From Dehalococcoidia bacterium (lineage in GTDB: Bacteria > Chloroflexota > Dehalococcoidia > SZUA-161 > SpSt-899), in the NCBI GenBank assembly GCA_028711995.1, contig JAQTRE010000017.1, forward strand, positions 1 through 36,049: 36,049 nucleotides of DNA. Direction: 5' to 3'. The notes beneath the pieces are model-generated. The model was not told where the DNA came from and did not search any database. It was given only the letters and a program-made list of their open reading frames with translations. Made by a program: the position numbers and the translations under genes. Of the stretch, positions 1-36,049 are shown piece by piece (the stretch's first letter is position 1; every line of letters starts with the position of its first letter).

Positions 1-276
1 ATAGGAGATGCCTTCCTGCTTCAGGCTGATTCCCGGGCTGGAAGAGGATGTCATTGTCCTCACTCCCGCCAAGCTCGCGCCATAAACCATATTGATGGCC
101 GAGAGTTCGCTTTCCGCCTGGATGAAGGTGCACCCTTTCCTCTTGGGCAAGTTGGTAGCCATGTACTCCGTCAGCTCATTTTGAGGGGTGATCGGGTAAC
201 CGAAATAGCTGGTGCATCCGGCTCGGATGGCCGCTTCCCCGATGGCGCTGTTCCCATCCATCAAAATCTTAGTCAC
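1..276 (-). CDS. 2-oxoacid:ferredoxin oxidoreductase, alpha subunit (N-terminal part)
   Basis: Only the first 92 codons are in the window; the gene runs off the left edge. The family oxidatively decarboxylates a 2-oxoacid with CoA to acyl-CoA and reduces ferredoxin in the cytoplasm. The visible part has the family's N-terminal pyrimidine-binding region: [14 protein letters not shown], then [14 protein letters not shown], then [16 protein letters not shown] and a Ser-rich [10 protein letters not shown] stretch. The GTG start overlaps the stop of the preceding ferredoxin gene by a few bases, so the two are translationally coupled; an in-frame ATG five codons later (261) is the alternative. A ferredoxin immediately ahead of the alpha subunit is typical of VOR/KOR-type clusters. 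The substrate (2-oxoglutarate, branched-chain 2-oxoacid or pyruvate) cannot be told from this fragment. Confidence 0.85.
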
Positions 277-481
277 GGTACACCTCGATGGCGATATCCG
301 GGCACACTGTGGCGCAGATAGCACAGCCCGTGCATTGGTGGCTCTCGTTCAACTGAGCCGGCAGGTAACTATTGGAATTCATCTGATCGGAGAGAGAGAT
401 CGAGCTCTGGGGACAGAAGGCAATGCAAATCCGGCATCCCTTGCACATCTCCCGATCGATCTCGATATACCCTTTTGCCAT
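269..481 (-). CDS. 2[4Fe-4S] ferredoxin, delta-type subunit of a 2-oxoacid oxidoreductase
   Basis: A 70-residue protein with two complete [4Fe-4S] motifs, [12 protein letters not shown] and [12 protein letters not shown], separated by about 30 residues: the layout of KorD/PorD/VorD subunits. It should carry electrons out of the neighbouring oxidoreductase. I chose the ATG at 481 because AGAGGT sits about six bases upstream and the protein then begins [16 protein letters not shown], as is usual. A GTG at 520 would add 13 residues of no recognisable kind. Its stop overlaps the alpha-subunit start, so it is the first gene of an operon reading leftward. Confidence 0.88.
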
Positions 482-563
482 GCCAACCTCTGTCTTTTTG
501 AAGTGATATGCCGGGCTCACTCCACCGGCAAGTGAATCGGTTTAACCGAGCAAACCAACGGTT

Positions 564-593
564 AGTATATCAATAAACGATGCGTAACGCCAA
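564..593 (-). promoter_or_regulatory. Predicted sigma-70 promoter of the ferredoxin/oxidoreductase operon
   Basis: Read on the minus strand: TTGGCG, an 18-base spacer and TATACT, the latter with an upstream TGA (extended -10). Transcription would begin near 557, about 75 bases before the ATG at 481. Just inside the transcript is an inverted repeat, AACCG (544-548) and CGGTT (559-563), which could be an operator or a 5' hairpin. Confidence 0.45.
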
Positions 594-641
594 CTCAAAA
601 ACAAACATTCCCCAAAATGGTGAAAAGTTCCCTCACCAGCG

Positions 642-657
642 ATCGGGAGTTCCCGAT
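642..657. other. Short perfect palindrome/hairpin after the deacetylase gene
   Basis: ATCGGG, a four-base loop and CCCGAT lie about 45 bases past the deacetylase stop. There is no T-run directly after it on the minus strand, so it is a poor intrinsic terminator, but it may stabilise a 3' end. Confidence 0.3.
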
Positions 658-701
658 GCGTCAGCCGCGATTATTTTCCGGAGATGAAGAGATTGGTAGT
701 G

Positions 702-1397
702 TCACCTGGAGAGAATCGCGATCCGGTTCATCCGAAACCAATTGTCGGTTGCAGTATCGAATATGTTTCCATTATCGATCACCGCGCCGTGGAAACCTGC
801 CTCGTGCACCAGTTCCTCAAGCGCCTCGTTTGACGATTTGTATGGATAGGCCATGAAATGAACCGGGACATCCAGCCTCGATTCGATTTCCCTTTTGCTC
901 GCAATGATTTCCGAGGCGACCCGCGACGGTTCAGACTTGAGCATTTCAGCAAGATCGGGATGCGTTTGGGTGTGTGCTCCGATCAGTATGCCGCCCCGAT
1001 GCAGCTCTTCCACTTCAGGCCAGACCATGTGGGGAGTCGGGAAAGCCAGTTCCTCAGGAGAACGGTCCCAGTCGTTCATGCGCCTGACTTCAGTTCCGAT
1101 ATAGTCCGTTGGCAGAAAGACGGTGGCCACAAAGGCGTACTTCTTCAGGATGGGGTAAGCGCTGGTATAGAAATTGCGGTAGCCATCGTCGAAGGTGAGG
1201 CATATCGGTTCTTCCGGAAGGCCCTTTTCCCCCCGAACGTGTTGCCGGATATCCTCCAGTGTAACTGCTCTGAAGCCATAGGAATGCAGAGCAGACATCT
1301 GGGCATCGAATTCCGATGTGGTCATCCAATGCCTGGTGGGAGCCGCCTCGTCCACTTTATGATATGAGAGTATCGGGATTTTCTTTCCCAAATCCAC
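702..1397 (-). CDS. Polysaccharide deacetylase (NodB homology domain, CE4)
   Basis: A 231-residue protein that is essentially one NodB domain. Catalytic and metal-site motifs are visible: TFDDGYRN (about 68-75, the Asp pair), HTQTHP (142-147, the metal-binding His pair) and AYPY near 208. CE4 enzymes hydrolyse N- or O-acetyl groups from chitin-like, peptidoglycan or capsular sugars. No signal peptide or membrane segment is seen, so it may act in the cytoplasm, which is less usual for the family. The GTG start at 1397 lies inside the 3' end of the glycosyltransferase gene (41-base overlap) with GGAGG just upstream, indicating tight coupling. It probably acts on the sugar product of its partner, but the substrate is unknown. 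Confidence 0.85.
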   Translation of the reverse strand: MDLGKKIPILSYHKVDEAAPTRHWMTTSEFDAQMSALHSYGFRAVTLEDIRQHVRGEKGLPEEPICLTFDDGYRNFYTSAYPILKKYAFVATVFLPTDYIGTEVRRMNDWDRSPEELAFPTPHMVWPEVEELHRGGILIGAHTQTHPDLAEMLKSEPSRVASEIIASKREIESRLDVPVHFMAYPYKSSNEALEELVHEAGFHGAVIDNGNIFDTATDNWFRMNRIAILSR

Positions 1398-2349
1398 TGC
1401 CTCCGACTTTTTCGATCAGAATACGGAGCTGTTCTCTTTCCAGCGCCGGATCAAACTTGTATGCTTGCTTATTGCATCGGTAGAGCAACTCGGCGTAATA
1501 CTCTTTGTCGGACTCAGCCTGCAGGAGGAGATTAGCCAGTTTGTGAGTGTCACCGGGAGGAAAAAGGCCCGGATAGTCGTTGCCAAGCAGCCCCTGCACG
1601 CACGGGATATCGCTCGCAATGACCGGTACACCTGAAACAACGGCTTCGGAAATCACATTTGCGCCGCCTTCCGAAAGCGAAGTCAGCGCCAGAAGATGGC
1701 TATTCAGAAGGATTCGCTCTGTTTCCTCCTTCGACTTTTCCCCGAGCCAATGATAGCGCGGGTTCTGCTCAACTTCAAGCGCAGCAGCGCGCCCGAAATC
1801 ATCGGATAGCGCTTTGCCGATGTGGAGAACCCTGATCCTGGAGCGAAGTGGTAAGAGTCGGGCTGCCTTTGCCGTTCGAAGCGGATCTTTCACCTCGCGC
1901 AAATGGCCGATCACGCATACATCGAAGTGACTGGTCGACTTATCAGGCTCGATGGATGGGCGAACGGCCGATTGATAAATGACCATTGTTTTGCTCCGGA
2001 CAGGCGATGGCAGTAGATCAATTATTGTTGGTTGCAATACCACCAACTGGTCTGCCAGGTTCAGCACCTCTTTTTTGAGGGGTTCTCTTGGCAGGTCCTG
2101 ATAGATGTCTGTACCCGTGAGGCAAATGATGACGGGGATATCCCCCCTGCGCCGCCGTATGTCCATGACCTGATGGTAGGTCTTGTAGGCATTGAATGCT
2201 ACTACGATATCGCAGGGTTCGTCGTAGGTATCCCGTCCGGTGATCACATGGTGCCCCAGTGTGCTCAGAAGGGAACTCCATCTCTGGCTGGTAATGATGT
2301 TGCCGTTCGTCATCGTCGATGTCGAGGGCACAAGAAAGCGAATATTCAT
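1357..2349 (-). CDS. GT4-family glycosyltransferase resembling SenB/TIGR04348 (selenosugar synthase-like)
   Basis: A 330-residue GT-B glycosyltransferase. The donor-binding region shows SEGGANVISEA (226-236) followed by GVPVIASDIPCVQGLL, the nucleotide-sugar signature of group 1 transferases. The N-terminal half has features I associate with the TIGR04348/SenB group: GNIITSQRWSSLLSTLGH, EPCDIVVAFNAYKT, LTGTDIYQDL and LADQLVVLQP followed by VIYQSA. Characterised SenB makes a seleno-sugar from a UDP-sugar and selenophosphate in selenoneine synthesis; neither senA nor a selD-like gene is visible here. The ATG at 2349 has AGAGGA at good spacing. It is followed, with overlap, by a deacetylase. It could instead be a generic GT4 enzyme; the specific assignment is from memory of sequence pattern. 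Confidence 0.75.
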   Translation of the reverse strand: MNIRFLVPSTSTMTNGNIITSQRWSSLLSTLGHHVITGRDTYDEPCDIVVAFNAYKTYHQVMDIRRRRGDIPVIICLTGTDIYQDLPREPLKKEVLNLADQLVVLQPTIIDLLPSPVRSKTMVIYQSAVRPSIEPDKSTSHFDVCVIGHLREVKDPLRTAKAARLLPLRSRIRVLHIGKALSDDFGRAAALEVEQNPRYHWLGEKSKEETERILLNSHLLALTSLSEGGANVISEAVVSGVPVIASDIPCVQGLLGNDYPGLFPPGDTHKLANLLLQAESDKEYYAELLYRCNKQAYKFDPALEREQLRILIEKVGGSGFGKENPDTLIS

Positions 2350-2679
2350 GGCGTATCCTCTTGGCAGGCACTTCTCCTGGAAAGAACGTCTCTGTTGATC
2401 TCTGCATAATTCCCGATTTTGATATCAGGTCACACAGTATCTATTCTATCACTTTGAGAGTCGGGAGGTCTCTGATGACTTGCTTTACCGCCAGGGCGTT
2501 GGCAAGGAATGTAAACATTTGGTAGAGTTTCGGTTAATGTTCGATAAACGAGCGCCGTATGCTATAGAAATCTGCTGGGGTATGTATTAGAATCTGAAAT
2601 GATAATGCAGGATCAACAGATGGGCAGCACGGGGTTTGGTGAGGAAACTCATCAGTTAATCTAAGCTCAGGAGATCGTT
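2350..2679. other. Divergent intergenic region with a small tetraloop hairpin near its right end
   Basis: No credible gene is seen. It should hold promoters for the minus-strand glycosyltransferase and the plus-strand small membrane protein. At 2638-2653 GGTGAG and CTCATC pair around a GAAA tetraloop, just upstream of the Shine-Dalgarno (CAGGAG near 2668) of the following gene. I could not match it to a known riboswitch. Confidence 0.4.
2443..2451 (-). promoter_or_regulatory. Possible extended -10 promoter of the glycosyltransferase-deacetylase operon
   Basis: On the minus strand TGATAGAAT forms an extended -10; no good -35 was found. The start site would be near 2436, about 85 bases ahead of the glycosyltransferase ATG. 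Confidence 0.3.
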
Positions 2680-3048
2680 ATGGAGCTGGGTGTTATACTT
2701 GTCCTGGTGTTCGGCGCTGTCGCTGCTGTATGGTTCTATCGGCTTAATACCCGGTCAAACGACACACATCGATATATCGCTCCTCTGATAGTCCTTCGGA
2801 AAGAGGAGTTGATGAACAACTATCTTCAGAAGGGTGTCTTGCCCAACTCAGTTGTGTCACATCGAAAGCAGTACCTGATCGATAAACTTGAGGCAGATAC
2901 CATCGGGTATCTTGAAGCGAGAGAACTGATCAAGGTTCTCAAAATGGAAGAAGCGGAAGCGCGCAGGACGGCAAACGAGGATGCCCTGGTGGCTATCCTT
3001 GGCTTGGCGGCCTTACTTGCCATGGTGGCGGGACTTTCAACCAGGTGA
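2680..3048 (+). CDS. Small membrane protein of unknown function
   Basis: A 122-residue protein of no family I recognise. It begins with a hydrophobic helix (about 3-20, LGVILVLVFGAVAAVWFY), has a charged, probably helical centre (about 35-95, rich in Glu, Lys and Leu) and ends with a second hydrophobic stretch (about 102-118, ALVAILGLAALLAMVAGL). That suggests two membrane anchors with a cytoplasmic middle. CAGGAG precedes the ATG at good distance. It stands alone between genes on the opposite strand, so context gives no role. Confidence 0.7.
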   Translation: MELGVILVLVFGAVAAVWFYRLNTRSNDTHRYIAPLIVLRKEELMNNYLQKGVLPNSVVSHRKQYLIDKLEADTIGYLEARELIKVLKMEEAEARRTANEDALVAILGLAALLAMVAGLSTR

Positions 3049-3066
3049 CCAAAACATCCCCACCCG

Positions 3067-4218
3067 TTAATAGGGAAGAAAATCCGCCCCGATGATCTCG
3101 CGGGCGATGATGATCTTCATGATTTCAGCAGTGCCGTCCCCTGTCTCAAATCCTATGGCATCCCGCAGCCGACCCTCAAGAGGGTATTCCCGCGTATATC
3201 CCACATGGCCGTGAATCAGCATGGCATCGTGGATGGCTTCTACCGCAATTTTGGGGCACCACCATTTGCACATGGCCGATTCCTTGATGTGGTCCATTCC
3301 CTGGTCTTTGAGGCTGAAGGCGTGATAGCAAAGCAGGCGTGCCGCCTCCAGAATGGTGGCATGCTCGGCGATTTTGAAGGAAATCCCTTCGAACTTAGCC
3401 AGGGGTCTCCCAAAGGCCATACGCTGCCGGGCAAAATTAACGGCTTCCTCTATGGAGACCTGAGCCGATGAGATGCATCCCAATGACAGGCCGATGCGCA
3501 TGAAGTCGAATTGTCCCATGGTGATGTAGAATCCCTGGCCTTCCTTTCCCAGGCGGAATTTTGCCGGAACCTCCACGTCATCGAAAAAGATGGAAGCGCG
3601 CCCTGCCCAGTGCCAGCCCAGGTCGTCAAAGGCCGATCTGGATATGCCGGGCAGTTCCAGAGGCACGATGAATGCCGTCACCCCGCGCACGCCGGCTTCG
3701 GCATCCGTCTTGGCAAAAACCAGAGCGATGTCCGATTGCATTCCCAGAGTGACCGAGGTTTTTTCGCCATTTAGGACATAAACGTCATCCCGCCTCTCGG
3801 CCTTGATTTTGATGGCTGCCGCGTCCGAGCCGCAGCCGGGCTCTGTGAGCGCATGGCAAACCATTATCTTCCCGCTGATCAACCCCCGAAGCCAGGTTTC
3901 CTTTATTTCCTCCGATCCGTGCGATAGCAGGAAGAGGCTGGTTCCGATGATATGGGTCAAATGAGGCCCGAGCATGATGTTCAACCGGCTGAATTCCTCT
4001 ACGGCAATACCCATGCTCACCCAATCAGCGGGCTGACCGCCGTACTTTTCCGGCATGTTGATGCCGTAGAACCCGCCCTCTGCTATCTTCCTGCGGACTT
4101 CGATGGGGAGATAGTTCAGCTTTGCCAGTCCTGTGGCTACGGGAGCCATCTCCTTTTCCACGAACCGTCTGACCTCGCGCCTGTATGTATTCTGAACCTC
4201 GGTAAAGGTAAATGACAC
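3067..4218 (-). CDS. Acyl-CoA dehydrogenase family flavoprotein with Asp at the catalytic position
   Basis: About 383 residues, full length for the family, which oxidises acyl-CoA to 2-enoyl-CoA with FAD and passes electrons to ETF. Visible landmarks: MPEKYGGQ in the N-terminal domain, CHALTEPGCGSDAA (FAD/substrate loop), RMAFGRPLAKFEG, and the C-terminal block GDGTAEIMKIIIAREIIG. In most family members the last block reads EGTxxI with Glu as the proton-abstracting base; here it is Asp. Some dehydrogenases for alicyclic acyl-CoAs are reported to have Asp there, so the substrate may not be a plain fatty acyl-CoA. A GTG at 4218 is chosen because GGGGAG lies nine bases upstream; a TTG at 4224 is possible. 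No ETF genes are nearby. Confidence 0.88.
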   Translation of the reverse strand: MSFTFTEVQNTYRREVRRFVEKEMAPVATGLAKLNYLPIEVRRKIAEGGFYGINMPEKYGGQPADWVSMGIAVEEFSRLNIMLGPHLTHIIGTSLFLLSHGSEEIKETWLRGLISGKIMVCHALTEPGCGSDAAAIKIKAERRDDVYVLNGEKTSVTLGMQSDIALVFAKTDAEAGVRGVTAFIVPLELPGISRSAFDDLGWHWAGRASIFFDDVEVPAKFRLGKEGQGFYITMGQFDFMRIGLSLGCISSAQVSIEEAVNFARQRMAFGRPLAKFEGISFKIAEHATILEAARLLCYHAFSLKDQGMDHIKESAMCKWWCPKIAVEAIHDAMLIHGHVGYTREYPLEGRLRDAIGFETGDGTAEIMKIIIAREIIGADFLPY

Positions 4219-4254
4219 GATCAATAACTCCCCTGCGATTAATTACCCGGAAAG

Positions 4255-4283
4255 ATTATAGCAACGATGGCCTGTCTTGGAAA
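4255..4283 (-). promoter_or_regulatory. Predicted sigma-70 promoter of the acyl-CoA dehydrogenase gene
   Basis: Minus strand: TTTCCA, 17-base spacer, TATAAT, with TGC directly before the -10 (extended). Transcription would start near 4248, giving a 5' leader of roughly 30 bases. Confidence 0.6.
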
Positions 4284-4321
4284 CAGCCGCCTTTCTAAAG
4301 GGGAACGCTAAGGGTGATTTT

Positions 4322-5104
4322 TCACTTCTCGACAAGGGCTTGATACTTTAGGCAGAGCAACCTACAGTTGATATCAAGGTTTTCTTTGGGTGTAGCCACG
4401 GGTATATCTGCCGTGAAAGGACGCATCAAAGTTTCGTCTACAATTGTATTTGGAAATTTCGCTTCGATTTTGGTAACGAGATGGTTGAAGTTTATCATAG
4501 AGGAGAGGGAAATATCTGGCCCCATGATCGAATAGTCGAAGTCGTACTGCAGAATCTCCACACTGGGCTCATGAGAAGTCGATCCGTAAAACCGGGCAAA
4601 TCCTTCTGTTCGAACAGACTTGTCCCTGGTTTTCATTTGCACCTTGCGGAAAATCGGAATACCGCCGGTCAGGAGAGTTGCCCGGAGATTGAGCTTCCTA
4701 TCCTCCGTCGTTGACTCGGTCTCTATCTCGGTTTGTATGTTACCCTTGAGAATGAGGAACAAGTCTTTCGATGCCATTCTCCTGCCTTGGCCGTTTTTAC
4801 TGCGGAAAACAATGGCCTGATCCTCAAATGACAGAGTAATGGCTCTGCAGCCTTGATAAGGTTTTCGAAGCTCTGAATCATTGCATACAAGTGCTATGAG
4901 GTCCAAACTCCTGAGGCGCTGGGCGACTACTTCGGCTGCTTGCATGTTGTCATAATGGGCAATTATCCTCGGAACCTTCCCCGCCAGGAGCAGTCTTGTT
5001 CCATAAGGGTCTTTTCCAATGACATCTGCTGCTTGCTGTATTAACGCAGTTTCAAGCTTACCGGGAGGGACGATCACAACATGTGCGACTTCATTCGGAT
5101 TCAT
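4322..5104 (-). CDS. Conserved-looking protein of unknown function
   Basis: A 260-residue soluble protein I do not recognise. Residues about 10-80 (KLETALIQQAADVIGKDPYG, then VPRIIAHYDNMQAAEVVAQR and LIALVCNDSEL) resemble a small alpha/beta fold of the DUF2007 or SPOR kind, in which a short strand is followed by a helix of the form xxAAEVVAQRL; this is impressionistic. The C-terminal two thirds is mostly beta-like with charged turns. The open frame extends upstream to 5296, but I start it at the ATG at 5104: GAAGGAAGAG lies about seven bases before it, and the extra 64 residues overlap the response regulator. It follows that regulator and a giant kinase on the same strand, so it may be part of their output. 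Confidence 0.65.
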   Translation of the reverse strand: MNPNEVAHVVIVPPGKLETALIQQAADVIGKDPYGTRLLLAGKVPRIIAHYDNMQAAEVVAQRLRSLDLIALVCNDSELRKPYQGCRAITLSFEDQAIVFRSKNGQGRRMASKDLFLILKGNIQTEIETESTTEDRKLNLRATLLTGGIPIFRKVQMKTRDKSVRTEGFARFYGSTSHEPSVEILQYDFDYSIMGPDISLSSMINFNHLVTKIEAKFPNTIVDETLMRPFTADIPVATPKENLDINCRLLCLKYQALVEK

Positions 5105-5183
5105 TGGCGCTCTTCCTTCAGCAACTATGAAATGCAGATGATCATTGCACTCTGTCGTTGAAACGTCCGGCGTATGCACAGGG

Positions 5184-5654
5184 TCAAGATATATCGAATA
5201 CCTGGTGACTTGTGCGACTGTGGGCAGGCTGTTGTAACGGCAAAACAGAGTTACCGGTATGCTTGGCTTCAGGGCGGTTTTCCTTGCCGTCCCCAATGTG
5301 GAGCAACGCCCGCACGTGGGACAGTAATTCCTCTATGGCGAATGGCTTGCAGAGGTAATCATTGGCGACATAAAGCGTTGCCGACACTTGACTGGCAATC
5401 TCCGCTCTTGCAGACATTATCATGACCGGTACCCGCGAGTGTTCGCGAATGCGCCGGCACACTTCAATGCCATCAAATCCAGGCATCATGATATCCAGTA
5501 TTATCAGATCGGGCGGAGCGCTTGCCATCGTTTTGAGGGCCGATTCCCCTTCGGTAGCGGTTACCACATTGAAACCGCGCGCTCTCAGATTTGCGCTGAC
5601 AAATCTGAGGATGACGGGGTCATCATCCACTACAAGAACACGTCTGTGGTCCAT
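5184..5654 (-). CDS. Single-domain response regulator (CheY-like receiver)
   Basis: A receiver domain fills residues 1-120: the acidic pair in VVDDDP, the phospho-acceptor Asp in LIILDIMMPGFDG, Ser in place of the usual Thr in MIMSAR, and the conserved Lys in LCKPF. The final 35 residues (from about GKENRPEA) are low in hydrophobics and match no output domain; there is no winged helix. It may work by protein contact, or be a regulator that lost its DNA-binding domain. The start is the ATG at 5654, since the upstream TTG is too near the AAAGGGA ribosome site. It lies 125 bases after the 1324-residue kinase on the same strand, so that kinase is the obvious phosphodonor. Confidence 0.8.
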   Translation of the reverse strand: MDHRRVLVVDDDPVILRFVSANLRARGFNVVTATEGESALKTMASAPPDLIILDIMMPGFDGIEVCRRIREHSRVPVMIMSARAEIASQVSATLYVANDYLCKPFAIEELLSHVRALLHIGDGKENRPEAKHTGNSVLPLQQPAHSRTSHQVFDIS

Positions 5655-5687
5655 AATTTCCAATCCCTTTCAATATTGCTGGGGATG

Positions 5688-5763
5688 TCTGATTGAATGA
5701 CGGTCAACCCCCCGGACAAATCTCCTGGTAGGCGGACAGCACCTCCCGCACCATTCAATCAGA
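5688..5763. repeat. 12-bp perfect inverted repeat between kinase and response regulator
   Basis: TCTGATTGAATG (5688-5699) and its exact reverse complement CATTCAATCAGA (5752-5763) enclose 52 bases. In RNA this gives a 12-bp stem just after the kinase stop codon. It may attenuate or stabilise the transcript between the two genes, or be a small remnant element. The right arm touches the sequence shared with the second kinase. Confidence 0.55.
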
Positions 5764-7251
5764 AGTCTCCACATGTATCTACGGTTCGGACATTTTGGAG
5801 ATGGGCAGGGTGAAAGTAAATTGGGAGCCCTTGCCTTCTTGGCTCTCTGCCCAAATCTTGCCTCCGTGACGCTCGATGATTCCTTTGCAGATCGATAGTC
5901 CCAATCCGCTTCCTCCCCTCCGGCGCGTCACCCCGGTCTCCAAACGGTAGAACCGGTCAAATACTCTCTCAAGTTCGTTATTGGAAATGCCGATCCCCTG
6001 ATCGGTCACGCTGATCTCAATATTTTCGCCGACGTGCCTTGCTTCCAGGGTGATCGTTGTTCCCTCGTCGGAATAGGAGGCGGCGTTGGAAACCAGGTTT
6101 GTGATCACCTGCCCGATGCGGACCGTGTCGCAATTGATCATGGGGAGGTCCGATGCTGCTTCGATTTCGAACTTGTGCTTCTGAGATGCCGTGGTCAACT
6201 GGCGGTTAATCTGATTCAGAATAGTGGATATCTTGCCGGGCACATTTTCCATTCTCATCGTGCCTGCTTCCAGTTGAGACATATCAATCAGATCACTCAC
6301 GATGTAGGTCAGCCGGTTGGCAGCCTGGTCGATCTCATAGAGGAATTCATGCTGTGTCTGAAGGTCCCAGGTTACATCGGGTTGAACGAGGGTGCTGGCC
6401 AGGCCTTTTATGGAAGTGAGGGGTGTTCTGAGTTCATGGGAAACACTGGCCAGAAGAGCCGTCTTCATCCGGTCGAGTTCTTCCAGTGCCTTGGCCCGGG
6501 CCTCTTCCAGTTCCGCCCGTTTTCGGTCGGTGATGTCCTTGGTGAAGCCAATAATGCGGGTCGGCGTGCCGGAGGCATCTCTGATCACGGCCGCGCTAAT
6601 TGAAGCGGCAAATCGAGTGCCGTCTTTCTTCGCGAGAGTAAACGCTACGTCCTTTGAAATGCCTTCTGCTAAGGTTTTTTGAAAACGGAGAGCCATCTCT
6701 TCCTGGCTTTCAGTTGTGGCCACAAAATCTGCGAAGCTTCTCCCCATCATTTCCTCAGCATTCTGATAACCGAACATACTGATTGCTTGCTGGGATACGT
6801 AAGTGAGAGTTCCCTGCAGATCCATTATGCCTATGGCATCCGGGAATGCTTCCGCTGCAACCCGATATGTTTCCCTCGATTGCCTCAGTTCATTCTCAAT
6901 CTGCTTTTGTGCGCTGATATCCCGTGAGGAACAAATGATCGCTTTCACGTTGCCTTCGGTATCCAATTCCGGCCTCAGAATCGAATCGAAACATCGGCCA
7001 TCGGGAAAGCTGAATTCCAGACGTTTGGCTTTTCCAGTCAGAAACACTTCATCGATTGCGTTTTCACCTAGCTGGCACATTTCCTCCGACAAGCCTAATT
7101 CACGGCTGGTTTTACCGATCCATTCATCTTGAGGAATGCCTGTCCAATTTGCCTGGGCCGCATTCGTGTACAAAAGCCTGTAGTTCCGGTCAACGCGCAC
7201 GATTGTATCAGGCGAATATTCAGCGAGCGCACGGAACTTCTCCTCGCTCTC
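5750..7251 (-). repeat. Duplicated kinase segment, copy 1
   Basis: This 1.5-kb stretch matches 13370-14871 without any gap that I could find: the offset is a constant 7620 bases in every block compared. Identity is very high near the catalytic end (59 of 60 bases at 5881-5940 against 13501-13560) and lower elsewhere. It covers the last two PAS domains, HisKA, HATPase, the stop codon and about 25 bases beyond. Confidence 0.85.
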
Positions 7252-9753
7252 GCGCAGTGCTATCTCCGCACGCTTCTGTTTATCGATGTCTTCGACTATC
7301 TCGATGAATCCAGACACCGTGCCATCCGGCCCGAAGACCGGAACGGCACGGTTCCTGGCGTAGAAACAGCTGCCGTCGTCTCGTATCCCCTGGGTTTCGA
7401 CCTCCGCTGTTCTCCCTGAAGCCATAGCCCGTGCTCCGGGACAATGCGAACAGATGGCTGAGCGCTTCTCGAACTCGTTGAAACAGTACTTGCCCGTAAA
7501 ATCGTCGGCCGGTTTCTGGAACAGGCTGGCAAACGTAGCATTCACGGTGATAATCTTGTATTCCGCGTCCATTACGGCAATACCGAGTAGACTGTTGTCT
7601 GCCAGTGCGCGATAGAGCTCATCGCTTTGACGTAGCGCATTCTCAAGCCGTTTGCGTTCGGTTATGTCACGTGTTACTCCGATGATCCCTGCAGGCTTGC
7701 CGTCGGAACCTCGCAGGAATCTGGCATGAGAATGGGTCCAGATGGTCGAACCGTCCTTGCGGTATTGTTCAGCTTCGAATTGTATAGAGCGTAGCACCTC
7801 TTCAGGTTCGTTCAGCTCAAGTTGCAGCTCGCTCTGGAAAAGGTTTGTCACCATTCCCCGCGATTCAGGTGTAAAGATGTCTTTCAGTGAATGGGCCATT
7901 GATTCTTCGACAGAATATCCGTAGATTCGGGTAACCGAAGGACTGTTGTAGGTAAATCGGAGATTCATGTCCATCGTCCAGATCACATCGGTGGCGTTTT
8001 CGGCCAAGCGACGGTATCGCTCCTCGCTCTCATACAGCGCATCTTGTGCCTTCAATCGGGAAATGCTTTCTCCTATCTGGCTGGCGATCTGCTCCAGCGC
8101 GTTGCGCACAAGGGCGGGGACTTCATTCTTTGAGTGGGAGGCCACGTTGATACAGGCTATTACCCGGTGATTGTGGACAACCGGAAGAATCGCACTGGCC
8201 TGCAGGCCCTCACGTTTTCTGACATCATCCAGAGGAATGCCCAGATTCATGTAGTTGGTATACAGGGGCATGGCGTCCATCACGAGTAGAGTACTCGGAG
8301 AGTTGGGCTCATGGTAGGAGACGCTGGAGATGAAATCGGCTGACAATCCGCAGTGGCATTCCAGCCTCAGTCCTCCAGAACTCTCATCAACCAGGTATAT
8401 CCCTCCTGAATCCATTTCAGAGACTTTGAGAACTGTGTCAAGGCTGAGTCTAAGACCTTCATCAAGCTTGTTGGTAGCAGACAAGGCCTGGGAAAGGCGG
8501 AGTTGCATATCAGCCAGCATCTCCACTCGTTTTTTTTCGGTGATGTCTCTCATCACGCCAAATATCAACCTTGGCGCGCCTGTGGCATCTCTGACTACAT
8601 TGCTTGAATTGGACGTTACCACGGGGTCGCTGCCCATGGGCGTGAAGGCCATCTCGTGATAACTCATCTGTAGGCCCGCAAAGCATTTCTGCAAACTGGC
8701 AGAAGCCTTCTCCACCTCAGCCGGATCGGCCACCACACTCAGCACTTGTAGTGCCTGAAGTCCCACAACATCTTCTCTTTTAGAGAAACCCAACAGTTTC
8801 AAGTAGGCGTCATTGACATCAATCAGCGTTCCTTTAAGATCAACCACGCAGAGGCCGTCGGTCATGCTCCCGAGCAATCCCTCGCTGTAGGATTTGGCTT
8901 CTGCTATTTCATCGATCCTTGATTTGAGGTCCTCTTCGATGGCGCGAAGTTGCTCATTCTGGGCATGGAGAAGATGGTTCTTCTCACGTATCGCCTGTTC
9001 TATCTCTTCATGCTTGGTGATATCTCTAGTGATAACGAGAATGCCTCGTTTGCCGTTTTCAAGCGTGATAGGATCGTGGTCCGCCTCGACGAGAATGCGG
9101 TGGCCATCTTTGTGGATAGCTTCCGAGTAGACCGGCTGATTGAGTTCGCTGGAAAGAATTTTGCCGTAGAGGCCAATCAGCTGTTCTCTCATTTCGGGGA
9201 CAATCGATTGCGTGTCGGCGAAATGCTTTCCCAGCACCTCCGCTTTTCTGTAACCCAAGGTGTTCTCTATCGCATTGCTGACATCAACGATTATGCCCTG
9301 TTCATCGAGACAGTAGATGACATCCCGGGCGTTCTCAAAAATGGCCTTGTATTTTTCCGCATTTGCTTCTAATAGGGTCCCGATTCGATGTCGGTGGAGA
9401 GCCATTCCAATGTTGGTCTGCAGTTCACGGTCTTTGAGGGGTTTGGTGAGGTATGCCAGTGGACTGGTGGCTTTGGCTCCTTCCAGATTGGTCGCGTCCG
9501 AATAGTCCGTCAGGTAGATCAGAGGAATATTCCATCGATTGCTGATGTACGCGGCAGTATCTACTGCATCGATGTTGCCTTGCAGATCGATATCCACGAG
9601 CAGCAGGTCCGGGGTGATTTCTCCGGCATACCGGACGGCATCCTCGCCGGTATGGGCCACCAGGGTGTCATGACCCATGCGTTTGAGCCGATCCTGGAGG
9701 TCTTCCGCGATGGCAGAATCGTCTTCAACCACAAGAATCAGAGCTGACTTCAT
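5779..9753 (-). CDS. Hybrid sensor histidine kinase: receiver, six PAS, GAF, HisKA, HATPase
   Basis: 1324 residues without membrane segments, so a cytoplasmic sensor. Order: receiver 3-120 (phospho-Asp 54 in LLVDIDLQ, Lys in YLTKPL); PAS 131-250; PAS 290-410; GAF about 415-565; PAS 575-705; PAS 710-830, containing a cysteine cluster (Cys757, then ICSHCP near 767-772); PAS 835-950; PAS 960-1080; HisKA with phospho-His 1106 in SVSHELRTP; HATPase with N box (ITNLVSNAASYS), DQGIGI and GGSGLGLS. An N-terminal receiver lets another kinase modulate it. GAGGAATAA precedes the ATG. The final 490 residues and the sequence just past the stop are almost the same as in the kinase at 13399-17313. It precedes a single-domain regulator on the same strand. 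Ligands cannot be predicted from sequence. Confidence 0.93.
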   Translation of the reverse strand: MKSALILVVEDDSAIAEDLQDRLKRMGHDTLVAHTGEDAVRYAGEITPDLLLVDIDLQGNIDAVDTAAYISNRWNIPLIYLTDYSDATNLEGAKATSPLAYLTKPLKDRELQTNIGMALHRHRIGTLLEANAEKYKAIFENARDVIYCLDEQGIIVDVSNAIENTLGYRKAEVLGKHFADTQSIVPEMREQLIGLYGKILSSELNQPVYSEAIHKDGHRILVEADHDPITLENGKRGILVITRDITKHEEIEQAIREKNHLLHAQNEQLRAIEEDLKSRIDEIAEAKSYSEGLLGSMTDGLCVVDLKGTLIDVNDAYLKLLGFSKREDVVGLQALQVLSVVADPAEVEKASASLQKCFAGLQMSYHEMAFTPMGSDPVVTSNSSNVVRDATGAPRLIFGVMRDITEKKRVEMLADMQLRLSQALSATNKLDEGLRLSLDTVLKVSEMDSGGIYLVDESSGGLRLECHCGLSADFISSVSYHEPNSPSTLLVMDAMPLYTNYMNLGIPLDDVRKREGLQASAILPVVHNHRVIACINVASHSKNEVPALVRNALEQIASQIGESISRLKAQDALYESEERYRRLAENATDVIWTMDMNLRFTYNSPSVTRIYGYSVEESMAHSLKDIFTPESRGMVTNLFQSELQLELNEPEEVLRSIQFEAEQYRKDGSTIWTHSHARFLRGSDGKPAGIIGVTRDITERKRLENALRQSDELYRALADNSLLGIAVMDAEYKIITVNATFASLFQKPADDFTGKYCFNEFEKRSAICSHCPGARAMASGRTAEVETQGIRDDGSCFYARNRAVPVFGPDGTVSGFIEIVEDIDKQKRAEIALRESEEKFRALAEYSPDTIVRVDRNYRLLYTNAAQANWTGIPQDEWIGKTSRELGLSEEMCQLGENAIDEVFLTGKAKRLEFSFPDGRCFDSILRPELDTEGNVKAIICSSRDISAQKQIENELRQSRETYRVAAEAFPDAIGIMDLQGTLTYVSQQAISMFGYQNAEEMMGRSFADFVATTESQEEMALRFQKTLAEGISKDVAFTLAKKDGTRFAASISAAVIRDASGTPTRIIGFTKDITDRKRAELEEARAKALEELDRMKTALLASVSHELRTPLTSIKGLASTLVQPDVTWDLQTQHEFLYEIDQAANRLTYIVSDLIDMSQLEAGTMRMENVPGKISTILNQINRQLTTASQKHKFEIEAASDLPMINCDTVRIGQVITNLVSNAASYSDEGTTITLEARHVGENIEISVTDQGIGISNNELERVFDRFYRLETGVTRRRGGSGLGLSICKGIIERHGGKIWAESQEGKGSQFTFTLPISKMSEP

Positions 9754-10041
9754 TTATTCCTCGCGCGCTTTTGAGTCGGACTCCTGAAAGGTGATCCTGA
9801 GTGCTATGCGCCTCTCCACTTCGCCCGGATGTTAGCCTCCGGTTGCCTCATCTGAGAATCCGGATTATCGGAGACTAACTGAGTTTAGTTGACTTACATG
9901 TGGACTGTACAGTTGAAATGCCCGCATCTTTCATGCATGAAATCCAGCAATTTTTCTGGGTGCATACTCATGAATCAGCGGATTACCTCGTTTAGGCTTT
10001 GGTCTGTCAATCCCAAGTCTCGGCAACTCCAACCCCTGAAG
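9754..10041. other. Divergent intergenic region; left part is shared with the second kinase's upstream region
   Basis: No gene seen. Bases 9806-9872 align with 17573-17640, upstream of the second kinase, so the duplicated unit included its leader or promoter. No convincing -35/-10 pair for the kinase was found on the minus strand. The right part leads into the yajQ promoter. Confidence 0.5.
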
Positions 10042-10050
10042 TGGTACAAT
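10042..10050 (+). promoter_or_regulatory. Extended -10 promoter of yajQ
   Basis: TGGTACAAT is an extended -10 whose start site would fall near 10057, giving a 5' leader of about 30 bases with GAGGGAGGG as ribosome site. The same TGGTACAAT appears upstream of the oxidoreductase gene near 30520. Confidence 0.45.
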
Positions 10051-10085
10051 AACCTGGGGAAATCGTCGCCGCGAGGGAGGGAAAG

Positions 10086-10577
10086 ATGCCGTCAGTAGAT
10101 GTAGTCAGTATGGTAGACATGCAGGCAATGGACAATGCGGTCAATAATTTAAAGCGGGAGATATCCACGCGGTTTGATTTCAGAAGCATCAAAACTGAGA
10201 TCACTCTCGACCGAAAAGAGAAGACCATTCATGTTCTTACCGGAGATGAAGGGAAAGTCCAGTCGGTCACCGACATGCTGCTGGATCAATGCATCCGGTT
10301 CAAAGTGGACCTCAAGTGCCTGGACATCAAAGAGATCGAGCCCAGCTCACAGGGGGCAGCCAAAAGGAATATCCAGATCAAGGAGGGCATTCCCAAATTG
10401 ACCTGCCAGAAGATTGTCAAACTCATCAAGGGGACGAAGATCAAGGTCCAGCCGGCTATTCAAGACGACCGTGTCAGGTTCACCGGCAAGAAAATTGACG
10501 ATCTCCAGGAGATCATGCAGCTTCTCCGGGAGCAGGATTACGATATTCCTCTGCAGTTCATCAATATGAAGAGCTGA
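10086..10577 (+). CDS. yajQ: YajQ family cyclic-di-GMP-binding/nucleotide-binding protein
   Basis: 163 residues, full length for the family, with its hallmark start: PSVDVVSMVDMQAMDNAVNN followed by REISTRFDF. The C-terminal half keeps KLTCQKIVKLIKGTKIKVQ and VRFTGKKIDDLQEIMQLLRE, ending in the usual PLQFINM. YajQ proteins have two ferredoxin-like domains; they bind tRNA or nucleotides in vitro, and some bind cyclic di-GMP and modulate transcription factors. Cytoplasmic. It is the only gene of its unit apart from the micro-ORF unit that follows, which has its own promoter and supplies the next terminator. Confidence 0.93.
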   Translation: MPSVDVVSMVDMQAMDNAVNNLKREISTRFDFRSIKTEITLDRKEKTIHVLTGDEGKVQSVTDMLLDQCIRFKVDLKCLDIKEIEPSSQGAAKRNIQIKEGIPKLTCQKIVKLIKGTKIKVQPAIQDDRVRFTGKKIDDLQEIMQLLREQDYDIPLQFINMKS

Positions 10578-10596
10578 CACGCGAACATGCTGTAGA

Positions 10597-10625
10597 TTGA
10601 CCGTTGCGCCTGAAAATGGTATAAT
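10597..10625 (+). promoter_or_regulatory. Near-consensus sigma-70 promoter of a short transcription unit
   Basis: TTGACC, exactly 17 bases, TATAAT. It is among the best promoters in the window and lies just after the yajQ stop. Transcription would start near 10632 and run to the intrinsic terminator at 10849-10877, giving an RNA of roughly 245 bases. Confidence 0.75.
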
Positions 10626-10671
10626 GCGGGCAAGAAAAGTGGGGTTGGCGCCGACAACGAGGAGGTGTGAG

Positions 10672-10758
10672 ATGAAGCTTTTCAAGTGGTATGGCGGGTG
10701 GAAGTATCCGGAAGTGGCCCTGTCTGACAGGCAGGGGGTGGAAGTTGGGTCGGCCTGA
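10672..10758 (+). CDS. Candidate 28-residue microprotein in its own transcription unit
   Basis: An ATG with a strong ribosome site (GAGGAGGTG, about five bases upstream) opens a 28-codon frame rich in aromatics at its start (MKLFKWYGGWKYPEVAL) and ending GVEVGSA. The unit has its own near-consensus promoter and terminator and contains no other gene. I know of no family for it. The stop codon lies at the base of a strong hairpin: GGGTCGGCC pairs with GGCCGAGCCC across a 17-base loop (one bulged G). So the transcript may instead be a structured small RNA whose ribosome-site-like sequence is incidental, or a dual-function RNA. Confidence 0.4.
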   Translation: MKLFKWYGGWKYPEVALSDRQGVEVGSA

Positions 10759-10848
10759 GAGTTTCATCTAACGGCCGAGCCCGTCCCTCGGAAGGCCAGC
10801 CGAATCCGGAAGCAAATCCCGGAGGCAGGCCCCCCAGCAAGGCTTATT

Positions 10849-10877
10849 AGAGGGTTCCTGAAAAGGAACCCTCTTTT
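10849..10877 (+). terminator. Strong intrinsic terminator
   Basis: AGAGGGTTCC and GGAACCCTCT pair perfectly (10 bp) around TGAAAA, with TTT following (the arm itself ends in CTCT, giving a TCTTTT tail). It ends the micro-ORF unit and probably yajQ read-through, facing the convergent corA gene. Confidence 0.85.
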
Positions 10878-10967
10878 CATATCCCACACAAGGTCAATGT
10901 CCTCCTCATTAGTTGGTCTATCTGCCACAGACTGCAAGCGATTGTTTGGCTCATCTCCGGGCTGGAG

Positions 10968-12065
10968 TCAGTTGCCCAACAAGTCCTTCTGCCATCGCTT
11001 GATGTGATCCATGGCGGGAGCATAACCGATGATCTTATGTGGATCAACCTTGAAAGGCTTTACATTGGTGACCTGCCAGCGTCGGCGGCCGAGCCACGTC
11101 CGCGCCCAGAAAAACCAAAGGGCCACCATCCCGGCCAACCCCATAAATCCAATGACGGCAAAATAGGCCCAATCTACACCTAATTCCGGCATATGCTCAA
11201 AGTTCATCCCATATATTCCGGCCAGAAGTGTGAGAGGCATGAAAATAGTGGCCACAATAGAGAGTACCCTCATCGTTTCATTCTGCCGATTTGCCACCGA
11301 AGATAAGTAGGTTGAGAGAGCATTATCAGCCCTGTCTCTTAGGATCTGGTTCCACTCTTCGATGCGCACCATGTGGTCGTATATATCCCGATAGAATATC
11401 TGGGCTTCCGGTGCGATAATGCGGAATTCGCCCCTGCTCAGTCGGCCAATGGTCTCTCGCTGGAGAGCCATAACCCGATGCAAGCGCTGTGTTGACCGCT
11501 TGAGTTGCATGATGGCCTCCAGAATCGAGGGCTGAGGGTTTTGAATCACAGATTCCTCGATCTCCTCTGCCCTGTCACTCATGCGGTCGATGGTGGGCAA
11601 GACATTATCCACCAGTGTATCAATGAGCGCATGAACGAGAAAATCCGCCCCTTTTCTCATGGGACGATCATCAGCTTCTTCCACCAAATGCTTGATGGAT
11701 TCCACGCTGTAGAGAGGGGCGCTGTGATTGCTCACCACAAAGTGACGGCCGAGGAAAATTTCCAGTTCCGCTGTCTCCACAATGTCTGATTCGGCTGCAT
11801 GATTTATGCCATGGACGATGACAAAGAGGTAATCCCCAAAGTCGTCGACCTTGGGAGGGAATATCCGAGGGTCAACACAATTTTCGATCGCCAGATGGTG
11901 GAAATCGAATGTGCGTTTCAGGAATTCCCCGTCCTCAGGTGTGGTGGCGCTGATATCCACCCAGAGCAGGCCCTGTTTGGACTCAAAAATAGACTTGACA
12001 TCCGTCTCACTCAGATGATACTTCAAATCATTTTCAGGGCTCAGATAATATGCTTCAAACGGCAT
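10968..12065 (-). CDS. corA: CorA family Mg2+/Co2+ transporter
   Basis: 365 residues: a large N-terminal cytoplasmic domain, a long helical stalk (about 155-260), and two membrane helices (about 266-285 and 300-320) separated by the family signature YGMNFEHMPELG, with GMN at 286-288. CorA is a pentameric Mg2+ channel. The protein continues about 40 residues past the second helix (RTWLGRRRWQ onward to WQKDLLGN), where most CorA proteins end within a few basic residues, so it carries an extra cytoplasmic tail. GGAGGTG precedes the ATG. It is a single gene, convergent with the yajQ/micro-ORF region. Mg2+, Co2+ or Zn2+ specificity cannot be decided. Confidence 0.93.
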   Translation of the reverse strand: MPFEAYYLSPENDLKYHLSETDVKSIFESKQGLLWVDISATTPEDGEFLKRTFDFHHLAIENCVDPRIFPPKVDDFGDYLFVIVHGINHAAESDIVETAELEIFLGRHFVVSNHSAPLYSVESIKHLVEEADDRPMRKGADFLVHALIDTLVDNVLPTIDRMSDRAEEIEESVIQNPQPSILEAIMQLKRSTQRLHRVMALQRETIGRLSRGEFRIIAPEAQIFYRDIYDHMVRIEEWNQILRDRADNALSTYLSSVANRQNETMRVLSIVATIFMPLTLLAGIYGMNFEHMPELGVDWAYFAVIGFMGLAGMVALWFFWARTWLGRRRWQVTNVKPFKVDPHKIIGYAPAMDHIKRWQKDLLGN

Positions 12066-12303
12066 GTTTCACCTCCATGATTTGAAAGGTCAGCCGGTCA
12101 CTCCCCGATTTAGGCTCACTGATCAGCTGGTTGGTGTGGGCATGTCTGAGACGTAACGCCTCATGAGATATTCTACTTCCTTCACCATCCAAATGCCACG
12201 ATTCTGTTGATTATTTCAGGCCTATTTTTGGATTAGGGAAGAATGGGAGACTGGAATCTTTGAGCGGAGACAGGAATGTTGACTCGGCGCACTGGATGTT
12301 TTC
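12066..12303. other. Divergent intergenic region between corA and the Usp gene
   Basis: No gene seen. An imperfect inverted repeat TGAG...CTCA with inner ACG/CGC halves lies at 12147-12163 and could be an operator for corA. No confident corA promoter was found. Confidence 0.3.
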
Positions 12304-12332
12304 TTGACACGTTGGCCAGGTTTCTTTACAAT
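12304..12332 (+). promoter_or_regulatory. Consensus-like sigma-70 promoter of the tandem Usp gene
   Basis: TTGACA, exactly 17 bases, TACAAT. The -35 is perfect. Start site near 12339, leader about 46 bases. This suggests strong basal expression. Confidence 0.75.
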
Positions 12333-12384
12333 CCTGTACATCAACAACCGGACTTGTGATCTCAGAGTGTGAGAGGGGAAAGAC

Positions 12385-13302
12385 ATGAGAGTTATTCTAG
12401 CCATCGATGGGTCTTCTTATTCCGAAATGGGCATCAAGATGCTAAAGGCATTACAGCTTCCCTCTCATACAGAAGTCACGGCAATGACCGTCGTGCCTGA
12501 GCAGACCTTTCTGGGGGGGATAAAACTCGATATGTTGAAAGGCGGGCCTAAGGCCGGAAAGCTTGCTCGCAAGGCGCAGGAGCAGAAGGCGGCCGAATTG
12601 ATGTGGGAGACAGTGGAAAAACTGCAACCGGCCAGTCTCAAGATCGATACCCAGGTTAGATGGGGAAAACCTGCCGAGCAGATACTGGAGGCTGCTCACG
12701 ATTTGAGAGCCGGCCTGATCTTGATCGGCGCTAAAGGTTTTGCTGCATCTCCGCTCTCTCCCCTGGGAGACATCGCCCAGAGGATAATGAGATACGCAGA
12801 ATGCAGCGTACTGATGGTCAAAGAGGAGCCCTCTGATTTCAGGCGAGTCCTGTTGGCCACAGACGGCTCCACGTACTCCAATGAAGCAACACGTTTTCTC
12901 ATTGATCTTCCATTGCCCCGAAGCAGAAGCCAGATTATATTCGTTGTGACGGCTCTCCAGTCTCATGTTGCCGCCTATCTGAAGATGCAGAGTTTAGATA
13001 TTGAAGCCAATCAGGAGATACTGGCGGAGCTCCAAGCAGCCGAGGAGAGAGAAGCCCAGAATCTATTGGAAAGGACCAAAAAGGAGCTCCAGCAGAAGAA
13101 TTATGAAGCTCTCCCCATGGTGTTGAGGGGCGATCCTGCTCAGGAGATACTGGCGGCAGCGGAGAGGTTTAATCCCGATTTGACCGTGATCGGGGCGAAG
13201 GGTCTGAGTGGAATCGAGTCGTTTCTGCTGGGGGGTGTGGCTCAGAGGGTGGCCAAGTACACCAGAAGCTCAGTGCTCATGGTGAGGCCATCAGAGAAAT
13301 AG
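12385..13302 (+). CDS. Tandem-domain universal stress protein (UspA family)
   Basis: 305 residues made of two Usp domains. Domain 1 (1-145) begins MRVILAIDGSSYSE and ends with GAKGFAASPLSPLGDIAQ then CSVLMVKEE. Domain 2 (about 150-305) begins RVLLATDGSTYSNEA and ends GAKGLSGIESFLLGGVAQ then SSVLMVR. Both keep the G-x2-G-x9-G nucleotide-binding pattern, although the residue after the last Gly (usually Ser/Thr) is Asp or Gly, so ATP binding may be weak. Usp proteins are cytoplasmic stress regulators. AGAGGGGAAAG precedes the ATG. It is a single gene behind a strong promoter. Confidence 0.92.
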   Translation: MRVILAIDGSSYSEMGIKMLKALQLPSHTEVTAMTVVPEQTFLGGIKLDMLKGGPKAGKLARKAQEQKAAELMWETVEKLQPASLKIDTQVRWGKPAEQILEAAHDLRAGLILIGAKGFAASPLSPLGDIAQRIMRYAECSVLMVKEEPSDFRRVLLATDGSTYSNEATRFLIDLPLPRSRSQIIFVVTALQSHVAAYLKMQSLDIEANQEILAELQAAEEREAQNLLERTKKELQQKNYEALPMVLRGDPAQEILAAAERFNPDLTVIGAKGLSGIESFLLGGVAQRVAKYTRSSVLMVRPSEK

Positions 13303-13321
13303 CGGCTGCATTTTTCAGCCG
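13303..13321 (+). terminator. Weak terminator-like hairpin after the Usp gene
   Basis: CGGCTG and CAGCCG enclose CATTTTT immediately after the stop codon. There is no T-run behind the stem, so termination efficiency is doubtful. Confidence 0.3.
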
Positions 13322-13369
13322 GTACGGTAGGATGGGAATCAACTATCACCGGAATTGATCAGGCGGGAA

Positions 13370-14871
13370 GCCTGGAATTCAGAAGTCTCTGCATGTAGCT
13401 ATGTTTTGGTCATTTTGGATACGGGCAGGGTAAAGTTGAATCGGGAGCCTTTTCCTTCCTGGCTCTGAACCCAAATGTTACCGCCGTGACTCTCGATGAT
13501 TCCTTTGCTGATCGATAGTCCCAATCCGCTTCCTCCCCTCCGGCGCGTCACCCCGGTCTCCAAACGGTAGAATCGGTCAAACACCCTTCCCAGTTCGTTT
13601 TCGGCAATGCCGATCCCCTGATCGGTCACGCTGACCTCAATATTTTCGCCGATGTGCTTTGCTTCCAGGGTGATCGTTGTTCCCTCCTCGGAATAGGAGG
13701 CGGCATTGGAAATCAGGTTTGTGATCACCTGCCCGATGCGGATCTCGTCGCAATTGATGAGGGGAAGGTCCGATGCTGCTTTGATTTCAAGGGTGTGTTT
13801 TCGGGCTGCCGTGATCAACTGGTGGTGAATCTGATTCAGAATAGTGGGTATCTTGCTGGGCACGTTTTCCATTCTCATCGTGCCTGCTTCCAGTTGAGAC
13901 ATATCGATCAGATCACCCACGATGTAAGTCAGCCCATTGGCAGCCTGCTCGATGTCGTGGAGGAATTCCTGCTGTGTCTGAAGGTCCCAGGTTACATCGG
14001 GTTGAAGGAGGGTGCTGGCCAATCCTTTGATGGAAGTAAGGGGTGTTCTGAGTTCATGGGAAACACTGGCCAGGAGAGCTGTCTTCATCAAGTCGAGTCC
14101 TTCAAGCGCCCTGGCCCGGGCCGTTTCCTGTTCCGCCCGTTTTCGGTCGGTGATGTCCCTGGTGCACCCAATAATGCTGGTCGGCATGCCGGAATCGTCT
14201 CTGATCACGGAGGCGCTGATTGAAGCGGCGAATGGAGTCCCGTCTTTTCTCCAGAGAGTGTATTCTACATCCCTTGATATGCCTTCTCTCAGAGTTTTCT
14301 GGAAATCGAGGGCTATCTTTTCATGACCTTCGGCTGAAGCAAATAAGTCTAAGAAATTCTTTCCCAGCATTTCCTCAGCATCCTCATAACCGAATTCCTT
14401 GGCCGCCTGCTGGGATAGGTAAGTGATAATTCCCTGTAGATTTATTATCCCAATGGCATCCGGGAACGCTTCCGTTGCCGCCCGATACATTTCTCTCGAT
14501 TGCCTCAGTTCATTCTCAACCTGTTTTTGTGCGGAGATATCTCGCGTGGAACAAATGACCGCTTTCACTTTGCCTTCGGCATCCAATTCCGGGCTCAGAA
14601 TCGAATCAAAGTATCGACCATTGGGAAGGCATATTTCCAGTCGTTTAACTTTTCCGGTCCGGAATACTTCATCGATCGCGTTTTCTGATAGTGTGCACAT
14701 ATCTTTCGCAATGCCCAATTCACGGCTGGTTTTTCCGATCCACGCATCTTGCGAAATACCTGTTATTTTTGCCTGGGCAGTATTGACGTACAGGTGCCTG
14801 CAACCCCGGTCAACGCGCACGATTGAGCCAGGCGAATATTCAGTGAGGGCGCGGAACTTCTCCTCGCTCTC
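13370..14871 (-). repeat. Duplicated kinase segment, copy 2
   Basis: Partner of 5750-7251 at a constant offset of 7620 bases. Both copies lie on the minus strand and keep reading frames, so both are under selection or the duplication is recent. The uneven identity suggests gene conversion. Confidence 0.85.
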
Positions 14872-17313
14872 CTTCAGCGTCTTCTCAGCCTGCTTGCGCC
14901 TAGTGATATCTGTGAAGGTAGTAAATACCTGATAGGGCTTGTCTTCGCCCGGTTTGAACTGCGGAACGGCGCTGATGGATATCCAGTGGTATTGCGCATC
15001 AGACGGATTGAAAACACCCATGACGATGTCATTGACTGGTTTACCGGTTTCCAGTGAAGCGCTTGCCGGGTGAGCCTCTCTGGGGAAATCGGTGCCATCT
15101 TCTTTGAGGGTTTTCGCACCGGGATCAATCGAAGTGAGACCGTTCATTTGGGCCAGGGTCAATCCAAGGATTCTTTCCGCGGCTGGATTGGCGGATGTGA
15201 TCTCTCTGGCGGCATTTTGATAGACAACTCCCTGAGCCATGGTATCGAACAGAGTGCGATGCTTTTCTTCACTCTGCCGGAGCGCTTGTTCCGTCAGCTT
15301 GCGCTCGGTGATATCCATGACGATGAACGTTAATCCCAGCGATGGATCGCCCGGATCGAGAGGCGCACAATTCAGAGCCACGTCGATCTGTTCACCCGAT
15401 TTGAGTTGCCAACCCGTCTCGATAGCGCTTAACCCTTTTGCTGTAATTTGGCGGAGAATTTCGTGTTTTGTAGATTCATAAGCCGTTTGCGTGGGGAAAA
15501 AGAATCCGCAACTCTTCCCGATCAATTCCCTCCTTGAATAGCCAGTAATCTCACATAAAAGGGGGTTCAATTCTGTGATGGTATCGTTCATCATCACCCC
15601 GATCCCGGCAGGCGCAGTATTGATGATGCTTTCGATTCTGCTCTCGCTCAGCCGTAGCTCCTCCATCGCCTGCTTGATTTCGGTAATATCCTCACCGGAA
15701 CTGAGGGTGCCAACAATATTGTCTGCTTCATCCCGGAGAATGGTATTGTCCCAGGCAATCATTCTCTCCTGGCCGGTTTTGGTCAGGACAGGATTTTCCA
15801 CATACTTGCCTGATACCATATCCCCAGATAGCATCTTTTGGAAGTAGTTTCGTTTGATTGCGTTTTTCATCCGTTCAGGCAGGAAATGATCGAACCAGTC
15901 CCTGCCTGTGACTTCAGCTTCTTCGTACCCCAGTATTTCGCATCCCTTTTTGTTGATGAGGGTGACTTTACCATCAGCGTTGATGGCTACGATGATTACT
16001 CCCGCAATATTCAGATATTGTTGTGCTGTGTCGCGCTCCTTCTTGAACATCTCCTCGGCCCGCTTGCGTTCGGTGATGTCTGCTATCGTTCCTGCAAAAC
16101 GAACAGGTTTACCGAAATCATCACTAATAATCTTCCCTTTGGCATTGCAGTGTTTCAGCAGTCCATCGCCCGAAACCAGCCGGGTATCGAGATCTAATGG
16201 TTCACCCGTTTCAAAAGAATGCTGGAATGATTGGCCGTATCTGGCGAAATCATCGGGATGAATGAACTTGCCGTTGGCTTCGAAGCTCGGAACGTAATCC
16301 TGCTGGCTTACGCCAAAAATCTGATAGGTCTCATCGGACCACCAGACGCGATTGGTCTCTAAATCCCACTCCCAGCTTCCAACAGCGGCAACTTGTTGGG
16401 CTTCATTCAACCTTTCCAGTAGTGCCGATTTCTGGCGCGCTGTTTCTTTCAGAGCCTCCTCTGCTTTCTTGCGCTCGGTGATATCTCTTTGAATAGCGAT
16501 CGCATGGATGGTTTCTCCCTGATCGTCAAGAACGGGGGCAATGGTGATGTCAATGATTCTGTGTGCAGTTTTTTCCAGTTTGACCTGTTCTTCTTTTCCT
16601 GTGTCATAGTTGATCTCAAACCGAGCGATTTTTCCGCTGCGAAAAACGTCCTCAACCAGCGGCAAAAAGCCTTGTTCTTTCACCTGTATGTCTTGCAGGA
16701 CATTATATTTACCAACGATCTCCTCATCCGTGATCTTCAGGAAATCGCGCAGTGCTTGATTTAATCTGATGACCGTTCCCTTTTCGTCAGAGACCCACAT
16801 CGGATCAGGGGTATTGTCGATGACGCTTTCCAAAAAACTGTGGGAATCTCTGAGGTCTGCACTCAACCTCTCGCGTTCGGTTATATCCCGCACAAACTCC
16901 AGATAGACGGGCTTGTGGCTAAAGGAGATAGTTTCGGCGTTGATCTCCACGGGCACCTTTCGGCCATCTTTGTGCAGAAAAATGGTCTCATACCGGGAAG
17001 GGACGTCCTCGCCAGACATTCTTCTTTGGTAGCGGTCCATCACTGTGCCGAGAGCATCCGGGTGGATATACCGGGTTATGAGGGTACCTTGGATCTCTTG
17101 GGCGGTATACCCGAGGATCTTGAGCGAAGCAGGATTGGCATATTGGATGATTTCATCCTGAACGATGCAGATGCCGTCATCAGCCAGTTCCACCAGGTTG
17201 CGGTAGAGGGAATCGTTCTCTTGGGGCGCTTGCACCTTTGCTTGCTTGTGTTCAACTCCTGCAGAGAGGCGTTGCTCCGGACGTTTGTTGGTGCGGGTAA
17301 AGGGCGGTTTCAT
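13399..17313 (-). CDS. Sensor histidine kinase with eight PAS domains
   Basis: About 1304 residues, no membrane segment and no receiver. PAS domains lie at about 35-150, 155-283, 300-418, 425-548, 552-673, 678-808, 813-930 and 935-1058; most end in the linker DITERK or a variant. HisKA has phospho-His 1086 in SVSHELRTP; HATPase has [23 protein letters not shown] and GGSGLGLS. I start it at the ATG at 17313, which has a perfect AGGAGGTG eight bases upstream; the frame is open 16 codons further. From about residue 816 to the end it matches the kinase at 5779-9753 without gaps, while the N-terminal PAS domains differ. Upstream lies a frameshifted remnant of a receiver-PAS region, so the present N terminus is probably newly arranged. 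No regulator gene is adjacent. Confidence 0.92.
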
Positions 17314-17357
17314 TCTTTCCCACCTCCTCTGGCTCAGCCCATGGGCCGAGTGCTTCA

Positions 17358-17550
17358 TCAAACCTCTTCCCCACGATTTCTGCTCTTTCCGGACGTGTCC
17401 TTCCCCAAAAGGGCCTTATTGACGTCAATGATCTTTCTTTCCGGATCAAGCACGCAGAGGTGATCGATCTTGCTCTTGATCAATTCCTCCCGGTGGGATT
17501 CGGCTTCCGCTATCGATTCGGTCTTTGAGTGGTTTGGTGGGGTATGTTAT
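17358..17550 (-). pseudogene. Remnant of a receiver-PAS kinase N terminus
   Basis: Read on the minus strand, 17548 down to about 17517 encodes TKPLKDRI in a setting matching the end of the receiver of the first kinase (YLTKPLKDRE). After a frame change near 17508 another frame encodes IAEAESHREELIKSKIDHLC, then [17 protein letters not shown], stopping at 17358. That matches the linker and second PAS of the first kinase (IDEIAEAKSY, LCVVDLKGTLIDVNDAYLKLLG). Against the intact gene, the first PAS is missing and five bases (GAAAT) are lost at RIDEIAEA. This is a decayed piece of the second kinase's former N terminus. Confidence 0.75.
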
Positions 17551-17811
17551 TAGACAGGTGACCTTTGACGTTGTGCGTCTCTTCACCCTGCTTTAATGGC
17601 AGCCTCCCGGTTGTCTCATTTGAAAATCTGGGATAATCAGGCCGGCTGGGGAACCTCTGGTTTGAGTAATAAAGGAGACTCCCTGCCGGGAGATATCCTC
17701 AAGCGAGAACGGAGAAAGAAACCTCAGTATATCACATTTGCTTGGGCCTGTCCACTCGAACTCTCTTCCAATACAAGATGAACCAAAGAGCGTATGTTCC
17801 CTTCATGTTTT
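17551..17811. other. Intergenic region holding the former kinase leader
   Basis: Bases 17573-17640 align with 9806-9872 upstream of the first kinase, so this is the old promoter/leader of the second kinase. No gene seen. No clear terminator for the phosphohexomutase gene region was found here. Confidence 0.5.
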
Positions 17812-19233
17812 CTAAATTTTCAGGACAGCTCTTCCTTCAGCGATGATCCTTTCGGCCTGACCCAGGCTGGGAGCCTCAGCATATATTCTAAGGAGAGGCT
17901 CGGTGCCGGAGAAGCGGATCAGCAGCCATGAGCCATCGGCCAGGCAGAAATGAAAACCATCATCGGCATTTACCTTCTTCACCTCGACTCCGCCCAAACG
18001 TGCCGGTAGATTAGATTTGAGACGACGGATGATCGCTTCCCGGTCCCCGGCGGGAAATTCCACATCCACCCGGTCATAGTGATGAGGTCCCACCTTGCTG
18101 TAAAGATAATCGATGAGTTCAGAAGGTTTCTTGCCCGTCCTGGCCACGAGGTCGAGCAGGTAGAGCCCGGCGAGGATGCCATCCCGTTCCGGGATATGAT
18201 TGCGAAAACCGAATCCGCTGCTCTCTTCCCCTCCGATCATGGCATCATGCTGGAGCATGAGCGGGGCAACGTACTTGAATCCTACCTTTGTCTCATAGAG
18301 TGGAACGTCATACATGGCGGCGAGTTTGTTGAGCATACTGGTGGTGGTCAGTGTTTTGACGATGGCCCCGCGTTCGCCGCGCACCTCCAGAAGATACAAG
18401 GCGAGGAGGGCGAATATCTGCAGAGGGGTCAGCGGGTTGCCCTTTTCGTCCACCACACCGATGCGATCTGCATCTCCATCAGTGGCCAGGCCGATGTCCG
18501 CGCCGGTTTTGGGGACGAAGGCGCAAAGCTCGGCCAGATTGCGGCCAATAGGTTCGGGCTGCTTCAAGCCGGGGAAGGAAGGATTACGTTCCCCGTGAAT
18601 CTCAACCACCTCAGTTTTGCCCCCGGCAAGGATATTTTTGAAATAGCCCATCCCGGCGCCGAACATGGAATCCACCGCAATCTTTATGCCGGCCTGGCGA
18701 ATCCTCTCAATATCGATCAACTCGCCCATCTGCTGAACATAAGGGGCGTCTATTTCGAGATAACTGACCAGCCCATTACTCACGGCTTCTTTTAATTCGA
18801 TTCGCTTCACCCTGTCTTTGCGGATGATCTCAGGCAGGCGTTTCTCAACATCCTGTTCCATTTCGGTTGGCGCGCTGGCTCCGTCGGAAGACTTGAGCTT
18901 GAATCCGTTCCATTCCCCCGGATTATGGCTGGCCGTGATGACGATGCCTCCGGCAGCTTTCTGACGAACGATGCCAAAGCTCACCAGAGGGGTGGGAACT
19001 GCTTTTGCACAGAGACTGACTTTGATCCCGTTGGCGGCGATAACTTCGGCGGCTGCATCGGCAAACCGTTCGGAAGCAAAGCGCGTGTCGTATCCGATTA
19101 CCAGCCCCTGAGATGCGGTGCCTTTGGCGTGAAGGTAGTCTGCCAGGCTTTGAGCGCAATACCGCACATTGGCCACCGTAAAATCATCGGCGATGATTCC
19201 TCTCCATCCGTCTGTGCCAAATTTGATTTGCAT
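17812..19233 (-). CDS. Phosphoglucomutase/phosphomannomutase family protein
   Basis: 473 residues, the alpha-D-phosphohexomutase family length. Landmarks in order: FGTDGWRGIIADDF at the N terminus; the phosphoserine loop ITASHNPGEWNGFK with Ser102; the Mg2+ loop DGDADRIGVVD near 253-264; GGEESSGFGF, the sugar-binding loop; and RFSGTEPLLRIYAE near the C terminus, the phosphate-binding loop. It moves phosphate between C6 and C1 (or C1 and C6) of glucose, mannose or glucosamine, supplying nucleotide-sugar synthesis. GAGGAGACGAAG precedes the ATG. Which sugar it prefers is not settled by the sequence; the glucosamine-specific GlmM is usually shorter (about 445). It may supply sugar phosphates to surface glycans such as those of the glycosyltransferase at 1357-2349. 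Confidence 0.9.
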   Translation of the reverse strand: MQIKFGTDGWRGIIADDFTVANVRYCAQSLADYLHAKGTASQGLVIGYDTRFASERFADAAAEVIAANGIKVSLCAKAVPTPLVSFGIVRQKAAGGIVITASHNPGEWNGFKLKSSDGASAPTEMEQDVEKRLPEIIRKDRVKRIELKEAVSNGLVSYLEIDAPYVQQMGELIDIERIRQAGIKIAVDSMFGAGMGYFKNILAGGKTEVVEIHGERNPSFPGLKQPEPIGRNLAELCAFVPKTGADIGLATDGDADRIGVVDEKGNPLTPLQIFALLALYLLEVRGERGAIVKTLTTTSMLNKLAAMYDVPLYETKVGFKYVAPLMLQHDAMIGGEESSGFGFRNHIPERDGILAGLYLLDLVARTGKKPSELIDYLYSKVGPHHYDRVDVEFPAGDREAIIRRLKSNLPARLGGVEVKKVNADDGFHFCLADGSWLLIRFSGTEPLLRIYAEAPSLGQAERIIAEGRAVLKI

Positions 19234-19374
19234 CTTCGTCTCCTCGGCGCGTCATCTGAACTAAGGAGCCTCTGGTCGAGTCCTTATCAACCCAGGGCCC
19301 CCGGCAGGAGGTATCCTGCACCTCTTAATCAGAGCTTCCCTAACTAATGCTTATAATTGCCTTCGGCTTCATCT

Positions 19375-20907
19375 CTAGCGTTTGATCACCGTCAGCACGA
19401 TGTGCTCACCGGTCGTCTCAGCACCAATCAGGTCCGCATTCAGATCCCAGGTGATCTTTTTGGCTTCTTCATTAATCCTGCCCTTGAAAGGACCAATCGG
19501 CAAAGGAAGCTTGCCCAGATCAAAATCGATGCCGATGATATCTATTCTGGGTTTGGCAGCCTCGATGATCACTCTCGCCTTGACGTTCAGCTTCCCGCGG
19601 AAAATGGCGTATTTGAATCGAGCCGATGCCTCCACAGTGCCGTCACTGTTCAGCCCGGCTTCCATATTGTACATCTCGGCCGGATTATCGGGCCCGGTAA
19701 CCCATTTCATCAGCTTTCCGGCGATCTCTTCCTCGCTGAAAGTCAGGGTTACTTTCTCCCCTGACACTGCTCTGTATACGTCGTATTTGAAGGCGGCATA
19801 TTTTTGGTCGAATCGACTGGCCAGTTCGGCGATGCGTCCGTCAACTGCGCCTTGCGTCACACTGGTCCTGCCCGGCTCATCTCCCTTCAGGCGTTCGATC
19901 TTGGCCGGCAGGGTAATCTGGTCCAGAATGCCGTCTTGTGTGGCGGTCTGCAGATCAATGCGCCATCGGTCGTTCTTGCCGGTCTGGCATTGTCTCTCCT
20001 GGCGGAAAATCCGGGTGAGGGCGGTTCCATTTCTCACAAAACCTTCTACCACCAGGTTGATCTGCGCGTCGTCCTGGCCGACCAGCACAAGGCTGAAAGT
20101 GCCTTCTGACGGGTTGGGTATCTCGATGAAGCGAGTTTCATCCCCGTAGCTGCTGGTGATGGCTCCCGGTATCTGGTTGACGGTGATTCCCGGCCGTACC
20201 GTTCCGGCACTTCGCGCTGCAGGGTCAACCGCCTTCATCCATGCCGACTCTGAATTGACGGAGAGCCTCAGCATGCTCTCCGATATTGGAATAGGACTCA
20301 CGGCAGAGGGCTGTCCTCCCGGCCGGGCCGTGCTTTGTGTGCCCGCCGTCACCGTTACGCTTACCCCTTGAGCAAGGAGGCTTCCTTCTCCCTGAAAGAC
20401 GCTCATCGTCGTTTGGCCATCGGTTCCCACTGCCAGTCGGATGGTGGTTCCCCTGACCGCGGCAACTGCAGCTGTGGTTTCGACTTCATACTTGGAGGCG
20501 GTGTCAGTCAGCTTTTGCACGCGATTCCATGTTTGGCCCGCCTTCTGCTTCAGCCGAACCACGGTTGAACCTGTCTGGGGAAGTCTCTCGATCTGCCCGA
20601 TGGAGACCTCCGTATCCGGGTCAAGCGTTATGGTGCTGCCTTCAAAGAAGGTGATTGCCGCATAGGAATCGACACTGGTCTTGACGCTGTCTGCGGCGGA
20701 GAGCTTCATACCGTTATGGGCTTCCTTCCACTGCCCCGTGCTTCCTTTCATAACGAACACATCGCCGGAGAGGATCGAGAGGGTAGTAGAGTCCGAATAA
20801 GATGTTTGCGATGAGAAGACCGAAGGGACCAGAATGAGTCCCCCCAATAACAGAATCACCGCCAGAGAAACAGCCAGCACGCTCAGTATGATCTGCTTTC
20901 TTGTCAT
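19375..20907 (-). CDS. Membrane-anchored FecR-domain protein
   Basis: 510 residues. The start is the ATG at 20907, with AAGGAG seven bases upstream; it opens MTRKQIILSVLAVSLAVILL, a signal anchor of about 20 residues. Residues about 45-200 form a FecR domain: a Ser/Thr-rich start (LSILSGDVFVMKGSTGQWK), AITFFEGSTITLDPDTEVSI and VETTAAVAAVRGTTIRLAV. In transport systems FecR relays an outer-membrane signal to a sigma factor, but stand-alone FecR-domain proteins like this are common and of unknown role. The C-terminal half (from about 330) is a separate beta-rich region with KVTLTFSEEEIAGKLMKWV. No FecI-type sigma factor or TonB receptor is nearby. A 6-bp hairpin (19304-19319) lies past its stop. 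Confidence 0.8.
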   Translation of the reverse strand: MTRKQIILSVLAVSLAVILLLGGLILVPSVFSSQTSYSDSTTLSILSGDVFVMKGSTGQWKEAHNGMKLSAADSVKTSVDSYAAITFFEGSTITLDPDTEVSIGQIERLPQTGSTVVRLKQKAGQTWNRVQKLTDTASKYEVETTAAVAAVRGTTIRLAVGTDGQTTMSVFQGEGSLLAQGVSVTVTAGTQSTARPGGQPSAVSPIPISESMLRLSVNSESAWMKAVDPAARSAGTVRPGITVNQIPGAITSSYGDETRFIEIPNPSEGTFSLVLVGQDDAQINLVVEGFVRNGTALTRIFRQERQCQTGKNDRWRIDLQTATQDGILDQITLPAKIERLKGDEPGRTSVTQGAVDGRIAELASRFDQKYAAFKYDVYRAVSGEKVTLTFSEEEIAGKLMKWVTGPDNPAEMYNMEAGLNSDGTVEASARFKYAIFRGKLNVKARVIIEAAKPRIDIIGIDFDLGKLPLPIGPFKGRINEEAKKITWDLNADLIGAETTGEHIVLTVIKR

Positions 20908-21348
20908 GATTCTCCTTTTGAACCTTATGGGGAATACTGCAGCCATTCTAGCATATTCGCGAGGGGTAAAATAGCCGAACCTCTCAGAATGACGGCGAAT
21001 TATTCAGTTTTTTCGCACAGCGTTAGGGTTGGAGTGAAAATTGACTAAATTGCCTCAGGAGGGCGGTATTTCATGGAGATGTCCCCGAGATCGGAGCCAC
21101 CTGTAACGCCTGGGCAGGAAGCGGTCTTCTGATTTCGCTGCGGTTCGGTGAAGTAACAACCTGGATTCAGAAAAGTAGCTGTATTTACGTGGAGGGGAGG
21201 CAACTCGAATGCTTGTTTCGCAGGAGTGATCGATAAAATGCGCAAAATGGAGAGAGGAGAAGGCAATCAGCCCAAGGGAATATGGCCTGCAGTCCTGATT
21301 CCGTCGAACAAGCACGGTCAAAGAGCAGCAGTGTACAGTTAAATAAGA
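20908..21348. other. Long intergenic region with two weak micro-ORFs
   Basis: No established gene. Two short frames have ribosome-site-like sequences on the plus strand: one of 17 codons at 21073 (AGGAGGG about ten bases upstream) and one of 34 codons at 21238-21342 (AGGAG 11 bases upstream; begins MRKMERGEGNQPKGIWPAV). The second ends just before the large hairpin at 21349. No promoter supports either, so I do not call them genes. Confidence 0.3.
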
Positions 21349-21381
21349 GGGAGGGGTGCCTTCTCAGAAGGCACCCCTCCC
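21349..21381 (-). terminator. Long GC-rich intrinsic terminator of the PKD protein gene
   Basis: GGGAGGGGTGCCTT pairs perfectly (14 bp) with AAGGCACCCCTCCC around CTCAG. On the minus strand it is followed by CTCTTATTT, a T-rich tail, and it sits about 50 bases after the PKD gene stop. Confidence 0.7.
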
Positions 21382-21429
21382 TTCATTGCGTCGGGCAGAT
21401 TTCCTTGCCCCTATTCGGATGATCCTTAC

Positions 21430-22584
21430 TTACATGGGAGGAGGAGGCACGAGACAGTCAGAGCACTGCGTAACATTTCCAGCGTTGTCAACCGCTGTGA
21501 CCACAGGCTCGCTCGGCAAAGTAATATGCCAAGTGACTGCATCTGCCTGCTCGTTGGTACTGCCTATCTTCTTGATCGAAGGTTCTGCCCCCGGAGCCTC
21601 AGTGAATTTTATCACTATGCCGCTCTCGAACGGCCCGAACATATGAGTATCTTCGGCCGTGCCGACATATATCTCAGGCGAGGCATCACAGATGTCCTCG
21701 GAGATCAGTTGGTAGAATCCATCAGGATTCTGGTTTGGTTTGTCATTGCCCCGATTCTTTCCGGGAATAATGTTCCCGTGCGGATTCACACTTTCCACAC
21801 ATCTCATCTCAGGAGGTGTAGTATCTTCCACCGTTATGGTGACCATATCGGTATCGGTGAACTGACCGTCATATACCTCAAGCGTTATTTCTGTGATGCC
21901 CAGATCAAATAATACGGTTGGGTTCACCCCTGTGGCGATAACAGCCTCGCCTACTTTCCATGTGTAAGCCAGTGGATCGAGGAATCCATCATCCGTGGAA
22001 CCTGAGCCATCAAGCGTCACCTCAGTTCCTTCATGCGATTCTTGTTCCACAGTCTGGTCATCGCCAGCATCCGCCACGGGCGGCTGGTTGTGAGCGACAC
22101 TGAGGTCGAAGAGCTTCGGACTGTCTTTGATTCCATCGCTATCTTCGTCCATGCTGCTGCGAGTGAAATCGACCACAATCTTCAGGTATTGCCCATCAGG
22201 TACAGTGATATCCTGCATGTTCTGGCCATTTGAAACCTGCTGTGGCGTACCAAAGGTTATTCCGTCATTGCTGCTGGCCACAAACACTTCAATCGATCCA
22301 TCACCTGGCTCAGCAGCTGTCCAGCTTATGGTGGTCCACTTGGCACCAGAGATGCCGCTGTCATTGACCACAGTCCATGACCCATTGTTCGGCGGGGCGA
22401 TCAAGGTGCTTCCAGTCATATCACTGTAGTTGTAAAGATTGCCGTCAACAGTTACAACAAGGTCCACTGCACCAATTAGCGTTAAGCCGTCAGCACCAGC
22501 AGGTCCAGCAGTTGGATCGATCCGATAAACCTTACCGTTGAGATACCCAGTGACCCATATTTTGCCGTTGGCGTCCACAGCCAC
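21430..22584 (-). CDS. 5'-truncated surface-type protein: NHL-like propeller repeat plus PKD domain
   Basis: The frame that can be read from the GTG at 22584 gives 384 residues; it is open further to 22727 (DDHIWVAHSLNAGNDTVGHI and onward), where an in-frame TGA closes it. No start with a ribosome site and no signal peptide is found. The first part is a beta-propeller-like repeat (AVDANGKIWVTGYLNGKVYRI), then a discoidin-like beta region (about 60-160), then a PKD/Ig-like domain from PPVADAGDDQTVEQ to DMVTITVEDTTPPEM, and a C-terminal domain ending CSDCLVPPPPM. Proteins of this build are normally secreted. I judge it a fragment whose 5' part, with signal peptide and further repeats, is lost; it may not be expressed. 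Confidence 0.6.
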   Translation of the reverse strand: MAVDANGKIWVTGYLNGKVYRIDPTAGPAGADGLTLIGAVDLVVTVDGNLYNYSDMTGSTLIAPPNNGSWTVVNDSGISGAKWTTISWTAAEPGDGSIEVFVASSNDGITFGTPQQVSNGQNMQDITVPDGQYLKIVVDFTRSSMDEDSDGIKDSPKLFDLSVAHNQPPVADAGDDQTVEQESHEGTEVTLDGSGSTDDGFLDPLAYTWKVGEAVIATGVNPTVLFDLGITEITLEVYDGQFTDTDMVTITVEDTTPPEMRCVESVNPHGNIIPGKNRGNDKPNQNPDGFYQLISEDICDASPEIYVGTAEDTHMFGPFESGIVIKFTEAPGAEPSIKKIGSTNEQADAVTWHITLPSEPVVTAVDNAGNVTQCSDCLVPPPPM

Positions 22585-22775
22585 GCCTGTCGGTCCAACA
22601 TTTGCGTTAGAAACAGTCGGCTCAAGGTCTACGTTGCCGATAAACGTTCCATCATTGAGGATATGTCCAACTGTGTCATTGCCAGCGTTCAGGCTATGCG
22701 CTACCCAGATGTGATCATCAAGGCCTCAATTCCTCGTCTGATAAGCGTTCTGCCGACTTAAGGCCCATATACACG

Positions 22776-22808
22776 GGTTTACCCTAATGTACAAACTCAG
22801 GTTTACCC
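22776..22808 (+). promoter_or_regulatory. Direct repeat operator candidate
   Basis: GGTTTACCC occurs at 22776-22784 and again at 22800-22808, start-to-start 24 bases; the first also forms the palindrome GGGTTTACCC. They lie just upstream of the TACAAT at 22834-22839. OmpR-type regulators bind direct repeats, so autoregulation by the gene downstream is plausible. Confidence 0.4.
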
Positions 22809-22833
22809 CATTTCTCACAGACGCCAGCCCTAG

Positions 22834-22839
22834 TACAAT
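22834..22839 (+). promoter_or_regulatory. Possible -10 element of the orphan response regulator gene
   Basis: TACAAT without a good -35 at 17 bases, as expected for an activator-dependent promoter. Start site would be near 22846. Confidence 0.3.
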
Positions 22840-22990
22840 GAGAGGTGATAGACTCGTTGCTGAGAACTAATTGCCTTCGGAAAACGCTTTGGTGCTGGTT
22901 GGACCGAACCCCGCACTCCCAATGTGGTCTCCGGCAGTGCCCATGACAGGCATCAGATGTTCGAGATATCCAACAGGAGTTGGAAGACCG

Positions 22991-23710
22991 ATGAAAGTTC
23001 TGATCATTGAAGATGACGCGGAGATCACCGAGGCCATTTCCTTGTGTTTTCATCTCCGGTGGCCTGATGCGAAGGTTGTTGCTGCCAGCCAGGGGCTGGT
23101 TGGAGTCGACCTCGTAGAGACGGAGACCCCCGATATCGTCATTCTGGATATCGGACTGCCCGACATGGACGGCTTTGAGGTCTGCCGCCGGATCCGCCTT
23201 TTCTCCAATGCGCCTATTGTCATGCTGACCGCAAGGGATCAGGAGTTTGATAAGGTTAAAGGGCTTGAACTGGGCGCTGATGACTACATCACCAAACCAT
23301 TCAGTCATGTCGAGCTCCTGGCCCGGGTGAAAACAGTGCTGCGCCGTTCAACGATGCCAGACATTGGAAAAGGGCCGGAACCTCTTAGCATCGGCAAGGT
23401 CTCCATTGACTTCAGCACTCACCAAGTATTATCAGATGGGGTAGAGGTTAGACTGACTCCCCTCGAATACAGTCTGCTCTGCGTACTGGCGAGAAACGCG
23501 GGCAGAGTAATGCCGCATCGGGTCCTCCTACAAAAGGTGTGGGGTTCAGACCACAGCGATGCGGACGATTACCTCAAGGTATATGTTCAACGCCTTCGGG
23601 CAAAACTGGGAGACGAGCCTGCAGCGCCTAAGCTGATCGTCTCTGAGAGGGGAGTTGGATACAAGATCGAGAAGCCGGGCAGGCCTGATCCAGCGAAAAT
23701 TACCCGTTGA
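22991..23710 (+). CDS. OmpR/PhoB-type response regulator (orphan)
   Basis: 239 residues. Receiver at 1-120: acidic residues in IIEDDAE, phospho-Asp in IVILDIGLPDMDG, Thr in VMLTARD, Lys in YITKPFSHVELLARV. DNA-binding winged helix at about 135-230: LTPLEYSLLCVLARNAGRVM, then RVLLQKVWGSDHSDADDYLK and VYVQRLRAKLGDE, ending GVGYKIEKPG. The ATG at 22991 starts the receiver directly, with AGGAG and GGAAG upstream. No histidine kinase gene is next to it, so one of the window's cytoplasmic kinases or a distant one must phosphorylate it. Likely autoregulated through the direct repeats upstream. Confidence 0.9.
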   Translation: MKVLIIEDDAEITEAISLCFHLRWPDAKVVAASQGLVGVDLVETETPDIVILDIGLPDMDGFEVCRRIRLFSNAPIVMLTARDQEFDKVKGLELGADDYITKPFSHVELLARVKTVLRRSTMPDIGKGPEPLSIGKVSIDFSTHQVLSDGVEVRLTPLEYSLLCVLARNAGRVMPHRVLLQKVWGSDHSDADDYLKVYVQRLRAKLGDEPAAPKLIVSERGVGYKIEKPGRPDPAKITR

Positions 23711-24017
23711 CTTGGCCAAGCTTGTTGTGCCAGTGAAAATAGCAGTTGGCAACCTGGGCGCACCTCCATGTCCGAACCGTTTCCCCTGTAAGTCTGGCCT
23801 TGTTGCAAGCTATTTTTTCAGCCTCAAGAATCGCTATCGACCCAGTTCTGATAGATATATCTCACCGAGTATTTGTTGCCCAAAGTATTAGGTGGATCGC
23901 CTGGTTGTGCGACTTCTTCCATCTGCCAAGCTTAAATCCGTGTTTGATCCATCTTCGAGGCGTCGATTATCGGGGAACATAAGCGTTATGTCAACAGCGT
24001 AACATCGAGATGGCAGG
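23711..24017. other. Intergenic region without visible features
   Basis: Between convergent genes. I found no gene, no tRNA and no clear intrinsic terminator. Confidence 0.5.
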
Positions 24018-25469
24018 CTACTTCAGGTTGATGTTCATCGCTTGATGCTGGTGATAGCGGAGGAATTTGGCGATAGCCTTTGCGGCGCGAGGCACCGAAG
24101 GGTAAACCGGCAAGCCTGCCTCAATACACGTCTGTTGCAGTTTCCGCCTGAAGTCGGCCCATTGAGGACGAGGATCGTCATTGATGACTACCGCCATCGG
24201 CTTGGCGGAGTTTTTTGACGCCTGGATCAAGAAGTCTATCTGGGTCTCAAAAAACGGAAACTCCCGGAGGGGAGACATCACCCGGGGATCGAGATTGACC
24301 AACAGAAAATCGATCTCCGAAGTCCCGGAAAGGAGCTGTATGGCACGTGTTGTTGCGTGCCTGGTAAGCGCGGCATCAATGGGATTGTTCACACTGACAC
24401 CGGCGGCGGTGAATATCTCTCTGAGCTGATTCACCACTGGGTTGGGGAAGCGCGGAACCTTTATGCCGGCACTCTCACAGGTATCGGTTGCCAGTACATT
24501 GACCCCTCCACCCAGCGCAAATATGGCCGCATTCGGTCCGACAGGCGCTCTGAAGAATTCGAACGTCACCAGCAAGTCGATCATCTCGTCGAGGTCGGCA
24601 GCGGTGATCATGCCTGTTTGTCTGGACAGGGTTTCCCAGATGACATCCGAACCGGCAAGCGAACCGGTGTGAGAGGAAACTGCCCTGGCGCCTCCCGCTG
24701 TTCTGCCGCCTTTCACGGCGATAACGGGTTTGTTGAGCGCCACTTGCTGCAGCAGCTCGAAAAACCGGCGTCCGTCTCTGAACCCCTCGATGTACGCGGC
24801 GATGGTTCGGGTTTGCGGATCTTCGGCCAGACACTCCAGTAAATCGGCTTCGTTCAGGTCGAGGGCATTTCCATAACTGATGACTTTGCTGAAATGAATC
24901 CCCCGGGCAAGACCGGACTCGATCACATAATTGGCATTACCGCCACTCTGGCAAAGGTATCCCACCGACCCGCTGACCTTGGAGAACTCACGGCTGAAAC
25001 TCAGCCCCGATTCCGGGCAGTAAACGCCCATGCAGTTCGGCCCAAGAAGGCGAACGTTCCCCTCGGAGGCGATCTTCAAAGCGGTCTTCTCCAGTTCTCT
25101 CCCGGCTTCACTTTCCGTCTCACTGAACCCGGCAGTAAAGAGGTTCACCACCTTGACGTTCTTATCCACACACTCCCGCATCAACTCAGGAATGGCCGTC
25201 GCAGGGATCGCTGCGATAACGTAATCGACCGGACCGGGGACATCCATGATGCTGCGATACGCTTTGAGGTTCAGTATCTCATCCTCACTGCGGGAGATGG
25301 GATATATCTTCCCGGAATATCCCGAGTTCATCAGCGCTTGCTGGAATACGGAGTTAGACTGGCGCTTTGGGTCGGATGAAGCCCCTACGATTGCCACTGA
25401 ACGGGGATGGAAGAGATACTCAATATATTCCGAAGAAGTTGATGTCTTATGCTTGCTCAAATTGTTCAT
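24018..25469 (-). CDS. NDP-forming acyl-CoA synthetase alpha-like protein (CoA-binding plus CoA-ligase domains)
   Basis: 483 residues from the ATG at 25469 (a TTG 23 codons upstream is possible). An N-terminal CoA-binding Rossmann domain (FHPRSVAIVGASSDPKRQSN, then GKIYPISRSEDEIL, LLGPNCMGVY) is followed by a succinyl-CoA-ligase-like region (VGYLCQSGGNANYVIESGLA) and the phospho-histidine loop SSHTGSLAGSD. Enzymes of this kind interconvert acyl-CoA plus ADP and Pi with acid, CoA and ATP. The ATP-grasp (beta) domain needed for nucleotide binding is absent, as in two-subunit forms. The gene before it on the strand is an ATP-grasp protein, but of D-Ala-D-Ala-ligase type rather than the usual beta type. 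The gap of about 140 bases suggests co-transcription. Confidence 0.85.
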   Translation of the reverse strand: MNNLSKHKTSTSSEYIEYLFHPRSVAIVGASSDPKRQSNSVFQQALMNSGYSGKIYPISRSEDEILNLKAYRSIMDVPGPVDYVIAAIPATAIPELMRECVDKNVKVVNLFTAGFSETESEAGRELEKTALKIASEGNVRLLGPNCMGVYCPESGLSFSREFSKVSGSVGYLCQSGGNANYVIESGLARGIHFSKVISYGNALDLNEADLLECLAEDPQTRTIAAYIEGFRDGRRFFELLQQVALNKPVIAVKGGRTAGGARAVSSHTGSLAGSDVIWETLSRQTGMITAADLDEMIDLLVTFEFFRAPVGPNAAIFALGGGVNVLATDTCESAGIKVPRFPNPVVNQLREIFTAAGVSVNNPIDAALTRHATTRAIQLLSGTSEIDFLLVNLDPRVMSPLREFPFFETQIDFLIQASKNSAKPMAVVINDDPRPQWADFRRKLQQTCIEAGLPVYPSVPRAAKAIAKFLRYHQHQAMNINLK

Positions 25470-25611
25470 CTCCCTAACCTTTCCAGCCAACTCCCCAAGA
25501 CTGATTGTCTCAGCCCAGGTTGGTCTAAATTTCCTCAACTGTTCTTGTCTGTAACATATTCACACAGCACAGATTATGTGCCTTTCCGGATGGTCTCAGT
25601 ATCGATTTCAC

Positions 25612-26685
25612 CTAGACAGGGTCTCTCCAGACGGATTGATTGGGCCGATGTGTAGCCCCTTCTGAATTGCCGGCAAGAATGGGTTCTCCCCAGACGGGAT
25701 GCCTCTTGGCCGCAAGCTCAACGAAGCGTTGCCCCAAGTCCCCATAGGAATAACCTGCGATTTCAGCTGCAGCTACTGTACTGGTATCCGGGCTGATATC
25801 GGGGTTGGGGTTTACGTCCAAGATGTAAAAGGCACCGTCTCTGATTCGCAGGTCGACACGGGCATAGTCTCGACACCCTGTCACCATATAGGTGGCCTTG
25901 CAAATCTCTTCTACTCTGCGGAGTTCGTCTTCGGTGAGTGGCGCCGGCAGCAGCGTTTTTATATTTTGATATGGCTCCGACTCCGGAACGAACTTGGATT
26001 CATAACTGCAGATCCGGTCATGCTGATCCGTGAACAACGAAAATTCCATCTCGGCCGGTGGCAGCATTTCAATAGTGCCGTCGCCCCAAAGCGATACATG
26101 TAATTCGCGTCCGTCAATGAAGTCCTCCACCAGTGCCGGTTGTTTGTACTTTTCAAGCACGTAGCAAATTCTGTCTTTGAGTTCCCCTTCCGTCATGACA
26201 ACCGCATTACGGTCAATCCCTTCACTGCAATGCTCTCTGGAAGGTTTGACGATGGCCGGGAAACGACGCCACCTGACGGGTGACGGATGATCGTAAATTT
26301 GCCATCTGGGGGTTGGTATTCCGGACTCATCTAGAAGTTGTTTCATGCGATATTTGTCCTGGGCCAGCGCAATGGTCTCCGAACTTGCACCTGTGAACGC
26401 GAAACCCCTTACTTCCAAATACTCCGGAACGATCCACTCGCTGTGCGCTACCCCGGGAAGACTTTCACACCAATTGAAGACTACGTATTCAAGAGGGTTG
26501 TAGCGAGCCATGATAGTGTTAAGACCGCTATTGCTCACCGGAGCCAGAATGGTTTGATAAACCGAACTGATTGCCTTTTCGAGTTGCGCTGTTATCTCGA
26601 GAACCTCTTCTCGTTCATGTGCCGACCAGTCCGGGTCCAGATTGAATAGCAACAACACGGATATTTCCGGGGAATCAATGTTCAT
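25612..26685 (-). CDS. ATP-grasp ligase related to D-alanine-D-alanine ligase
   Basis: About 357 residues. ATP-grasp landmarks: FPAIVKPSREHCSEGI (the Lys binds ATP), ALVEDFIDGRELHVSLWG, and the metal loop CRDYARVDLRIRDGAFYILD followed by VNPNPDISPD, where Asp and Asn coordinate Mg2+. The N-terminal 110 residues (LLLFNLDPDWSAHEREEVLE) form a preATP-grasp-like domain unlike that of true Ddl. These enzymes join a carboxylate to an amine or thiol through an acyl phosphate. The start used is the ATG at 26685; a GTG two codons earlier is possible. A nine-residue frame with a stronger ribosome site overlaps the start. It probably shares a transcript with the CoA-ligase gene; the substrate is unknown. 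Confidence 0.85.
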   Translation of the reverse strand: MNIDSPEISVLLLFNLDPDWSAHEREEVLEITAQLEKAISSVYQTILAPVSNSGLNTIMARYNPLEYVVFNWCESLPGVAHSEWIVPEYLEVRGFAFTGASSETIALAQDKYRMKQLLDESGIPTPRWQIYDHPSPVRWRRFPAIVKPSREHCSEGIDRNAVVMTEGELKDRICYVLEKYKQPALVEDFIDGRELHVSLWGDGTIEMLPPAEMEFSLFTDQHDRICSYESKFVPESEPYQNIKTLLPAPLTEDELRRVEEICKATYMVTGCRDYARVDLRIRDGAFYILDVNPNPDISPDTSTVAAAEIAGYSYGDLGQRFVELAAKRHPVWGEPILAGNSEGATHRPNQSVWRDPV

Positions 26686-26711
26686 CGCCACTGGAGGTTT
26701 CCCAATCCCAT
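26682..26711 (-). promoter_or_regulatory. Nine-codon leader frame coupled to the ATP-grasp start
   Basis: AAGGAGAACAATG gives a textbook ribosome site and start; the frame reads MGLGNLQWR and its TGA overlaps the ATP-grasp ATG as ATGA. It could be a leader that couples translation; the ATP-grasp ATG itself lacks a good ribosome site. A small inverted repeat GAGCG/CGCTC lies upstream at 26736-26754. Confidence 0.35.
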
Positions 26712-27180
26712 TGTTCTCCTTCGCAAGGTCAACTGGAGCGCCAGAGGGACGCTCTTGTCAGATGCCTTGCCTTTCGATAGTAGTCATGCCGTGAACCAGT
26801 ACTAGTGGCCTTGCTTTTGGAGCCGGTGGCCAGTCACCCGATTTACAGCAACCTTACGTATTCTACTGCATTTTTTACCCCTCAATCAAACCTTATTTCC
26901 TTCCAACACAAAATGAGCTTCAAAGATGTCGGGAAACTCGTTGTACTCCAATGCTGGAACGGGCTACCGAAGGCTCAAAACAAAGCCTGTGAAAAGGACT
27001 TTTTTCTGGTTACGTCATGCACCCACATCAGTCCAGGTCCAGAAAGGGGTGTTTCCGGATAGAATTACGTTGGATTTTCCGTAGAAATAAGTAGGTGTAC
27101 GGATGGCGCTGCGAGGCTTTCTTGCTTAAACTACAAGCCGTGACCAGAAGAAATTGAACTGACCGGAGATTGAGGGGGGA
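26712..27180. other. Divergent intergenic region without visible gene
   Basis: Bears promoters for the minus-strand ATP-grasp gene and the plus-strand Usp gene, neither of which I could place. An open frame on the plus strand here has no ribosome site and no recognisable content. Confidence 0.4.
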
Positions 27181-27534
27181 ATGATGTTCAAAACAATGCT
27201 GGTCCCGTTGGATGGATCCGAGACTGCGGAAATGGCCCTGCCTTTCGTGGAGGAGATCGCCACAAGCCTTAGTGCCGAGGTTGTTTTGGTCAGCGTCTTC
27301 GAGCCAGCCGACCCCCATATGGAACGTCTCCACCAAAGCTATCTGGATCGCGTCACCGCAAAGGTGCAAAAGGAACTCGAACACTGGGAGGCCCCAAAAA
27401 GCGTCTGGGTGAGCAACAAGGCTCTTTCAGGCAACCCTGTCGAGAAGATATTGCAGTATGCGGATGAGGGGGATGTGAGTTGCATCGCCATGGCCAGCCA
27501 TGGTTCGTCAAGTCATGGCCTCTGGGGAACATAG
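27181..27534 (+). CDS. Universal stress protein, first domain of a frameshifted tandem Usp
   Basis: Begins MMFKTMLVPLDGSETAEMAL behind GAGGGGGGA, a normal Usp domain start, and runs through VEKILQYADEGDVSCIAMAS to HGSSSHGLWGT, where it stops inside the nucleotide-binding loop. The rest of the domain (PLGNIAAKILRAADRPVLLI) is encoded in the -1 frame within the next entry. A one-base loss between about 27508 and 27534 would explain the split; so would a sequencing error or programmed -1 shift. Compare the intact tandem Usp at 12385-13302. Confidence 0.75.
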   Translation: MMFKTMLVPLDGSETAEMALPFVEEIATSLSAEVVLVSVFEPADPHMERLHQSYLDRVTAKVQKELEHWEAPKSVWVSNKALSGNPVEKILQYADEGDVSCIAMASHGSSSHGLWGT

Positions 27535-28130
27535 CTGCCAAAATCCTTCGAGCGGCGGACAGACCAGTATTACTGATCAGGTCTCAGGCCAGAGCGGAGG
27601 CTCTGCAACAAAAGAAGCTGATGAAAAGGATTCTCCTGCCATTGGATGGCTCCCGAGTGGGAGAGGCCGCCGTTCCATATGCAGAGTACCTGGCGCTTAA
27701 GTCAGGCGCGGAGCTTGTTCTATTCCAGGTCATTGAGACGGTGGCAACCGGGGCGGATGCGGCTTATGCACCGCCTTATCGGTCGGTCGTTGATGGGAAG
27801 CTGGATTCGAATATCCATGAACAGGCCTTTTATCCTTCCCAAGTGATGGAGAACAGGAGGGCGTTGGCTAAGGCATACCTGGATGACATGGAGAAGCAGC
27901 TTCGAGAGAAAGGGGTAAACGCCTCGACGGCCATAGACTTTGGAATCCCGGCAGATCGGATTGTCGACTATGCAGGGACGAAAGATATCGATCTTATCGC
28001 CATGTCCACTCACGGACGCTCGGGATTGGCCCGGTGGTTTGCCGGCAGCGTCACCGACAAGGTGTTACATGCAGGAGACACCCCGGTTCTGGTCGTCCGG
28101 CCACCAAAGGAAAAAGAACAAGGCAGTTGA
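27480..28130 (+). CDS. Universal stress protein, second half of a frameshifted tandem Usp
   Basis: The first 45 residues of this frame include the missing end of domain 1 (PLGNIAAKILRAADRPVLLI); from about residue 48 a complete second Usp domain follows, MKRILLPLDGSRVGEAAVPY to MSTHGRSGLARWFAGSVTDK and TPVLVVRPPKEK. Domain 2 keeps a full G-x2-G-x9-GS nucleotide-binding motif. If translated alone it could begin at the ATG at 27621, though the ribosome site there is weak. The original gene was probably one frame of about 316 residues from 27181 to 28130. Confidence 0.8.
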   Translation: MHRHGQPWFVKSWPLGNIAAKILRAADRPVLLIRSQARAEALQQKKLMKRILLPLDGSRVGEAAVPYAEYLALKSGAELVLFQVIETVATGADAAYAPPYRSVVDGKLDSNIHEQAFYPSQVMENRRALAKAYLDDMEKQLREKGVNASTAIDFGIPADRIVDYAGTKDIDLIAMSTHGRSGLARWFAGSVTDKVLHAGDTPVLVVRPPKEKEQGS

Positions 28131-28211
28131 GCCGCAACTGACCGGGTCTAAACCATGCTCACAACCTATTTTTTGAAGCTGTTGGCGATAAAGGTCAATT
28201 ATTAGAAGTCC

Positions 28212-28249
28212 GGCGCATTGACGTTCATCAAGCGCCAATCATATTTTTG
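28212..28249 (+). terminator. Probable terminator between convergent genes
   Basis: GGCGC-A-TTGA and TCAA-GCGCC pair (9 bp with one bulged A) around CGTTCA; ATATTTTTG follows some eight bases later. It would end the Usp transcript. The spacing of the T-run is not ideal. Confidence 0.45.
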
Positions 28250-28273
28250 AGCAGACGATTTTCGGAAAAAACC

Positions 28274-30463
28274 TCAGGCGAACCGCTCCACTTGAACCAG
28301 GCAGGTGTTCCCCGGAAATGCCCCTCCCGGTGAATACTGATCTCGAATCAGAACGTTAGGATTCCCGCCACGGTCGACGCCACTGCTGCCAGGTTGATAC
28401 CAGGCACCTTCTCCCATGGCGACCACGCCGGGCATGATCCGTTCGGTCACCCGGGCCCGGATAACCACTACTCCCCTGTCATTGAAGACTTTCACTTCGT
28501 CTTCATCGCCGATCCCTCGGGATTGAGCGTCCGCAGCATTGATCCACACCCGTTGAGGCTCGATCTCCCGCAGCCATGGATTGGTGTGAAAGATGGAGTG
28601 CGCCCGGCCTTTATGATGATAGGTAACCATTTGCAGCGGATACTTCTGGATGAGAGGATCGCCAGGCCCTTCCCAGGATTCGATGTACCGGGGAATGGGA
28701 GAGACTTCGGGGTTATCCACGTCGGCCAGCCGCCGGCAGTAGATCTCGATCTTGCCGGAAGGCGTGGGAAAGGGATGCTTCAGGGGGTCTTCGATCTGCT
28801 CCTTGAAGGCGATCTGCGGCCCGTCAAAATTCATTTTATGGACCCCCGCGCGTTTGAATGCCTCAAAGTCGGGAATCTCGCCGATCACGTCGCCCATGGT
28901 TGCCACCAGCTGACGGATGCCCTCCTCCTCCGGGATATCGAGGGACGGATCGGAGACGCCTATTTTTGGCAACAGTGCCCGGAAGATATCGATATCGGAC
29001 CTGACATCGGGCAGCGGATCGATCACCTTGTTCTGAGAGATGAAATACGGGCCGGATACCCAGGGCCGGGCGAAATCGTTGCGTTCCCAGAGCGTGGTCA
29101 CCGGCAACAGTATATCAGCATAGCGGGCGGTGGCGGTCATGAATTGCTCGTGTACTACGATAAATTCAAGCTTGTTGAGCGCCTCCACTCCCTTGTTGAT
29201 GTTGGGGAACTGGTTGAGGGGATTTCCCCCGACAATGTAGGCCATCTTGATATCGCCGGGATAACCTCCTGCCTTGCCCTTCAGAATGGCGTCCCACAGC
29301 TTGACGATATGAGGCCGCGAGCGAAGACGATGGCGCACATCGAGCGCCTTGACCTGCTTCTCGTAGGATGCGTCCGGGTTTTCAATGTTCCATCCGGGAG
29401 GGATCATTGAGCCGGCCTGCGCCCGCTCGAATCCCGCGGCGTTGCCGCCGGAGATACCGACGTTGCCCGTCATTGCCGCCAGAGTGGAGGCAGTGCGATG
29501 GTACTGTTCGCCGCGGGCGCTGCGACCCGGAGCCCATCCGGGGATAAGGGCTGCCGGATATGTGGTCGCATACTCACGGGCCAAAGCCGTGATGTCAGCA
29601 GCCGGGACGCCAGTCTTCGATTCGGCCCACTGCGGTGTTTTGGAAATGCCATCATCAGCACCCATCACGTAGTCTTTGAACTGATCAAAACCGATGGTGT
29701 AGCGATCCAGAAACTGCTGGTTGTGAAGGTTCTCCGAGATCATCACATATGCCATGGCGATCATCATGGCGGCGTCGGTCCCCGGCCTGATGGGTATCCA
29801 GCGGTCGGCAAGGATGGCCACGGTGTTGGAGTACCTGGGATCAATCACCACGATCCTGGCTCCGGCCTCCCTGGCCTGTATCAGGTGGAAGCAGGTATTG
29901 GTGCCGAACACCGATTCCGCCGGATTGGCTCCCCAGAGAATAATCAATCGGGAATTGACCAAATCGTCTCGGCTGTTGCCTGTGGTGAGGGTGCCAAAAG
30001 TGGCCCGGTTGGCAAAAACCCCGCCTTCCGCCGAGGCGCCACCCCATCCCGAGATGTTCCGTCCGCCGAACATTCGATTGAAACGGGCGATTATCTGGAA
30101 GCCGCTGTGAAAGGTGCTGGCATGTGGGCCCGAATAGACATGCGTCAGAATAGCCTCCGGTCCATAGGTATTCCGAATCCGCAGGATGTTTTCGGCCACC
30201 GTGTTCAGGGCTTCATCCCAGGTGACCGGCTCGAATTGACCCTCACCTCGCGGCCCTATCCGTCTTAGCGGAACTCGGAGTCGATCCGGGGAATATACCT
30301 GCTGCCGATAGGCCCGCCCTCTAGCACAGGCACGCAACTGCGGTTCTTCACCGTCATCGGTCTCGACCCGCACCGCCACGCCATCTTTAACGTGAACTTT
30401 GAGCACGCATCTTCCACCGCAATCATGGCATCCACCGGTGGGGACTATTCGGGTCTCATTCAT
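28274..30463 (-). CDS. Molybdopterin-dependent oxidoreductase, DMSO reductase family, catalytic subunit
   Basis: 729 residues from the ATG at 30463 (AAGGCGGTG upstream). The N terminus carries the [4Fe-4S] motif CHDCGGRC with a fourth Cys in LRACARGRA. Then come the Mo-bis-MGD domains: LIILWGANPAESVFG, VVIDPRYSNTVAILADRWIP, RPGTDAAMMIAMAYV, GNVGISGGNAAGF and IVGGNPLNQFPN. A Ser near 148 in SGWGGASAEGG lies where DmsA-type enzymes have the Ser ligand of molybdenum. No twin-arginine signal is present, so it should be cytoplasmic. No iron-sulfur or membrane subunit adjoins it, unlike respiratory DMSO/polysulfide reductases. The substrate is unknown. Divergent from tex. Confidence 0.9.
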   Translation of the reverse strand: MNETRIVPTGGCHDCGGRCVLKVHVKDGVAVRVETDDGEEPQLRACARGRAYRQQVYSPDRLRVPLRRIGPRGEGQFEPVTWDEALNTVAENILRIRNTYGPEAILTHVYSGPHASTFHSGFQIIARFNRMFGGRNISGWGGASAEGGVFANRATFGTLTTGNSRDDLVNSRLIILWGANPAESVFGTNTCFHLIQAREAGARIVVIDPRYSNTVAILADRWIPIRPGTDAAMMIAMAYVMISENLHNQQFLDRYTIGFDQFKDYVMGADDGISKTPQWAESKTGVPAADITALAREYATTYPAALIPGWAPGRSARGEQYHRTASTLAAMTGNVGISGGNAAGFERAQAGSMIPPGWNIENPDASYEKQVKALDVRHRLRSRPHIVKLWDAILKGKAGGYPGDIKMAYIVGGNPLNQFPNINKGVEALNKLEFIVVHEQFMTATARYADILLPVTTLWERNDFARPWVSGPYFISQNKVIDPLPDVRSDIDIFRALLPKIGVSDPSLDIPEEEGIRQLVATMGDVIGEIPDFEAFKRAGVHKMNFDGPQIAFKEQIEDPLKHPFPTPSGKIEIYCRRLADVDNPEVSPIPRYIESWEGPGDPLIQKYPLQMVTYHHKGRAHSIFHTNPWLREIEPQRVWINAADAQSRGIGDEDEVKVFNDRGVVVIRARVTERIMPGVVAMGEGAWYQPGSSGVDRGGNPNVLIRDQYSPGGAFPGNTCLVQVERFA

Positions 30464-30517
30464 GGCAGGCACCGCCTTTTGCGTCCATCTGCGTTTCCCA
30501 CTGACTCAGTTTTATTT

Positions 30518-30526
30518 ATTGTACCA
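30518..30526 (-). promoter_or_regulatory. Extended -10 promoter of the molybdopterin oxidoreductase gene
   Basis: On the minus strand TGGTACAAT, the same extended -10 as at yajQ. No good -35 is present. Start site near 30511, leader about 48 bases. Confidence 0.45.
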
Positions 30527-30550
30527 CTTCCGATGTTCCCAAAAAATCTT

Positions 30551-30574
30551 TAGCGTGATCAGTTTTCTACGCTA
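30551..30574. promoter_or_regulatory. Inverted repeat, operator candidate
   Basis: TAGCGT, 12 bases, ACGCTA, perfectly symmetric. It lies about 40-63 bases upstream of the oxidoreductase start site and 50 bases upstream of the tex -35, where an activator of the oxidoreductase would bind. Confidence 0.4.
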
Positions 30575-30623
30575 GTGAGCAAAATATATCATAATCACAT
30601 GGTGGCCCCCGATAGCAATTGCT

Positions 30624-30652
30624 TTAAGAGCGTGAGGCCTCTGTAGTACAAT
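30624..30652 (+). promoter_or_regulatory. Predicted promoter of tex
   Basis: TTAAGA, 17 bases, TACAAT. A start site near 30659 excludes the upstream in-frame ATG at 30651 as the translation start and supports the ATG at 30681. Confidence 0.5.
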
Positions 30653-30680
30653 GATTGATATCCGGTACCTGGAGATACGT

Positions 30681-32828
30681 ATGCTTGAAACTTATGGCGC
30701 GGTCATTGTCAACCAGTCTGGAGTCACTCCCCAGCAGATAGAAGCTGTCAAAGCCCTCCTTGATGAGGGAGCGACTATCCCATTCATTGCACGTTATCGC
30801 AAGGAGAAAACCGGGTCACTGGACGAGGTTGTACTTGCCGAAATACGGGACGGGCTGGCACGGCTGGCGGCGCTAGACAATAGACGCCAGGTGATTCTGA
30901 AATCCCTTGAAGAACAGAATGTGCTTACGGCCGAGTTACGCAGTTCAGTCGAATCGGCGGAAACGCTGGCCGCTTTGGAGGATATTTACCTTCCCTACCG
31001 TCCCAAAAGGCGTACCCGGGCTACCATCGCCAAAGAAAAAGGTCTTGAGTCTCTGGCCGGGCTGATATTGGCTCAGGAGATTGCTGATCCTTCTCATGAA
31101 GCTCTCGCATTCGTGAATATGGAAAAAGGCGTTGATTCGATTGAGGATGCGCTGGCCGGAGCGCGTGATATCGTTGCCGAGTGGGTCAATGAAGATGCCC
31201 AGGCAAGGCAGACCATACGCAGGCTCTTTTACCGGGAAGGCATTATTCAATCCAGCGTGGCTAAAGGTAAGGAAAGCGAGGGCATCAAATACAGCAACTA
31301 CTTTGACTGGCAGGAGCCGGTTGCCCGGGTACCCAGTCACCGTATGCTGGCGATGTTGCGGGGTGAGAACGAAGGATTCCTCAAACTGAAGATAAGACCG
31401 CCTCAAGAAAAAGCCCTGTTATTCCTGCACCGGCGCTTCGTTAAGGGTGCCGGTGCAACCTCGGCGCAGGTGGTTCTGGCCATAGAAGATAGCTATCCCA
31501 GATTGATGGCACCCTCTATGGAAACGGAGATCCGTCAGCAGGCAAAAGAACACGCCGATGACGAGGCGCTTCGCGTATTTGCGCGCAATCTTCGTGAAAC
31601 GCTAATGGCCCCGCCCATGGGACCTCGATCTGTCCTGGCGATTGACCCGGGTTTTCGGACCGGCTGCAAGGTGGTCTGCCTGGACCCTCAGGGCAAACTC
31701 CTGACCAATGCGGTCATTTACGTGAATCAATCAGCAGAACGGAGCAGGGAAGCCAGCCGGACGATACTCGATCTGATACAGAGATTTCACATCGAAGCGA
31801 TTGCTATCGGCAACGGCACGGCCAGCCGAGAAACGGAAGAATTCATTCGCGGACTGAGCTTGCCGGACAAGATGCCGGTGGTCATGGTGAATGAAAGCGG
31901 CGCATCGATCTATTCTGCATCTGCAGTTGCCCGTGAAGAGTTCCCCGATCAGGATATCACCGTGCGCGGGGCGGTATCCATCGGACGGCGGCTAGTGGAC
32001 CCTCTGGCAGAACTGGTCAAAATAGACCCCAAGTCCATAGGGGTGGGGCAATACCAGCATGACGTCGATCAGGGCAGACTCAAGAGTAATCTCGACGAAA
32101 CCGTCATGAGCTGTGTGAACAAAGTCGGGGTGAAGGTCAATACTGCCAGCCAACAGCTTTTGACCTATGTTTCAGGACTGGGTCCCGCTCTGGCAAAAAG
32201 CATTATCGCTCACAGAAATGAGAATGGACCGTTTCGCAGACGCGCGGACCTAAAGAAGGTCCCCCGGTTGGGACCGAAGGCTTTTGAGCTCGCTGCCGGA
32301 TTCCTTCGAATTGATGATGCGAATAACCCTCTCGATGCCAGCGCGGTGCATCCGGAGAGCTATCACATCGTAGAACGCATGGCTAGAGACATGGACTGCA
32401 GTGTGGCCGACCTCATACGCCGCGAGGACTTGCGCCGCCGGATTAATCTGGAGAGTTACATCGGAGAAAAGTATGGGCTGCCGACATTGCAGGACATCAT
32501 GGCGGAGCTGGCCAAGCCGGGGCGTGATCCTCGTGAACAGTTTGAGGCGGTCGCTTTTGCCGCGGGAATCAGAACGATTGATCAACTCACTCCGGGAATG
32601 AAGCTGTCCGGAATCGTGACCAATGTGACCAATTTTGGGGCTTTTGTGGATATTGGCGTGCACCAGGATGGCCTAGTGCATATCAGCCAACTATCGGATA
32701 ATTTTGTAAAAAACTCGGCTGATGTGGTCAGCGTCAATCAAAGGGTTAAGGTCACAGTGCTCGCGGTCGATGTGGAACGCAAGCGTATTTCTTTGTCAAT
32801 GAAGTCGGATGCGTCCCAGCCCGGATAA
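30681..32828 (+). CDS. tex: Tex family RNA-binding transcription accessory protein
   Basis: 715 residues. Tex N-terminal helical region (VTPQQIEAVKALLDEGATIP then FIARYRKEKTGSLDE); a YqgF/RNase H-like domain (VLAIDPGFRTGCKVVCLD near 320); the helix-hairpin-helix region (VSGLGPALAKSIIAHRNENG then FRRRADLKKVPRLGPKAFE); and a C-terminal S1 RNA-binding domain (GIVTNVTNFGAFVDIGVHQD then GLVHISQLSDNFV). Tex binds nucleic acid and affects transcription and stress survival. The ATG at 30681 has GGAGATACGT upstream and lies after the predicted transcription start; a start at 30651 would add ten residues. A GIY-YIG gene follows 30 bases downstream and is probably co-transcribed. Confidence 0.95.
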   Translation: MLETYGAVIVNQSGVTPQQIEAVKALLDEGATIPFIARYRKEKTGSLDEVVLAEIRDGLARLAALDNRRQVILKSLEEQNVLTAELRSSVESAETLAALEDIYLPYRPKRRTRATIAKEKGLESLAGLILAQEIADPSHEALAFVNMEKGVDSIEDALAGARDIVAEWVNEDAQARQTIRRLFYREGIIQSSVAKGKESEGIKYSNYFDWQEPVARVPSHRMLAMLRGENEGFLKLKIRPPQEKALLFLHRRFVKGAGATSAQVVLAIEDSYPRLMAPSMETEIRQQAKEHADDEALRVFARNLRETLMAPPMGPRSVLAIDPGFRTGCKVVCLDPQGKLLTNAVIYVNQSAERSREASRTILDLIQRFHIEAIAIGNGTASRETEEFIRGLSLPDKMPVVMVNESGASIYSASAVAREEFPDQDITVRGAVSIGRRLVDPLAELVKIDPKSIGVGQYQHDVDQGRLKSNLDETVMSCVNKVGVKVNTASQQLLTYVSGLGPALAKSIIAHRNENGPFRRRADLKKVPRLGPKAFELAAGFLRIDDANNPLDASAVHPESYHIVERMARDMDCSVADLIRREDLRRRINLESYIGEKYGLPTLQDIMAELAKPGRDPREQFEAVAFAAGIRTIDQLTPGMKLSGIVTNVTNFGAFVDIGVHQDGLVHISQLSDNFVKNSADVVSVNQRVKVTVLAVDVERKRISLSMKSDASQPG

Positions 32829-32858
32829 CTCGGGTCACTCAAATAATAAGCAAAGATC

Positions 32859-33149
32859 ATGTCGGAATGGCACTTATACCTGATCAGATGTCACGATGGA
32901 AGTTTGTATACCGGAATCACCACTGATGTTGACCGCAGGTTCGCGGAGCACCAGGGAAAGAACGGTGAGGGAGCCAAGTGGCTCCGAGGCAGGGGCCCTC
33001 TGTTATTGGTTTTCCAGGAGAAACTGGAGAGCAGAAGCCTGGCGCTTCGTGTGGAAAGTAAGGTCAAGAAGCTGTCAAAGGCAAAGAAGGAAGAACTGAT
33101 AAGAACCAGAAAGCGCCTTGAGGCGATAATCAAACAGGTCGAGACGTAA
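32859..33149 (+). CDS. GIY-YIG nuclease superfamily protein (UPF0213/YhbQ-like)
   Basis: 96 residues, one GIY-YIG domain: [20 protein letters not shown] followed by [19 protein letters not shown]. Both Tyr residues and the Arg of the active site are present; the C-terminal half has [20 protein letters not shown] with the Glu expected to bind metal. Small stand-alone members such as YhbQ are DNA repair-related or of unknown role. Ribosome site is weak (AAGCAAAGATC), which fits translation following tex 30 bases upstream. Confidence 0.9.
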
Positions 33150-33212
33150 AGGAACGTATCAGAGTATCCCCAGTTGACAATGACGATCCGATTCGGCTTG
33201 GCGCTTAATCCC

Positions 33213-33473
33213 TCAGCTTCGATAGCAGGGTCGCGCTGCACACGTAAAGCTTTTCCCATTATATCTGACGTTACGGGATTGCGGAACAGCTTCCCCGTTT
33301 TGCTTCATTTTTCGCACCGTATCAGCAACTAACTTCCGAATGCCCTTGAAGGCGGATTCCAAGTCTTCGGCAAACCATGACAAGTCTGGGAACTCCGCGC
33401 ACAAAGCAATATATTTTTCGTGATCGATAGACCAGATGACGCGATATGAATAGCCGTCATTCTCCAGTGGCAT
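33213..33473 (-). CDS. HicB-like antitoxin family protein with a divergent C terminus
   Basis: 86 residues. Residues 5-60 (YSYRVIWSIDHEKYIALCAE, DLSWFAEDLESAFKGIRKLV, MKQNGEAVP) match the HicB partial RNase H-like fold. HicB proteins of this kind normally continue with a GKF.VRVPPELHR-like stretch and a ribbon-helix-helix. Here the frame reads YNGKSFTCAARPCYRS and stops. In the +1 frame after YNGK the sequence reads GKALRVQRDPAIEAEGLSAK, faintly recalling the lost tail. GCAGGAG precedes the ATG. No HicA toxin was found on either side, so this is a solitary, perhaps decaying, gene. Confidence 0.65.
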   Translation of the reverse strand: MPLENDGYSYRVIWSIDHEKYIALCAEFPDLSWFAEDLESAFKGIRKLVADTVRKMKQNGEAVPQSRNVRYNGKSFTCAARPCYRS

Positions 33474-33670
33474 GTTTCGACTCCTGCAACTTCGCGATGG
33501 GCGCTGAATGCCCGCTTATTTTTGCTCAATTATGCCAGACATTCTCCCTTGAATCAAGCTTTGTCAGCGCAAGTATTGTCCGAAGCAGAATCTCAGGGGA
33601 AAAATCGCCAAATCGCTGAAGATGCAGAGAAGCACACAGGCATATTCGTGTATAGCGCTCTGGACCTGGC

Positions 33671-33708
33671 TTGCCGGATGGGATAGACTGAGGTAAGATA
33701 GACTGCGG
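33671..33708 (+). promoter_or_regulatory. Predicted promoter with direct repeat for the small hypothetical gene
   Basis: TTGCCG, 17 bases, TAAGAT (33671-33699). A direct repeat GATAGACTG(A/C)GG occurs at 33682-33693 and 33697-33708, overlapping spacer, -10 and start region, where a repressor would act. Confidence 0.4.
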
Positions 33709-33733
33709 CAAAAGCAGGAATCAGGAGACAGTG

Positions 33734-33922
33734 ATGATGAAAGTGTGGGGAATCCTATCTCCTCAAGTCGAGGCATCCGGATTCGAAGTCGTTCTCGATG
33801 AGGGGGGATATTTATTGTTACAGAGAGAGGGTCAGAACCTGGCCCGCTTTGACCCGCTCCAATATACCATGCCAGACGTCCGTCGGGAAGTGGAAAAACA
33901 TATCTGGGCCGCGCTGATCTGA
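33734..33922 (+). CDS. Small protein of unknown function
   Basis: 62 residues, soluble, no family recognised: MMKVWGILSPQVEASGFEVV then DEGGYLLLQREGQNLARFDP and a C-terminal helix with DVRREVEKHIWAALI. The pattern of short strands followed by a helix suggests one small alpha/beta domain. AGGAGA lies five bases before the ATG at 33734; the GTG at 33731 or the ATG at 33737 are also possible. It has its own predicted promoter with a direct repeat. It stands alone between convergent genes. Confidence 0.6.
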   Translation: MMKVWGILSPQVEASGFEVVLDEGGYLLLQREGQNLARFDPLQYTMPDVRREVEKHIWAALI

Positions 33923-34061
33923 AGCACCGTAATCTTTGAGGCACTTCTAGCTGTGGCCCGGCGATAGTACAAAGATACTACCTTTGCTGATGGGCTACAC
34001 TTGTCATGACACAGGCCTTGCATCCACCCATCCGTTCTTAGTGAGCTTGTGGTGTCAATTT

Positions 34062-35702
34062 TCAGGCGATGGCCAGCGTGACAACCTGCTTGCGAAAACG
34101 ATACCTTCCGGCTTGAGCCAATATCTGAGGCACGTACTCCTGCGGCACATCCACCAGGGTATGATCTTCCATGATGCGGATGGCGCCGATGGCGTGACCG
34201 GGAAAATCGGCATGATGGGCAATGGTTCCCACAACGTCGGCGGGACGAATGCCCTGCGCCTTGCCTGCGCTCAGTGTCAGCCGGACCATGCCTTTTTCAC
34301 GAGTGGCGGCGCCGGACCGGCCATTTCCGGTTGTCCTGACAGGGCGTTTGGTCTCCCGGCTCAGCCTCTTGGGACGCTCCTCGATGAGTTCGCTCACGGG
34401 CGCAATGGGTCTCTGTTTGGCATTGATGCGAGACATCTTGATGGCCACCGCCGCAATATCGGCAATATCATGGCCGGCCTCTGAAAGTTCCTGGACGATC
34501 TCTCTTTCATGACTGCAGCGTCCGCGTTTGAGCCAGATATCGAACTGAGCTAACAGCCGGCTTTTGCGATTGGCGTGAATTTCCGCCTCCGTGGGAATGG
34601 GCATTGGGGTGATCGGCTGCTTGGTATACCCCTCGATGCGATGCAGATACCACTTCTCCTTGGGCGTCACAAAAGAAATGGCGATGCCGGTTTTGCCTGC
34701 CCGCGCCGTACGCCCGATTCGATGCACGTACAGCTCAGGGTCCTGTGGCAGATCAAAGTTAAAGACATGCGAAATATCATCGATATCCAGCCCGCGCGCC
34801 GCCACATCGGTGGCCACCAGCGTTGTGATCTGGTCTCGACGAAAACGGTTCATCACCTGTTCCCGGGCGTTTTGGTTTAAGTCTCCGTTGAGCGCCTCGG
34901 CAGGGAATCCCCTCTCCTCCAGCGCCGTCACCAGTTCCGCGGTTCCGATACGGGTGCTGACAAAAACCAGCGCTCGACTGATATCTTCAACTTCAAATAC
35001 ACGCGTCAGGGCCGCCAGTTTATCCTTCCTGTTGACCAGAAGATATCGCTGATCCACCGACTCCACTGTGAGCTGCTTGCTTTTGATGCTTATCGACTGG
35101 GCTTCACGCATGTACTGGCTTGCGAGGCGGCGAATTTCCGCTGGCATGGTGGCCGAGAAAAGGGCCGTCTGACGATCCGGCGAGGTGCACTCGATGATGG
35201 ACTCAATATCATCGATGAAGCCCATGGAGAGCATTTCGTCGGCCTCATCCAAAACCACGGTACGGACCTGGCTCAGATCAAGGACACCCTTTTCGATCAA
35301 ATCAAGCAGTCGCCCCGGAGTTCCCACAACCACCTCCACACCCTGCTTCAGACGGCTGATCTGCAAATCATAAGACTGACCGCCGTAAACCGGCAGCACG
35401 CGCACGCTGCAATGTTGCCCATAATCGCGAATGGCCTCAGCTACCTGAAGCGCCAGTTCCCGCGTGGGAGACAGCACCAGAGCCTGCACATGTTTCTGCC
35501 CCGCCGTCAGATTTTGAAGGATGGGCAATGCGAAGGCGGCCGTCTTGCCGGTTCCCGTCTGGGCCTGAGCGATAACATCAGCACCTGCGAGCATCACCGG
35601 AATAACGGCGGATTGAATGGGGGTCGGGGTCTCGTAGCCAAGATCGGCCACGGCCTGCACCAGCCCCGGATGCAGGTTCAGCGATTCGAATTCGTTTGTC
35701 AT
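34062..35702 (-). CDS. deaD: DEAD-box RNA helicase with DbpA-type RNA-binding domain
   Basis: 546 residues. Helicase core motifs: Q motif GYETPTPIQSA; Walker A AQTGTGKT (47-54); PTRELALQ; TPGRLLDL; DEAD (152-155); SAT (183-185); ATDVAARGLDIDDISHVFNF and HRIGRTARAG. The C-terminal 75 residues (VRLTLSAGKAQGIRPADVVG to LVDVPQEYV) are the RRM-like domain found in DeaD/CsdA and DbpA. It unwinds RNA in ribosome assembly, mRNA turnover and cold adaptation. GAGGAGTACT precedes the ATG. The 160 bases upstream contain a strong intrinsic terminator on the same strand, so transcription into the gene may be conditional. Confidence 0.93.
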   Translation of the reverse strand: MTNEFESLNLHPGLVQAVADLGYETPTPIQSAVIPVMLAGADVIAQAQTGTGKTAAFALPILQNLTAGQKHVQALVLSPTRELALQVAEAIRDYGQHCSVRVLPVYGGQSYDLQISRLKQGVEVVVGTPGRLLDLIEKGVLDLSQVRTVVLDEADEMLSMGFIDDIESIIECTSPDRQTALFSATMPAEIRRLASQYMREAQSISIKSKQLTVESVDQRYLLVNRKDKLAALTRVFEVEDISRALVFVSTRIGTAELVTALEERGFPAEALNGDLNQNAREQVMNRFRRDQITTLVATDVAARGLDIDDISHVFNFDLPQDPELYVHRIGRTARAGKTGIAISFVTPKEKWYLHRIEGYTKQPITPMPIPTEAEIHANRKSRLLAQFDIWLKRGRCSHEREIVQELSEAGHDIADIAAVAIKMSRINAKQRPIAPVSELIEERPKRLSRETKRPVRTTGNGRSGAATREKGMVRLTLSAGKAQGIRPADVVGTIAHHADFPGHAIGAIRIMEDHTLVDVPQEYVPQILAQAGRYRFRKQVVTLAIA

Positions 35703-35823
35703 AGTACTCCTCTACCTGTATGATTTTAGTCCACTGTTGTCGCCGGTCCTTGCGGAACGGTTTCCCCTTCAAATGCCAACAGTTGACTCCATCCACAAGT
35801 AGTGAGCCTATACTGTCTGAAAC

Positions 35824-35860
35824 AAAAAACCGCCTCCCTCGAAAATGAAAGGGCAGACGG
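35824..35860 (-). terminator. Intrinsic terminator upstream of the helicase gene; possible attenuator
   Basis: Minus strand: CCGTCTGCCCT pairs with AGGGAGGCGG (10 bp, one bulged G, one G-U) around a ten-base loop, directly followed by TTTTTT. It is 120 bases before the helicase start. If transcription begins at the extended -10 at 35903-35911 it lies inside the helicase leader; otherwise it ends a gene to the right. Confidence 0.8.
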
Positions 35861-35902
35861 CATCTTGCTCGCATATCCTCTGGTTTTAGGTGGCTAATAT
35901 CT

Positions 35903-35911
35903 AGTATAGCA
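35903..35911 (-). promoter_or_regulatory. Extended -10 promoter candidate for the helicase gene
   Basis: Minus strand TGCTATACT. Start near 35896 would give a leader of about 190 bases. An inverted repeat GCATAC (35909-35914) and GTATGC (35930-35935) overlaps the -10 and -35 zone and could be an operator. Confidence 0.4.
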
Positions 35912-35972
35912 TACATTTGCACTAAGTGGGTATGCACTTTACTCAACCGGCCACAAAATGTAGTATGTAGGC

Positions 35973-36049
35973 ATGGAAGAGTCTGTTCATCCTGTTTCTG
36001 GCATTGATTATCCCGGGACATTCCAGGAATTTGACCGATGGTTTACCAG
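35973..36049 (+). CDS. IS1595-family transposase (N-terminal fragment at window edge)
   Basis: The last 25 codons of the window read MEESVHPVSGIDYPGTFQEF then DRWFT. A short variable start followed by DYPxTFxEFxxWF is how IS1595-group transposases begin, before a zinc-ribbon and a DDE-type domain that would lie beyond the edge. The ribosome site (TGTAGGC) is poor, common in insertion sequences. I could not fix the left terminal inverted repeat; it must lie between the helicase leader and 35973. Confidence 0.65.
   Translation, partial: MEESVHPVSGIDYPGTFQEFDRWFT
35973..36049 (+). mobile_element. Left part of an IS1595-like insertion sequence
   Basis: Inferred from the transposase start only. 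The true left end is upstream of 35973 and is not defined; the right end lies outside the window. Confidence 0.45.

Follow-up and report, generated by a model that had tools for sequence, protein, structure and literature searches.

A predicted RNA and micro-ORF gene family of Dehalococcoidia and other Chloroflexota, with a diverged copy between yajQ and corA

Comparative analysis of a short interval between yajQ and corA in a Dehalococcoidia genome indicates a well-supported family that combines a predicted structured RNA with a conserved micro-ORF. The predicted family is class-wide in Dehalococcoidia and present in other Chloroflexota classes, and this small RNA gene family of many Chloroflexota is apparently undescribed. 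It adds an RNA-plus-micropeptide family in a phylum of largely uncultured bacteria, and selection shows on its one short predicted transcript in two independent ways, in the paired bases and in the codons. A preliminary description of the window (the whole stretch of DNA analysed, 36,049 nt) had matched the unit to no known RNA or peptide family; rather than being an isolated oddity, it belongs to a multicopy family through a phylum, with copies in its own genome and in other Chloroflexota, and the interpretation given there is partly supported. The reading we favour, with about even confidence, is that the unit is a stand-alone dual-function regulatory RNA whose nascent peptide would act as ribosomes reach a stop codon beside a conserved hairpin, P1.

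The flanking genes named in the preliminary description were confirmed by Pfam, and the near-consensus promoter, the strong ribosome site and the 28-codon frame were all found as it had placed them (Table 1). Its figure of about 245 transcribed bases between the unit's own promoter and terminator agrees with a predicted transcript of 246 nt; the terminator was likewise present, although the scanner counted one pair more than the 10 bp described. The folding stability of this transcript was above that of dinucleotide shuffles (z = -2.8). The promoter was the sole promoter-like site in positions 10000-11500, where 1.2 were expected from shuffles, and no antisense promoter was found in the same region. 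Because about one promoter of such quality is expected by chance per 1.5 kb, the evidence of this single sequence is not decisive alone. The signal layout of the unit is judged to be beyond chance because identically arranged relatives occur in other genomes. Two very large predicted histidine kinases flank the yajQ/corA region.

Table 1. Predicted features of the unit and its surroundings, in window coordinates
Feature	Position	Strand	Basis or remark
Histidine kinase, very large	5779-9753	-	~1320 residues, many PAS domains
yajQ, upstream flank	10086-10577	+	Pfam PF04461
Promoter, sigma-70-type, TTGACC-17-TATAAT, TG before -10	10597-10625	+	11/12 consensus positions
GGCGCC palindrome, 5' UTR	10647-10652	+	By eye; common to some paralogues and relatives (C61, C49, G017)
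Ribosome site GAGGAGGTG, strong	10659-10667	+	Sequence reading
Micro-ORF, 28 codons, MKLFKWYGGWKYPEVALSDRQGVEVGSA + TGA	10672-10758	+	ATG at 10672, TGA at 10756-10758
Hairpin P1	10718-10736; arms 10718-10725 / 10729-10736	+	Family structure, model match
Stem P2, long-range, family-like, 12 pairs, encloses P3/P4	arms 10744-10757 / 10826-10838	+	By analogy with covarying family P2
Stem GGGTCGGCC / GGCCGAGCCC of the preliminary description	10747-10755 / 10773-10782	+	Minimum-energy fold
Hairpin P4 (TCCGG .. CCGGA)	10805-10823	+	Family structure
Intrinsic terminator	10849-10877; stem-loop 10849-10874, T run to 10877	+	11 pairs, 4-nt loop (scanner)
corA, downstream flank, convergent	10968-12065	-	Pfam PF01544
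Histidine kinase, very large	13399-17361	-	~1320 residues, many PAS domains

The stem GGGTCGGCC/GGCCGAGCCC, which had been described as straddling the stop codon, does occur in the minimum-energy fold. It uses the same 5' arm as P2 and the two are mutually exclusive. Either can form in the window sequence, and the fold with this hairpin came to -103.0 kcal/mol vs -98.6 kcal/mol for the fold with P2, a difference of about 4.4 kcal/mol. The family alignment gave no support for it. The stem is accordingly best described as a predicted local alternative, the conserved elements of the family being P1 and P2.

When the window sequence served as a DNA query against relatives, nothing was returned from outside its own genome because the window copy is diverged. 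The same search of its own genome found one partial copy (contig C23; 74% over the last 81 nt), in which a P4-like sequence also precedes the terminator. Searching 400 genomes with the single peptide gave noise, except for weak start-aligned matches on three other contigs of the same genome. These proved real, all three sharing a layout of ribosome site, M-x-x-Q-K-W-Y-G-V-W, hairpin GCCCTG..CAGGGC, structured stretch and terminator. Additional own-genome copies were located on contigs C61, C49, C12 and C84, and relatives were then found in the same family, order and class. A peptide-alignment search of genome contigs confirmed no candidate, and one candidate locus (L075) was unrelated. Three similar own-genome copies (L063, L064 and L065, on contigs C171, C188 and C37), with 83-89% DNA identity, form a sub-branch in which the 3' domain is longer and a frame of 30 codons runs on through P1 (ALLMRQG); one of the three is without a ribosome site.

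The extent of the family was estimated with two models. Model R1, a covariance model that covers the ribosome site, the frame and P1, had matches at E <= 0.01 in 92 of the 393 class genomes, as a rule one copy in each, the weakest of these matches possibly being due to chance. Model R2, limited to GVWQVD-x-stop and P1, matched 51 of 202 Dehalococcoidia genomes at E <= 1e-5; among 80 genomes from other classes of Chloroflexota it gave clear matches (E < 1e-9) in 13, some of these 13 sitting in the R2 seed and all having first been found with R1 or R2. Three compact complete genomes of the class each have 21-28 reductive dehalogenase family matches, as do Dehalococcoides and Dehalogenimonas, which is why the class is taken as Dehalococcoidia; in these three genomes the unit was not among the matches listed. 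A strict scan for the peptide pattern outside Chloroflexota matched in Phycisphaerae, and viral matches to the pattern were also obtained (L210, L211); the layout was absent from all of these, which were judged to be chance.

The window unit itself was placed with a covariance model of the same elements (ribosome site, frame and P1) that contained no own-genome sequences. This model scored it at 30.8 bits (E = 8.7e-8) as the sole significant match in the 36 kb, the next having E = 2, and also recovered the other own-genome copies. Codons 1-10 match the conserved frame M-x-L-x-K-W-Y-G-x-W, and the copy retains promoter, ribosome site, frame start, P1, a possible P2, P4 and terminator. The canonical stop after codon 14 is absent. 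The 28-codon frame exists because, with no stop at codon 15, reading continues through P1 to codon 28, and GGWKYPEV stands in place of GVWQVD; the copy was not among the own-genome matches of R2 at E <= 1e-5. By this comparison the window unit is a diverged paralogue that has lost the canonical stop and motif, not a canonical member. Its 28-residue peptide is most likely derived, given the replaced motif and missing stop, and since both are lost, any function left to this copy is probably that of the RNA alone. A selenocysteine reading of the window TGA, prompted by the frame staying open beyond it, was rejected because the canonical stop in relatives is TGA, TAA or TAG, all three types occurring across the family.

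A typical member consists of a promoter, a strong ribosome site, a mostly 14-codon frame, the GC hairpin P1, stem P2 enclosing two hairpins, and an intrinsic terminator some 200-230 nt downstream of the start codon, in that order. Single-member folds together with the alignment gave the plan, with P1 directly 3' of the frame and P2 around P3 and P4 ahead of the terminator. Over 30 members, the 23 pairs in P1, P2 and P4 were paired in 92.7% of cells, P3 being left out of this count as variable in length, vs at most 48% for slid control pairings. Double-change cells numbered 73, vs 21.6 +- 4.1 in shuffles, and none of 500 shuffles reached the observed count. A set of 43 members from several classes again confirmed P1, and on folding, four members from other classes showed the same P1/P2/P3/P4/terminator plan. 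The 3' domain gives independent support because it was not part of the search model. A switch in which the terminator would pair with the ribosome site or with P1 was rejected on a swapped-pairing test, as native pairings of either element with the terminator arms were no better than swapped ones.

The typical frame ends in GVWQVD-x-stop, as in the canonical member G138:C32 (MKLHKVYGVWQVDK-stop), and canonical members contain no tandem Trp codons. Across 72 micro-ORFs, diversity over codons 8-13 was 0.148, 0.131 and 0.503 at codon positions 1, 2 and 3, respectively, which indicates that the predicted peptide is under codon-level purifying selection. Counted from the stop, conservation was 3.96 bits at G-7, 3.90 at V-6, 3.42 at W-5, 3.78 at Q-4, 3.50 at V-3 and 3.20 at D-2, and the stop-to-P1 gap was 0-1 nt in 58 of 63 members, the conservation in both counts being somewhat inflated as the six motif residues also selected the peptides. 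Positions 2-8 anchored to the start reached at most 1.9 bits, with an N-terminus variable in sequence and a frame variable in length, the starts having been assigned automatically and a few being clearly too short. The conservation of the predicted peptide is therefore described as anchored to the stop, not the start; conserved nascent-chain residues at a fixed distance from the stop are a family trait that the window copy does not share. The frame extends past the canonical stop in 24 of 89 members; a stop at this position can thus be dispensed with at times, which counts against the favoured reading. Members from three separate genomes, L184 (G593), L196 (G307) and L098 (G000:C49), keep P1 but have another C-terminal motif, GVW[LI]FPS-stop, instead of GVWQVD-x-stop.

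Conservation in relatives, which the preliminary description had proposed as a check, was found for both the peptide and the paired bases. That description had left open a microprotein, a small RNA or a dual-function RNA; a self-contained transcription unit of no known family stands and dual function is plausible, while the conserved frame is usually 14 codons rather than 28. The codon signal is also what makes it unlikely that the unit is a structured RNA without a coding function, in which the frame would serve only as a timer or protector coupled to translation and the amino acids would be incidental. A structure common to several classes, and the loss of motif or stop in some members, the window copy included, would suit such an RNA, but in codons 8-13 the third position is 3-4 times as diverse as either of the first two.

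Signals of an independent transcription unit were recovered across the family. A promoter of 9/12 or better was present in 31 of 75 upstream regions, where 8.0 were expected, and in most of them 39-58 nt separated the end of the -10 from the start codon. Terminators were found on the sense strand in 54 of 76 members, vs 26 on the reverse strand as control, and ended 186-231 nt after the start codon in 49 of the 54. With its own predicted promoter and terminator, the unit has a trait of dual-function small RNAs.

There is no conserved downstream gene, the genes 3' of the unit being unrelated across the class and often convergent. In six genomes of one family (L147, L149, L152, L154, L157 and L161) the unit lies about 100 nt downstream of a proS-like gene, and two of the six have a nusA-like gene next after the unit, both names being taken from translated sequence, not by profile. 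This retained position, a mostly single copy per genome, the covariation and the finding of no phage or plasmid relatives of the unit all speak against a selfish or mobile repeat or a chance assembly of signals, which we consider extremely unlikely even with eight model matches in the window's own genome, several of them near contig ends.

Short versions consisting of frame and P1, with no terminator detected, are also carried by four genomes of two families (G657, G706, G477 and G456), several per genome and four on one G657 contig. As a rule these (L170, L171, L173, L178 and L180) stand just upstream of a gene whose product is secreted or lipoprotein-like, about 130 nt away at most and 37-65 nt from the secreted-protein gene in five cases; in seven proteins near short versions only DUF6345 and a matrixin-like domain were recognised. 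The short module seems to be reused as a putative 5' leader, and its place before secreted-protein genes favours action in cis in those few genomes. Together with a lipoprotein-like gene common to G657 and G477, 221-260 nt downstream of a terminator-bearing copy, the short versions speak for a classical cis-acting leader whose terminator would be an attenuator of the next gene. As an account of the unit this is improbable: corA next to the window unit is convergent, downstream genes across the class show no relation, and the swapped-pairing tests link neither ribosome site nor P1 to the terminator arms.

Known RNA families were compared using Rfam 15. Within the window nothing scored at or above a gathering threshold, nor were weaker matches of any meaning seen there, in agreement with the earlier statement that no known family fits. 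At nine relatives' loci only 5S rRNA and tRNA were found, both outside the unit. A permissive scan of seven loci gave sraL at 29.8 bits (threshold 39) in one member only, which was read as chance. ARAGORN found 0 tmRNA genes in the window, and on inspection for type I toxin-antitoxin features the peptides were short and had no long hydrophobic stretch. A literature search confined to open-access texts turned up no mention of GVWQVD and no report of an RNA of this kind in Chloroflexota.

Under the preferred reading of a stand-alone dual-function RNA, ribosomes would load on the unusually strong ribosome site, and the short nascent chain ending in GVWQVD would slow or arrest termination at the stop codon. 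A ribosome at the stop would cover the 5' arm of P1, so that translation state, possibly set by a ligand or stress, would decide whether P1 forms and thereby how active the RNA is or what becomes of it. The output would act in trans, as no downstream gene is conserved. The stop-adjacent conservation, the fixed stop-P1 distance and the strong ribosome site suggest that termination on the frame may be the regulated step and that ribosome position may control P1; we infer both the arrest and the action in trans purely from this geometry of conservation. If the nascent peptide does control the RNA, leader-peptide regulation would extend from gene-front switches to free-standing RNAs. The stronger proposal of a class of self-sensing, trans-acting, stand-alone RNAs through the phylum, each switched when a ribosome stalls against P1 at GVWQVD-x-stop, is doubtful.

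TnaC is a stop-codon arrest leader peptide, and the Chloroflexota family resembles it in having conserved residues near the stop, including Trp, and a stop-adjacent RNA structure that a stalled ribosome could cover. It differs in having other residues and no regulated downstream operon, and its arrest is hypothetical. SgrS/SgrT, SR1/SR1P and RNAIII/hld are dual-function small RNAs that likewise have an independent promoter and terminator, a structured RNA and an embedded small frame; no sequence relation to them was seen (no Rfam match), and the Chloroflexota motif is stop-anchored beside P1. Orphan structured RNAs from comparative genomics (e.g. PMC2864571) are similarly defined by covariation across genomes and metagenomes, whereas the present family carries a conserved micro-ORF and is matched by no Rfam 15 model.

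The nearest precedent is peTrpL (PMC7298713). In Sinorhizobium meliloti, rnTrpL is a trp attenuator RNA with a 14-residue leader peptide, peTrpL, both reported to act in trans; attenuation upstream of trpE(G) gives rise to the RNA, whose first bases are the ATG (PMC7298713). Shared features are a short transcript, predicted here, that ends at an intrinsic terminator, and a 14-codon frame. The Chloroflexota unit has neither a downstream trp gene nor a Trp codon run, and it is also set apart by its strong ribosome site and by a 3' domain of several conserved helices.

The same precedent of a trans-acting 14-residue leader peptide (PMC7298713) lends weight to a microprotein messenger, in which a 14-22 residue peptide would be the trans-acting product, for example by binding a protein via its C-terminus, and the RNA structure would merely tune stability or translation. 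The strong ribosome site, codon-level purifying selection and conserved C-terminal motif all fit this possible, if tentative, alternative, and we regard the peptide as effector as nearly as plausible as the best reading. Against it, the 3' domain covaries extensively and exceeds the frame in length, and a fixed P1-stop distance of 0-1 nt would be needless for a plain mRNA. A CCTCC that precedes the start codon in some members from other classes (L212, L219) lies in the 5' UTR and could base-pair with their GGAGG ribosome site.
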